From positions 303,357-367,356 of the forward strand of contig NZ_WKEQ01000001.1 in the NCBI RefSeq assembly GCF_021605415.1: 64,000 nt of DNA, written 5' to 3'. Under the pieces are notes generated by a model. That model ran no database searches, had not been told where the DNA came from, and worked only from the letters and a program-made list of their open reading frames with translations. Below are positions 1 to 64,000 of this stretch, in pieces (the stretch's first letter is position 1; each line of letters opens with the position of its first letter). This stretch comes from Pseudomonas syringae (lineage in GTDB: Bacteria > Pseudomonadota > Gammaproteobacteria > Pseudomonadales > Pseudomonadaceae). A program made the position numbers and the translations under genes.

Positions 1-796
1 CATCATGGACGCGCAATATACACGCCCCCTTGGCCGACGCCAGTGCCGCCAATGCCAAACCGCCATATAGGCGCTCGCCGACGGGACGATTCAAGGCGTG
101 GCCGATCATGCTTTTGCGTGAAACACCCACCAGCAGCGGACGGCCCAGCGCGTGCAGCGCCTGCATATGCTTGAACAAGCTTAGATTGTGCTGCAGCGTT
201 TTGGCGAAACCGAAGCCTGGATCGAGAATCACCCTTTCCGTCGGAATACCCCCAGACGCGCATCGAGCCATGTGTTCGGCAAGAAACTCCATCACCTCTT
301 CCGTGACATTGCGATACTGCGGATTGTCTTGCATGTCGCCAGGCTCGCCGAGCATGTGCATGAGGCAGACCGGCAAACCGGTCGCCGCCGCTGCTTCCAG
401 CGCGCCTTCACGACGAAGCGAGCGAACGTCATTGATCAGGCCGGCGCCCAAGCGCGCGGTTTCAATCATGACCTCCGGCGTCGAGGTATCGACCGAGATG
501 ATCACATCCAGCTCACGATTGATCAGTTCGACGACAGGTGACACACGCTCCAGCTCTTCCTGCGTCGAGACGACGCGCGCGCCAGGCCGAGTGGATTCGC
601 CACCGACATCGATCAGCGTCGCACCGGCCAACACCATGGCTTCGGCGTGGCGCAAAGCCGCGTCAAGCTGGCTGAATCGGCCACCATCGGAAAAAGAATC
701 GGGAGTGACATTGAGAATGCCCATGACATGCGTCCGGGCCAAATCAAGAACCCGGTTGCCGCAAGGCAACCGGGTCAGGGACTGAACAGAAGTCAT
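1..796 (-). CDS. folP: Dihydropteroate synthase (3' end outside window)
   Basis: Condenses 6-hydroxymethyl-dihydropterin diphosphate with p-aminobenzoate to dihydropteroate in cytosolic folate synthesis; target of sulfonamides. I translated the minus strand from ATG at 796: it opens MTSVQSLTRLPCGNRVLD, then shows the family signature GILNVTPDSFSDGG, then DVGGESTRPGA, DPGFGFAKT and GVSRKS in the expected order. 265 codons are visible; about 15-20 C-terminal residues lie beyond base 1. The start is supported by an AAGG about 6 bases upstream and lies 8 bp after the ftsH stop, so the two genes are probably co-transcribed. Codons 7-15 form a perfect 10-bp hairpin (751-774). Confidence 0.97.
   Translation of the reverse strand, partial: MTSVQSLTRLPCGNRVLDLARTHVMGILNVTPDSFSDGGRFSQLDAALRHAEAMVLAGATLIDVGGESTRPGARVVSTQEELERVSPVVELINRELDVIISVDTSTPEVMIETARLGAGLINDVRSLRREGALEAAAATGLPVCLMHMLGEPGDMQDNPQYRNVTEEVMEFLAEHMARCASGGIPTERVILDPGFGFAKTLQHNLSLFKHMQALHALGRPLLVGVSRKSMIGHALNRPVGERLYGGLALAALASAKGACILRVHD
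751..774 (-). other. Perfect 10-bp hairpin inside the start of folP
   Basis: Arms CCCGGTTGCC and GGCAACCGGG with a 4-base loop sit in the first 16 codons of folP, right after ftsH. On the transcribed strand the stem is followed by TTCTTG rather than a clean U-run, so it is not a canonical terminator. It could pause polymerase, trim the ftsH mRNA or tune folP translation; that role is inference. Confidence 0.6.
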
Positions 797-804
797 TTCA
801 AACC

Positions 805-2721
805 TTAAACGTCAGCTGCCGGACCACCAATAGGTGTCTGCGGACGTTCGTCCTGCACAACTGGTGGCGGCGGAGTACCCGTACCACCCGTCCAGTCGCG
901 TGGCTCGCGAGGCGTACGACCCGCCATGATATCGTCGATCTGCTCGGCATCGATCGTCTCATATTTCATCAGCGCATCGGCCATCGCGTCGAGCTTCTCA
1001 CGATTGTCCGTAAGAATCTGTTTGGCGGTGCCATAGCACTGGTCGATGATGCTGCGCACTTCGGAGTCGATCAGCTTCGCGGTTTCGCCAGAGAAGCTTG
1101 CAGCTTGACCACCACCGCCGCGACCGAGGAACACTTCGCCCTCTTCTTCGGCATACATCAGCGGGCCAAGTTTTTCCGATAGACCCCATTTGGTCACCAT
1201 ATTCCGCGCAATCTGACTTGCCCGCATGATGTCGTTGGAAGCACCAGTGGTCACACCGTCGAAACCAAGCGTCATCTCTTCTGCAATACGACCGCCATAC
1301 AGCGAGCAGATCTGACTGATCAACGCACGCTTGGACAAGCTATAACGATCCTCTTCCGGCAGGAACATGGTCACACCCAGCGCACGGCCGCGCGGAATGA
1401 TAGAGACCTTGTAAACCGGATCATGCTCAGGCACGACGCGACCCACAATGGCATGCCCTGCTTCGTGATACGCGGTGTTCTGTTTTTCTTTCTCGGACAT
1501 GACCATGGATTTGCGCTCGGCGCCCATCATGATCTTGTCTTTCGCCAGCTCGAATTCTTTCATCTCGACGATGCGCTTGCCGGAACGAGCCGCAAACAGA
1601 GACGCTTCGTTGACGAGGTTGGCAAGGTCGGCACCGGAGAAGCCCGGGGTACCGCGTGCAATCACACCGGGAGCAACATCGTCGCCCATAGGTACTTTGC
1701 GCATGTGAACCTTGAGAATCTGTTCACGACCACGGATATCCGGCAGACCTACGACGACCTGGCGGTCGAAACGACCCGGACGCAGAAGTGCAGGGTCAAG
1801 TACGTCAGGACGGTTGGTCGCGGCAATCACGATGATGCCGTCGTTCATTTCGAAGCCGTCCATTTCAACCAGCAACTGGTTGAGAGTCTGCTCGCGCTCG
1901 TCGTGACCGCCACCCATGCCGGCACCACGATGGCGGCCGACAGCGTCGATTTCGTCGATGAAAATGATGCAAGGCGCGTGCTTCTTAGCCTGTTCGAACA
2001 TGTCACGAACACGGCTGGCACCGACACCAACGAACATTTCAACGAAATCGGAACCGGAAATGGTGAAGAACGGCACCTTCGCTTCGCCGGCAATCGCCTT
2101 GGCCAGCAAAGTTTTACCGGTACCCGGAGGGCCGACCATCAGCACGCCGCGCGGAATACGGCCGCCCAAACGCTGGAACTTGCCTGGATCGCGGAGGAAT
2201 TCAACGAGCTCGCCAACCTCCTCCTTGGCTTCGTCACAACCTGCAACGTCAGCCAACGTTGTTTTCACCTGATCTTCGGAAAGCAGGCGTGCCTTGCTCT
2301 TGCCGAAGCTCATCGGCCCGCCCTTGCCTCCCGCGCCACCTTGCATCTGGCGCATGAAGAACATGAACACGGCGATGATCACCAGGATCGGGAAGCTCGC
2401 GACCAGGAGTTGAGTCCAGATGCTCTGCTGTTCAGGCTGCTTGCCCTCAACGACAACGTGGTTATCCACCAGGTCGCCGATCAAGCCATTGTCCTGGATT
2501 GCCGGACGAATGGTCTTGAAGCTGTCGCCATCGCTGCGCTTGCCGGTAATCACGTAGCCATCGACAGCAACGCGTTCGACCTTGCCATCCTTGACCTGCT
2601 GAATGAAGTCGGAATAGTTGAGGGTCTGCGGCTCGTTAGGGCTGGAGAAGTTGTTCATCACCGTCACCAGGACAGCCGCGATGATCAACCACAGGATCAG
2701 ATTCTTTGCCATATCGTTCAA
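805..2721 (-). CDS. ftsH: ATP-dependent zinc metalloprotease FtsH
   Basis: Membrane-anchored AAA+ protease that extracts and degrades misfolded membrane proteins and short-lived regulators. Two membrane segments (about residues 7-24 and 102-123) bracket a periplasmic domain. Then come Walker A GPPGTGKT (197-204), Walker B IIFIDE (252-257), the second region of homology around [17 protein letters not shown], and the zinc motif HEAGH (419-423). At 638 aa it has normal family length, with a Pro-rich tail. A TTG at 2721 lies 7 bases after GAGGG, whereas the in-frame ATG at 2712 lies 16 bases after it, so I favour TTG; the difference is three residues. rlmE lies upstream and folP 8 bp downstream on the same strand. 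Confidence 0.98.
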
Positions 2722-2911
2722 TTAACTACCCTCTGAAGCAAGCTCCGCTACTGGCGCGCGCTTCGCATGATATTCACCGGCCTAACTTACTACATTACCT
2801 ACAGCTCTGGCAGGCGCCGTCTGTAACCCTTTGTGAAACACTTTCCACACAATATTCGTTAATGCTTGCCGGGCGAAATACTAAAAACCTATCGCCCTGC
2901 CAAAAAACCCT

Positions 2912-3541
2912 TTATTCACTGCGCCCGCGGTAACCCCAGGCCAGCATGTATTGCTCGCGGGAAGTGCCACGAGAGGAATCCGGCTTGATCATTTGGATCT
3001 TATCGAATTTCCGACGAGCGTCCTTCAGGTAAACATCAAATCCTTCTCCCTGAAAGATCTTGATTACAAAATTACCACCCGGCTTGAGAATCCGCTCAGC
3101 CAGATCAAGGGCCAGCTCGCAAAGGAACATGGCTTTAGGCATGTCCACTTCAGGTGTACCACTCATATTGGGGGCCATATCGGAAATCACAAGGTCCACT
3201 TGCGAATTACCCACAGCCTCAAGGATCTGCGCGAGCACTTCATCCTGAGTGAAGTCACCCTGGATGAAAGTCACGTCCGGAATGCTGTCCATCTCCAGGA
3301 TATCCGAGGCGATCAGACGCCCCTGACCACCGATCAGCCGGCTAGTGACTTGCGACCAGCCGCCGGGCGCCGCACCCAGGTCGACAACGCTCATGCCCGG
3401 ACGGATCAGCTTGTATTTCTCCTGAACTTCCAGAAGCTTGTAACTCGCACGCGAGCGGTAGCCATCCTTCTGCGCCTGCTTCACATAGGGATCGTTGACA
3501 TGTCGTTTCAGCCAACCAAGGCTTGTCTTGGAACGCGCCAT
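2912..3541 (-). CDS. rlmE: 23S rRNA (uridine-2'-O)-methyltransferase RlmE (FtsJ)
   Basis: Uses S-adenosylmethionine to 2'-O-methylate a uridine in the A loop of 23S rRNA on the 50S subunit. The SAM-binding motif [11 protein letters not shown] is at residues 54-64. The catalytic K-D-K-E tetrad of the family can be placed at K35, D121, K161 and E196, each three residues earlier than in the E. coli enzyme. The 209-aa length is normal. It is transcribed toward ftsH (190 bp away) and divergently from yhbY, 101 bp away; the rlmE-ftsH neighbourhood is conserved in gammaproteobacteria. Confidence 0.97.
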
Positions 3542-3642
3542 TGGGCACCTCGATGATAAGGGTCGTGATTAGTTGGGCGGATCCACGAACCCTCGGGTAA
3601 AATGGCCGCCATTTTACAGAATCCAGACGAAAGGGTCAGATT

Positions 3643-3951
3643 ATGCCGCTCACTCCAGAGCAGAAGAAACAGTACAAATCCATTGGCCACCATCTGAAAC
3701 CAGTTTTGACTGTGGCAGACAACGGTTTGACTGAAGGTGTGCTAGCCGAACTTGAACGCGCACTGGCGGATCATGAGCTGATCAAAATCAAGCTCAACAT
3801 CCTCGATCGTGAAGCGCGACTGGCATCCATTGCTGAACTCTGCAAGGTCGGCAAAGCGGATCTGGTTCAGGTCATCGGCAAGATGGCACTGATTCATCGC
3901 AAGAACTTCAGCGTCAACAAGCAGCTGTCGAACGTCCATCGCTTCAAGTGA
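3643..3951 (+). CDS. yhbY: Ribosome assembly RNA-binding protein YhbY (CRM domain)
   Basis: Small CRM-domain protein associated with pre-50S particles. The 102-aa protein starts MPLTPEQKKQYKSIGHHLKP and carries KIKLNI and a late Val/Ile-rich strand VQVIGKMALIHR, as in the YhbY family; a GxxG-type loop is present only as VGKAD. It is divergent from rlmE, so two ribosome-maturation genes share a 101-bp control region. It is followed after 9 bp by the convergent DUF4149 gene. Confidence 0.93.
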   Translation: MPLTPEQKKQYKSIGHHLKPVLTVADNGLTEGVLAELERALADHELIKIKLNILDREARLASIAELCKVGKADLVQVIGKMALIHRKNFSVNKQLSNVHRFK

Positions 3952-3960
3952 TGACAAGGG

Positions 3961-4365
3961 TCAGGGGTGCGCTTCGCGCACCCTGCCACTCCATCCCGGC
4001 ACCGGCTGCATTACCAGCACCAGCCCGGTAAAGCCCAAAACCAGGTAACTGAATTCCTGCCAGCGCTGCGCATCAGGCCAACCAAGACGCACCGCGACAT
4101 ACATCGCAATCGCATACAACGCCATCAGCAACACCTGCCCGCGAAAATCCCGCCATAGACTGGCAAGGCCATTGGTCTGCACCAGCACCAAAGCCTGAAA
4201 GATCACGCAGACGGCGGAAAAACCCACTACCAGCGGTTCGAACATGCCGGCGATCTCATCGATCAGCAGCGGCGCAAGACCAATCTTGCCCAGCACCGGC
4301 TGCAAACCGAAATGCACCAGCCACAGTCCACCGACCCACAACATCTGGGCCAGCTGCCACAGCAT
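3961..4365 (-). CDS. DUF4149-type integral membrane protein
   Basis: Function unknown. Four hydrophobic segments can be seen: VGGLWLVHFGLQPVL, EPLVVGFSAVCVIFQALVLV, VLLMALYAIAMYVAV and FSYLVLGFTGLVLVM. This matches the small four-helix DUF4149 family commonly found beside greA in pseudomonads. The start is uncertain: ATG at 4365 gives 134 aa but has no clear ribosome-binding site, while the frame stays open to an ATG at 4434 that would overlap the end of greA by 41 bp. It is probably translated from the carA-carB-greA transcript. Confidence 0.75.
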   Translation of the reverse strand: MLWQLAQMLWVGGLWLVHFGLQPVLGKIGLAPLLIDEIAGMFEPLVVGFSAVCVIFQALVLVQTNGLASLWRDFRGQVLLMALYAIAMYVAVRLGWPDAQRWQEFSYLVLGFTGLVLVMQPVPGWSGRVREAHP

Positions 4366-4393
4366 GGCGCCCGCGTGCAGCGGGCGCCCGCTT

Positions 4394-4872
4394 TCAGATG
4401 TGACGGACTTCGACAATCTCGTACTCGATAACACCGCCAGGTGTTTTCACGGCAACCACATCGCCTTCTTCCTTGCCGATCAAGGCGCGAGCCAGAGGCG
4501 ACCCCACCGAGATCTTGCCCAGCTTGAAGTCAGCCTCGTCTTCACCCACGATGTGGTAGGTGACGCTTTCGTCAGTCTCGACGTTGGCGATTTCAACGGT
4601 GGTGCCGAAAATCACTTTACCGGTGTGAGGAATGGTCGTGACGTCGATGATGACCTGATTCTGAATCCGGCCTTCAATGTCACGAATCCGCGCCTCGACC
4701 ATACCCTGCTGCTCGCGGGCAGCATGGTATTCGGCGTTTTCCTTCAAATCACCCAACTCGCGGGCCGTACCGATGTCCTGGCTAAGCTTCGGACGAACGA
4801 CCTTGGTCAGATGAGTGTGCTCTTCTTCCAGGGCGCGAGCGCCCTGAACAGTCATCGGATATTTGATTAAGC

Positions 4873-4876
<4 letters not shown>
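4394..4876 (-). CDS. greA: Transcription elongation factor GreA
   Basis: Binds the RNA polymerase secondary channel and stimulates cleavage of backtracked RNA. The 160-aa protein has the N-terminal coiled coil (about residues 10-75, with [11 protein letters not shown]) and the C-terminal FKBP-like domain with [15 protein letters not shown]. The ATG overlaps the carB stop as ATGA, so translation is likely coupled and greA is the downstream gene of the carAB operon. As I recall, a carA-carB-greA transcription unit has been described in P. aeruginosa. An in-frame ATG at codon 8 is a less likely start. Confidence 0.97.
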
Positions 4877-8094
<3,218 letters not shown>

Positions 8095-8220
8095 GGGTTT
8101 GTCACTCAAATCCGCAGGTCAGTCGGCAAGCCGTCTTGATCGATTTCTGAAGCTTCGAAGGGGCCGCCGGGTTCGGGGCCGCCCTCGAAGGGCTTCTCTC
8201 TACAGTCTCAAGGCGAACGC

Positions 8221-9357
8221 TTAGCGTCGCTTGGCCATCTCGTTGATGAAGCGGTCGAACAGTGGCGCCACATCATTCGGGCCCGGGCTGGCTTCAGGGT
8301 GACCCTGGAAGCTGAACGCGCTCTTGTCGGTGCGTTCGATGCCTTGCAGGGTGCCGTCGAACAGCGATTTATGGATCGCGCGAACGTTGCTTGGCAGGGT
8401 GGCTTCGTCCACCGCAAAACCGTGGTTCTGGCTGGTGATCATGACAACGCCCGTGTCCAGATCCTGTACCGGGTGGTTGGCACCGTGGTGGCCGTGGCCC
8501 ATTTTCAGGGTCTTGGCGCCGGAAGCCAGAGCCAGCAATTGGTGACCGAGGCAGATACCAAAGACCGGGATTTCGGTTTCCAGCACGTCTTTGATCGCCT
8601 GGATCGCGTAGTCGCAAGGCTCAGGATCGCCAGGGCCGTTGGACAGGAACACGCCATCCGGTTGCAGTGCCAACACGTCGGCAGCCGGGGTTTGTGCCGG
8701 CACCACGGTGACGCGACAGCCGCGTTCGACCAGCATGCGCAGGATATTGACTTTGACGCCGTAGTCGTAGGCCACAACGTGGTATGGCAGCTCGGAAGCT
8801 TCAATGGTCGCGTGGCTGTCGGTTTTCAGATCCCAGACCGTCGAGCGCCATTCGTACTGCTTGGTAGTGCTGACGACTTTCGCCAGATCCATGCCTTTCA
8901 GGCCCGGGAAGCCTCGGGCAGCGGCGATTGCAGCTTCTTCGGAAATGTTGTCACCGGCCATGATGCAGCCGTTCTGGGCGCCTTTTTCACGCAGGATGCG
9001 GGTCAGGCGACGAGTATCGATACCGGCGATCGCCACAACGTTGTTGGCTTTCAGGTAGTCGGACAGCGACATCGTGTTACGCCAGTTGCTCGCCACCAGC
9101 GGCAGGTCGCGAATGACCAGGCCGGCAGACCAGACGCGATCGGACTCGGCATCTTCCGGCGTGGTGCCGGTATTGCCGATGTGCGGGTAAGTCAGGGTTA
9201 CGATCTGTTGGGCGTAGGAAGGATCGGTAAGGATTTCCTGATAGCCGGTCATTGCGGTGTTGAACACCACCTCTCCAACGGTTTGACCGTCGGCTCCAAT
9301 GGCTTCGCCGCGAAAAATGCTGCCATCAGCAAGGGCGAGTATGGCTGGCTTAGTCAA
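8221..9357 (-). CDS. carA: Carbamoyl phosphate synthase small (glutaminase) subunit
   Basis: Class I glutamine amidotransferase subunit that hydrolyses glutamine and passes ammonia to CarB. The N-terminal CarA domain starts [20 protein letters not shown]. The amidotransferase domain has the catalytic Cys in [15 protein letters not shown] (near residue 270) and a later His/Glu pair in [12 protein letters not shown]. The start is TTG at 9357, placed 6 bases after GGGAGG; this gives 378 aa, whereas the longer frame from ATG at 9432 would add 25 residues absent from the family. carB begins 126 bp downstream. The leader contains a terminator-like hairpin (9401-9439). Confidence 0.97.
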
Positions 9358-9400
9358 GAAGACCTCCCGTAGATAAAGCATGAAGGGCAATCGCAGGTTG

Positions 9401-9439
9401 TAAAAAAGCGGAGTGACGTATGGACACGTCACCCCGCTT
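9401..9439 (-). terminator. Terminator-like hairpin in the carA leader (candidate attenuator)
   Basis: On the minus strand a 14-bp stem (AAGCGGGGTGACGT pairing with ACGTCACTCCGCTT, one G-U pair, 6-base loop) is followed directly by TTTTTT. It lies 44 bases upstream of the carA TTG start, so any transcript from an upstream promoter must pass it. An 11-codon frame (GTG at 9477, stop at 9442) with adjacent Arg codons CGC AGA ends just before the stem. The hairpin is seen directly; regulation by arginine or pyrimidines is inference. Confidence 0.65.
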
Positions 9440-9730
9440 CTTCACTGAATTATTCTGCGCGCTTTTAGTGGACACACTAAAGCTGTAGCTTACAGGAAGG
9501 TTGCGATTCCCGAAAGGGCGAAAACCGCGCAAAGTCGCCATCCATCCGCACGGGCGCATGAGAATACGCAAAACCAAGGCTGCCCCCACTTGACCCAACC
9601 CTGGAATGGGGCAAGGCGTTCAATGACGATCGCGGCAATACCCTCCTGAAATACATCAACCTGACCCTGGAGATCCGTCCGCGCTTCATCGTGATCGCTG
9701 CATTTCCTTTTCGGTTCAGATTCCAGGCAA
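9440..9730. other. carA-dapB intergenic region
   Basis: Together with the attenuator and the dapB terminator this makes a 417-bp gene-free stretch. It should hold the carA promoter; a plausible -10 (TAAGCT) is near 9485 on the minus strand but I see no convincing -35. Frames that cross the region (for example minus 9350-9598) have no ribosome-binding site and no recognisable protein. Confidence 0.4.
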
Positions 9731-9734
9731 AACA

Positions 9735-9760
9735 AAGGCGCTTCACGCGCCTTGTTTTTT
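9735..9760 (-). terminator. Rho-independent terminator after dapB
   Basis: Stem AAGGCGC / GCGCCTT with a 5-base loop and T-rich flanks on both sides (TGTTTTG on the minus strand). It begins 15 bp after the dapB stop and separates dapB from carA. Confidence 0.8.
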
Positions 9761-9774
9761 TACCCTGCGATCAC

Positions 9775-11716
<1,942 letters not shown>

Positions 11717-11938
11717 AAGTCTTCGCACTCTTAAGGACGTTCAGCGAACCCCTCCTGAGCTTCGCCAAACTCGTTGAGCCCCAATACAGGCCCGGACCCA
11801 ACTCACGTCAATTCAACGATCCTGGTCTTTGATTCACGTGGCACTTTCGGCGCGAAAAGCAGGAGCATTCCCGGCCATGCCAGCAGCACGCGAAGCTTGT
11901 CGCATGCTGTAAAAATTCGCGTATTCCAGATACGCCAA

Positions 11939-11958
11939 CGCGGGAGCAGGCTCCCGCG
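11939..11958. repeat. REP-like perfect palindrome between dnaK and dnaJ
   Basis: Arms CGCGGGAGC and GCTCCCGCG separated by two bases, in the 296-bp dnaK-dnaJ gap. It has no U-run. The core GGGAGCAGGCTCCC resembles the REP elements elsewhere in the window; it may stabilise the upstream dnaK message. Nothing else is recognisable in this gap. Confidence 0.6.
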
Positions 11959-12012
11959 CGGCGACATCCTACCAGTCACCGCCTGAAGGCAGTCAACCGG
12001 GCGACAAACAAC

Positions 12013-13929
<1,917 letters not shown>

Positions 13930-14008
13930 GTTAACTCTCCCGAAACTTTGGATTTGGTTGCCGCAGCAGTGGTGGCTAACTGCGGTAGCACTTAAACGCT
14001 TGACTTCT

Positions 14009-14036
14009 AAATGGGGGCCTTGCGGCTAATTTCAAG
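14009..14036 (-). promoter_or_regulatory. Sigma-32 heat-shock promoter of dnaK
   Basis: On the minus strand CTTGAAA, 13 bases, then CCCCATTT: an essentially perfect match to the sigma-32 consensus. The -35 box overlaps the grpE stop codon (14032-14034). It lies about 80 bp upstream of the dnaK ATG. Confidence 0.88.
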
Positions 14037-14598
14037 CCTGCTCGTCAATCGAAGGCGAAACCGGTGACGGCGCCTTGCTGACCACGACCATCGCCGGACG
14101 CAACAGGCGACCATTGAGCTGATAGCCCTTCTGGAACACCTTGAGCACGCTGTTCGGCTCGACGTCGGCGCTTTCCTGCATGGCCATTGCCTGATGTTGA
14201 ACGGCGTTGAAAGGTTCGCCATGCGGATCGATCGCTTCAAGCTGATAACGCTTGAGGGTGTCGTGGAACATTTTCAGCGTCAGCTCGATGCCTTCACGCA
14301 TCGGGCGGATGCTTTCGTCGTCCGGGTTCGACAACTCGAGGCCGCGCTCCAGGCTGTCGACGATCGGCAGCAAGTCGCTGGCGAATTTTTCCAGCGCAAA
14401 TTTGTGAGCCTTCTCGACGTCCTGATCGGCGCGACGGCGGACGTTTTGCAGATCGGCAGCTACGCGCAAAGACTGATCCTGCGCAGCGGCCAATTGCTCT
14501 TCGAGCACTTGTACACGGGTCGCCAGATCATCGCCCGAAGCCTCGGACGCCTGATTGGCCTCTGGGTTTTGCGTCTCTACTGTCTGTTCGTCAGCCAT
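14032..14598 (-). CDS. grpE: Nucleotide exchange factor GrpE
   Basis: Releases ADP from DnaK and acts as a thermosensor of the chaperone cycle. The 188-aa protein has an acidic, disordered N-terminus, a long coiled coil (residues about 25-90, with [24 protein letters not shown]) and the C-terminal beta domain ending [16 protein letters not shown]. It is the first gene of the grpE-dnaK-dnaJ cluster, driven by a sigma-32 promoter at 14652-14679, and divergent from recN. Confidence 0.97.
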
Positions 14599-14651
14599 GG
14601 AATTCTCCTTTCAATATCGTCCGCGAGCTCGACTCGCGCTTCTGTCCCGGT

Positions 14652-14679
14652 ATATGGGGCCGCAAAATCAGGCTTCAAG
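14652..14679 (-). promoter_or_regulatory. Sigma-32 heat-shock promoter of grpE
   Basis: On the minus strand CTTGAA, 14 bases, then CCCCATAT, matching the sigma-32 consensus; about 55 bp upstream of the grpE ATG. With the dnaK promoter it gives the chaperone cluster two heat-shock entry points. Confidence 0.85.
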
Positions 14680-14798
14680 AGCCTTGAGTGATTAACCCTA
14701 CAAAAAAGTGCTGCTTCGTCATTCCTGGATGCGCTAACAGTTTTCTTTTCTCAAGCAAATCGAGCTAACCGCAGGCATTGTCAGGCCTGAATAAAACA

Positions 14799-14814
14799 CT
14801 GTATAAATAACCAG
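14799..14814 (+). promoter_or_regulatory. LexA (SOS) box upstream of recN
   Basis: CTGTATAAATAACCAG matches the CTGT-N8-ACAG SOS box at all but one outer position and lies 25 bp before the recN start. recN is a classical SOS gene, so position and sequence agree. Confidence 0.8.
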
Positions 14815-14838
14815 ACCTAAAGCCTGGGAGCGGCCTTT

Positions 14839-16512
14839 ATGCTGGTGCACCTGTCCGTACACAACTACGCCATCGTTGAACATCTCGATCTCGAACTTGA
14901 TCGCGGGATGAGCGTGATCACGGGCGAAACCGGCGCCGGCAAGTCGATCATGCTCGACGCCCTGGGACTGACCCTAGGCGACCGCGCCGACAGCGGCGTG
15001 GTTCGCCCGGGCGCCGACAAGGCCGACATCCTGGCCACTTTCGATCTCGCCGATATTCCAGAAGCCAGCGCCTGGCTCGCCGAACGCGACCTTGAAAGTG
15101 ACAGCCCATGCATATTGCGCCGAGTCATCACGTCCGAAGGTCGGTCGCGCGGCTACATCAACGGCACGCCCTGCCCGCTTGGCGATCTCAAGGCTCTAGG
15201 CGAATTACTGATCGATATCCACAGCCAGCACGAACACCAATCGTTGCTCAAGACGGATACCCATCGTCGTCTGCTCGACGAATACGCCGGCGCCACCGAC
15301 CTTGCGCGCCAAGTGCATCTGGCCGCGCAACGCTGGCGCCAGACCCGCCAGGAGCTGGAACGCCTGTCCAACTCCGGCGACGAACAGCGTGCTCGCCATC
15401 AGTTGCTCAGTTACCAGCTCGAAGAACTGGAAAACTTAGGTCTCGGCGAAAACGAGCTGGAACAGCTGGAGCAAGAACACAAGAATCTGACCAATGCCGA
15501 AACCCTGCTCGGCATTTGCCGACAAGTGGTCGAGCAATGCAGCGAAAGTGACAACGGCAACGTGCTGAATGCCCTGACGGCCAGCCTCAATCGCCTGTCG
15601 AGCGTAAACAGCTCCATTGGCGCATTGGGCGAGGCGAGCAGTCTGCTGACCAGCGCCCAGATTCAGGTTGAAGAGGCGGTTGGCGAACTCAATCGCTTCC
15701 TCGACAATTTCGATGCCGATCCGTCCCGCCTGCAATTTCTGGAAGAGCGCCTCGACGCTATTTATACGCTGGCGCGCAAGCATCGCATCCAGCCAACCGA
15801 AGTCGCCGAGATGCAGCAGAAACTGCTGGATGAAATAGAAACCCTCAACGCCAATGACGAATCCATCGAACGACTTGGCGAAGAGCTCGCCTCCTACGCC
15901 CGCCATTATCAGGAAAAGGCTCGCGAGCTCAGCGACCTGCGACACCAGGCAGCGGACAGCCTGGCCAGCGCCGTCGAGCTGGAGATTCAGCGCCTGGGCA
16001 TGCCTGGCGGGCGCTTTACCATCGAACTGCGCCCTAACAGTGGCGATGAGTTGCTGCCCAACGGGCTGGAGCAAGTCGAGTTACTGGTGAGCGCCAACCC
16101 CGGTCAACCGCTCAAAGCCTTGGCCAAAGTGGCTTCCGGTGGCGAGTTGTCACGCATCAGCCTTGCCATTCAAGTGATCACCGCGCAGACGTCTCGGGTC
16201 CCAACGCTGGTCTTCGACGAAGTGGACGTGGGCATTGGTGGCCCGACCGCCGAAATTGTCGGGCAGTTGCTGCGACGCCTCGGGGAGCGCGGACAAGTGC
16301 TGACCGTAACGCACCTGCCGCAAGTGGCAGCGCAAGGACATCAACATCTGTTCGTACACAAAGTTCGGGGCGAACAGGCAACGCACACCGCCGTGTCAAA
16401 ACTAAGCAAGAACGACCGTATAGAAGAAGTCGCCCGCATGCTTGGCGGTATCGACCTGACCAAGGAATCTTTGGCCCATGCGAAAAAAATGGTAGTCACG
16501 GCAAAAGTTTAA
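14839..16512 (+). CDS. recN: DNA repair protein RecN
   Basis: SMC-like ATPase that acts early in double-strand break repair. Walker A GETGAGKS lies at residues 29-36; a long coiled-coil middle (about 150-370, rich in LEELENLGLGENELEQLEQEH-type heptads) follows. The C-terminal ABC signature is in VASGGELSRISLA and the Walker B in LVFDEVDVGIGG. The 557-aa length is normal. The upstream LexA box indicates SOS induction. It converges on fur across a bidirectional hairpin. Confidence 0.97.
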   Translation: MLVHLSVHNYAIVEHLDLELDRGMSVITGETGAGKSIMLDALGLTLGDRADSGVVRPGADKADILATFDLADIPEASAWLAERDLESDSPCILRRVITSEGRSRGYINGTPCPLGDLKALGELLIDIHSQHEHQSLLKTDTHRRLLDEYAGATDLARQVHLAAQRWRQTRQELERLSNSGDEQRARHQLLSYQLEELENLGLGENELEQLEQEHKNLTNAETLLGICRQVVEQCSESDNGNVLNALTASLNRLSSVNSSIGALGEASSLLTSAQIQVEEAVGELNRFLDNFDADPSRLQFLEERLDAIYTLARKHRIQPTEVAEMQQKLLDEIETLNANDESIERLGEELASYARHYQEKARELSDLRHQAADSLASAVELEIQRLGMPGGRFTIELRPNSGDELLPNGLEQVELLVSANPGQPLKALAKVASGGELSRISLAIQVITAQTSRVPTLVFDEVDVGIGGPTAEIVGQLLRRLGERGQVLTVTHLPQVAAQGHQHLFVHKVRGEQATHTAVSKLSKNDRIEEVARMLGGIDLTKESLAHAKKMVVTAKV

Positions 16513-16528
16513 GCAGCGCAGAAAGCAC

Positions 16529-16556
16529 GAAGGCGACCCTTAGGTCGCCTTCGCTC
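16529..16556. terminator. Hairpin terminator between recN and fur
   Basis: Perfect 10-bp stem GAAGGCGACC / GGTCGCCTTC with loop CTTA, placed 17 bp after the recN stop and between two convergent genes. The T-tract is weak, so bidirectional termination is likely but not certain. Confidence 0.7.
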
Positions 16557-16587
16557 GTTTCGCGAACCTGAAGTTCGCGCGACATGC

Positions 16588-16992
16588 TTACTTTTTCTTG
16601 CGTACGTATAGCACCAGGTTGTGATCAACCAGGTCGACACCGTGCTCCTCGGCAATGGCCTTCTGGAGTTTTTCGATTTCCAGGCTGACGAATTCGACAA
16701 CCTCACCGGTCTCCACGTCGACCATGTGGTCGTGATGACCACCGTCGGCCAGTTCGAAGACCGCATGGCCGCCGTCGAAGTTGTGACGGACCACGAGGCC
16801 AGCCGCTTCAAACTGGGTCAGAACACGGTAAACCGTGGCCAGCCCGACGTCCTCTCCAGCTTCCATCAACGCCTTGTAGACGTCCTCGGCACTCATGTGA
16901 CGCTGCTCGGTGGAGTCCAGCATTTGCAGAATCTTGACCCGTGGCAGGGTCACTTTGAGTCCGGCTTTGCGTAGTTCGCTATTTTCAACCAT
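16588..16992 (-). CDS. fur: Ferric uptake regulator Fur
   Basis: Fe(II)-dependent repressor of siderophore and iron-uptake genes. The 134-aa protein has an N-terminal winged helix (KVTLPRVKILQML to VGLATVYRVLTQFEAAGLV) and a dimerisation domain with the metal-binding HHDHMVDVETGEVVEF. The C-terminus ends YVRKKK and no cysteines are present, unlike E. coli Fur; absence of the structural Cys cluster is usual for pseudomonad Fur. It is divergent from bamE with a 97-bp shared control region. Confidence 0.98.
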   Translation of the reverse strand: MVENSELRKAGLKVTLPRVKILQMLDSTEQRHMSAEDVYKALMEAGEDVGLATVYRVLTQFEAAGLVVRHNFDGGHAVFELADGGHHDHMVDVETGEVVEFVSLEIEKLQKAIAEEHGVDLVDHNLVLYVRKKK

Positions 16993-17089
16993 GGTCAGCT
17001 TTCTCGCGATGCTGCTTCGCAGCTACTCTTAATGCGGGTATGATCGGCGTTTACGTTATCCCAGCCAAGATAGTGGAAGTCGCCCACCG

Positions 17090-17617
17090 ATGCAAAACAC
17101 CAAGCTCTTGCTAACCAGTGTCACCTTCGTGGGACTGCTCGCACTCGCCGGTTGTTCATTCCCCGGGGTTTACAAAATCGACATCCAGCAGGGCAATGTC
17201 GTCACGCAGGACATGATAGACCAGTTACGGCCGGGAATGACCCGACCACAAGTACGGTTTATCATGGGCAACCCTCTGCTTACCGATACGTTCCATGCCG
17301 ATCGCTGGGACTATCTGTACAGCCTGCAGCCGGGTGGTGGCGAACGCCAACAGGAACGCATGAGTGTGATCTTCAACTCAAACGACCAGCTTGTCAGCCT
17401 GTCGGGTGACTTCATGCCCGGCGTGAGTCGTGACGAAGCCATTCTCGGCAAGGACAGTGGCACTAACGTGACCGCGCCTGCTGAAAACACCGAGAAGCCA
17501 CAACCGGAAAAACCGGCCAAGCCAGGCTCTCTGCTGGATCAGATCCAGAAGGACGTGGATGGCGTGGAAACCGTTCCGGTGCCAACACCAGAACCACTGG
17601 ACACCTCGCCGCAATAA
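17090..17617 (+). CDS. bamE: Outer-membrane assembly lipoprotein BamE (OmlA)
   Basis: Lipoprotein of the BAM complex that folds outer-membrane beta-barrels. The signal peptide ends in lipobox LAGC with the acylated Cys at residue 22, followed by the SmpA/OmlA domain (about 30-105) containing [18 protein letters not shown] and WDYLYS. The C-terminal 60 residues are Pro/Glu/Lys-rich and probably disordered, making it longer (175 aa) than E. coli BamE. The fur-bamE divergent arrangement is conserved in Pseudomonas. Confidence 0.96.
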
Positions 17618-17625
17618 TTTGCGAC

Positions 17626-17664
17626 GCAATAAAAAACCCGGAATGTCCGGGTTTTTTATTGCCT
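17626..17664. terminator. Bidirectional terminator between bamE and rnfH
   Basis: AAAAAACCCGGA, loop, TCCGGGTTTTTT: a symmetric stem with A/T tracts on both sides, between convergent bamE and rnfH. Confidence 0.9.
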
Positions 17665-17677
17665 GCGATTAAGTCAG

Positions 17678-17992
17678 CTACTGATTTCGTGCCTTGGCAT
17701 CGGCTGCCTTGGCCGCCCGCAACCGTCGCACTTCTTTAGGATCAGCCAATAAGGGCCGATAGATTTCGAGGCGATCACCCGCCTGAACTTGACGAACGTC
17801 CGGATCGGCGACGAGCTTGCCGAAAATCCCTACCGGACAACTGCCCAGATCCAGCTCCGCAAATTCAGCGTCAATACCGCAGACCGCCAGCGCATCCCGA
17901 ACGGTCGAACCGTCAGCCACGCTGATTGCCCGCAAGACCTGACGATCTACGGCGGCGTAAACCACTTCGACGTCAATCAACGGCTCAACCAT
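17678..17992 (-). CDS. rnfH: RnfH family ubiquitin-fold protein
   Basis: UPF0125/RnfH beta-grasp protein; its molecular role is not settled. The 104-aa product from ATG 17992 (MVEPLIDVEVVYA) has the conserved stretch RQVLRAISVADGSTVRDAL, then GIFGKLV and GDRLEIYRPLLADPKEVRR, a close match to the family. Its start overlaps the ratA stop by 8 bp; the ratA-rnfH pair next to smpB is a conserved arrangement with toxin-antitoxin-like organisation, although direct evidence for antitoxin activity is limited. Confidence 0.94.
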   Translation of the reverse strand: MVEPLIDVEVVYAAVDRQVLRAISVADGSTVRDALAVCGIDAEFAELDLGSCPVGIFGKLVADPDVRQVQAGDRLEIYRPLLADPKEVRRLRAAKAADAKARNQ

Positions 17993-18419
17993 GTTTCTGC
18001 TTGGCGCGCTGACAGAATGCGTCGACGAGCGTATTGGCAGCCTGATTGAACAGAGGTCCAAGCGTTGCGCGAACCAACGGCCCGGCGTAGTCGAAGGACA
18101 AATCCAGACTGATCTTGCAGGCCTTTTCGCCCAAAGGCTTGAACACCCAGACGCCGTGCAGTTGATTGAACGGCCCCTCCTCCAGATTCATCTCGATGGA
18201 TTGCCCCGGCACCAGCGTATTGCGCGTCACGAAATGCTGACTAAGGCCGCCCTTGGCCACGCCGACACTGGCACGCATGTGCTCGGGCGAGCTTTCCAGA
18301 ACCTCGGCGGTCGAACACCACGGCAGAAATTCTGGATAGCGCTCTACGTCATTGACCAGGTCATAGAGAAACTGTGCCGGGTATGGCAGCAGCGCCGATC
18401 GTTGAATGTGCGTCGTCAT
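17985..18419 (-). CDS. ratA: Ribosome association toxin RatA (START-like)
   Basis: Member of the RatA/coenzyme Q-binding START family; E. coli RatA blocks 50S-30S association, and related proteins bind polyketide or quinone ligands. The 144-aa protein shows RSALLPYPAQFLYDLVNDVERYPEFLPWC at its N-terminus and FDYAGPLVRATLGPLFNQAANTLVDAFCQRA at the end, both family hallmarks. The ATG at 18419 was chosen over an upstream one at 18449, which would overlap the transporter gene. It is followed by overlapping rnfH. Confidence 0.93.
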   Translation of the reverse strand: MTTHIQRSALLPYPAQFLYDLVNDVERYPEFLPWCSTAEVLESSPEHMRASVGVAKGGLSQHFVTRNTLVPGQSIEMNLEEGPFNQLHGVWVFKPLGEKACKISLDLSFDYAGPLVRATLGPLFNQAANTLVDAFCQRAKQKHG

Positions 18420-18426
18420 GAAAGCG

Positions 18427-19830
18427 TTATTTCCAGAGCTGAGCGGCAAACACTACAAGAATGCCGATGGGCGCCACATAGCGCATCAAGAACAAAGACA
18501 GGGCAAACAGCGCCGGGTTACGGATCGACAACTCATCGCGCACCGCTTCACGGCCCATCACCCAGCCAGCAAACACGACGAAACACAATCCGCCGAGCGG
18601 CAACATGATCCGCGAGGTGAAGAAGTCGATCACGCCAAAGAAGTCCAAACCACTTGCCGCGCCCCATTGGTAGAGATGGAACGCGCCGCCTTCGTTCACG
18701 AAGAATTTGGCTTCCTTCCAGATATTGAACGAAAACACCGTGCCCAGACCGACGAACCAGCAGGTGAACGCCAACCAGAATGTCACCCAGGCACGACTGA
18801 TTTTAGTCCGCTCAACCAGATAGGCGACCATCGGCTCGAGCAATGAAATGGCCGAGCTCCAGGCAGCTACTGCGACCAGCACGAAAAACACCACGCCCAT
18901 CAATTGACCGAAGGCCACGTTGCCGAAGGCAAACGGCAAGCTGACAAACATCAGACCCGGGCCTTCGCTGGGGTTCAGCCCCGCCGCGAACACAATCGGA
19001 AACAACGCCAGCCCCGCCACCAGCGAAACGAAGGTGTCCAGCAATGCCACGCCGACAATCGTGCCGGACAGCGAAGTGTTTTTCGGCATGTAGGCGCCGT
19101 AGATCATGATCGAACCCACACCCACGCTCAGAGAGAAGAATGCGTGGCCCATGGCGGGCAGCAAGCCGTCGAGGACTTTTTCCGGGTGGAAGTCGAACAT
19201 GAAGTGCACGCCTTCCATGAAATGCCCGGTGGTCATGCTGTAGCCCAGCAACACCAGGATCATCACGAACAGTAGCGGCATCATGATCCGCAGGCTGCGC
19301 TCAAGCCCCGCCACCACGCCTTTGGCGATGACTACCGCCGAGAGCAGCATGAAAACTGTGTGCCAAAGTGTCAGGCGCCATGGATCCGCAATAACGCCGC
19401 CGAAGTAGGCGCCGACCTGATCCGGCGTGACGCCCTGGAAGTCGCCGCGCCCCATATCGATGATGTAATCGAGCGACCAACCGCCGACCACGCTATAGAA
19501 AGAAAGGATCAACAACGCCGTGATCATCCCGGCAAACGCACCCCACGACCATTTGGTCGAGTGCCCCGCTTCTTGCGCCAGCACCTTCAAGGCATTCGCC
19601 GGACTCTGCCGGGCACGGCGACCAATCAAGGTTTCAGCGAGCATCACCGGCACGCCGATCAGTGCGATACACACGAGAAACATCAGCACGAAGGCGCCGC
19701 CGCCGTAGACCCCGACCATGTAGGGGAATTTCCAGATACTACCCAGCCCCACGGCCGAACCGGTCGCGGCGAGTATGAACACCCAGCGGCTAGCCCAACT
19801 GCCGTGGACAGAAACCTTGTCTGTCGACAT
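18427..19830 (-). CDS. Sodium-dependent transporter (NSS/SNF family)
   Basis: Inner-membrane Na+-coupled symporter, probably for an amino acid or related amine; the substrate cannot be read from sequence. The 467-aa protein has about 11-12 hydrophobic helices. The first carries the conserved NSS motif: WASRWVFILAATGSAVGLGSIWKFPYM, with unwound-helix glycines and the Na+-site region. It ends 7 bp upstream of ratA on the same strand and is divergent from smpB by 119 bp. Confidence 0.93.
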   Translation of the reverse strand: MSTDKVSVHGSWASRWVFILAATGSAVGLGSIWKFPYMVGVYGGGAFVLMFLVCIALIGVPVMLAETLIGRRARQSPANALKVLAQEAGHSTKWSWGAFAGMITALLILSFYSVVGGWSLDYIIDMGRGDFQGVTPDQVGAYFGGVIADPWRLTLWHTVFMLLSAVVIAKGVVAGLERSLRIMMPLLFVMILVLLGYSMTTGHFMEGVHFMFDFHPEKVLDGLLPAMGHAFFSLSVGVGSIMIYGAYMPKNTSLSGTIVGVALLDTFVSLVAGLALFPIVFAAGLNPSEGPGLMFVSLPFAFGNVAFGQLMGVVFFVLVAVAAWSSAISLLEPMVAYLVERTKISRAWVTFWLAFTCWFVGLGTVFSFNIWKEAKFFVNEGGAFHLYQWGAASGLDFFGVIDFFTSRIMLPLGGLCFVVFAGWVMGREAVRDELSIRNPALFALSLFLMRYVAPIGILVVFAAQLWK

Positions 19831-19949
19831 CGTTTATCACGCCCAAGCGTTAGAAAAAGAGGCCGCATTGTCCGGGATTCACTCAACCTGCTCAAGCACG
19901 CAGCATCACCGTAGCCGCCAACCATTTATCTCCATATAATGCCGCCCCT

Positions 19950-20432
19950 ATGGCTAAACAGAAGAAACACCCCACAGGGACCATCGCGCAGAACAAAAAG
20001 GCGCGACACGATTACTTCATCGAACACAAGTTCGAGGCTGGTCTGGTCCTGGCCGGCTGGGAAGTAAAAAGTTTGCGGGCAAGCAAGCTGCAACTGGTCG
20101 ACAGTTACGTGCTGCTCAAGGATGGCGAGGCCTGGCTGCTCGGTAGCCACATCACGCCACTGATGACTGCCAGCACGCACGTCATTGCCGATCCCGTCCG
20201 CACCCGGAAACTGCTGCTCAACCGCCGCGAGCTGGAAAAACTCGCCGCCGCCGTGCAGCAGAAAGGCTATGCCTGCGTGTGCCTGTCCTGGTACTGGAGC
20301 AAGCACATGGTCAAGTGCGAGATCGCACTGGGCAAGGGCAAGAAAGAATACGACAAGCGTGACACCGAACGTGAACGTGACGCCGGTCGCGAGTTGCAGC
20401 GTGCCGTGCGCAACAAGGGCAAGGAAGATTAA
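19950..20432 (+). CDS. smpB: SsrA-binding protein SmpB
   Basis: Binds the tRNA-like end of tmRNA and delivers it to stalled ribosomes for trans-translation. The 160-aa protein begins [32 protein letters not shown], contains [19 protein letters not shown], and has the basic C-terminal tail [20 protein letters not shown] that enters the decoding centre. The RNA partner ssrA lies about 10 kb downstream (30156-30544), the two being separated by the lactate locus. Confidence 0.98.
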
Positions 20433-20453
20433 TTTCTTCTGCCTTTAGCGCGT

Positions 20454-20521
20454 ATTCGCGAGCAGGCTTGCTCCCACATTTGGACTGCAGTCAGATGTGG
20501 AAGCGAGTCTGCTCGCGAAAG
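20454..20521. repeat. REPIN (paired inverted REP) after smpB
   Basis: Two inverted copies, CGCGAGCAGGCTTGCTCC and GGAAGCGAGTCTGCTCGCG type, flank an inner hairpin (TTTGGACTGCAGTCAGA area). It fills the gap between convergent smpB and lldR and may serve as a transcript barrier. Confidence 0.85.
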
Positions 20522-20551
20522 CTATTGCTGCATCAACGCAGAAACAACTGA

Positions 20552-21319
20552 TCACATCCCCTTGCGCCGTTCCGCCCGGGCCATGCGCTGAACTTCCTGC
20601 CGCACCTCTTCCAACACTTCCTGCACATACAAAATGTGTCGACTCGACACTTCTCGCGCCTGTTCCGCGCGACCTTCAATGATTGCCTGATACAACTCCC
20701 GATGCTGGGTAATCAACATGTCGCGGGTTTCCGTGCGCTGCTTGTACATGCCGCCAATGTTGGTCACCACGTTGCGCTTAAGCAAATCGAACAGCCCGCG
20801 AATGGTGTGCAGCAACACCGCGTTATGGCTGGCTTCAGCGATGGCCAGATGAAATTTCGCATCCGCCGCGCCCTCTTCCGCCCGACTCACTTCGTCATGC
20901 CGCGAGTAACAATCCTGTAGCTCGTCGAATGCCGCCGTCAGCCGCTCGCGATCCACATCAGTGGCGCGCAATGCAGCGTAATAGGCGCACGAAGCTTCCA
21001 AAGTGTGCCGAAACTCCAGCAGATCCCGCTGAGCTTCCGGGTTGCTCTCAAGCAAATGCAACAGCGGATCACTGAACGTCGAGCCCAGGGTTTCCACAAC
21101 ATAGTTGCCGCCCCCCTGACGGCTGACCAGCAACCCCTTGGCCGCCAGTTTCTGAATCGCCTCGCGCAACGATGGACGCGAAACGCCGAATTGCTCAGCC
21201 AACGTGCGCTCGGCGGGCAAGCGCTCACCAGACTTTAGCGTGCCTTCGAGGATCATCCCCTCAAGTCGCTCGACAATATCGTCAGACAAACGGCGCTGAC
21301 GGATCTGATCAAACCCCAT
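20552..21319 (-). CDS. lldR: GntR/FadR-family lactate regulator LldR
   Basis: DNA-binding repressor of the adjacent lactate genes. The N-terminal winged helix holds RTLAEQFGVSRPSLREAIQKLAAKGLLVSRQGGG (about 40-75). The C-terminal FCD ligand-binding domain contains the metal-site residues in the pattern FHLAIAEASHN and a later ITQHRELYQAI. The 255-aa length is typical. It is divergent from lldP; the 263-bp gap contains a perfect 17-bp palindrome of the PdhR/LldR type (21514-21530). Assignment to lactate comes from the neighbours. Confidence 0.9.
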   Translation of the reverse strand: MGFDQIRQRRLSDDIVERLEGMILEGTLKSGERLPAERTLAEQFGVSRPSLREAIQKLAAKGLLVSRQGGGNYVVETLGSTFSDPLLHLLESNPEAQRDLLEFRHTLEASCAYYAALRATDVDRERLTAAFDELQDCYSRHDEVSRAEEGAADAKFHLAIAEASHNAVLLHTIRGLFDLLKRNVVTNIGGMYKQRTETRDMLITQHRELYQAIIEGRAEQAREVSSRHILYVQEVLEEVRQEVQRMARAERRKGM

Positions 21320-21513
21320 TACTCAATTCTCCACGAGCCCGACCGCTCGCCGGGCTCTCTATTCTGGCCTATCGGCGCCCTGGCGGCACCTGTTCAGGCA
21401 ACGCTCGCCAAAGCGGATCGAACGCGCTTTGCACTACGCATTCGACAAAAGTTTTAGGGCGACAAATTGACACACCGATACCAAGGCTTTTACCCTAGCG
21501 AACAGCGATTGTA

Positions 21514-21530
21514 AATTGGTATTACCAATT
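21514..21530. promoter_or_regulatory. LldR-type operator
   Basis: AATTGGTATTACCAATT, a perfect palindrome with 8-bp arms, identical in form to the AATTGGTnnnACCAATT sites of PdhR and LldR regulators. It lies 53 bp upstream of the lldP ATG. The rest of the 263-bp lldR-lldP gap shows no other strong signal. Confidence 0.85.
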
Positions 21531-21582
21531 AGCCAAGAACGCTGACAGTGCCTGACCAACAACAATTAGGGGCCACCCCACT

Positions 21583-23277
21583 ATGCAAACCTGGCAACAG
21601 CTCTACAGCCCGCTCGGCAGTCTCGGTTTATCCGCGCTCGCGGCCGTCATTCCCATCGTGTTTTTCTTCCTCGCCCTGGCGGTGTTTCGGCTCAAGGGCC
21701 ACGTGGCCGGCAGCATTACGCTGGCGCTGGCCATTCTCGTCGCTATTTTCGCGTTCCAGATGCCGGTCGACATGGCGTTCGCCGCTGCCGGGTACGGCTT
21801 CGCCTACGGTTTGTGGCCGATCGCCTGGATCATTGTCGCGGCGGTGTTCCTCTACAAACTGACCGTCAAGAGTGGTCAGTTCGAAGTGATCCGCAGCTCG
21901 GTGCTGTCGATCACTGACGACCAACGCCTGCAAGTGCTGCTGATTGGCTTCTGCTTCGGCGCGTTCCTCGAAGGTGCGGCCGGTTTCGGTGCGCCAGTGG
22001 CGATCACCGCGGCACTGCTCGTCGGCCTCGGATTCAATCCGCTGTACGCCGCCGGCCTATGCCTGATCGCCAACACCGCGCCGGTTGCCTTCGGTGCACT
22101 GGGGATTCCGATCATCGTCGCCGGACAGGTCACTGGCATCGACGCCTTCAAAATCGGTGCGATGACCGGCCGTCAACTGCCGCTGCTGTCGCTGTTCGTC
22201 CCGTTTTGGCTGGTGTTCATGATGGATGGCCTGCGCGGCGTCCGTGAAACATGGCCGGCAGCGCTGGTGGCCGGTTTGAGCTTTGCCGTGACCCAGTACT
22301 TCACGTCGAACTTCATCGGCCCGGAACTGCCGGACATCACCTCGGCCCTGGCCAGCCTGATCTCCCTGACCCTGTTCCTGAAAATCTGGCAGCCAAAACG
22401 CGCCGCCGGCCAGCACATTGTCGGCGCTGTTGCGGCTTCAGTGGTCAGCGCCAGCGTCGGCGGTTTCGGCCAGAAGCGCACAACGGTGGCGTCGCCTTAC
22501 AGCCTCGGGGAAATTTTCAAGGCCTGGTCACCGTTCCTGATCCTCACCGTGCTGGTGACGATCTGGACGCTCAAGCCATTTAAGGCGATGTTCGCCGCCG
22601 GCGGCTCGATGTACGCCTGGGTGTTCAACTTCGCGATACCGCATCTGGATCAATTGGTCATCAAAACCGCACCGATCGTTGCGGCGCCCACCGCCATTCC
22701 GGCCGTGTTCAAGCTTGATCCGATCTCCGCGACCGGCACGGCGATCTTCTTTTCGGCGCTGATTTCGATGCTTGTGCTCAAGATCAATTTCAAAATTGGT
22801 CTGACCACATTCAAAGAGACCATCTACGAATTGCGCTGGCCGATTCTGTCGATCGGCATGGTGCTGGCGTTTGCCTTCGTCACCAATTATTCCGGTATGT
22901 CATCGACCATGGCCCTGGTGCTGGCCGGAACCGGCGCGGCGTTCCCGTTCTTCTCGCCTTTCCTCGGCTGGCTGGGCGTGTTCCTGACCGGCTCCGATAC
23001 CTCGTCCAACGCCCTGTTCAGTTCGCTGCAAGCGACCACCGCCCACCAGATCGGCGTCAACGACACCTTGCTGGTCGCAGCCAACACCAGCGGCGGCGTG
23101 ACCGGCAAAATGATCTCGCCACAATCGATCGCTGTGGCTTGCGCTGCGACCGGTCTGGTCGGGAAGGAATCGGATCTGTTCCGCTTCACCCTCAAGCACA
23201 GCCTATTCTTTGCAACGATTGTCGGTTTGATCACGCTGGCCCAGGCCTACTGGCTCACTGGCATGCTGGTGCACTAA
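21583..23277 (+). CDS. lldP: L-lactate permease
   Basis: Lactate (and glycolate) proton symporter of the LctP family in the inner membrane. The 564-aa protein opens [25 protein letters not shown], has about 12-14 hydrophobic helices and the conserved stretches [37 protein letters not shown] and [20 protein letters not shown]. It is the first gene of the lactate operon, 146 bp upstream of lutA. Confidence 0.97.
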
Positions 23278-23423
23278 AACCTACAAGAAACATCGAAATA
23301 ACCGACGCCGGTTCGTGATGCCGGCGTCAGCAATTCACAACCCGGTCTGCAAGGCTGCTGAAAGCCAGCGTCTCTATATTCAGCAGCCTCAGCGGACGGA
23401 TAACCGGCCGAGAGACACGCCTG

Positions 23424-24248
23424 ATGAGCGAGCTTTTTTACAACGCTGTGCCGAACGCCACCCGCGTCGCACCGCCACTGCCCGAACCTCGGCAATACCC
23501 CAGCGAGAAACCGTCGCGGGTTTACCTCTTCGGTACATGCGTGGTCGACCTGTTCTACCCCGAAGCCGGGATGGACGCGATCCACTTGCTGGAGCGCGAA
23601 GGCATCCGGGTCGACTTCCCGCAAGGACAGAGTTGCTGTGGACAACCGGCCTACACCTCGGGTTACACCGAGCAGGCGCGGACGGTGGCGCGCGCTCAAC
23701 TGGCGCTGTTTGCCGGTGATTATCCGGTCGTCGTGCCATCGGGTTCCTGTGCCGGCATGTTGCGCGAGCACTACGCCGACCTGTTCAAGGACGAGCCACA
23801 AACGTTGAAACAGGTGCAGGCCCTCGCGGCACGCACTTATGAATTGGCCGAGTTTCTGTTGTTCGTCTGCAAAGTGCAGCTCAAGGACAGCGGCGCTCCG
23901 GTGAAAGTCGCGCTGCACACCTCGTGTTCGGCACGTCGAGAAATGAACACCCACCTGCACGGCCGCGAGTTGTTGGCGCAATTGAGCAACGTGGAACGAG
24001 TCAATCACGATCACGAAAGCGAATGCTGTGGCTTCGGTGGGACATTCAGCGTCCGAATGCCAGACATTTCCGGCGCGATGGTGGCCGACAAGACCCGGTC
24101 GTTGAAGGAATCCGGTGCGCATCAGGTACTCAGTGCCGACTGCGGCTGCTTGATGAACATCAACGGCTCGCTGGAAAAACAGAAGGAAGCGTTGCGCGGC
24201 CAACACCTGGCCAGTTTCCTGTGGCAACGAACCGTAGGTGCGAAATGA
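23424..24248 (+). CDS. lutA: Lactate utilisation Fe-S protein LutA (LldE)
   Basis: Subunit of the LutABC L-lactate oxidase, which converts L-lactate to pyruvate. It carries two CCG domains: SCCGQPAYTSGY near residue 70 and ECCGFGGTFSVRMPDIS near residue 200, which bind iron-sulfur or heterodisulfide-type centres. The 274-aa length is slightly longer than B. subtilis LutA. The stop overlaps the lutB start as ATGA, indicating translational coupling. Confidence 0.95.
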   Translation: MSELFYNAVPNATRVAPPLPEPRQYPSEKPSRVYLFGTCVVDLFYPEAGMDAIHLLEREGIRVDFPQGQSCCGQPAYTSGYTEQARTVARAQLALFAGDYPVVVPSGSCAGMLREHYADLFKDEPQTLKQVQALAARTYELAEFLLFVCKVQLKDSGAPVKVALHTSCSARREMNTHLHGRELLAQLSNVERVNHDHESECCGFGGTFSVRMPDISGAMVADKTRSLKESGAHQVLSADCGCLMNINGSLEKQKEALRGQHLASFLWQRTVGAK

Positions 24249-25699
24249 GCACCTCGACGATTATTCCTACGGTCGCCGTAGAAGAAGACTTCCGCACCCG
24301 GGCGCACAATGCCTTGGGTGATCAGCAGTTGCGGAACAACTTCCGCACGGCGATGGATTCACTGATGACCAAGCGGGCAGCGGCTTTTAGCGATGCCCTC
24401 GAAAGAGAGGATTTACGCACGCAGGGCAATGCGATCCGTGCCCGCGCGCTCTCCAAGTTGCCCGATCTGCTCGAGCAACTGGAACAGAACCTGACCCGCA
24501 ACGGTGTGACAGTGCACTGGGCGGAAACGGTGGACGAGGCCAATGGCATCGTCCTCTCGATCATCCGCGCTCACGAGGCGCGGCAAGTGATCAAGGGCAA
24601 ATCGATGGTCAGCGAAGAGATGGAAATGAACCATTTCCTCGAGGCTCAAGACATTGAATGTCTGGAGTCCGACATGGGGGAATACATCGTCCAGCTCGAC
24701 CACGAAAAGCCTTCACACATCATTATGCCGGCGATCCACAAGAATGCTGGTCAGGTCGCGTCCTTGTTCCACGACAAACTTGGCGTGGAATACACCAAGG
24801 ACGTTGACCAACTCATTCAGATCGGTCGCAGAGTCCTGCGGCAGAAATTCTTCGAAGCGGACATCGGCGTCTCCGGCGTCAACTTCGCCGTGGCCGAGAC
24901 CGGCACTTTGCTGCTGGTGGAAAACGAAGGCAACGGCCGCATGACGACGACAGTGCCGCCCGTGCACATCGCCGTGACCGGCATCGAAAAAGTCGTGGAA
25001 AATTTGCGCGACGTGGTGCCGCTTTTGTCGTTATTGACCCGCTCGGCGCTGGGCATCCCGATTACCACCTACGTCAACATGATCTCCGGGCCGCGCAAGG
25101 AACATGAACTCGACGGCCCGCAAGAAGTGCATCTGGTGCTGCTCGACAACGGTCGCAGCCAGGCTTTTGCCGACAGCGAATTGCGCCAGACACTGAATTG
25201 CATTCGCTGTGGCGCCTGTATGAATCATTGCCCGGTCTACACCCGAATTGGTGGTCACACCTATGGGGAGGTTTACCCGGGGCCTATCGGAAAAATCATC
25301 ACGCCGCATATGGTCGGCCTGGCGAAAGTGCCGGATCACCCGAGCGCGTCGTCGTTGTGCGGCGCCTGCGGTGAAGTGTGTCCGGTAAAAATTCCTATCC
25401 CGGCCATCCTGCGGCGACTGCGCGAAGAAAACGTCAAAGCGCCGGACTCGCCACATCAGGTGATGCGGGGTCAGGGCAGCAAATATTCGCGCAAGGAACG
25501 GTTTATCTGGAATGCCTGGGCGAAGCTCAACAGCTCGCCAACGCTGTATCGACTGTTCGGCTTCTTCGCCACGCGCCTGCGTGCGCTGGCACCCAGCAAA
25601 ATCGGCCCCTGGACGCAAAACCACAGCGCACCGAAACCCGCTGCCCGCTCACTGCATGACATGGCCCGCGAGCATCTGGCCAAACAGGGAGATCGCTGA
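24245..25699 (+). CDS. lutB: Lactate utilisation Fe-S protein LutB (LldF)
   Basis: Central subunit of LutABC with a DUF162/LUD-type domain and two [4Fe-4S] clusters. From ATG 24245 it is 484 aa. The LUD domain includes VIKGKSMVSEEMEMNHFLE and GVSGVNFAVAETGTLLLVENEGN. The ferredoxin-like cysteine clusters are CIRCGACMNHCPV and CGACGEVCPVKIPIP. The upstream part of the open frame (from 23924) overlaps lutA and is not used. It shares one base with lutC (TGATG). Confidence 0.96.
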   Translation: MSTSTIIPTVAVEEDFRTRAHNALGDQQLRNNFRTAMDSLMTKRAAAFSDALEREDLRTQGNAIRARALSKLPDLLEQLEQNLTRNGVTVHWAETVDEANGIVLSIIRAHEARQVIKGKSMVSEEMEMNHFLEAQDIECLESDMGEYIVQLDHEKPSHIIMPAIHKNAGQVASLFHDKLGVEYTKDVDQLIQIGRRVLRQKFFEADIGVSGVNFAVAETGTLLLVENEGNGRMTTTVPPVHIAVTGIEKVVENLRDVVPLLSLLTRSALGIPITTYVNMISGPRKEHELDGPQEVHLVLLDNGRSQAFADSELRQTLNCIRCGACMNHCPVYTRIGGHTYGEVYPGPIGKIITPHMVGLAKVPDHPSASSLCGACGEVCPVKIPIPAILRRLREENVKAPDSPHQVMRGQGSKYSRKERFIWNAWAKLNSSPTLYRLFGFFATRLRALAPSKIGPWTQNHSAPKPAARSLHDMAREHLAKQGDR

Positions 25700-26366
25700 T
25701 GAGCGCCAAGCAAAATATACTCGGCAAATTGCGCAAAAGTCTGACGGGGACCACGCCAGTGGCCGACGATTTTGATGTCGATCTGGTGACGCAGCCTTAC
25801 ACCTACGACGCCGAACAACGCATCCCACAACTGCGCAAACTGATGGAAGCGGTGCACACGGAAATCCACCTGACGTCCGATGAAGGTTGGCCGGCGCTGT
25901 TGGCACAATTGCTGCGCGACCGCCAGTTACCCAGCCTGTTGATCGCACCAACCACGGCTCATGGACAACGCATCACACAGCACTGGGCGAACAATCCCGA
26001 GCTGCCAACGCTGAAATCCTACGACCGGCCGATGGAAGAATGGAAAGCCGAGTTGTTCAACGACACCCCGGCCAGCATCACCGGCACGCTCGGCGCCATT
26101 GCCGCTACCGGCAGCCTGATTCTGTGGCCGACCCGCGAAGAACCGCGACTGATGAGCCTGGTGCCGCCGGTGCATTTCGCGCTGCTCAAGGCCAGCGAAA
26201 TCCGCGACAACTTTTATCAGGTGCAGCAGGAATTTCAGTGGGCTCAAGGGATGCCGACCAACGCTTTACTGGTGTCGGGCCCGTCGAAAACCGCTGACAT
26301 CGAGCAAGTGCTGGCTTACGGCGCACACGGCCCGAAAGACCTGGTGGTGTTGATCCTGGAGGACCA

Positions 26367-26370
<4 letters not shown>
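25699..26370 (+). CDS. lutC: Lactate utilisation protein LutC (LldG)
   Basis: LUD-domain subunit of the L-lactate oxidase. The 223-aa protein has the domain's features ITGTLGAIAATGSLILWPTREEPRLMSLVPPVHFALL and ends with GAHGPKDLVVLILED, typical of LutC. The start overlaps lutB by one base and the stop overlaps the dehydrogenase gene as ATGA, so the four genes lutA to dld form one tightly packed unit. Confidence 0.95.
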
Positions 26371-29174
<2,804 letters not shown>

Positions 29175-29220
29175 CGAAGAAAAATTAGAACCCTTGAGCG
29201 AGACCGCAGTCCACCGAACA

Positions 29221-29245
29221 AGCCTCGAACCATCGAGGCTGTTCC
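29221..29245 (+). terminator. Hairpin after the lactate operon
   Basis: Perfect 8-bp stem AGCCTCGA / TCGAGGCT with a 4-base loop, then GTTCCTTCTTT. It lies 47 bp after the dld stop and is a plausible terminator for lldP-lutABC-dld. Confidence 0.6.
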
Positions 29246-29308
29246 TTCTTTCGGTGACCCAATGTGTCGGTCAGCGAAGTCTGGATTCCTCAGTTCAAGG
29301 AGATACAA

Positions 29309-29590
29309 ATGAAGCGTTTTTTATTGCTAGGTCTGTGTGTCACTGCCTCGATGATGGCCTCCACTTCGTTTGCCGATAGCAAGCCAGCCGACCTGTGCGA
29401 AGCCAGCATTCAGCGAATCAACAACGCCAAGACGCAATATCAGACGTCGCCGGATCTGAATGCGCGCGTCTCGGCCAGCGTGCAAAAAGCCCAGGATCTT
29501 AAAAACAGAGGCATGATCGATGAATGCGTGGCGCAGACCCAGCAAACCCTTCTGGACATCCAGAACTCGACGGCTGATACCAAAAAGTAA
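29309..29590 (+). CDS. Small secreted protein, first of a tandem pair
   Basis: Not recognised. From ATG 29309 (AAGGAG 8 bases upstream) it is 93 aa with a clear Sec signal peptide: MKRF, a hydrophobic core LLLGLCVTASMMAST, and a likely cut after SFA. The mature part is about 70 residues, mostly polar and probably helical, with two Cys (DLCEAS and DECVAQ) that could form one disulfide. It resembles the next gene in layout: signal peptide, DLC near the mature N-terminus, a second Cys after a KxxGM-like stretch, and a Q/T-rich end. The longer frame from 29264 is not needed. Confidence 0.75.
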   Translation: MKRFLLLGLCVTASMMASTSFADSKPADLCEASIQRINNAKTQYQTSPDLNARVSASVQKAQDLKNRGMIDECVAQTQQTLLDIQNSTADTKK

Positions 29591-29774
29591 CCAGAATCCG
29601 CCTTATCGTTACGAGTTAGATAAAACGGCTTTTTAATGCCCGGTGTGAAAAAGAAGCGAATTCCTGCGTTCGCTCGCGGTCGACAGAACAGGTCCTATAC
29701 TAACGCGGCCTGTTAAGAACTCGGCATCGCCGCCAGTCCGGCAGCACCGAGGCCCACCGTTCAAGGAGAAACCC

Positions 29775-30059
29775 ATGAAGCATTCTGCAATTGCTGGATT
29801 GTTCATCGCTGGTGCACTTCTGGCGTCGCCGGTCTTTGCGGCGGAAAAACCTCCCAAAGACTTGTGCAACGGGAATCTTCAACTCATAAAGGACTTCATC
29901 ACCAGCCAGCCTTCCATTCCGGAAACCTCGTTGAATAACGTCAAACAAGCTCACGAAAAAGGCATGGCGGCTCAGGCGGCGGGGGATGACAAGGCTTGTG
30001 TTGAAATCACCAATAGCATGCTCACGAAAATGCAGATTCGCGATCCGACACGTAACTGA
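29775..30059 (+). CDS. Small secreted protein, second of a tandem pair
   Basis: Not recognised. 94 aa from ATG 29775 with a strong AAGGAG upstream. Signal peptide MKHSAIAGLFIAGALLASPVFA, then a mature region with KDLCNGN and DKACVEI, again two Cys, and the stretch VKQAHEKGMAAQAAGDDK that aligns with VQKAQDLKNRGMIDE of the preceding gene. The two are likely diverged paralogues. The 184-bp gap between them and the hairpin just after this gene suggest separate or loosely linked transcription. Confidence 0.75.
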   Translation: MKHSAIAGLFIAGALLASPVFAAEKPPKDLCNGNLQLIKDFITSQPSIPETSLNNVKQAHEKGMAAQAAGDDKACVEITNSMLTKMQIRDPTRN

Positions 30060-30065
30060 TACGAC

Positions 30066-30091
30066 GAAGGCCAACCTGCGGGTTGGCCTTC
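30066..30091 (+). terminator. Perfect 11-bp hairpin between the small protein gene and ssrA
   Basis: GAAGGCCAACC / GGTTGGCCTTC with loop TGCG, 6 bp after the stop codon at 30059. There is no U-run, but position and stability suggest a terminator or mRNA 3'-end stabiliser. Confidence 0.65.
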
Positions 30092-30112
30092 CCACGCCAT
30101 TTGCCGTACACT
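30083..30112 (+). promoter_or_regulatory. Possible ssrA promoter
   Basis: TTGGCC, 18 bases, TACACT. This would start transcription about 37 bases before the mature tmRNA 5' end, as expected for a precursor trimmed by RNase P. The -35 half lies within the preceding hairpin. The match is modest. Confidence 0.35.
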
Positions 30113-30155
30113 ACACGTGCTTGTTGCCCCAACAGATGTACGGAGCAATGAGTTC

Positions 30156-30544
30156 GGGGCCGTTTAGGATTCGACGCCGGTCGCGAAACTTTAGGTGCAT
30201 GCCGAGTTGGTAACAGAACTCGTAAATCCACTGTTGCAACTTCTTATAGTTGCCAATGACGACCAATACGGTGTTGCTCTCGCTGCTTAATTGCAGCTGA
30301 CAATGCTCCTGGTACCTTCGGGTCCAGCAATCATCAGGGGATGTCTGTAAACCCGAAATGATTGTCATATAGAACAGAATCGCCGTGCAGTACGTTGTGG
30401 ACGAATCGGCTAAAACTTACACAACTCGCCCAAAGCACCCTGCCCGTCGGGTCGCTGAGGGTTAACTTAATAGACACGGCTACGCATGTAGTACCGACAG
30501 CGGAGTACTGGCGGACGGGGGTTCAAATCCCCCCGGCTCCACCA
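30156..30544 (+). ncRNA. ssrA: Transfer-messenger RNA (tmRNA)
   Basis: Rescues stalled ribosomes with SmpB and tags the nascent peptide for proteolysis. The 5' end GGGGCC pairs with GGCTCC before the terminal ACCA; the conserved 5' segment GTTTAGGATTCGACGCC and the T-arm GGGGTTCAAATCCCC are present. The tag frame runs 30252-30290: resume codon GCC, encoding ANDDQYGVALAA and then TAA, with the usual LAA degron end. Several pseudoknot-forming segments lie between the tag and the 3' tRNA-like part. Length about 389 nt. Confidence 0.97.
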
Positions 30545-30555
30545 CTTCAACATCT

Positions 30556-30581
30556 AAAGACGTCCACGGACGTCTTTTTTT
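30556..30581 (+). terminator. Rho-independent terminator of ssrA
   Basis: AGACGTCC / GGACGTCT stem followed by a run of seven T, 11 bp after the CCA end of tmRNA. Confidence 0.85.
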
Positions 30582-30639
30582 GTGCCTGAAATCCAGTGAA
30601 ATCACGGGCTTCAGGGCCATTGGCTTCCGCAGAGGCATT

Positions 30640-31717
30640 TAGAGTTCCAGGCGTTTTGGTAACGGGCGAGGCGCAATTATCCGGGCCGTTCAACCTGTTC
30701 GGGCGTGAACACCAACTGACGCTGGGCGCCAACTACGGTCGCTTGCATCACACCGAACGCGGCCACTATCGCACTTCCGCCGGCTACCAGATTGCTGATC
30801 TCGACGACGTCCTCGCCGGCGCGGTGGTAGAGCCGGAGATGAACTACACCGACGAGCTCAACACGCAGCTTTTCACCGATCGCCAGAAAAGCCTGTTCGC
30901 CGGGGCGCGCTTCAGCCTGACCGATGACCTGCACTGGATCGCTGGCGCACGCATGCTCAGCGCCGACGGTGACGGCATAGGTTACGGCTCGCCCCACGAC
31001 ACGAGGGTACACGGCAAAGTCACGCCTTACACCGGCCTGGTTTACGACCTCAATCCGCAATGGAGCGTCTATACCAGCTGGACGGAAATCTTCAAACCGC
31101 AGTACTTCAGAAGCACGGCCGGCGGGGTGATCGAACCGCTGGAAGGCAAAAGCATGGAGGTCGGCGTCAAGGGCCGGCTGCTCGACGAACGCCTGACCGT
31201 CACCGCTGCCGTGTTCAAGACCGAGCAACAAAACGTCGCGCAAGCCACCGGGGAAATCGTCGGCGGCCAGTACGTGTATCAAGGCGTGGATTACAAAAGC
31301 AAAGGGGTAGAACTGGAAGCCTCCGGCGAAGCCTTCCCCGGCTTCGAAGTTTCCGGCGGTTACACCTACGTGCGCATCGAGGACAACGATGGCGACAAGG
31401 CGCGCCAATACGTACCGACTCATAGCGTGCGCGGCAGCGCGACGTATCGCTTGCCGAGCCTGCCACAGGCCCGAATCGGCACTCGCGTGCAATGGCAGAG
31501 TTCGACCCAGGTCGACACCAACAGCCGCGTGCAACAGAGCGCCTATGCGTTGGTGGATCTGATGGCCAGCTACGACTTCGACGAGCACTGGAGCACGTCG
31601 CTGAACATGAACAACGTCACCGACCAGAAATACCTGCTGTCGCTGTATCAAGCGGCCGGTTCGACCAACTACGGCGCGCCGCGCAACCTGACCGCTTCGG
31701 TGACGTGGAAATACTGA
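30640..31717 (+). pseudogene. TonB-dependent siderophore receptor, 5'-truncated remnant
   Basis: Only the C-terminal part of the beta-barrel remains, about 360 of roughly 800 residues expected. Homology begins around GEAQLSGPFNLFGREHQLTLGANYGR and runs through typical barrel strands (YTGLVYDLNPQWSVYTSWTEIFKPQ, GKSMEVGVKGRLLDERL, YKSKGVELEASGEAFPGFEVSGGYTY) to the end NLTASVTWKY. No signal peptide, TonB box or plug domain precedes it; instead the frame starts about 100 bp after ssrA. The frame itself is undamaged. An insertion or deletion ending at ssrA, a common integration site, is the likely cause. Confidence 0.88.
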
Positions 31718-31745
31718 TACCGATCAATCGCGGGCCATCCAAAGG

Positions 31746-31770
31746 AAACCCGCCCAGTGCGGGTTTTCTC
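31746..31770 (+). terminator. Terminator after the receptor remnant
   Basis: AAACCCGC / GCGGGTTT stem with 5-base loop, then TTCTCG; 29 bp after the stop codon. Confidence 0.75.
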
Positions 31771-31876
31771 GTCCTAGGAAATTTCCCGCGAAACGCGTCG
31801 GCTTTCATGAACTGGTACTCCCTCTAGCAGACCTATAGCCTCGTTGTTTCGCTGCACTTCGACAGGGAGCCATGGT

Positions 31877-32236
31877 GTGAAAAAGAACAGCCAGATTTTG
31901 CTTGATGAACTGCTGCAAACCTTGCCGCAAACCACTGAACCTGTGCCGTTGCCTCGGCGCCCTTCCAGGCCCCGCGCCAAGCCCCCGCTCAAACAGATAA
32001 TCCGGGGTCGACCTGACATCGAAACACCCGTGCTGCTGGCCAATGCCCGGGATAACCTCACGTCCCTCAACTGCATCTGCGAGCGCTTTGCCGAAGAGTT
32101 GGAAGGTGATTCGCGCAAGAAAGCGCTGGCAATTCATCAATTGACGGTGCTCGCAGAAATGCTCATTAGCCGTGCGTTGGAGAGCCTCGATCCGACTCAA
32201 CCCCCTGCTTTGGCCGCACCTGCCGTTGTCCATTGA
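31877..32236 (+). CDS. Small protein distantly related to DUF6124
   Basis: Function unknown. GTG at 31877 follows AGGGAG by 6-7 bases and gives 119 aa; an in-frame ATG at 31844 has no ribosome-binding site. The N-terminal half is Pro/Arg-rich (PLPRRPSRPRAKPP), the C-terminal half helical. Its last 60 residues align by eye with the DUF6124 protein at 39153-39515: LLANARDNL / LLADASESL, then RKKALAIHQLTVLAEMLISRALE / RKTLQGIAQVVMLAELAVNRVLD. The gene stands alone between two terminators. Confidence 0.7.
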   Translation: MKKNSQILLDELLQTLPQTTEPVPLPRRPSRPRAKPPLKQIIRGRPDIETPVLLANARDNLTSLNCICERFAEELEGDSRKKALAIHQLTVLAEMLISRALESLDPTQPPALAAPAVVH

Positions 32237-32309
32237 GGAGCGCAACCCCAACAGGTTGATCGCGAATAACCGGTCAAAAAAGCGATGGGCAGACATGAAT
32301 TTTTCTTCA

Positions 32310-32393
32310 CTGCCCCGGCTTAACCAAACCTGTAGAGTCTGCGTGCTCATTCAAGAAACTACGGTTCGCCCGCTCTCCCGCGGGCTTTTTTTT
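32310..32393 (+). ncRNA. Candidate small RNA ending in a strong terminator
   Basis: The 247-bp gap before the acetyltransferase gene contains a stem GCCCGC / GCGGGC with a 5-base loop followed by eight T (32368-32393), 132 bp after the preceding stop codon. A possible -10 (TAGAGT, about 32334) would give a 50-60 nt transcript with a long U tail, as in Hfq-bound sRNAs. Alternatively it is simply the terminator of the preceding gene. The terminator is certain; the RNA is inference. Confidence 0.4.
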
Positions 32394-32483
32394 GCCTGAA
32401 ATCCGAGTAACCGCCACACCGTCCTTGCCCTGCCCCGGCCAACTGCGCGAACCTGCCCGCAGATCCTCGCGCAGGAGCGCCCC

Positions 32484-33077
32484 ATGCCGATTTTCACTTT
32501 GCCCGGCGAACGCCTGACCCTGGCTGTCCTCAGCTCTGAGGAAGCAAACCTGGAAAGCGCTTTCTACCAGCGCAACCAGCGTCACTTGGCGCCGTGGTCG
32601 CCGATCCGCACAACCGAGTATTTCAGCACCGAGCAGATCGCCCGACGCCTGTCGATTCAGGCCAGCGCCTTCGAGGCTTCACTGGCGGTGCATTTTGCGA
32701 TCCTGACGCCGGACGGCAAAAAGATGATCGGCGCCTGCAACTTCAGCGGCATCATTCGCGGGGCGTTTCAGGCGTGTTATCTGGGTTATAACATCGATGT
32801 CGAGCATCAGGGCCAAGGCTTGATGCGACAAGCCCTTGAAGTCGGGATCAGCTACATGTTCGACGTGCAGAATCTGCACCGGATCATGGCCAATTACATC
32901 CCGGGCAACGAACGCAGCGAGCGCCTGCTGGAAAGTCTGGGCTTCGAGCGCGAGGGCTACGCCAAGGCCTATCTCAACATCGCCGGACGCTGGCAGGATC
33001 ATGTGCTGACGTCGTTGATCAACACAACCTTCGAGCACCCGGAAAAACGTTGGTCCCAGCCCTTAAAAACCAAATAA
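32484..33077 (+). CDS. rimJ: GNAT N-acetyltransferase, RimJ type
   Basis: Probably acetylates the N-terminal alanine of ribosomal protein S5 or a similar substrate using acetyl-CoA. The 197-aa protein has the RimJ/RimL pattern: ERLTLAVLSSEEANLESAFYQRNQRHLAPW at the start, the acetyl-CoA segment HQGQGLMRQALEVGISYMFD, and NLHRIMANYIPGNERSERLLESLGFEREGYAKAYLNIAGRWQDHVL. The ATG follows AGGAG by 7 bases. Substrate assignment rests on family resemblance only. Confidence 0.85.
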   Translation: MPIFTLPGERLTLAVLSSEEANLESAFYQRNQRHLAPWSPIRTTEYFSTEQIARRLSIQASAFEASLAVHFAILTPDGKKMIGACNFSGIIRGAFQACYLGYNIDVEHQGQGLMRQALEVGISYMFDVQNLHRIMANYIPGNERSERLLESLGFEREGYAKAYLNIAGRWQDHVLTSLINTTFEHPEKRWSQPLKTK

Positions 33078-33240
33078 CCCCGACGTATACCTGTAGGAGC
33101 GAGCCTGCTCGCGAAAGCGTTCCGTCAGTCACCACACCTTTGGCTGACACTCCGCATTCGCGAGCAGGCTGAACTGGCCTAATGATTTTGGACACTTCAA
33201 TCGGGCGTTATGATGGCGCCCAAATCTGAGGTGTTTGGAT

Positions 33241-33543
33241 ATGCGTAAATCTTATTCCCGAGAGTTCAAGCTCAAGGCTGCCAGCTTGGTGCTGGACGAA
33301 GACCAGTCAGTTTCCGAAGTCTGCGCGAGTCTGGATATTGGCCCCACCGCATTGCGCCGTTGGGTCGATCAGGTTCGCCAAGAGCGTTTGGGCACCACCC
33401 CGCAGGGGGCTAAGGCGATTACCGCCGACCAGCGTGAGATTCAGCAGCTCAAAGCGTTGCTCAGGCAAAAAGACCTGGACATCGAAATCTTAAAAAAGGC
33501 CAGTGCTCTCCTGCTTTTGGACTCCAAAGATCATTTTCGTTGA
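33241..33543 (+). CDS. IS3-family transposase OrfA
   Basis: DNA-binding subunit of the transposase, 100 aa. A helix-turn-helix is visible in SREFKLKAASLVLDEDQSVSEVCASLDIGPTALRRWVDQVR, followed by a leucine-zipper-like coil IQQLKALLRQKDLDIEILKKA. I prefer ATG 33241, 9 bases after GAGG, over TTG 33235. A canonical slippery heptamer A AAA AAG (33492-33498) is in the zero frame, from which a -1 shift opens directly into orfB to make the OrfAB fusion. Confidence 0.92.
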   Translation: MRKSYSREFKLKAASLVLDEDQSVSEVCASLDIGPTALRRWVDQVRQERLGTTPQGAKAITADQREIQQLKALLRQKDLDIEILKKASALLLLDSKDHFR

Positions 33544-34376
33544 TCAGTGAGCTGGACGAGCAATACGGCGTTAACAATTGCTGTCGGGCGTTTGGAGTCA
33601 ACCGCAGCAGCTTTTACGCTTGGCGGCAGCGCCAAGGCAAGGTGAAACCTGAGCGGGAGAAACTTAAAGCCGTGCTGGTCGAGCATCACAAGGAATCCAG
33701 AGCCTCTGCTGGGTCTCGCACCCTTTCCAAGGAGCTGCAAGCGAAGGGACATCGTGTCGGGCGGCATATGGCTCGCAGTTTGATGCGCGAAGCCGGTGTT
33801 GCCAGTCGTCAGCGGCGTCGGCACAAGTACAAATCTTCCGGCGTGGAAGCGCTGGTGGCGCCGCATGTGCTCAAACGCAAGTTTGATGTCACTGCGATCA
33901 ACCAGGTGTGGTGCGGCGATGTCACGTACATCAAGGTCGGCAGGCGTTGGATGTACTTTGCGGCGGTGCTGGATCTGTTTGCTCGCCGGATCGTAGGGTG
34001 GTCATTCTCGATGATTTCCGATGCCACGCTGACCTGCGAAGCGTTGCGCATGGCGGTTCAATTGCGGGGCCGTCCAAAAGAGGTGCTGTTTCATTCTGAT
34101 CAAGGTTGCCAATACACCAGCCACAAATTCAGGAATGAGATGCGCAAACATGGACTCCTGCAAAGCATGAGTCGTAAGGGTGAGTGCTGGGACAACGCCC
34201 CGATGGAGCGTTTCTTTGGCAGCCTGAAATCAGAGTGGGTTCCAGAAGGCGGCTACAGCTCGGAGCATGAAGCCCGTGTGGATGTGCAGCGCTATGTGAT
34301 GCGATACAACAACGTCAGGCTCCATAGCTACAACGACTACCGGGCGCCAGTAGCCATGGAGAAACTGGCAGCGTGA
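33540..34376 (+). CDS. IS3-family transposase OrfB (DDE catalytic domain)
   Basis: Catalytic part of the transposase. As a separate frame it starts at TTG 33540 (278 aa), but the frame is open back to the slippery site at 33492-33498, so it is probably made mainly as OrfAB. An HTH-like N-terminus (NCCRAFGVNRSSFYAW) precedes the rve integrase core: first Asp in VWCGDVTYIKV, second Asp in FHSDQGCQYTS, Glu in NAPMERFFGSLKSE, with the IS3 ending YNNVRLHSYNDYRAPV. All catalytic residues are present. Confidence 0.94.
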   Translation: MISELDEQYGVNNCCRAFGVNRSSFYAWRQRQGKVKPEREKLKAVLVEHHKESRASAGSRTLSKELQAKGHRVGRHMARSLMREAGVASRQRRRHKYKSSGVEALVAPHVLKRKFDVTAINQVWCGDVTYIKVGRRWMYFAAVLDLFARRIVGWSFSMISDATLTCEALRMAVQLRGRPKEVLFHSDQGCQYTSHKFRNEMRKHGLLQSMSRKGECWDNAPMERFFGSLKSEWVPEGGYSSEHEARVDVQRYVMRYNNVRLHSYNDYRAPVAMEKLAA

Positions 34377-35017
34377 AAACCTTAACAGGTGTCCAAAATT
34401 ACTTGACAAGTTCAGGCTCGCTCCCACAGAGATTTGCGTGGACTGGTGAAATCTGTGCAACGCGATAAATCCGTAGGAGCCGGGCTTGCCCGCGAAAGCG
34501 TTCCGTCAGTCACCACACCTCTGGCTGACACTGCGCCTTCGCGAGCAGGCTCGCTCCCACAGAGATTTGCGTGGACTGGTGAAATCCGTGCAACGCGATA
34601 AACCTGTAGGAGCCGGGCTTGCCCGCGAAAGCGTTCCGTCAGTCACCACACCTCTGGCTGACACTGCGCCTTCGCGAGCAGGCTCGCTCCCACAGAGATT
34701 TGCGTGGGCTGGTGAAATCCGTGCAACGCGATAAACCTGTAGGAGTCGGGCTTGCCCGCGAAAGCGTTCCGTCAGTCACCACACCTCTGGCTGACACTGC
34801 GCCTTCGCGAGCAGGCTCGCTCCCACAGAGATTTGCGTGGACCGGTGAAATCCGTGCAACGCGATAAACCGGTAGGAGCCGAGCTTGCCCGCGAAGGCGT
34901 TCTGTCTGTCGAAACATCACTGGCTGACACTCCGCCTTCGCGAGCAAGCTCGGCTCCTACAGAAATGTGGGTGGATGCGCAGATCACAACGGATGCCTTG
35001 AGACCTGCTCGCGATCG

Positions 35018-35839
35018 TCAGAGCACCGCTTCGGACTGAGCCGTCACCACCGGCGCTGCGATTGTTTGCCGCGCCGGTTGTTCCAGTCTTGCCCGTCCGT
35101 AAAACGCCAGCGCCGTCAGCAAACAGGCAAACCACACGAAGATCGCCGCCCAAAACGTGTGGGACATGTAGTGCCAACCCTGCAGGACGCGCGTAGTGCC
35201 GTAGATGAAACCGAGCAGCAACGATCCGTACATCACGGCTTTGGCAAAGCGCCAGCGGTGACGGATCGCGACGAAGTACAGCGCCAGCATGGTGAAGCCA
35301 CCGGACGCATGACCACCCGGCCAGCAACGGCCCTCGCCCGCCTCATGGAACAACTGAAAATTCTTGTACCACTCGATGTGCGGCATCTGGCCGCCGTAGA
35401 GCGTGGTCTCAATCGGGCAATACACGCTGGTGTGGGACTTGAGGAAATGAATCACGCCCGTACAGATCGCGAACGCAAACACCACAAACAGAAAATCCCG
35501 ACGATGATCGGCGGCGAAGCGCAGCACCGGCGTGATTCGCCCGCGCTGCAACAAACCGCCCAGCCGTGGCGACTGATAGCGCGTTAACAGCGGCCCGACG
35601 AACGACAGCATCGCGCCGATCAGGGCGATTTCCGCCGTCCAGTTCGGAATGATCCGCGCCCACTTGTGGGTGATTTTTTCGAACAGGTGCACCTTGTCGA
35701 GCGGGAAAATCTGCGCCACCGGATCGAACGACAGATTGCTGAACGCGATGTCGATGCGCGTCATGTCGAACATCAGAAAAATCAGCGCCGCACAGATCAG
35801 CGGGATGCCGAAGTTGTAAGCGTAAAAACGGGTATTCAT
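35018..35839 (-). CDS. PAP2-family membrane phosphatase
   Basis: Integral membrane acid phosphatase acting on a lipid phosphate or diphosphate such as lipid A or undecaprenyl diphosphate; the exact substrate cannot be read. The 273-aa protein has about six membrane segments and the three PAP2 signatures: KSHTSVYCPIE, then PGGHASGGFTM with the catalytic-relay His, then TRVLQGWHYMSHTFWA with the second His. Its start overlaps the stop of the upstream histidine phosphatase gene as ATGA, so the two are translationally coupled. Confidence 0.9.
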   Translation of the reverse strand: MNTRFYAYNFGIPLICAALIFLMFDMTRIDIAFSNLSFDPVAQIFPLDKVHLFEKITHKWARIIPNWTAEIALIGAMLSFVGPLLTRYQSPRLGGLLQRGRITPVLRFAADHRRDFLFVVFAFAICTGVIHFLKSHTSVYCPIETTLYGGQMPHIEWYKNFQLFHEAGEGRCWPGGHASGGFTMLALYFVAIRHRWRFAKAVMYGSLLLGFIYGTTRVLQGWHYMSHTFWAAIFVWFACLLTALAFYGRARLEQPARQTIAAPVVTAQSEAVL

Positions 35840-36528
35840 CGGGTCGTCACCGTGCGCCAGTCAGAGGCTTCGATGAAGCCGAGCATTTGCGGGGCTGCCG
35901 GAGTGGCCGCCGAGATAAACAATGAAGCGCCGTAGCCCAGCGTCGAGGCGGGCACCTTGAGGTCTTTTTCCAGTTGCGCCATGCACTCGCTGTGGGTCAC
36001 CAGAATCAGATTGCGCCCCGGCACCTTGTGCGCGAGGGCGTCCTGCAACATGCGGCCCTTGCAGCTGATCAGCCAGTCGTCGCCGGTGGTGACTTTGTTG
36101 AACATATAAGAGGCTGTCTGCGCGGTGCGCACCATCGGGCTGTTGTAGATGTCGGTGTGAGCGAGGCCCAACTGCTCGTACTGCGCGCCGACATTCACGG
36201 CGACGCTGCGCGAGCGGTCGGTGATGCCATCGTCACCGCTCAGGCACGCCGCTGTCGAGTGATCGCAGCGCTCGACATGGCGCACCAGCACGATCATGTC
36301 GCCCTTCGCCCAGCCATTCGCCAACGCTTGCGCCCCGGCCACATTGCCGTGGGCCAGGTCGGGCACCGCCGCTGGCGCCAGCAGCCACAGGGTCAACGGG
36401 ATCACCAGCGCCGACACCGCGAGCACCACCAGGGTATTTCGATAACGGGCCAAACCGCTCAGATCAATGGAGCGCTTTATGCCGAACAGGCTCAGTCTCA
36501 ATTCCACATCAGGCCGCCTCACCGGCAT
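35836..36528 (-). CDS. Membrane-anchored histidine phosphatase (Ais/PmrG-like)
   Basis: Histidine-phosphatase superfamily member of 230 aa. An N-terminal hydrophobic segment (about 30-52, NTLVVLAVSALVIPLTLWLLAPA) probably anchors it or exports the catalytic domain to the periplasm. The catalytic motif is LVRHVERC with a later THSECM. Cys pairs near the active site (ERCDHSTAACLSG) fit the Ais family, some of which remove LPS core heptose phosphate. The partner is the coupled PAP2 phosphatase; together they may modify envelope phosphates, which is inference. Confidence 0.8.
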   Translation of the reverse strand: MPVRRPDVELRLSLFGIKRSIDLSGLARYRNTLVVLAVSALVIPLTLWLLAPAAVPDLAHGNVAGAQALANGWAKGDMIVLVRHVERCDHSTAACLSGDDGITDRSRSVAVNVGAQYEQLGLAHTDIYNSPMVRTAQTASYMFNKVTTGDDWLISCKGRMLQDALAHKVPGRNLILVTHSECMAQLEKDLKVPASTLGYGASLFISAATPAAPQMLGFIEASDWRTVTTR

Positions 36529-36806
36529 GCATCACTTGTCATTCGATGCGGCGAGGGTAAAGACGAGGGCGTGGGCAGGGAGTGAAGCTCATGTGAAAAA
36601 AGTCTTGAGCGTTTGTGAGGCAAATCCTTAAGCACACTTGCTGAATGACCGGATTCGACGCGCACGCAGGTTTCGTCCGACAAAAACTTTCAGCTCTCGG
36701 GTTTGCGGCCGATAAAGGTCTGCTACCCACCTGCTGGCTCAAAAAACAACAATCTTCCAGCCATGCGACAACGATCAAGTAACACAACATTCCTGGAGGA
36801 ATTGTG

Positions 36807-38726
36807 ATGAATAGCTGGTTCGGCAACATCAGCGTGAACCTGAAACTGGGCCTGGGATTCGGCCTCGTCCTGGCACTGACCTGCGTCCTGGCCCTCACCG
36901 GCTGGACGAGCCTGGGCGGATTGATTGACCGCAGCAACTGGATGAGCGACATCACCCAGCTCAATTCCGGCCTGACTAAACTGCGTGTGGTGCGCCTGCA
37001 ATACATGCTGACCAACGGCGACGAAACCGCCGCGCAGAATGTGCAGACCACCCTTGAGAAATTTACCGCGCAACAAGATGCGGTCATTGCCAAGTTCAAG
37101 AGCCCGGAAAATCTAAAACTGCTCAAAGAGCAGGCGAAGCTTCTCACCGAGTATCAAGTGTCACTGAACAAGATGCGCAACGCGTACCGCAACGGCACCA
37201 CCGCCCGCGATGCCATGACCGCCGACGCAGCCACCGCCAACGCGTTGATCGAGGCCATCAATACCAGCGTCCAGCAAATGCCGTTGAGCGACCAGCGTTT
37301 CGAGCAGTATCAGGCCATCACCGCCGCGAAGGAGGCATTCATCCTCGCGCGCTATGAAGTGCGTGGCTATGTCGCCAGTGCCAACGCCGACACCGAAAAG
37401 AAAGTCGCCGATCAACTCGATGCGTCGATCGCCAGCCTGAAACAACTGAACGCGTATTTCGCCGACTCCCAACAGGACGCCCTGCGTCAGTTGGAAACCG
37501 CACTGACCAGCTATCGCAGCAGCGTGCTGGCGTTCAAGCGCTCCACGGCCGAAGCGGTGCAGGCGCGCAAGGAAATGACCGACCAGGGCAACACCATCGT
37601 GTCCCTGAGCGAGCAGCTGTATCAGATCCAGCTCGACCGCCGCGACGCCGAAAGCGCCCAGGCGCGCACCTTCCAGTTGATCAGCACGTTGCTGGCCCTG
37701 CTGGTGGGCGTGATTGCCGCCGTGATCATCACCCGTCAGATCACCGGCCCGTTGCGCGACACGTTGGCCGTGGTCGAACGCATCGCCAGCGGCGACCTGT
37801 CCCAGGACGTCAAAGTCACCCGCCGCGATGAACTTGGCGTATTGCAACAAGGCATTGCGCGCATGGGCGTGACCCTGCGTGATTTGATCAGCGGCATCCG
37901 CGATGGCGTCACCCAGATCGCCAGCGCCGCCGAAGAACTGTCCGCCGTCACCGAGCAGACCAGCGCCGGCGTGAACAGCCAGAAAGTCGAGACCGATCAG
38001 GTCGCCACCGCCATGCACGAGATGACCGCCACCGTGCAGGAAGTCGCGCGCAACGCCGAAGAAGCCTCGCAAGCGGCCGCCGCCGCTGACGGCGAAGCCC
38101 GTGAAGGCGACAAAGTGGTCAACGAAGCGATTGCCCAGATCGAACGTCTGGCCACTGAAGTGGTGCGTTCCACCGAAGCCATGAGCGTGCTGCAACAGGA
38201 AAGCGACAAGATCGGCAGCGTCATGGACGTGATCAAAGCCGTGGCCGAACAGACCAACCTGCTCGCGCTCAACGCCGCCATCGAAGCGGCCCGTGCCGGC
38301 GAAGCCGGTCGCGGGTTTGCCGTGGTGGCCGACGAAGTCCGTGGCCTGGCCCAGCGCACGCAGAAATCCACCGAAGAAATCGAAGGTCTGGTTGCCGCGC
38401 TGCAAAACGGCACGCAACAAGTGTCGGCCGTGATGAACAACAGCCGCGCCCTGACCGACAGCAGCGTGACCCTGACCCGCAAGGCCGGCTCGTCCCTGGA
38501 AAACATCACCCGCACGGTGTCGAACATCCAGTCGATGAACCAGCAGATCGCCGCCGCTGCCGAGCAGCAAAGCGCTGTCGCCGAAGAGATCAGCCGCAGC
38601 ATCATCAACGTGCGCGATGTCTCGGAACAGACCGCTGCGGCGAGTGAAGAAACCGCAGCGTCGAGTGTCGAACTGGCGCGGTTGGGCAATCAGTTGCAGA
38701 TGATGGTTTCGCACTTCCGCGTGTGA
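36807..38726 (+). CDS. Methyl-accepting chemotaxis protein
   Basis: Inner-membrane chemoreceptor of 639 aa. TM1 at about residues 11-33, a long (about 255 residues) all-helical periplasmic domain consistent with a helical bimodular (HBM) ligand sensor, TM2 around [21 protein letters not shown] domain ([21 protein letters not shown]), then the signalling coil with the conserved tip [43 protein letters not shown] 6 bases before ATG 36807 decides against GTG 36804. The ligand is unknown; HBM receptors often sense organic acids or polyamines. The 278 bp upstream shows no identifiable operator. Confidence 0.92.
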
Positions 38727-38815
38727 TCTTCAGTCCGCGCTGAATCGGAAAATCGCGAGCAGCCGGCTCGCGATTCGCCCTCAATGGCACCCTCGATTAA
38801 ACGCCATCCGCAATG
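38727..38815. repeat. Left copy of direct repeat flanking the DUF6124 locus
   Basis: Segments CTTCAG, TGAATCGG-AAA-CGCGAGC, CCGGCTCGC and CGATTAAACGCCAT-CGC recur in the same order and orientation at 39527-39685. It contains a perfect 10-bp hairpin AATCGCGAGC / GCTCGCGATT (38751-38775) that may also end the chemoreceptor transcript. Confidence 0.7.
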
Positions 38816-38954
38816 CGCGTTTAAAGACACCTCGCGAAACGTCGTATCCCCCACAAAACCTTGCGCCATTGCCTACGGCTACGCCAGAATCCGCCGGCTT
38901 GTGCGTCTTGAGGTTGGTCGGTAATTTGGCTCGTATCACTGATTCCCAGTGATC
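38816..38954. other. Non-coding stretch before the DUF6124 leader
   Basis: Part of the 426-bp gap between the chemoreceptor and DUF6124 genes. I find no gene in it. A short palindrome CACTGATTCCCAGTG lies near 38938-38952, and GGTCGGTAATTTGGCTCGTATCACT precedes it, possibly the promoter region of the next gene. Confidence 0.35.
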
Positions 38955-39152
38955 GGGTTTAGCAGCCCGGCTAGAGATACGCGGCAGTACAGGTCTATCC
39001 AGTCAGGCATTTGCCTGCGCTCGATGGTGGCTGTGCGCATGGCATCTTCGGGTGCGCCGGAGGCTCGTATCTCTACCGGTCTGCTAACTTGCGCACAGCT
39101 GCCTCCTTTTCGTTTAGCAGCGAATCGGTTGTGGCCCGACTGGAGATACGCA
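38955..39152 (+). promoter_or_regulatory. Structured leader of the DUF6124 gene
   Basis: Three copies of a bipartite motif GTTTAGCAG ... GAGATACGC: forward at 38957-38982, inverted at 39066-39088 (GTTAGCAG...GAGATACGA on the minus strand) and forward at 39112-39151, where GGAGATACGC provides the ribosome-binding site of the gene. A long-range stem pairs 39026-39039 with 39090-39103 (GCTGTGCGCA / TGCGCACAGC core). Inside it are a UUCG-capped stem (39042-39055) and CCGG pairs; a further hairpin CAGGC-ATTT-GCCTG lies at 39004-39017. This much paired structure suggests an RNA element controlling translation. Confidence 0.6.
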
Positions 39153-39515
39153 ATGTTCAAAGTAACGCCCAACCCGCCGATCACCGATCCGGCATCGCCC
39201 TACGAATCCCTCGACTCAAAAAAACTCAACGACGCCGCCGAACGCGCGCTCGATCATTACCTCAATCCTGCCGCGCTGATCATGTCCGCGCCCTACACCG
39301 CCAACGCCCTGTATCAGGCCAATCCCGACGCCGATATCGAAGCCTTGCTGGCCGACGCCAGCGAATCGCTCGGCTCGGCCACCGTCATGCTCAACAATCA
39401 CGCGGCGCAAGTCGAGAGCACACACCGCAAGACGTTGCAGGGTATCGCGCAAGTGGTGATGCTGGCGGAATTGGCGGTGAACCGGGTGCTGGATAAGGTT
39501 GTGCCGGCAGGCTAG
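39153..39515 (+). CDS. DUF6124 family protein
   Basis: Small Pseudomonas-type protein of unknown function, 120 aa. The N-terminus MFKVTPNPPITDPASPYESLDSKKLNDAAERALDHYLNP is characteristic of the family, followed by an Ala-rich helical half (EALLADASESLGSATVMLNNHAAQVE, then GIAQVVMLAELAVNRVLD). No signal peptide, Cys or catalytic motif. The RBS GGAG lies inside a motif repeated three times in the leader. The gene stands alone, flanked by long direct repeats. A diverged relative is at 31877-32236. Confidence 0.85.
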   Translation: MFKVTPNPPITDPASPYESLDSKKLNDAAERALDHYLNPAALIMSAPYTANALYQANPDADIEALLADASESLGSATVMLNNHAAQVESTHRKTLQGIAQVVMLAELAVNRVLDKVVPAG

Positions 39516-39526
39516 ACCGCTGCGAC

Positions 39527-39685
39527 GAACCTTCAGCCTCCGTTGAATCGGCAAACCGCGAGCCGGCTCGCCTCTACAGGTTTTGATGTGGAACGCAGAT
39601 CTTGTGAACAACCAAAAAAACTGTAGGAGCGAGCCTGCTCGCGAAAGCGATCTCACTGCCGCCATCGATTAAACGCCATGCGCGA
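39527..39685. repeat. Right copy of direct repeat flanking the DUF6124 locus, with an inserted REP
   Basis: Same ordered segments as 38727-38815 (CTTCAG, TTGAATCGG-AAA-CGCGAGCCGGCTCGC, then CGATTAAACGCCATGCGC at 39666-39683), but interrupted in the middle by about 75 bp that include a REP element. Confidence 0.65.
39621..39649. repeat. REP element
   Basis: CTGTAGGAGCGAGCCTGCTCGCGAAAGCG, the same type as in the 33-35 kb array, lying inside the right direct repeat. Confidence 0.85.
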
Positions 39686-39714
39686 CTACTGGCTCTGCGC
39701 GATAGGATTTTCCG

Positions 39715-39777
39715 CTCAGACACTAATCGCATTGGTAAACACCAACCGATTCCCGAACAGCTCATCCACAAAACCAT
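39715..39777 (-). pseudogene. Duplicated 3' end of a glyoxalase gene
   Basis: On the minus strand it reads NGFVDELFGNRLVFTNAISV and a stop, nearly identical to the end of the glyoxalase at 40522-40890 (DPFGNRLVFTNAICV). At DNA level 39715-39760 matches 40521-40566 with three mismatches, including 34 identical bases in a row (39725-39758). It begins right after the toxin stop codon. No start or upstream coding part is present. Confidence 0.85.
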
Positions 39778-40197
39778 TCAAGCCTTCCAAGGGTTGATCA
39801 CGTCGAGGCCACTAAACTCAAAATCCTTCACATTGCGCGTAGCGATCAACAAAGCATGTGTCCGACAGATAGCGGCAATCTGAGCGTCAGCCATAGACGC
39901 CGTTCGTCCTTTCGCTTCGCAATGGGCTACGAGTTTCGCGTACTCGACGGCGGCATGGGCATCGAACGGCAGAATCCGATCCGCAAAATCTTCCTCAAAC
40001 ATAGCCATCGCCTGAGCCTCAAGCTTCTGTTTTCGCTTGCCGAAAGGAAGTCGGGCTACGCCGTGAAGTATTTCAGCGACAGTAATGGCGGTGATAGCAA
40101 GATCCATAGCCGGTTGCGCATCAATCCAGGCAAGTACTCTGATCTCGGGCTCGACCCGCATGAACTCTGACAGGACATTGGTATCGAGCACTATCAT
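39778..40197 (-). CDS. PIN-domain toxin (FitB/VapC type)
   Basis: Probable Mg2+-dependent endoribonuclease of a type II toxin-antitoxin pair. The 139-aa protein starts MIVLDTNVLSEFMR (first acidic residue D5), has ITVAEILHG (acidic E in the second motif), and ASMADAQIAAI (third Asp) followed by ATRNVKDFEFSGLDVINPW, the standard PIN order. The start overlaps the antitoxin stop as ATGA. All acidic residues are kept, so it should be active. FitB-like annotation follows from the type of antitoxin. Confidence 0.93.
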   Translation of the reverse strand: MIVLDTNVLSEFMRVEPEIRVLAWIDAQPAMDLAITAITVAEILHGVARLPFGKRKQKLEAQAMAMFEEDFADRILPFDAHAAVEYAKLVAHCEAKGRTASMADAQIAAICRTHALLIATRNVKDFEFSGLDVINPWKA

Positions 40198-40439
40198 TCA
40201 GAGAAGTCCACCGCCGTCGCTTGTTCCGAACGGGAGGGTAAATCAAGTGCTTCTCCTCCCAGGTCTCGAAACCTGTTGCGGATTCGGCTTCCCAACCCTC
40301 CAGCCCGATCAACCGAGGCAAGTGCTCTCCCCAAAATCAAGCGAGCTTCTTCCTCCATGGAATGCCCGTTGAGGGCGGCAGTTATGCGGAGCTGCTCTTT
40401 GATCTCGTCATCAAGATTACGAATTGTAATGCTGGCCAT
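40194..40439 (-). CDS. FitA-like ribbon-helix-helix antitoxin
   Basis: Binds and neutralises the adjacent PIN toxin and represses the operon. From ATG 40439 it is 81 aa: MASITIRNLDDEIKEQLRITAALNGHSMEEEARLIL is the Arc/FitA ribbon-helix-helix (residues 1-45). The C-terminal half (RNRFRDLGGEALDLPSRSEQ) would wrap the toxin. The frame is open upstream to 40466 but that start lies inside the operator palindrome, so the shorter form is preferred. Confidence 0.92.
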   Translation of the reverse strand: MASITIRNLDDEIKEQLRITAALNGHSMEEEARLILGRALASVDRAGGLGSRIRNRFRDLGGEALDLPSRSEQATAVDFSE

Positions 40440-40449
40440 AATGCCCCCT

Positions 40450-40473
40450 GCAATCAATGAAATCATTGATTGC
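40450..40473. promoter_or_regulatory. Palindromic operator of the toxin-antitoxin operon
   Basis: GCAATCAATGA, two bases, TCATTGATTGC: perfect 11-bp arms, 10 bp upstream of the antitoxin ATG. This is where FitA/VapB-type RHH antitoxins bind for autorepression. A possible -10 (TATGCT) on the minus strand lies just upstream (about 40480). Confidence 0.85.
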
Positions 40474-40521
40474 AGACTAGCATAATCAGTATTTAGAGAA
40501 GTGAATTAACTGCCGAACGGC

Positions 40522-40890
40522 TCAAACACAAATCGCATTGGTAAACACCAACCGATTCCCGAACGGATCGGTCACGGTCATGTCCTGGCTACCCCAAGGC
40601 ATCGCCTGAATCTGCGGGTGAGCGAATCGGTAATCCTTGGCCAGCAATTGTTGCTGGAACGCTTCCAGCTCATCGGTCTCGATACGCAGCGCAGAACCCG
40701 GCGTGCTGTCGCCGTGATGCCCGGTCAAATGCAGCACGCATTCGCCCCGGGACACTTGCAGGTACAACGGGAAATTGGCCTCGAAGCGGTGCTGCCAGTC
40801 GATCTTGAAGCCGAGAAATTCGACGTAGAACTCTATGGCTTTGTCTTCATCGAAGATCCGCAAGATCGGAGTGGTTTTGCCGAAGCTCAT
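40522..40890 (-). CDS. Glyoxalase superfamily protein (bleomycin-resistance-like)
   Basis: Vicinal oxygen chelate fold protein of 122 aa. Paired beta-alpha-beta-beta-beta units are visible: PILRIFDEDKAIEFYVEFLGFKIDWQH, then ECVLHLTGHHGDSTPGSALRIETDELEAFQQQLL and MTVTDPFGNRLVFTNAI. Such proteins act as lyases, dioxygenases or drug-binding proteins; the substrate is unknown. The gene is complete, and its last 46 bp are duplicated beyond the toxin-antitoxin module. Confidence 0.85.
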   Translation of the reverse strand: MSFGKTTPILRIFDEDKAIEFYVEFLGFKIDWQHRFEANFPLYLQVSRGECVLHLTGHHGDSTPGSALRIETDELEAFQQQLLAKDYRFAHPQIQAMPWGSQDMTVTDPFGNRLVFTNAICV

Positions 40891-41005
40891 TCAAGTGTCT
40901 CCTGACTGAAAGGGCCCAGTGTAGAACGGGCGGGATGTCAGCGCTTCGGCTTGGTGGGCGGATTCTTTAATATCGTTGTGCCATCATTTTTCTAAAATCA
41001 AAGGA

Positions 41006-41035
41006 TCGCAGCCTTCGGCAGCTTCTACAGGGACC
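41006..41035. repeat. REP-like hairpin after the D-aminoacylase gene
   Basis: GATCGCAGCCTTCGGCAGCTTCTACAGG, a second REP type in this genome; the inverted partner sequence CTGTAGGAGCTGCCGAAGGCTGCGATC occurs at 50609-50636. Its end overlaps the last codons of the aminoacylase gene. Confidence 0.7.
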
Positions 41036-42491
41036 GTGGGAAACCGGTGCGCAGGTCGCCTTCGCGGGCGAGGAAACGTCCTTGGCGGCGGCCATTGGCT
41101 TGACCGTCGCGATAGCTCAACACGCCGTTGATCCACACGCCGTCGATGCCTTGCGCGGCCCGCTGCGGGTCGTTGAAGTCGGCGACATCGCGCACCGTCG
41201 CCGGGTCGAACAGCACCAGGTCAGCCCAATGTCCTTCACGAATTTCGCCCCTTTCCTTCAAGCCAAATCGCGCGGCCGACAGACCGGTCATTTTGTACAC
41301 CGCCGTGTGCAGCGGAAACAGGCCGACGTCGCGACTGAAATGTCCGAGCACGCGTGGGAAAGCGCCCCACAAGCGAGGATGCGGGAACGGGTCTTCCGGC
41401 AAGCCGTCAGAGCCGACCATCGACAACGGATGCGCGAGGATGCTGCGTACATCGTTTTCATCCATGCCGTAGTACACCGCGCCGGCCGGTTGCAGGCGAC
41501 GGGCAGCGTCGAGCAACGAGACGCCCCACTCGGCGGCGATGTCGATCAGGTCTCGCCCCCCCATCTCCGGTTGCGGCGTCGACCAGGTGATGGTGATGCG
41601 ATGGGCGTCGGTGACCTGCTTCAGATCCAGGGTCGATGAGCTCGCCGCGTAGGGATAGCAATCGCATCCGACCGGGTGAGTTTTCGCCGCCGCTTCCAGT
41701 GAGGCGAGCAGCTGCGGACTACGCCCCCAATTACCTGCACCGGCACATTTGAGGTGGGAAATGATCACCGGGGACTGTGAGTGACGTCCGATGGCAAACG
41801 CTTCATCCATCGCCTCCAGCACCGGTTCAAATTCGCTGCGCAAATGGGTGGTGTACACCGCGCCGAATGCGCTCAGTTCTTCGCTCAGTTGCATGACTTC
41901 GTCGGTGGATGCGGAAAACGCGCTCGCGTACGCCAGGCCCGTAGATAACCCGAGGGCACCAGCCTCCAGGCTTTCGCGCAGCTGCTCGCGCATCGCCGCG
42001 ATTTCTGCGTCCGTCGCGGTGCGAAACAGGTCGTCGAGGTGATTGCTGCGCAACGCCGTGTGGCCGACCAGCGCCGCAACGTTGAGCGTGGTGTTGGCCG
42101 CTTCGACGGCGGCGCGGTAATCGCTGAAGCGCGGGTAAACAAACGCGGCCGCGCTGCCGAGCAGGTTCATCGGATCCGGCGGGTCGCCACGCAGGCTCAC
42201 CGGCGCGGCGCTGATCCCGCAATTGCCGACGATCACCGTGGTCACGCCCTGGCTGAGCTTGGGCAACATCTGCGGTTGGCGGATCACCACGGTGTCGTCA
42301 TGGGTGTGCACGTCGATGAAACCCGGCGCCAGCACGCGGCCGGCGGCGTCGATTTCTTCATCGGCGCTGGCGCCACGCAAGTCGCCGATGCGTTCGATAC
42401 GACCGGCGCGGAGCGCCACGTCGGCGGTGTAGCCGGGGGTGTTGCTGCCGTCGATGATCAAGGCGTTGCGGATCAGCGTGTCGTACTGCAT
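41025..42491 (-). CDS. N-acyl-D-amino-acid deacylase (D-aminoacylase)
   Basis: Amidohydrolase-superfamily enzyme that frees D-amino acids from N-acyl forms. From ATG 42491 it is 488 aa: MQYDTLIRNALIIDGSNTPGYTADVALRAG, the metal motif GFIDVHTHDD, GNCGISAAPV, HLRSEFEPVLEAMDEAFAIG, ISHLKCAGAGNWGRS, MVGSDGLP with a catalytic Asp, and C-terminal GLKERGEIREGHWADLVLFDP. The longer frame to 42782 runs into the regulator gene and is rejected. It starts one base after the RpiR stop, third gene of a gntP-rpiR-aminoacylase operon. Confidence 0.93.
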   Translation of the reverse strand: MQYDTLIRNALIIDGSNTPGYTADVALRAGRIERIGDLRGASADEEIDAAGRVLAPGFIDVHTHDDTVVIRQPQMLPKLSQGVTTVIVGNCGISAAPVSLRGDPPDPMNLLGSAAAFVYPRFSDYRAAVEAANTTLNVAALVGHTALRSNHLDDLFRTATDAEIAAMREQLRESLEAGALGLSTGLAYASAFSASTDEVMQLSEELSAFGAVYTTHLRSEFEPVLEAMDEAFAIGRHSQSPVIISHLKCAGAGNWGRSPQLLASLEAAAKTHPVGCDCYPYAASSSTLDLKQVTDAHRITITWSTPQPEMGGRDLIDIAAEWGVSLLDAARRLQPAGAVYYGMDENDVRSILAHPLSMVGSDGLPEDPFPHPRLWGAFPRVLGHFSRDVGLFPLHTAVYKMTGLSAARFGLKERGEIREGHWADLVLFDPATVRDVADFNDPQRAAQGIDGVWINGVLSYRDGQANGRRQGRFLAREGDLRTGFPRSL

Positions 42492-42492
42492 G

Positions 42493-43353
42493 TCAGTCTC
42501 CCAGCGGCAGGTGATCGTCGCCACCACGGTATTCGTCGAGGGCGAGCTTGATCCGTCGCAGCCGCTCTTGATTGCCTTCAGGATTGGCCAGCGCCAGTTC
42601 GGTCGCGAGCACGTCGATGGCGAGCAGCATGCCGTAGCGCGCCGCCGTCGGTTTGTAGATGAACGAGGTTTCGGCGCTTTGCAGCGGCAGCACGATGTCG
42701 GCCAGCCGTGCGAGATCGGAGTCGGCGCGGGTGATGGCGAGGATGCGCGCGCCGTAATTGCGCGCCAGCTCAATGGGCTCAAGCAGTTCCGGAGTAATGC
42801 CGGTCAGCGAGCAGACGATCACCACGTGTTCTTCACTGAGGCTGGCGGCGGTGATGCGCATCATCACCGTGTCATGGCACACCGAAATCGGGTAGCCGAG
42901 CCGCACCAGACGCACCTGCAATTCGTCGCTGCACAGTGTCGAGCAACCACCGACGCCAAACGCATGGATCATCCGTGCCTTGCCCAGCAGTTTCACCGCG
43001 TCGGCGAAGCGTGATTCGTCGAATGCCGCCAGATGCTGACGCAGGGTCGCTTCGACATCGCCGACGATCTGCCCGTAGAACGCAGACTGCTCGGGGGTGC
43101 CCGCCGGGTCGAGAAAACGACTGCCGACGCCGCTGGCCTGGGCCAGTTGCAGGCGCAGATCACGCAAGTCGCGGCAACCAACAGTGCGGGCGAATCGCGA
43201 CAGCGTGGCGCTGCTGACTTCGGCCCGCAGCGCCAATTCGTCGAGGCTGGCGGAGGCGGCAAATCCTACGTCGTCGAGCAGCAGCCGGGCGATGCGTCCT
43301 TCACCGGCGCTGAAGGAATCCTGGCGCGAGCGGATGTGATAAAGGATGTCCAT
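42493..43353 (-). CDS. MurR/RpiR-family transcriptional regulator
   Basis: HTH-6 plus SIS-domain regulator of 286 aa. The N-terminal helix-turn-helix contains SLDELALRAEVSSATLSRFARTVGC (about 35-62); the SIS sugar-isomerase-like ligand domain spans about 120-260 (MIHAFGVGGCSTLCSDELQVRLVRLGY, VIVCSLTGITPELLEPIELA). It is encoded within the operon it probably controls, 15 bp after the transporter gene. A ligand derived from an acyl-D-amino acid or amino sugar is inference. Confidence 0.93.
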   Translation of the reverse strand: MDILYHIRSRQDSFSAGEGRIARLLLDDVGFAASASLDELALRAEVSSATLSRFARTVGCRDLRDLRLQLAQASGVGSRFLDPAGTPEQSAFYGQIVGDVEATLRQHLAAFDESRFADAVKLLGKARMIHAFGVGGCSTLCSDELQVRLVRLGYPISVCHDTVMMRITAASLSEEHVVIVCSLTGITPELLEPIELARNYGARILAITRADSDLARLADIVLPLQSAETSFIYKPTAARYGMLLAIDVLATELALANPEGNQERLRRIKLALDEYRGGDDHLPLGD

Positions 43354-43368
43354 GCGTGGGGCTCCAGC

Positions 43369-44718
43369 TTAAATCAGGTAGGAAAGTCCGACGGTCAGGG
43401 CAAAAGCGACCACCGAAATAATCGTCTCCAGCACCGTCCACGTCTTGAAGGTCTGGGCGACCGTCATGTTGAAGTATTCCTTGATCAACCAGAAGCCGCC
43501 GTCATTGACGTGGGAAAAGATAACCGACCCCGCGCCGGTCGCCAGCACCAGCAGCTCCGGGTGGGGATAACCCAGACCAATGGCCACCGGCGCCACCACG
43601 CCGGACGCGGTGGTCATCGCCACGGTCGCGGAACCGGTGGCGATGCGCATCAGCGCAGCGAACAGCCAGCCCATGATCAGCGGTGACAAATGGAATTCAT
43701 GGGCGAGACCGACGATCTGATCGGTCACGCCGGCATCCACCAGAATTCGGTTCAAACCACCGCCAGCACCGACCAGCAATGTGATGCTCGCGGTCGGCGC
43801 CAGGCATTCGTTAGTGAATTTGAGGATCGCTTCACGGTTGAAACCCTGGGCCAGGCCCAGCGTCCAGAAACTCAACAAAGTCGCCAGCAACAGCGCGATG
43901 ACCGAGTTGCCTATGAACAACAGGAACTGGTTGAAACCGCTTCCCGGCGCGGAAATCAAATTGGCCCAGCCGCCCAGCAGCATCAACACCACCGGCAACA
44001 GAATGGTCGCCAGGGTGATGCCGAAACCCGGTAATTGCCGGCGCGGTTCGCGGTCGAGAAACTGTTTCTCCAGCGGGTTATCCGCCGGCAACTGAATGCG
44101 CGGCACGATGATTTTGGCGTACAGGGGGCCGGCAATGATCGCCGTCGGAATGCCGATGGCAATTGCATACAACAAGGTTTGCCCGACCGAGGCCTGATAC
44201 GCCTGCACCGCCAGCATCGCGGCCGGGTGCGGCGGCACCAGCGCATGCACCACCGACAGACCGGCGACCATCGGCAGACCGACCATCAGAATCGACACGC
44301 CCACACGCCGCGCCACGGTGAAAGCAATCGGCACCAGCAGGACAAAACCGACTTCGAAGAACAGCGGCAGGCCGACCAGGAATGCGATGCAGACCATGGC
44401 CCAATGCGCGTTCCTTTCACCGAAGCGATCAATCAGCGTCCGCGCCATCTGCTCGGCCCCGCCGGACTCGGCCATCATCTTGCCAAGCATCGTCCCCAGC
44501 GCCACCACCAGCGCAATGTGCCCGAGCGTCTTGCCTACCCCGGCCTCATACGCCCCCACCACGCCGGACGGCGGCATCCCGGCGACCAGCGCCAGCCCGA
44601 TGGAAATCAGGGTGATGACAATGAACGGATTGAGTCGGTAACGCGCGATCAACACGATCAGCGCAATGATGGCAACGGCGGCATAGACCAGCAGCCAATA
44701 GCCGAAGGTAGGCGTCAT
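43369..44718 (-). CDS. GntP-family proton symporter
   Basis: Inner-membrane permease of the gluconate:H+ symporter family, 449 aa with about 12-14 helices. Family features include RYRLNPFIVITLISIGLALVAGMPPSGVVGAYEAGVGKTLGHIALVVALGTMLGKMMAESGGAEQMA near the N-terminus and VALVPPHPA-like HALVPPHPAAML. With a D-aminoacylase downstream, the cargo may be an acylated D-amino acid or D-amino acid rather than gluconate; D-serine carriers are known in this family. Confidence 0.9.
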   Translation of the reverse strand: MTPTFGYWLLVYAAVAIIALIVLIARYRLNPFIVITLISIGLALVAGMPPSGVVGAYEAGVGKTLGHIALVVALGTMLGKMMAESGGAEQMARTLIDRFGERNAHWAMVCIAFLVGLPLFFEVGFVLLVPIAFTVARRVGVSILMVGLPMVAGLSVVHALVPPHPAAMLAVQAYQASVGQTLLYAIAIGIPTAIIAGPLYAKIIVPRIQLPADNPLEKQFLDREPRRQLPGFGITLATILLPVVLMLLGGWANLISAPGSGFNQFLLFIGNSVIALLLATLLSFWTLGLAQGFNREAILKFTNECLAPTASITLLVGAGGGLNRILVDAGVTDQIVGLAHEFHLSPLIMGWLFAALMRIATGSATVAMTTASGVVAPVAIGLGYPHPELLVLATGAGSVIFSHVNDGGFWLIKEYFNMTVAQTFKTWTVLETIISVVAFALTVGLSYLI

Positions 44719-44908
44719 GCGGTACTCCTCGAAAGGGTCACGTCGAATGGGTTGTGAAACTCATAAAACATTTAAGAATCGAGTTTTCAAACGTCGTGAA
44801 AGTAATTTTCGTGGAGGGATAAGGGTTGTCGCTGAGAGATATGTGTTGTCGTAAATAATGAAAATCGAGCGGGGGATTTTCATCGTTTTCGAAAAGTCTC
44901 AAAACCCT
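44719..44908. promoter_or_regulatory. Control region of the gntP-rpiR-aminoacylase operon
   Basis: A/T-rich stretch unlike its GC-rich surroundings. It holds a perfect inverted repeat ATGAAAATC / GATTTTCAT separated by 8 bases (44858-44883) and a second imperfect one, TGAAAG-TAAT-TTTCG, at about 44798-44812. Inverted GAAA/TTTC sites of this sort are used by RpiR-family regulators, so these are candidate operators. Confidence 0.55.
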
Positions 44909-45202
44909 GTGGGAGCTGACTTGCCAGCGATGACGATGGCACAGGCTCAATCTCTGCCGATGACACACCACTGAAACATGTAGGAGCGAGCCTGCTCGCG
45001 ATGGCGGCCTGTCAGTCGATAATTGTTGGATGACACACCGCTATCGCTGGCAAGCCAGCTCCCACAGGAATCTCGGTGGGTGCAAAAACCTGCGCCATAC
45101 CGAAAACCTGTGGGAGCCTGGCTTGCCAGCGATGGCGGTCCCACAGGCTCAATACCTGTAACTGACACACCACTATCGCTGACAAGCCAGCTCCCACAGG
45201 TT
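44909..45202. repeat. REPIN cluster between gntP and the epimerase gene
   Basis: At least five palindromic REP units with cores CTGTGGGAGC-TGGCTTGCCAGCGATG, GTAGGAGCGAGCCTGCTCGCGATGGCGG and their inverses GCTGGCAAGCCAGCTCCCACAGG, separated by ACTGACACACCACT-type spacers. Two REP subtypes are mixed. This fills the 512-bp gene-free gap together with the operon control region; no coding frame here is credible. Confidence 0.85.
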
Positions 45203-45230
45203 CGGTGTTGTTTATCTATTCACCAAGCGC

Positions 45231-46124
45231 TCACACCATTTCATTACGAATCCATTCAACCACCGATGTGCGCTTCGGTACCCAGCCCAGCCGTTCGCGG
45301 GCGTGTTTGCCACGTACGCGGCTGTTGGAGCCGAGGCCGTAGTTGGCCATTTCGTAGCCCCATTCGGCTTCGGCCTCTTTCAGCGGCCAGTCCTGTGCCT
45401 CGCCAAGATTGAGGGTCTGGGCCATGGCGGTAGTCATGTCAATGAACGATGCTTCACCGCTTTCGACGAAGTAGAACGTGCCCGGTACATTCCTGGTCAG
45501 CGCCAGCAGGTACAACGCCACCACGTCTTCAATGTGCACGTTGGACCAGATGTTCTGGCCCGTGCCGACGTGACGCACGATGCCGCTTTTGCGGGCCTGT
45601 TTGAGCAGGCGCGGCAGTTGCACGCTGTCCCGATTGACGCCCAGGCTGTGGCCGTAGATCAAGGTGTTGCAGATGACTGCCGAATTCACGCCTTCTTGCG
45701 CGGCGGCGAGGATCAGGTTGTCGATGGCCACACGGGCGGCTTTGTCGACAGTGGGCGCCGGCAGGTTGCCTTCGTAATAAATAACGTCACTGGATTTACC
45801 ACCCGAGGCGTCGCCGACGATGCTCGAACCGCTGGTGTGCAGGAATATTTTATTCGAACCGCGCAGGGCGCCGAGCAAGGCTTCGACCGCGCCGCGATGG
45901 TCGCTGCTGGCGGCGTTGATCACGGCGTCGGCGGCGCGGGCCTGCTCGGCGAGTATCGCGCTGTCGTCGAGGGTGCCGATGACCGAATGGATGCCCAGGG
46001 CTTTCAGTTCGGCAGCCTGTTCGGCGCTGCGCACCAGACCGGTGACGGTGTGGCCGGCCTGAACCAGACCGGTGGCGATGGAACCGCCGATGAAGCCGGC
46101 GGCGCCGGTGACGAATACGTTCAT
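45231..46124 (-). CDS. NAD-dependent epimerase/dehydratase family protein
   Basis: Extended short-chain dehydrogenase of 297 aa from ATG 46124. The Rossmann motif is VTGAAGFIGGSIATGLVQAGHTVTGLVR at the N-terminus; the usual YxxxK is replaced by DVIYYEGN around residue 135, so the catalytic Tyr is not obvious. GSNSRVRGKHARERLGWVP near the C-terminus is typical of atypical SDRs. The substrate is unknown. It lies 103 bp downstream of the LysR gene, same strand. Confidence 0.85.
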   Translation of the reverse strand: MNVFVTGAAGFIGGSIATGLVQAGHTVTGLVRSAEQAAELKALGIHSVIGTLDDSAILAEQARAADAVINAASSDHRGAVEALLGALRGSNKIFLHTSGSSIVGDASGGKSSDVIYYEGNLPAPTVDKAARVAIDNLILAAAQEGVNSAVICNTLIYGHSLGVNRDSVQLPRLLKQARKSGIVRHVGTGQNIWSNVHIEDVVALYLLALTRNVPGTFYFVESGEASFIDMTTAMAQTLNLGEAQDWPLKEAEAEWGYEMANYGLGSNSRVRGKHARERLGWVPKRTSVVEWIRNEMV

Positions 46125-46227
46125 GGAGGACTCTCCCTGCGGGTTAAGTGATGCAACGAGTATCGATGACCGATGCCCATGCAAACAGCCGCCGCCGCCC
46201 AAATCACTCTTGCGCAAGAATCACGAA

Positions 46228-47139
46228 TCAGCCTTTGAAATTCGCATTGGCGTACGCCGCGAGTTTGCTCTGGATGAAGTCGAGGAAGCATTGAATCCGC
46301 AGCGCCAGTTGCGAGTTGCGGTAGAACACGGCGTTGATCGGCTGGCGATAACCGCTGTTGAATTCACCCAGCAACACCGTCAGGCGCCCGGCACGGATGT
46401 CGTCGATGGTCATGAAATGCGACAAACAAGCGATGCCCTGCCCTTCCAGTGCCAACTGCCGCACGGTCTCGCCGCTGGAGGCGCTGATGGCCGGTGTGAT
46501 CGGCCAGCGGTCGCCATGCACGTAACGCAACGGCCACTGGTTGAGCCCTTCGTTCTGGGTAAAACCGAGCAGCGCGTGCTCGTTGAGATCAGCCACGGCT
46601 TGCGGTGTGCCGTGCTTCTCCAGATACGCCGGGCTGGCCACGATCAGCAGCGGACTGCAACCCAAAGATCGCGCGTGCAAGGTTGAATCGGCGAGGGGGC
46701 CAATGCGAATGGCGATGTCGGTGCTTTGTTCCAGCAAGTCAATGATCAGGTCATTGCTGTTGAGTTCGAGCAGGATGTCCGGGTAGAGACGGCGGAACTC
46801 ATCGATGTAGGGCACGACGGCGTGGAGCATGAACGGTGAGGCCGCGTTGATTCGCAATCGCCCGGACGGGTTTTGCTGGCGTGAGGTCAGGCGCTCTTCG
46901 AGTTGATCCATCTGGTCGAGGATCAGCTTGGCCTGCTCGAAGAAATACTTGCCCTCCTCGGTCAGATCCATGCGCCGCGTCGTGCGGTTGATCAGCGTGG
47001 TATCGAGCTTGGCTTCCAGCCGCGACAGCGTGCGGCTGACCGCCGACGGTGTTTGCCCGACCTGCTCGGCGGCGGCGGAGATCGAGCCGCATTCGATCAC
47101 GCAGACGAAAATCTGTAGCTCATCGGATCGGGCTTTCAC
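46228..47139 (-). CDS. LysR-family transcriptional regulator
   Basis: 303-aa regulator. The winged-helix domain has ISAAAEQVGQTPSAVSRTLSRLEAKLDTTLINRTTRRMDLTEEG; the effector domain follows from about residue 90. Start GTG 47139 lies 6 bases after AAGGA, and fits the LysR domain better than ATG 47193, which would overlap mdaB. It may control the epimerase gene downstream or mdaB upstream; all three share one strand. Confidence 0.9.
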   Translation of the reverse strand: MKARSDELQIFVCVIECGSISAAAEQVGQTPSAVSRTLSRLEAKLDTTLINRTTRRMDLTEEGKYFFEQAKLILDQMDQLEERLTSRQQNPSGRLRINAASPFMLHAVVPYIDEFRRLYPDILLELNSNDLIIDLLEQSTDIAIRIGPLADSTLHARSLGCSPLLIVASPAYLEKHGTPQAVADLNEHALLGFTQNEGLNQWPLRYVHGDRWPITPAISASSGETVRQLALEGQGIACLSHFMTIDDIRAGRLTVLLGEFNSGYRQPINAVFYRNSQLALRIQCFLDFIQSKLAAYANANFKG

Positions 47140-47189
47140 GGGTGTCCTTTTTGAAATCGCCAAGAACGCCAGATAATAGCCCGAAACAC

Positions 47190-47780
47190 TCAACCCTTGA
47201 GGCCGAACACCTCAGCCAGATGCTGCTCGTAACGCGCCACGTCCGCTTCGATGTTCGGGCGTTTCATCACGTCCACGCACAGGAAAGTCGGCAGGCCGGT
47301 CATGCCGAGGAACTCGTTGGCCTTATGGAACGGGAAATACACCGCGTCGACGCCTTTGGCTTCGAAGAAGTCGGTCGGGTCGTCAAAGGCTTGCTGCGGT
47401 GCGTTCCAGGTCAGCGACAACATGTATTGCTTGCCGTGTACCAGGCCGCCGCTGCCATATTTCTGCGATGCATCGGAACGGGTGCGACCGTCACTGGCGT
47501 AGAGGCTGCCGTGGCCTTCGGTAAAGACTTCGTCGATGTACTTTTTCACGGTCCACGGCGCGCCCATCCACCAGCCCGGCATCTGATAAATGATCACGTC
47601 GGCCCAGAGGAATTTCGCCACTTCTTCGGCGACATCGTAACCCTCGTCGATGAAGGTGGTTTTCACGTCGAGACCGCCGCGATCCAGCACCGCCAATGCA
47701 GTCTCGTGCAAGGTGGCGTTGTAGCGACCGTCGGAGTGGGCGAATTTTTTACCGCCATTGAGCAGCAGAACTTTTTTCAT
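47190..47780 (-). CDS. mdaB: NAD(P)H:quinone oxidoreductase MdaB
   Basis: Flavodoxin-like FAD enzyme that reduces quinones by two electrons, avoiding semiquinones. From ATG 47780 it is 196 aa: MKKVLLLNGGKKFAHSDGRYN, then IIYQMPGWWMGAPWTVKKYIDEVFTEGHGSLYASDGRTR and KQYMLSLTWNAPQQAFDD, close to E. coli MdaB. It is divergent from a YgiN-like monooxygenase; in E. coli mdaB and ygiN are adjacent, and the pair has been proposed as a quinone redox cycle. Confidence 0.93.
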   Translation of the reverse strand: MKKVLLLNGGKKFAHSDGRYNATLHETALAVLDRGGLDVKTTFIDEGYDVAEEVAKFLWADVIIYQMPGWWMGAPWTVKKYIDEVFTEGHGSLYASDGRTRSDASQKYGSGGLVHGKQYMLSLTWNAPQQAFDDPTDFFEAKGVDAVYFPFHKANEFLGMTGLPTFLCVDVMKRPNIEADVARYEQHLAEVFGLKG

Positions 47781-47978
47781 GAAAGCCTCGATTGGTTTCC
47801 ACAGCCCAGCACAGCGGCCGGTTGAATGGAGAAGGTGAGAATTGGATGGCGGCAGATTAGCGATCCGCCTCGCGCGGAGAAAGCACCGATTACGCAAATA
47901 TCATTTGATCAAAACGCACGAATCGACCATCTATTGTTGCCGTAGGATTGGCCGCCATCTGCTATCGAGGAATGTTTA

Positions 47979-48296
47979 ATGTTGAGTGAACGCCAGGGTT
48001 TCATCCTGCACGCCAAGACCCGTCCGGAAAAATCCGACGCGTTTGAAGCGTTTTTCCGCGCCTATGTCGAACCGAGTCGCGCCGAACCGGGCTGCATCGA
48101 ATACCACATGCTGCGCGACGTGGAAGACCCGTCGCTGTTCATCTTCTACGAAATCTGGGAAACCCAGGCGCATCTGGACGTGCATTCAAACCTGCCACAC
48201 ATGCAACAGTTTCTTGCTCAGCGCATGGAATACCTCGAGCGCGATTTCGATATTCGCCCGATCGAAATGCTCAGCGCGTCATCGGCTAACCGCTGA
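47979..48296 (+). CDS. Antibiotic biosynthesis monooxygenase family (YgiN-like)
   Basis: 105-aa dimeric alpha-beta barrel (ABM) protein. The family pattern is seen in GFILHAKTRPEKSDAFEAFFRAYVEPSRAEPGCIEYHMLRDVEDPSLFIFYEIWETQAHLDVHSNLPHMQQF. E. coli YgiN is a quinol monooxygenase; the divergent mdaB gene supports a similar role here. The stop overlaps the convergent TauE-type gene by 11 bp. The start was placed at ATG 47979. Confidence 0.88.
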   Translation: MLSERQGFILHAKTRPEKSDAFEAFFRAYVEPSRAEPGCIEYHMLRDVEDPSLFIFYEIWETQAHLDVHSNLPHMQQFLAQRMEYLERDFDIRPIEMLSASSANR

Positions 48297-49050
48297 TCAG
48301 CAAATGCGCGCCAAGCAGGCCCAGGCCGATGAAGAACACACGCTTGAACAGCACGGCGCTGATCCGCTGACGCAGCCATTGCCCGAGCCACATGCCGAGC
48401 ACCGCCGGGATCAGCGCCACGAGTGAGGCGCTGAGTTCACCACCGCCCAGCGCACCGCGCCAGAGCAAGCCGCCAGCCAGCGCCAAGGTCGAGACCGTGA
48501 ATGACAGGCCCAGCGCCTGCACCAGTTCATCGCGGTTCAGACCCAGCGCTTGCAGGTAAGGCACCGCCGGAATCACAAACACCCCGGTGGCCGATGTGAT
48601 GACACCGGTGACTATGCCGCACAGCGGGCCGAGCCACGGTTCATGGCGAGTGTTGACCGTCAATGTCGGCAAAAACAGCCCGCTCAGCGCATAAAGCAAC
48701 AACGCCGCGCCGAGCCCACGCACCACCCAATGCCCGCCCGCCATGCCGATCCACAGCGTACCGATGCCGGTGCCAAGAAAGATCGCCAGCAGCATAGGCC
48801 ATAACCGTTTGATCAGACCCTTCAAATAGCCGCCGAATGCCAGTTGCCAGACGTTGGTCAGCGTCGCCGGAATAATCAGCAACGCCGCAGCCTTTGTCGG
48901 CGGCATAGCCAGACCGAGCAGGCCCATGGCGACAGTGGGCAGGCCGAGGCCGATCACGCCTTTGATCATGCCGGCGAGGATGAAGGTGATGATGACCAGT
49001 AGAGAAAGGGTCAGGCCAAGGTTTTGGTAGAAATCAGCGAGTGTGTTCAT
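48286..49050 (-). CDS. TauE/SafE-family membrane transporter
   Basis: Probable sulfite or sulfonate-type anion exporter, 254 aa from ATG 49050, with about eight hydrophobic helices. The family signature is present twice: GMIKGVIGLGLPTVAMGLLGLAMPPTKAAALL near residue 30 and TGVITSATGVFVIPAVPYLQALGLNRDELVQALGLSFTV near residue 145. It converges on and overlaps the ABM gene; the LysR gene 49250 is divergent and a likely regulator. The substrate is unproven. Confidence 0.88.
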   Translation of the reverse strand: MNTLADFYQNLGLTLSLLVIITFILAGMIKGVIGLGLPTVAMGLLGLAMPPTKAAALLIIPATLTNVWQLAFGGYLKGLIKRLWPMLLAIFLGTGIGTLWIGMAGGHWVVRGLGAALLLYALSGLFLPTLTVNTRHEPWLGPLCGIVTGVITSATGVFVIPAVPYLQALGLNRDELVQALGLSFTVSTLALAGGLLWRGALGGGELSASLVALIPAVLGMWLGQWLRQRISAVLFKRVFFIGLGLLGAHLLISG

Positions 49051-49124
49051 GGGGTGAGCATGCAGTCGAATGGGCATATTGAAAATCCGCCATATACTGA
49101 GGCTGCCTCTTGAATCTGCGGAGG

Positions 49125-49243
49125 CTCATCGTTCCCATGCTCCGCGGGGGAATGCAGCCCGTGACGCTCCGCGTCACCTGCCGAAGCGGACGCGCAGCGT
49201 CCAATGAGGCATTCCCACGCAGAGCGTGGGAACGATCAGCGAG
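49125..49243. repeat. REPIN between TauE-type and LysR genes
   Basis: Inverted pair ATCGTTCCCATGCTCCGCGGGGGAATGC and GCATTCCCACGCAGAGCGTGGGAACGATC around an inner GACGCTCCGCGTC hairpin. This is a third REP subtype in the window, and it lies directly in the divergent promoter region, 7 bp before the LysR start. Confidence 0.85.
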
Positions 49244-49249
49244 CAGCCC

Positions 49250-50176
49250 ATGCACTTCGACTTCACCGACCTGAGCCTCTATCTCAACATCCTCGACACC
49301 GGCAACATCACCGCCGGCGCCGCCCGTAGCCATCTCTCGCTCGCCGCCGCCAGTGCGCGCATCCGTGCGATGGAAGCGTCACTGGGCACCGAGTTTCTCC
49401 AGCGCGGCCGCCGTGGTGTCACGCCGACAGCCGCCGGTAAAGCACTGGCCCATCACGCGCGTATTCTTCTGCAACAGGCCGAACGCATGCAGCAGGACTT
49501 GGCCGACTACGCCCAAGGCGTCAAGGGTCAGGTACGGCTGCTGTGCAACACCACGGCGATCACTGAATACCTGCCCGAAGTGCTCGCGGATTTTTTACGC
49601 AGTCATCCCAATCTCGACATCGATTTGCAGGAACTGCCCAGCGCCCGCATCACGCATGCCTTGCGCCAGGGAGCGGCGGATCTGGGTATCGTGTCTGACG
49701 CGGTGGACACCACCGGCTTACAGACGTTGGCGTTTCGCGACGATCCCCTGGTGTTGATTCTGCCCCTTGACCATCCGATGTCCGGCGCGATGGACGTCAG
49801 CTTCAGCGAAGCCTTGCAACACGATTTCGTCGGACTCAGCGCCGACAGCGCCCTTGCGGTGTATCTGGAAGAACAGGCGCTGCACAGCGGCGCGCGCATG
49901 CAAATCCGCATCCGCGCCGATGGTTTTGATGGGGTCATGCGCATGGTCGCGCGAGGTGCAGGGTTGGCCATCGTGCCGCTGGCGGCGGTCGAGCGTGCGA
50001 CGCCACAAGCCTTCAAATGTTTGCCGCTCAACGAACCCTGGGCACAGCGCACTCTGCAACTGTGCGCCCGGGACTTCAGCGCATTGCCGGCTTACGCGTG
50101 TGCCTTGTTACAATCCCTGAGCGATCCGCGCGCTTCTGGACAGCTGGATGTCGAGCACAGACAACTGCCGGGTTAA
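49250..50176 (+). CDS. LysR-family transcriptional regulator
   Basis: 308 aa. HTH in NILDTGNITAGAARSHLSLAAASARIRAMEASLGTEFLQRGRRGVTPTAAG; the substrate-binding domain follows (LLCNTTAITEYLPEVLADFLRSHPNLDIDLQELPSARITHAL). ATG 49250 matches the usual LysR N-terminus although the ribosome-binding site is weak; an ATG at 49226 lies inside the REP. It is divergent from the TauE-type transporter, a common regulator-target arrangement. Confidence 0.9.
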   Translation: MHFDFTDLSLYLNILDTGNITAGAARSHLSLAAASARIRAMEASLGTEFLQRGRRGVTPTAAGKALAHHARILLQQAERMQQDLADYAQGVKGQVRLLCNTTAITEYLPEVLADFLRSHPNLDIDLQELPSARITHALRQGAADLGIVSDAVDTTGLQTLAFRDDPLVLILPLDHPMSGAMDVSFSEALQHDFVGLSADSALAVYLEEQALHSGARMQIRIRADGFDGVMRMVARGAGLAIVPLAAVERATPQAFKCLPLNEPWAQRTLQLCARDFSALPAYACALLQSLSDPRASGQLDVEHRQLPG

Positions 50177-50228
50177 CGGGCGCTATAGGGTGCAACTTCG
50201 TTCCTCACCCACACTGCCCGGAGTTGCC

Positions 50229-50579
50229 ATGACCGCGACCGCACCTATCACCGTTCTTCGCGACACTCACCCGCTGCCGGTGCTCGACGCCTGCAAATGG
50301 GAAAAACTCGAAGGCGACCCGCACACCGTCAACCTCAACGCCTACACCAGTGAGGACGGCAGCAAGATCATGGGCACCTGGATCTGCACGCCGGGCAAGT
50401 GGTACGTGGAATACGTGAAGTGGGAATACTGCCACTTTCAGGAAGGCTACTGCGTCATCACCCCGGAAGGCATGGCGCCGATTCACCTGCGCGCCGGTGA
50501 CATCTTCGTCATCGAGCCGGGCATGAAAGGCACGTGGGAAGTGGTCGAAACCGTGCGCAAATATTTCGTCTTCGCCTGA
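50229..50579 (+). CDS. Cupin domain protein
   Basis: 116-aa single-domain cupin (cupin_3/DUF861-like). The barrel shows GTWICTPGKWYVEYVKWEYCHFQEGYCVITPEGMAPIHLRAGDIFVIEPGMKGTWEVVE, with EYCHFQEGYC in place of the usual His-containing metal motif 1; metal binding is therefore uncertain. ATG 50229 follows GGAG. It lies 52 bp after the LysR gene on the same strand. The function is unknown. Confidence 0.82.
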   Translation: MTATAPITVLRDTHPLPVLDACKWEKLEGDPHTVNLNAYTSEDGSKIMGTWICTPGKWYVEYVKWEYCHFQEGYCVITPEGMAPIHLRAGDIFVIEPGMKGTWEVVETVRKYFVFA

Positions 50580-50608
50580 CAAAAAAATCGCAGCCCCGAC
50601 GCCGCGCC

Positions 50609-50640
50609 CTGTAGGAGCTGCCGAAGGCTGCGATCTTTTC
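50609..50640. repeat. REP-like hairpin
   Basis: CTGTAGGAGCTGCCGAAGGCTGCGATC, inverse of the element at 41006-41035. It lies between convergent cupin and mmsB genes. Confidence 0.75.
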
Positions 50641-50693
50641 CCCCGATAAAAACCCGGAAACCGGCCCGACGCCGATCTCCGGAAACACCCCAC

Positions 50694-51581
50694 TCACTGG
50701 GGTTTGCGATAGCTATTAATGATCGCGGAAAAATCCTTGCCCCCGTCCCCGCGCTGGCTCATCGCCTGATACAACTGCTGCGCCACCGCGCCGAGCACCA
50801 CCGGTTGGTGCGCCTGACGTGCCGCTTCCGTCGCCAGCCCCAGATCCTTGAGCATCAACTCGGCACCAAAGCCGCCGGTGTAACCACGCGAGGCGGGCGC
50901 CGTTTCGACGATCCCCGGCCAAGGGTTGTACATTTCCGAACTCCAGCAGCGCCCGGTCGAACTGTTGATGATCCCGGCCAGCACGCCCGTGTCGATTCCC
51001 AGTGCATCGCCCAACGCCATGGCTTCACTGACACCGACCATCGAAATCGCCAGCAACAGGTTGTTGCAGATCTTGGCGATCTGCCCGGTGCCGACGTCGC
51101 CGCAATGCACAATGTTGCGGCCCATTTGCGCCAGCACCGGCTGCAAGGTTGCGAACAGCTCCGGCGTGGCGCCGACCATGAACGTCAGGGTGCCGGCCGT
51201 TGCACCGCCAGTGCCACCGGACACTGGCGCATCCGCCATGGCCACGCCCTGCTTGGCCGCAGCCGCCGCGACATCCCGGGCGGTTTGCGGGTCGATGGTG
51301 CTGCAATCCACCGCAGGCACGCCCTTGCCGATACCGGCCAGCACGCCATTCTCGCCAAGCCATACGCTGCGCACATGCACGGCGGCGGGCAACATGGTGA
51401 TGACCAGTTCGGCGTCTTCTGCCGCGTCCCGCGCCGAGGCGCGGATGACGCCGCCCAGTTGTTCAAGCTCGGCCAGCACAGTCGTGTTCAGGTCGACCAG
51501 GTTCAGCGAGTGGCCGGCCTTGATCAGGTTGCGCGCCATTGGCGCCCCCATGTTGCCGAGTCCGATAAATGCGATTTTCAT
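50694..51581 (-). CDS. mmsB: 3-hydroxyisobutyrate dehydrogenase
   Basis: Oxidises 3-hydroxyisobutyrate to methylmalonate semialdehyde in valine breakdown, with NAD+. The 295-aa protein has the family N-terminus KIAFIGLGNMGAPMARNLIKAGHSLNLVDLN, the substrate motif MADAPVSGGTGGATAGTLTFMVG (about 118-140) and the catalytic Lys in GQIAKICNNLLLAISM. It starts 10 bp after the mmsA stop and is the second gene of the mmsAB operon. Confidence 0.95.
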   Translation of the reverse strand: MKIAFIGLGNMGAPMARNLIKAGHSLNLVDLNTTVLAELEQLGGVIRASARDAAEDAELVITMLPAAVHVRSVWLGENGVLAGIGKGVPAVDCSTIDPQTARDVAAAAAKQGVAMADAPVSGGTGGATAGTLTFMVGATPELFATLQPVLAQMGRNIVHCGDVGTGQIAKICNNLLLAISMVGVSEAMALGDALGIDTGVLAGIINSSTGRCWSSEMYNPWPGIVETAPASRGYTGGFGAELMLKDLGLATEAARQAHQPVVLGAVAQQLYQAMSQRGDGGKDFSAIINSYRKPQ

Positions 51582-51591
51582 GTCCCGATCC

Positions 51592-53118
<1,527 letters not shown>

Positions 53119-53225
53119 GCGGATCTCCTGGACGTTGTTTTTATCTTCAGGGAGCCAAGACGATAGTTCGCCTTGTGATGAGCCATGTGTCGCGAATTGG
53201 TTGTCGGACGGTTTTTGGAGTATAG

Positions 53226-53254
53226 ATGTGCAAACTTCTAATAAGAACGCACAT
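53226..53254. promoter_or_regulatory. Nested palindrome in the mmsA / LysR divergent region
   Basis: Outer arms ATGTGC (53226-53231) and GCACAT (53249-53254) enclose inner arms TTCT and AGAA around AATA. It lies 16 bp before the LysR start and about 110 bp before mmsA. The symmetric layout fits a LysR-type binding site controlling both genes. Confidence 0.6.
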
Positions 53255-53269
53255 ATAAGCCCGTCCATC

Positions 53270-54217
53270 ATGCAAAAAAACATCACGTCTTTAGGCTCGC
53301 TGAACTGGGATGACCTCAAGTTTTTTCTTGAAGTCGCCCGCACCCGCAAGGCCAGCACCGCCGCCAAACGCCTGGCGGTCGACTACACCACCGTGTCGCG
53401 GCGCATCAGCTCGCTGGAATCGGCGCTGGGCACGTTGCTGTTCGAAAAGTCGCGCACCAGCGGCTTCGTATTGACCGCCGAAGGTCAGCGATTGCTGGGT
53501 TATGCCGAGTCGATCGAAAGCACACTGCACATGGCATGCGAGCAGGTTTCAGGCTCCGGCGTGGCATTGTCCGGGCATGTGCGCATGGGTTGCACCGAAG
53601 GGTTCGGCAGTTTTTTTATCACGCCACAATTGAGCCGTTTCGTCGACGCCTACCCCGCCATCTCGGTCGACATCCTGCCGCTGCCGCATTTCATCAGCCT
53701 GTCCAAGCGTGAGGCCGATATCGTCATCGCGTTGGAGCGCCCGGAACACGGGCCCTACGTGTGCTGCAAACTCTGCGACTACCGCTTGCAACTCTATGCG
53801 ACCCAGGACTATCTCGATAACCACCCGCCTATCCGCCGCTCGGCTGATTTGGGTGAGCACCGATTCATCAGTTACGTCGACGACCTGGCGTTCAGTTCCG
53901 AGCTTCTCTATCTGGCCAATGTCCTGCCTGGCGCCAGCGCGCACCTGCGCAGCACCAGTGTGATCGCGCAATTCGTCGCGGCGCAGCAGGGGCGCTCCCT
54001 GGCCATTTTGCCGTGTTTCCTCGCGGCACAGGATCCGCGCTTGCTGCCGGTGCTGGCGGAAGAAATCGACATCACCCGGCAGTTCTGGATGTACTGCCGG
54101 GAGGACCTGCGCAAGTTAAAGCGGATCACCCTGTTGTGGGAGTACATCCGTGAGGTGACCGAGCACAATCAGGGGCTGTTGATGGGGGAAAGTCGGCAGA
54201 TGCGTTTTGCCGATTAA
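53270..54217 (+). CDS. LysR-family regulator divergent from mmsAB
   Basis: 315 aa from ATG 53270. HTH region: [62 protein letters not shown]; effector domain follows. The frame upstream of 53270 overlaps mmsA antisense and is not used. Divergence from mmsAB and the intervening palindrome suggest it regulates valine catabolism; in P. aeruginosa that role is played by the AraC-type MmsR, so this would be a different regulator type. Confidence 0.88.
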
Positions 54218-54284
54218 TCGGTGCTGACCACAATCGCCACGCGACCAGACCCCTTCTCGAAGTTTTACCTGCACAGTCGCCGAT

Positions 54285-56390
54285 TCACTCACCTGCGGCG
54301 GCGCCGTCCTCAAGTTCCAGCATCAATCCGCTCAACCGTTTAACTTTGCGTTGTACAGCTTCTTCAAACACACCGACACGGGGTTCGATCAGGGTGAACC
54401 AGTGCTTGGCCCGCGTGATGCCGGTGTAGATCAGTTCTTTGGTCAGCACCGGATTCAAGGCATCCGGCAGAATCAACGCCGTGTGAGCAAACTCGGAGCC
54501 CTGGGATTTATGCACGGTCATGGCGTACACGGTCTCGACGTCATTGAGCCGACTGGGCAGCACGAAGCGCACGCCGCCCTTGCCGTCATTGCGCGGAAAC
54601 GCCACGCGCAGAACCGCTTTGCCCTCGACGCCGTCACGTTCCGGTAGTTTGAGGGCGATGCCGATGTCGCCATTCATCAACCCGAGCCCATAGTCGTTGC
54701 GTGTCATCAGCACCGGGCGCCCCTCATACCATTGCTGATCGTTTTCAATCAGCCGCGCTTTGAGCAAGGCATCGGTGATGCGCTGGTTCAAACCTTCAAC
54801 GCCCCAAGGGCCTTTTCGTACCGCGCACAATAGCTGAAACGTGTCGAATGCTTGCAAGACGTTTCGAGCCCAGTCGAGCCAGTCGGAATGTTCAAGGAGC
54901 GTGCCCGGCGCCGGGCGCTTGTCACGCAATACGCTGAGGTAATGCCGATAGCCGTGAGGGCCATCGCTGTGGCCATCGAGTAACAGGGTTTCGAGCTTGC
55001 GATCCTGCTCGCCACTGAGCTTGCGACTGTAAACGTCCCGATAATGACCCTCGGTGAGCAACTGCCGCGCCTGATCCGGCAACTGTTGATTGACCCGCCG
55101 TGCAAGCTGACCAATGCCACTGTCTTCGCCGAATCGCCGTGAGTGGCGCAACATCACCACTTGCTGCGCCAATGGGTGCGTGCCCTCGGTGTCCTCGCGC
55201 AAACCACTGTCCTGCAAGGATTCGCCGCTCACCGACTCGAGCCATTGGCGCGTCTGCGGGCTGTACCACCCCGCTTCAGCGTCGCGGCACAAATCACCCA
55301 GCACCGCCCCCGCCTCCACGGACGCGAGTTGATCCTTGTCTCCCAACAGCACCAGACGGGCGCGAGGCGGCAGCGCATCGAGCAAGTTGGCCATCATTTC
55401 CAGGTCGATCATTGACGCTTCATCGACCACCAGCACATCCAGCGGCAAACGGTTGCCGGCATGGTGACGAAAGTGCCGGGTACCTGGACGGCTGCCGAGC
55501 AGGCGGTGCACCGTGGTCACTTCGGTGGGAATTCTTTCGCGTACGGATTCGGCGACGTCCAGCGACTGCACCTGCTGACTGATCGATTCGGTCAACCGCG
55601 CAGCAGCCTTGCCGGTAGGGGCTGCCAGACGGATTCGCAATGGCTGGCCTGCCTCGACCGCAGGTGCCTGCAGCAAGGCCAGCAGACGCACCACTGTGGT
55701 GGTTTTGCCAGTGCCCGGGCCGCCGGTGACGATGCTGAACCCGCTGCGAGTGGCCAGGGCGCAAGCGAGTTTTTGCCAGTCGGTGACCGCATTGTCTTGC
55801 GAGGCGCCGAACAGCCCGTCAAGGCGTTGTGACAGATCGGCCGCCGGGATTTCCTGCTCCGCGAGGCGCTGGCGCAACGCGTCGTCGATGCGTCGCTCGT
55901 AGGCCCAATATCGGCGCAAATAAAGACGCTTGCCCGACAACACCAACGGGCGTTGCTGCGCAGATTCGCTTTCATCTTCGGACAGCGCCACCAACGGACT
56001 GATGCTCAACGCCTTGCACCAGCGCTCGCCATCCAGGGCTTCGAGCAATTGCGACGGCAACAATAAAGGGCCGACTTGCTCGTCCCCTTCCGGTGGCAAG
56101 GAAAGGGCAAAATCCGGCGCCTTGAGGGTTTCGTACAGATCCAGGCAGACATGACCATGACCGAGTTGATGGCTGGTCAGTGCCGCAGCAAGCAACACCA
56201 GTGGGTCGTCGTCGGGCGCCAACTCATGAAGGAAAGCCACGAACGCCTTGTCGAGCGCTCGCAACCAGCCGCGCTCGACCCATCGGGTCAGTAACAGCAA
56301 CAGATCGTCGGCGCGTGCCAGCGGCGTCAGCATGGCCAGGCTGTCGGCAGTCAGCGGGGTCGGTAAAAGATCGGCGAGCGTGCGGCTCAT
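54285..56390 (-). CDS. recD: Exodeoxyribonuclease V subunit RecD
   Basis: 5'-3' SF1 helicase subunit of RecBCD. The 701-aa protein has Walker A GGPGTGKTTT at residues 223-232, Walker B VLVVDEASMIDLEMM, GDKDQLASVEAGAVLGD, and the C-terminal motif YAMTVHKSQGSEF with YTGITRAKHWFTLI. It is longer than E. coli RecD (608 aa), mainly by an expanded region around residues 380-480. Its start overlaps the recB stop (ATGA). Confidence 0.97.
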   Translation of the reverse strand: MSRTLADLLPTPLTADSLAMLTPLARADDLLLLLTRWVERGWLRALDKAFVAFLHELAPDDDPLVLLAAALTSHQLGHGHVCLDLYETLKAPDFALSLPPEGDEQVGPLLLPSQLLEALDGERWCKALSISPLVALSEDESESAQQRPLVLSGKRLYLRRYWAYERRIDDALRQRLAEQEIPAADLSQRLDGLFGASQDNAVTDWQKLACALATRSGFSIVTGGPGTGKTTTVVRLLALLQAPAVEAGQPLRIRLAAPTGKAAARLTESISQQVQSLDVAESVRERIPTEVTTVHRLLGSRPGTRHFRHHAGNRLPLDVLVVDEASMIDLEMMANLLDALPPRARLVLLGDKDQLASVEAGAVLGDLCRDAEAGWYSPQTRQWLESVSGESLQDSGLREDTEGTHPLAQQVVMLRHSRRFGEDSGIGQLARRVNQQLPDQARQLLTEGHYRDVYSRKLSGEQDRKLETLLLDGHSDGPHGYRHYLSVLRDKRPAPGTLLEHSDWLDWARNVLQAFDTFQLLCAVRKGPWGVEGLNQRITDALLKARLIENDQQWYEGRPVLMTRNDYGLGLMNGDIGIALKLPERDGVEGKAVLRVAFPRNDGKGGVRFVLPSRLNDVETVYAMTVHKSQGSEFAHTALILPDALNPVLTKELIYTGITRAKHWFTLIEPRVGVFEEAVQRKVKRLSGLMLELEDGAAAGE

Positions 56391-59300
56391 AGCAATTCTC
56401 CCTGTTCCCAGGCGGGTTCGGCTTTGGGTTCAGGTTTGCCCTGAAACATCCGATCCAGACGCTCGATCAGTTCCCGTGGCGGGCGTGCGAAATACACACC
56501 GCGGCTGGCGGAACGGGTTCCACGCAAAAACATGTACAGCGCGCCACCAATGTGACGTTCGTAATCGTAATCGGCCAGTCGAGCCTTGAGTTGGCGATGC
56601 AGTGCCAAGAGGTAGAGCACGTATTGCAGGTCGTAGCGGTTGTCGAGAATCGACTGTTCCATGGCCGGCACCGTGTACGCAGCGTCATCGGCGCCGAGCC
56701 AATTGGACTTGTAATCAGCGACGTAATAGCGGCCTTCGTGCTCAAAAGTCAGGTCGATGAAACCTTTGAACATACCGTTGAGCACCACCGGTTCAGCCGC
56801 GACTCGCGCCACTCCGTTGTGTGTGCGCTGGCGCACCAGTTCGTCGAGTTTGAGCACATCGACTTTATGGCTGGCGAACCAGAATTCCATCTCGACGCGG
56901 TGCTGTTTCAACTGTTCAAGGATCACCGGGGGCTGTCCGGCGCCGACAGACAAAGGCGATTTGAGCAGGTGCTGCAGCCAATCGCTCAACGTGCTGATCC
57001 AGCCTTCCCAGCCACGTAAATTGCAGCGTCGGGCGATCGCGTCTTCAAGCGGTTTGCGATTGGCGGAAAAGTTTTCTCCTCCTGCCCACTCCAGCAATCC
57101 GTGAAGAAATGTTCCTGGATTCGGCCCTCTGGGGAATCGGTGGATATCGGCGCCGCCGGCAATGATCTCCAATGGCGCGTCAGGATCGAGACGCTCATCA
57201 TCGAACAACTTTTGCGCTTGGGGACTCTCCGGCGCTTCGCTGCTGCCGACGCTCAACACGTCGCTGATGCGCAGCGCGCTGTAGGAAGCAATCCACCAGT
57301 TCTCGCTGGCCTTGCGCTTTGGCAGCAGCGCGGCACTTAAAATCGCGTCGTTGCGCGGCGGAAGATAAATGTCGGACGTTGCTATGGGCATGTCGCCATA
57401 TTTCACGACCGGATTTCCTTGGGCGATATCTCTGAGCCACAGGGTCAAACCCGCCGACTCGGCCAAGGATGCGCCACCGCCCAATAAATAGCCGAGTGCC
57501 GAAAGATGCAGCACAGAAGCACTGTTATTGCCTCGCTTCAGGTCCGCCACCCCAAGCCAGCAAGCGTGCTGCGCGCGAGTCAGTGCGACATACAGCAGCC
57601 GCAGATCTTCGGCCAGACGCTCATCGTCGGCCTGGATAATCAGTTCGGCGGTCGGTTTGAGACTCACCTGCGCCTTGCCCGTGGCGTCATGGTAATGCAG
57701 CGGCAAGCGGCTGCCGTCCACTGGCTTCGCCGAGCAGATGAAGGGCAAAAACACCAAGGGATACTCAAGGCCTTTGGACTTGTGGATGGTCACGACCTTG
57801 ACCAGTTGCTCGTCGCTTTCGAGGCGCAGGATCTGCTCCTCACCGGCCAGGCCTGACAACGCCAAATGCTCTGCCAGATGACGAATCAGCGCCTGCTCGC
57901 CGTCCAGTTCGGCGGCCGCTTGCTGCAGCAATTCCGACAAATGCAGCAGGTTGGTCAGTACCCGCTCGCCGTCGCTACGGGCGATCAACTTCTGAGGCAG
58001 ATGAAAATCGTGCAGCAGCCGTCGCAGCATCGGCAGCACACCCTGCTTTCGCCACAGTTCACGGTAGCCCCGGAACTGCATGACCCGCGACTCCCAGGAC
58101 AATTCATCCTGGTTCAGTTGCTCGAGTTCACTTAAGGACAGATTCAGTGTGATACAGGCCAGCGCCGCTCGTAATGAACGTTCGACGTCCGGTTCGGCAC
58201 AGGCCTTGAGCCAGGCCAACAGATCGTGGGCTTCCTGGGCGGCGAACACCGAATCCTTGTCTGAAAGATAAACACTGCGCACCCCTCGTGCCGCGAGTTC
58301 TGCACGGACGGCCTGGGCCTCTTTGCCGTCGCGAACCAGGATGGCGATATCCGAAGGACGAAGACCTCTGAACTCTTTACCTTCCTGCAAGAAACCGGCA
58401 TCGGCGGTTTGGCCGCCATTGAGCAGACCGGTGATTTCACTGGCACAGGCGCTCGCCAGTTGCTGGCGGTAGACCGCGCCGGACAAGGGTTGATCGGAAG
58501 ACAGCTGCCAGATGTTCAGCGCCGGGACGGGTTGCCCATCAATCTGCAACTGTTCTCTACGGCCCTGGGATTGAACAGGCTGGAATGGCACCGGGTTGTC
58601 GCCATTTTTTTCTCGAAACAAAAAAGCGCCGCGTCCCTGCTCACGGGACTCGGCGCTTTCAAACAGGTGATTAACCGCGCTGACCATGCCATGGCTGGAG
58701 CGGAAGTTGGTGCCCAAGGTGTGCAGTCGACCCGTTGTAGCCTGACGTGCGCGCAGGTAGGTGTAAATGTCGGCACCTCGGAAGGCGTAAATCGCCTGCT
58801 TCGGATCACCGATCAGGAACAATCCACACTCGGGGTCATTGTCTTCTATGCGATAAATGCTCTCGAATATCCGGTACTGCACCGGGTCGGTGTCCTGGAA
58901 TTCGTCGATAAGCGCGACGGGGAATTGCTCGCGAATCAACGTGGCCAACCGTTCACCACCTTCGGCTTGCAGCGCGGCGTCGAGGCGCAGGAGCATGTCG
59001 TCGAACCCCATCTCGGCACGGCGACGTTTTTCCTCTTCGAAGCGTGTGCCCACCCAACTGGCAGCGTGCTGGAGAACAGCGGCATCCGGGGTCGGCAGCG
59101 CGTCGAGACTGGCTTTGAGCCCGACCATTGCGGTTAACGCAGGATGATCCGGCGCCTGACCTTTCCAGGCTTCGGCCATGCCGTCGGGCGTGAGCCGGGT
59201 AAAGCCGGTTCCAATATCGAGAAGTTCGAGCACTTCATCCTCGGCCCAGGCTTTGAGCTTTTCGCACCACGGTTCGAAGTAACGCGCCTGCATCTTGCGT

Positions 59301-60076
59301 CCATCCACCAGCTTGCCTGCCACACCTTGATGACAAATCGTCAGCAGTTCACCCGCCCACTCGCACCAGGGTGCCTTGAGTTCAACCAGAGCGGCACGCC
59401 GTTCTTGCAGGCATGCCTCGATCAATTCTGCTGGTGTTCTGCTTTCGTCACGGTTTTTCTCAGTGGCGAATAATCCACGGATTTTCGGCAACAGCGCCGC
59501 CGGACCACCCCAATTGTTACGAACCCAATTGAGGGCATCGCCTTGCATCGGATAGCAGAACAAGCGCCAGTAATCACGGAGCACTTCACCCAGCAAATCG
59601 CTGTGATCGGTTTCCAGTGTTTGAGTGAACAGGCTGCCGCTGTCGAACGCGTGCTCACGCAGCATGCGCTGACACCAACTGTGGATCGTCGAAACCGCCG
59701 CCTCGTCCATCCATTGCGCGGCGATGTCCAGACGGTTGGCGCAGCCTGCCCATTGATGCGGTTCAAACTCCTCGCGCAGCTGGAAGATCAGGGCGTCGGG
59801 CGCTGATGTTTCGTCACGGAAGAAACGAGCGGCTTCGGCCAGGCGTGTGCGGATGCGCTCACGAAGCTCCTTGGTCGCCGCATCGGTAAACGTCACGACG
59901 AGGATTTGCGGTGGTAACAGTTCTCGGCCAAAACCGGTCGCCTCGCCACCATGCCCGAGGATCAAACGCAGATACAACGCGGAGATGGTAAAGGTCTTGC
60001 CCGTGCCGGCACTGGCTTCGATCAACTGGCTGCCGCGTAACGGAAAAGCGAGTGCCAAAGGTTTTTGGTCAGTCAT
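56387..60076 (-). CDS. recB: Exodeoxyribonuclease V subunit RecB
   Basis: 3'-5' helicase and nuclease subunit of RecBCD, which resects double-strand ends and loads RecA at Chi sites. From ATG 60076 it is 1229 aa. Walker A EASAGTGKTF is at 20-29; ALIDEFQDTDPVQYRIF (motif II) and VVTIHKSKGLEYPLVFLPF follow; the C-terminal nuclease domain keeps the catalytic ADYKSNWLG. The start was chosen because it overlaps the recC stop as ATGA; the frame extends 11 codons further into recC. Confidence 0.97.
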   Translation of the reverse strand: MTDQKPLALAFPLRGSQLIEASAGTGKTFTISALYLRLILGHGGEATGFGRELLPPQILVVTFTDAATKELRERIRTRLAEAARFFRDETSAPDALIFQLREEFEPHQWAGCANRLDIAAQWMDEAAVSTIHSWCQRMLREHAFDSGSLFTQTLETDHSDLLGEVLRDYWRLFCYPMQGDALNWVRNNWGGPAALLPKIRGLFATEKNRDESRTPAELIEACLQERRAALVELKAPWCEWAGELLTICHQGVAGKLVDGRKMQARYFEPWCEKLKAWAEDEVLELLDIGTGFTRLTPDGMAEAWKGQAPDHPALTAMVGLKASLDALPTPDAAVLQHAASWVGTRFEEEKRRRAEMGFDDMLLRLDAALQAEGGERLATLIREQFPVALIDEFQDTDPVQYRIFESIYRIEDNDPECGLFLIGDPKQAIYAFRGADIYTYLRARQATTGRLHTLGTNFRSSHGMVSAVNHLFESAESREQGRGAFLFREKNGDNPVPFQPVQSQGRREQLQIDGQPVPALNIWQLSSDQPLSGAVYRQQLASACASEITGLLNGGQTADAGFLQEGKEFRGLRPSDIAILVRDGKEAQAVRAELAARGVRSVYLSDKDSVFAAQEAHDLLAWLKACAEPDVERSLRAALACITLNLSLSELEQLNQDELSWESRVMQFRGYRELWRKQGVLPMLRRLLHDFHLPQKLIARSDGERVLTNLLHLSELLQQAAAELDGEQALIRHLAEHLALSGLAGEEQILRLESDEQLVKVVTIHKSKGLEYPLVFLPFICSAKPVDGSRLPLHYHDATGKAQVSLKPTAELIIQADDERLAEDLRLLYVALTRAQHACWLGVADLKRGNNSASVLHLSALGYLLGGGASLAESAGLTLWLRDIAQGNPVVKYGDMPIATSDIYLPPRNDAILSAALLPKRKASENWWIASYSALRISDVLSVGSSEAPESPQAQKLFDDERLDPDAPLEIIAGGADIHRFPRGPNPGTFLHGLLEWAGGENFSANRKPLEDAIARRCNLRGWEGWISTLSDWLQHLLKSPLSVGAGQPPVILEQLKQHRVEMEFWFASHKVDVLKLDELVRQRTHNGVARVAAEPVVLNGMFKGFIDLTFEHEGRYYVADYKSNWLGADDAAYTVPAMEQSILDNRYDLQYVLYLLALHRQLKARLADYDYERHIGGALYMFLRGTRSASRGVYFARPPRELIERLDRMFQGKPEPKAEPAWEQGELL

Positions 60077-63000
60077 GAGCGCGGACTCTCGCTGTTCAAC
60101 GAGCGCCACGGCGCTTCAAATAAAGGTCGGTACAAGGCGTCGCACCAACCGTTGAAAGTCTCGTCCGCAAGCAACGCGTCGTAGTCCGGAAACTGACGGG
60201 ACAGCGCCGGGTTCTCCCGCCGCTCCCCGTCGCTGGTTTGTCCGTCGCCTTCATAGGCTTTGCGAGCTACGGCGTCGGCCTTGTGTGGATCACTTTGAGA
60301 CAACCAGGCGAACGCGGTTTTTACTGCCACCGGCAGCGGCTGACGCATGCCTGACTGCCATGCGAGCAGCAGGTCATCGAGCAGTCGCAAGGCCCTGGCT
60401 TTTTCCATGGGTTCGAGCAGCAATGTGTCATCGCTTGCAACAAGGGCCGTCGTCAAAGGCAAGCCACCGGCACAGGCTGCCAAATGGCTCACCCAGGGTT
60501 TGATCAAGCGGTGCCACTTTCGGGTTTTGATTGAGCCGATACTGTTTGGAATCGTGGTGACCGCAAGCATGCCACCATCGGCACGCTGATGCAGGCCGGC
60601 CAGCCAGCCCTCTAGGTGCAGTTCGAGCCTTTCCAGGCTAACTTCTACCGTGCTGGTCAGAGGAGTCGGCCACAACGCCAAAAGCTGCTGGTATCGGTGC
60701 AACAGGTCAGGCAATGGTTCGATCAGTTCCCGCTGCAGGCAATCACCGAAACCGGCCATGGGCAACAGGCCGCTGTTTTGCAAACGCCTGGCCTGGCCTT
60801 CGAGGGCATGTTGAATGTTCTCGGGCTGCCTGAGAGCGGCTTCGAGCAGGCTGTCGCTTAGGGTGTAACGCTGCAGCGCGTCAAGAACGAATGGCTCTTC
60901 ATCCGCCAGGGGCGCTTCGGCGGCTTCGAAATAGACTTTGAGTCGTTGATTGAAAAAGTGCCGAACCGGGTTGCGCAGGAAATCCTGCAGCAGGCTCAGG
61001 CTCAGCGGCTCTTCCTGCGAATAGGGTTTGAGTATTTCCGTCTCGCTTTGCATCTCCTGATGCTGATGAAGCACCTGCCATTCGCCGGCATAGCTGAACA
61101 GAGCATCGCCTTCATGAAAATATCTGGCACTGAATGGCTGCAGCGGATGTTCCTCGGTCATTGCGTCCAGCAAGTTTCCTTGTTCATCAGGCAAATGCCA
61201 GCCACCGGCCAGATGATCACGCAGTTGCCCGATCAGAACAGACGCAGGCCTTTCGCTGTTATCGCGGATGCTCCGACCGACCCAACTGATATAAAGCTGC
61301 TGACGCGCAGATAGAAGCGCTTCCAGCAGCAGATAGCGGTCGTCCTCGCGCCGGGAGCGATCGCCTGGACGGTAATCGCTGCCCATCAAATCGAAGTCCA
61401 GAGGCGGCTGAGCTCGTGGATAATCGCCGTCGTTCATGCCCAGCAAACAGACAAGTTTGAATGGAATGGCGCGCATGGGCATGAGCGTACAAAAATTGAC
61501 CGCACCGGCTAGAAAACGCTGCGACAAACGGCCCTGATCCAGCCCAGCGAGCCAGGCTTCGCGAACCACAGTCAACGGGAGCTCATCCTCCAATCCGACG
61601 GACTCGCAAGTCTCCAGCCAGGTTTCACGTAACGCCTCCAACTGGGTGAGCATCAAGTCATCATGTTCGTTGCTCGCTTTGAAGAACAGTTGCATCAGCG
61701 CCTGCAAACGCACACCCCAAGCTTGCGGCGTTGTTGGCTCAGTGAGTTCCTGATGGGCGAGTTCCAGCGCATCAAGCAGTGCAACCAGCGGCCCGATCAA
61801 TGCCGCATCGAGTCCGCCGATTTCATCGTAAGGCTCGATGCCGGAACAGGCATTGGAACTGCCCACTGCATAGCCAAGCAACATTCTTCGAAGGCCGAAG
61901 TGCCAAGTGTTTTGCTCAAGCTCATCGGGCAGTCCCAATCCTGCTCGCTGCTCGGCATTCATTCCCCAACGCACGCCTGCGCCTTCGATCCAGCGATGGA
62001 GCGTCGGCAAATCACGCTCCTGCACACCGAAACGGGCCCTAAGTGCAGGAACGTCGAGTAAATCGAGAATTTCACTGACGGGGAACCGGCTGTCCGGAAG
62101 CTTGAGCAAATGCTCGACGGCTATAAGCAGCGGTTCACGGCCCCGTTGCCCCTGGTCCGCCAGCGTGAAGGGAATGAAGCGTGGATCCTGCCGGTCAAGC
62201 TGCCCGAATACAGCGCGAATATGCGGCGCATAACTATCGATGTCAGGCACCATGACAATCACATCACGGGGACGTAACTGGGGATTTGCACTGAATCGCG
62301 CCAGTAACTGGTCATGAAGAATCTCCACTTCACGCTGCGCGCTGTGGGCAACGTGAAAGCGGATTGATTCATCCTGCGCCGGATCGACCGCCGGCCAGCG
62401 TTCGCGTGTCTCAGCGAGCGGACGCAATTCAAGAATGTCATCCTGTAATTGGTTGAGCATGTTGTGCGGTTGCGCGTCGCTGAACAGGTCGATGCGTTGA
62501 TCCCGAAACGCCGCACGATAGCTGCCGGGATCGTCGTAGCTGTCGAGCAGGTTGATATAGTCCCGTCCTTGCTTGCCCCAAGCCGCTAACAAGGGATGGG
62601 CATGCTGATGAAGCGTGTCCGGATCGAGTACGACAGGCATGCCATCTTTGCGAGCCTGACGCTTGTATTGGTGCCGTAATAAATCCTTGTCAGCCACGAT
62701 GTCGGCCCAATGGTGCCGACATGGGTTATGGACGCAAAGGAGAACCTGGCTGAAGCGGGCGAGTCCTGCGAGAGCCTCTAGTACTTGAGCGGGCAGTGAT
62801 GAAATGCCAAAGACGATAACCCTCGAAGGCAGCCCTGTCGGAGGTGTATCAAGCTCGTTGATGCGCTCCATGAATCGCTGATGCACTCCGGCACGGCTTT
62901 GTGCCATGCCTTCTGACCCCACATCTCCCAGCAGTGCGCGCCACAATTCAGCCTGCCAGCAATTGGTTGGAGACAGCGGTTTGATCTCACCCCTTACATT

Positions 63001-63525
63001 ACGCAATTGGTGACGACCTTCCGCCCAGTCCTCAAGCCAATCGGCGCGATACACCTGATATTGGTCAAAGAGATCCGCCAAGCGCTCCGATAATTGATAG
63101 CGCTTGCGCAGGTCAGTGTCGTGGGTCAGGAAACGCTGCAAGGGTTCGAAATGCGGGAGATCGATGACCAGGGGCAACAAGCGCATCAAACGCCAGGTCA
63201 GCGGTGCTTTATCGAGTAAGGACTTGGCGGGAATTTCCTCGCGGCCGAGAACCATCCGGTAGAGCTGCCACATGAAACTGCCCGGCAATTGAACATCAAT
63301 GGCTGCCGCGATGCCGCATCCACCGAGATCGTCGTCTTCAGGGTCTTCGGCCAGCGCCAGTTTTAGCCACTGGGCAATACCATTGCTTTGGACGAGGGCG
63401 ATTTCGTTTTCCAGGGGTGCCAGCGGATAGCGCCGCATGATGCTGATCACCAGGCTGCGCAGTTCGTCCAGGCTATTGCTCTGGACTACCATGAATGCAG
63501 CGTTGAGGGACTGGGTGTCAGGCAT
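60073..63525 (-). CDS. recC: Exodeoxyribonuclease V subunit RecC
   Basis: Chi-recognising subunit with inactivated helicase folds. It is 1150 aa from ATG 63525, which follows AAGGA by about 8 bases; an ATG eight codons upstream (63549) is possible but has no ribosome-binding site. Recognisable stretches include FMVVQSNSLDELRSLV at the start, LVQSNGIAQWLKLALAE, RAIPFKLVCLLGMNDGDYPR, and a C-terminal nuclease-like fold. recC, recB and recD overlap by ATGA at both junctions, so the complex is made from one coupled message. Confidence 0.96.
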   Translation of the reverse strand: MPDTQSLNAAFMVVQSNSLDELRSLVISIMRRYPLAPLENEIALVQSNGIAQWLKLALAEDPEDDDLGGCGIAAAIDVQLPGSFMWQLYRMVLGREEIPAKSLLDKAPLTWRLMRLLPLVIDLPHFEPLQRFLTHDTDLRKRYQLSERLADLFDQYQVYRADWLEDWAEGRHQLRNVRGEIKPLSPTNCWQAELWRALLGDVGSEGMAQSRAGVHQRFMERINELDTPPTGLPSRVIVFGISSLPAQVLEALAGLARFSQVLLCVHNPCRHHWADIVADKDLLRHQYKRQARKDGMPVVLDPDTLHQHAHPLLAAWGKQGRDYINLLDSYDDPGSYRAAFRDQRIDLFSDAQPHNMLNQLQDDILELRPLAETRERWPAVDPAQDESIRFHVAHSAQREVEILHDQLLARFSANPQLRPRDVIVMVPDIDSYAPHIRAVFGQLDRQDPRFIPFTLADQGQRGREPLLIAVEHLLKLPDSRFPVSEILDLLDVPALRARFGVQERDLPTLHRWIEGAGVRWGMNAEQRAGLGLPDELEQNTWHFGLRRMLLGYAVGSSNACSGIEPYDEIGGLDAALIGPLVALLDALELAHQELTEPTTPQAWGVRLQALMQLFFKASNEHDDLMLTQLEALRETWLETCESVGLEDELPLTVVREAWLAGLDQGRLSQRFLAGAVNFCTLMPMRAIPFKLVCLLGMNDGDYPRAQPPLDFDLMGSDYRPGDRSRREDDRYLLLEALLSARQQLYISWVGRSIRDNSERPASVLIGQLRDHLAGGWHLPDEQGNLLDAMTEEHPLQPFSARYFHEGDALFSYAGEWQVLHQHQEMQSETEILKPYSQEEPLSLSLLQDFLRNPVRHFFNQRLKVYFEAAEAPLADEEPFVLDALQRYTLSDSLLEAALRQPENIQHALEGQARRLQNSGLLPMAGFGDCLQRELIEPLPDLLHRYQQLLALWPTPLTSTVEVSLERLELHLEGWLAGLHQRADGGMLAVTTIPNSIGSIKTRKWHRLIKPWVSHLAACAGGLPLTTALVASDDTLLLEPMEKARALRLLDDLLLAWQSGMRQPLPVAVKTAFAWLSQSDPHKADAVARKAYEGDGQTSDGERRENPALSRQFPDYDALLADETFNGWCDALYRPLFEAPWRSLNSESPRS

Positions 63526-63631
63526 CAAGTTGTCCTTGGGAAAGTGCAAAAGCCAGGCAGAACCTTAGCATTGTCAGCACGTTGTGACAGCTCGGAGGTG
63601 TCGGTGAATGCTGTAAGAACTTTCTTGCAGA
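63526..63631. other. recC upstream region
   Basis: About 105 bp between recC and the rRNA terminator. It must contain the recC promoter, but I see no clear -10/-35 pair. Confidence 0.3.
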
Positions 63632-63636
63632 CAAAA

Positions 63637-63668
63637 CAAAACCCCATCTGCTTTCGCAAATGGGGTTT
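63637..63668 (-). terminator. Terminator of the rRNA operon
   Basis: On the minus strand AAACCCCAT, loop with TTGCGAAAGCAG, ATGGGGTTT then TGTTTTGT. It lies 11 bases after the 5S 3' end. Confidence 0.88.
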
Positions 63669-63678
63669 CGGAATTTAA

Positions 63679-63794
63679 TCTTGACGATGACCTACTCTCA
63701 CATGGGGAAACCCCACACTACCATCGGCGATGCATCGTTTCACTGCTGAGTTCGGGATGGGATCAGGTGGTTCCAACGCTCTATGGTCGTCAAG
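63679..63794 (-). rRNA. rrf: 5S ribosomal RNA
   Basis: Complete, about 116 nt. Terminal strands CTTGACGACCATAGAG and AGGTCATCGTCAAG pair; internal GGAACCACCTGATCCCATCCCGAACTCAG and CGCCGATGGTAGTGTGGGG match bacterial 5S. It is the 3' end of an rRNA operon on the minus strand; no tRNA follows before the terminator. Ends are approximate by one or two bases. Confidence 0.97.
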
Positions 63795-63951
63795 AAATTC
63801 GGGTACTGAGTCGTGACCAGATGGCCTCGCTTCAGCAAATTGGGTATGTGACAGCTTTCGGTGTTTTGTGAGTATCGAACTTTCGGTTCATTGCGTCTTC
63901 ACACACCGCAATCTGATGCTCTTTCGAGTATTCAAATTGCTTGGGTGTTAT

Positions 63952-64000
63952 ATGGTCAAGCCTCACGGGCAATTAGTATTGGTTAGCTCAACGCCTCACA
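63952..64000 (-). rRNA. rrl: 23S ribosomal RNA, 3' end only
   Basis: The minus strand reads GAGCTAACCAATACTAATTGCCCGTGAGGCTTGACCAT, homologous to the 3' end of 23S rRNA. The rest lies beyond the window. The 157-bp spacer to 5S (63795-63951) contains no tRNA gene. Confidence 0.95.

Follow-up and report, generated by a model that had tools for sequence, protein, structure and literature searches.

C4 RNA is known as a phage immunity device; in P1 it is processed by RNase P, and the system involves Rho-dependent polarity. Citron and Schuster reportedly worked in 1990 on the C4 antisense RNA that P1 and P7 carry. The labels b′, a′, a2 and b2 that we use for segments of the leader described here are those of the P1/P7 C4 literature; a1 and b1 are named in the Rfam description. 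According to a review, C4 antisense RNA acts as a translational block by attaching around the ribosome-binding site, and the heteroimmunity of P1 and P7 is linked to differing C4 sequences with differing target preference (PMC12197685). Two other papers term C4 trans-acting in P1 (PMC8546580) and place the cell-division blocker Icd among the products of the P1 operon that C4 controls (PMC8201110). Weinberg et al., 2010 (PMC2864571) list C4 and c4-a1b1 for Proteobacteria and phages, and a further paper merely lists C4 RNAs on replicons (PMC12696581).

The window, by which we mean the whole stretch of 64,000 nucleotides of Pseudomonas syringae DNA that was analysed, contains a gene leader that almost certainly belongs to the C4 antisense RNA family. 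When the whole window was compared with 4227 Rfam families, positions 39020–39109 on the + strand matched the C4 covariance model (RF01695) with 62.3 bits (gathering score 45; E-value 1.2e-09) over model positions 1–87 of 87, and apart from C4 and c4-a1b1 no Rfam match up to E 1 was found in 38700–39400. The layout is likewise that of C4, in that a′ and b′ are complementary to a2 and b2 at the ribosome-binding site of the downstream gene, and a second target pair, a1 and b1, lies upstream on the same strand. Together, the match and this layout indicate that the leader is likely a translational silencer of the known C4 type, as in P1 and P7, and not a new class of riboregulator. A sequence-only reading of this DNA had proposed a riboregulator associated with DUF6124 genes, and the C4 match, its placement and the covariation described below support that proposal. 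Like the phage RNAs, the locus fits the C4 covariance model, its antisense segments can pair with sites around the downstream ribosome-binding site, and the segment names and two flanking target pairs are those of P1. It differs in its target, which in the phages is icd/ant, the anti-repressor operon of P1/P7 immI, and here is a DUF6124 gene followed by a PIN/FitA-like pair on the other strand. It also differs in being chromosomal, beside a chemoreceptor gene, and in having numerous paralogues in a single genome, whose loops differ.

Direct reading together with a repeat search confirmed that a motif occurs forward, inverted and forward in the leader: the first forward copy (+) comprises GTTTAGCAGC at 38957–38966 and TAGAGATACG at 38972–38981, the inverted copy CGTATCTCTA at 39066–39075 and CTGCTAA at 39081–39087, and the second forward copy (+) GTTTAGCAGC at 39112–39121 and GGAGATACGC at 39142–39151. 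The inverted copy is complementary to both forward ones, as had been claimed, except that the match of the first half-motif covers seven bases (TTAGCAG) and not nine. The 14-base arms noted earlier (39026–39039 and 39090–39103) do pair and fall within the stem that closes the C4 RNA, which in the Rfam model has 17 pairs, two of them mismatched (39025–39041 with 39088–39104), and the UUCG-capped stem is its first inner hairpin. All of the labelled segments lie on the + strand. The b′ antisense segment (39061–39075) is the loop of the second inner hairpin and is complementary to b1 and b2, and the a′ antisense segment CTGCTAA (39081–39087) is the linker from that hairpin to the closing stem. Upstream, a1 (38957–38966) sits in the loop of a CGGG/CCCG hairpin in the c4-a1b1 model and is followed by b1 (38972–38981), all 10 nt of which can pair with the C4 loop. 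Downstream, a2 (39112–39121) has 7 nt complementary to a′, and b2 (39141–39150), with 10 nt paired with b′, lies over the Shine-Dalgarno GGAG (39142–39145), which was correctly placed in the last motif copy, seven bases 5′ of the ATG at 39153. The target of the C4 is a DUF6124 gene of 120 aa (39153–39515, +; PF19619).

The Rfam model of the upstream targets, c4-a1b1 (RF03163, “a1, b1 targets of C4 antisense RNA”), gave a sub-threshold match at 38922–38973 (+), in the expected place, with 29.9 bits and E 1.6e-05. The likeness lies in a P0 hairpin and, behind it, a short hairpin with a1 in its loop; the difference is that the window scores below the gathering score of 46.7, a score exceeded in 6/20 loci of relatives. 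The P0 hairpin, ATCACTG/CAGTGAT (38935–38953, +), lies within the c4-a1b1 match, directly 3′ of the predicted start, and was detected in 122/129 units. A sigma-70-type promoter is predicted at 38899–38927 (+), with TTGTGC (38899–38904) and TAATTT (38922–38927) separated by 17 bases; the best sigma-70-like site is predicted with a 17-base spacer in 97 of 101 distinct upstream regions, and the predicted −10 ends 8–9 bases 5′ of the P0 hairpin in 98/101. A transcription start downstream of 39100 had been named earlier as a refuting outcome; the conserved promoter-like site is instead predicted 5′ of the first copy. We also observed that CAGAATCCGCCGGCTTGTG, at 38884–38903 in the window and at equivalent positions elsewhere, just upstream of and over the −35, is nearly unchanged in many units despite their differing loops, and it may perhaps be a shared operator. 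Similarity between the window unit and other units starts at about 38796–38819, and an inverted repeat, ATTAAACGC/GCGTTTAAA (38796–38825), was read directly at this left edge of similarity to the paralogues. As a general shared operator the repeat is unsupported, given that GTTTAAA occurs at an equivalent distance in 67/129 units and in 0/30 of those of one other genome of the genus, G010.

The comparative set comprised 129 units, namely 80 from named relatives, 30 of G010 and 19 of the source genome, which reduced to 91 distinct a′/b′ combinations with 23 linkers and 90 loops. We found that a′ pairs over 7/7 positions with a1 in 87/91 combinations, with a2 in 84/91 and with both in 83/91, single linker positions showing up to four base-pair types; foreign linkers fully paired with a2 in 1163/7214 comparisons and with a1 in 1199/7214. 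The b′ loop forms a run of at least seven with its own start region (b2) in 75/91 combinations, compared with 2013/8188 for foreign loops, and with its own b1 in 72/91, compared with 3445/8188. The 90 loops track their own start sites, the most variable loops being those that match the start site, and b1 is less distinctive than b2 and the least distinctive segment across relatives. A permutation test was run on 54 units with different loops, 45 of 99 records having been dropped for sharing loops. For every segment the own mean lay above the highest of 10000 permutations, with z of 13 to 22 for single segments and 24 for a2+b2. For b′-b2 (z 22), the own score was 20.5, compared with 12.1 for foreign loops and 14.2 for the reversed loop. 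The own target ranked first among these 54 units in 8 for a′-a2, 22 for b′-b1, 31 for b′-b2, 37 for a2+b2 and 39 for a′-a1.

The C4 stems of the relatives behave in the same manner: 96.0% of cells were paired over 65 distinct rows and 13/27 pairs were changed on both sides, with 0/500 shuffles as high, in an alignment that was fitted to the model and in which related rows inflate the pairing and covariation counts. The pairing arms therefore covary in relatives, and both pairings of the inverted copy are kept, so that the lack of covariation or conservation which the sequence-only reading had given as its refutation was not found. Both pairing options of its proposed “ready-made two-state switch” are conserved by covariation, but as an unnamed new switch the proposal is not supported, the structure being that of the C4 family. 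The minimum free energy (MFE) of the leader was −101.7 kcal/mol compared with −81.0 ± 4.8 for 200 mononucleotide shuffles, a weak control; comparative covariation is stronger evidence for the leader structure.

We next consider whether each antisense RNA fits its own gene best. An own-versus-other matrix separated poorly as long as its segments contained the GC-rich hairpin arms (the own target was first in 7, 4, 2 and 1 of 19), and a′ and b′ were then trimmed to linker and loop. When the scores of the four segments were added up, the own target came first in 16/19 source-genome units and 27/30 G010 units, the latter count suggesting that each gene likely has its own silencer; two of the three G010 units that deviate, L202 and L204, no longer have the start site or the greater part of the gene. 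For a2+b2 alone the figures were 16/19 and 25/30, and for b′-b2 alone 10/19 and 23/30. Among 125 units we compared 526 pairs matched for scaffold (scaffolds at least 90% identical, loops less than 60%), and own b′-b2 pairing beat crossed pairing in 508 of these comparisons, by a weighted pair scoring that was chosen after the outcome of longest-run scoring had been seen. The latter, in which G-U pairs carry full weight, performed weakly, with both own pairings above both crossed ones in 154/531. Four G010 units with wrong or absent start calls (L182, L191, L202 and L204) are included in the counts of 30 and 129 and were left out of the scaffold-matched and in-frame-stop tests, and L010 was left out of the scaffold-matched test. 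On its own a′ discriminates poorly, and own-target preference is exerted chiefly via the b′ loop.

The chemoreceptor gene upstream of the unit was found in 11 neighbour loci (L213–L216, L218–L224). Behind it, a C4-DUF6124 unit occurs in one of the 11, G016 (L215); in the other 10 no C4 was found within the stretch examined after the chemoreceptor gene. This presence or absence at one chromosomal site suggests that the unit is gained or lost as a block of about 0.7 kb (38796–39512), and it supports the earlier description of an RNA cassette; no mechanism for such gain or loss was seen at the compared neighbour loci. The G016 scaffold is identical to that of the window at 47/48 positions, a′ and b′ differ, a2 and b2 differ so as to match, and b1 is not kept. 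When the loops of the two units were scored on each other's targets, own b′-b2 pairings scored 22.5 and 19.0 versus 14.5 and 11.0 for the crossed ones. The own b′-b1 pairing of G016 scored 13.0 and the crossed ones 13.0 and 14.0, and a1 gave no discrimination, G016 a′ scoring 18.0 and window a′ 17.0 on window a1. By longest run, the G016 b′ reached 8 on both targets, and the weakness of this scoring, here and for the scaffold-matched pairs, was the reason that pairs were weighted instead.

The gene order in the window is chemoreceptor, C4-DUF6124, PIN/FitA-like pair and glyoxalase, the PIN/FitA-like pair (39778–40466, −) adjoining the unit. In G010 (L219), a PIN/FitA-like pair lies about 60 bp behind the chemoreceptor gene; the glyoxalase gene follows the chemoreceptor after about 0.1 kb in L213, L216 and L218 and after about 0.65 kb in L220 and L221. 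The chemoreceptor-glyoxalase interval was seen to hold different small modules in different species, and window positions 39715–39765 resemble sequence from the end of the glyoxalase gene.

From the conserved complementarity, the C4 in the leader likely silences DUF6124 by blocking translation, with a′ and b′ pairing with a2 and b2 over the ribosome-binding site. How the unit would be transcribed and processed, would repress its gene, would act in trans and might be of benefit we infer as follows. A single transcript would start just 5′ of the a1 hairpin at the conserved predicted promoter-like site, and the C4 hairpin would fold and, by analogy with P1, would probably be cut out of it. The released C4 would then act on its own or a sister transcript, a′ pairing with a2 and b′ with b2, and pairing with a1/b1 would probably either restrain C4 in the uncut leader or represent a second target. 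The unit has multiplied in the genus, and most copies keep their own lock (a2/b2) and key (a′/b′).

We tentatively suggest a further step, that the Pseudomonas repertoire may be large, mobile and fast-diversifying, with each gene silenced in trans only by its own C4. The antisense segments and their targets would be rewritten in concert, phage heteroimmunity being turned inward, and a newly acquired unit would be expressed in a recipient that has no matching key. The likeness to the heteroimmunity of P1 and P7 is that different C4 sequences appear to have different target preferences in the Pseudomonas units; the difference is that these units lie within one chromosome and serve small proteins. 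If this were true, Pseudomonas would have turned C4 into many paralogous, mutually insulated antisense regulators of small genes, which would give engineers a naturally evolved collection of orthogonal RNA silencers and offer a handle on the roles of DUF6124 and DUF3077, and natural loop swaps could distinguish cis from trans action of C4.

A purely cis-acting leader, from which C4 is never released and in which the inverted segment pairs with a1/b1 (start free) or with a2/b2 (start hidden), folding speed or a factor deciding between the two, is unlikely in our estimation, even though several observations agree with it. Both pairings are conserved (a1 87/91, a2 84/91), a1/b1 would be transcribed first, and divergent loops could arise under purely cis pairing through compensatory drift. 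The b′ segment pairs more strongly with b1 than with b2 (duplex energies −18.0 and −13.6 kcal/mol), those of a′-a1 and a′-a2 being −9.1 and −9.3 kcal/mol, and the whole-leader MFE structure joins the antisense segments to a1/b1, which keeps the two-state idea alive. That structure, however, breaks the C4 stem that covariation conserves, and it was computed by nested folding, in which pseudoknots, and thus the C4 stem and loop pairing together, cannot appear. The description of P1 C4 as trans-acting in PMC8546580 also argues against a purely cis leader, as do the low distinctiveness of b1 and its loss from the G016 unit.

Turning from the single locus to the source genome, a search with the leader DNA returned five places, and RF01695 scored over its cut-off in 5/5. 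The C4 model itself had 19 matches in the genome at E ≤ 1, 15 of them over the cut-off, and DUF6124 had 15 matches, of which 12 lie directly downstream of a C4, the pairing being assigned by coordinates. Two of these C4-preceded matches are shortened or broken (L010 and L018), and 3/19 C4 copies precede broken or shortened genes (L010, L012 and L018). The seven C4s with no DUF6124 behind them are followed by a DUF3077 gene (L009), a Bro-N/phage anti-repressor-like gene (L024), three small unnamed genes (L021–L023), a short remnant (L012) and a contig end (L006). Conversely, two apparently intact DUF6124 genes have no detected C4 (L029 and L036), and a third such match is truncated by a contig end (L034); L036, a divergent DUF6124 gene, lies within the window as well, at 32009–32182 (+).

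The targets are similarly varied across the genus. Behind the 30 best genus C4 loci (L151–L180), sorted by eye with Pfam run on representatives only, we found proteins of 52–57 aa in 13, Bro-N-like proteins in 7 (one short), DUF6124-like proteins in 5 (L155 without a full frame), DUF3077 in 2, an “RYMPLTG” group in 2 and no target in 1. The 52–57 aa proteins carry a pattern, ALNPSKIRA...ANSSLATRL.RYN, behind the best C4 of 13/30 genomes (L151–L154, L157, L160, L166, L167, L170, L173, L174, L176 and L177), and a representative, L153, had no Pfam or PHROG match. A C4 precedes Bro-N anti-repressor-like genes in L024 and L163 by test and in L165, L168, L169, L171, L172 and L175 by eye, an arrangement that is the closest in the genus to that of phage P1. 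Outside the genus, C4 targets include an anti-repressor (L326), a SymE-family gene (L327) and a gene with a weak CsrA-like match (L324; 16.8 bits, cut-off 27). The product of the window gene matched PF19619 (DUF6124) with 55.3 bits against a cut-off of 27, and Pfam returned DUF6124 alone, a family of unknown function. Its structure model is helical with a long C-terminal helical pair (62–115), a mean pLDDT of 78.1 and a pTM of 0.49. Remote homology among DUF6124, DUF3077 and the “RYMPLTG” group was not found (hhalign probabilities 0.1–1.4%).

SymE/SymR is a type I toxin-antitoxin system, in which, as at our locus, an antisense RNA covers the start region of a small gene; C4 differs in lying on the same strand as its target, probably in the same transcript. 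In G512, a genome of the same class, a C4 with a loop matching the start region precedes a SymE-family gene (L327:1501–1832; PF08845, E 7.4e-13), which suggests a capacity of C4 to act as an RNA antitoxin; two further C4s there (L324 and L328) precede two similar genes, of which the one tested is weakly CsrA-like. It is conceivable, although we think it quite improbable, that the Pseudomonas units are likewise addiction modules of the type I toxin-antitoxin kind, in which DUF6124 would be harmful when made and C4 would be its RNA antitoxin. The G512 arrangement, the gain or loss of units as blocks and the encoding of the cell-division blocker Icd under P1 C4 (PMC8201110) are all consistent with this. 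Yet DUF6124 had no match in NCBIfam or PADLOC and nothing significant among solved sequences (best E 0.77) or solved folds (best E 1.5), and the apparently intact DUF6124 genes L029 and L036 stand without a detected C4.

Strong structure 5′ of a gene might also denote a metabolite riboswitch, a thermosensor or an attenuator that is not antisense-based, which we consider very improbable. C4 and c4-a1b1 are the only Rfam matches in the region, and a ligand riboswitch in particular is rejected because the most variable loops covary with the ribosome-binding site, unlike a conserved ligand pocket. That the leader is coding sequence of a longer DUF6124 protein with incidental repeats has next to no probability, since the open frame that does run into the gene (38949–39515) is set against an in-frame stop upstream of the ATG in 123/125 units and C4-plus-spacer lengths spread over all three remainders in 80 loci (30, 26 and 24).

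We found C4 in 138/149 genus genomes (137 over the cut-off), with at least 27 in each of 33 genomes by manual count and 36 matches, 35 of them full length, in G010, and DUF6124 in 118/149. Beyond the genus, DUF6124 was found in 5/293 genomes of the order, all five of the same genus, and C4 in 7/185 genomes of the class, one being the source genome and the other six having one to three each. A C4 was detected at E 0.1 at 21/30 genus DUF6124 loci and was absent from 9/30. The best 80 named DUF6124 relatives are all Pseudomonas loci, and a C4 ends 44–55 nt 5′ of the ATG in 80/80 of them, a set that is biased because the query was built from C4-controlled genes and only the best 80 were kept. In a full-text literature search DUF6124 appeared in no paper and DUF3077 only in incidental mention, “c4 antisense” was never joined to fluorescens, nor “C4 sRNA” to Pseudomonas. 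Within these searches the scale and diversity of the C4 units look new, although the supplement of Weinberg et al., 2010 may hold chromosomal sets. The plasmid sequences searched gave no match. Among viral sequences, C4 lies 30–80 nt upstream in 55/74 DUF6124 loci of IMG/VR, and one phage record carries both DUF6124 and C4 beside prtR. On viral contigs we further observed C4-like hairpins without an evident target (L266:1869–1958 and L250:1833–1910), with a complete C4-DUF6124 unit following about 0.5 kb downstream.
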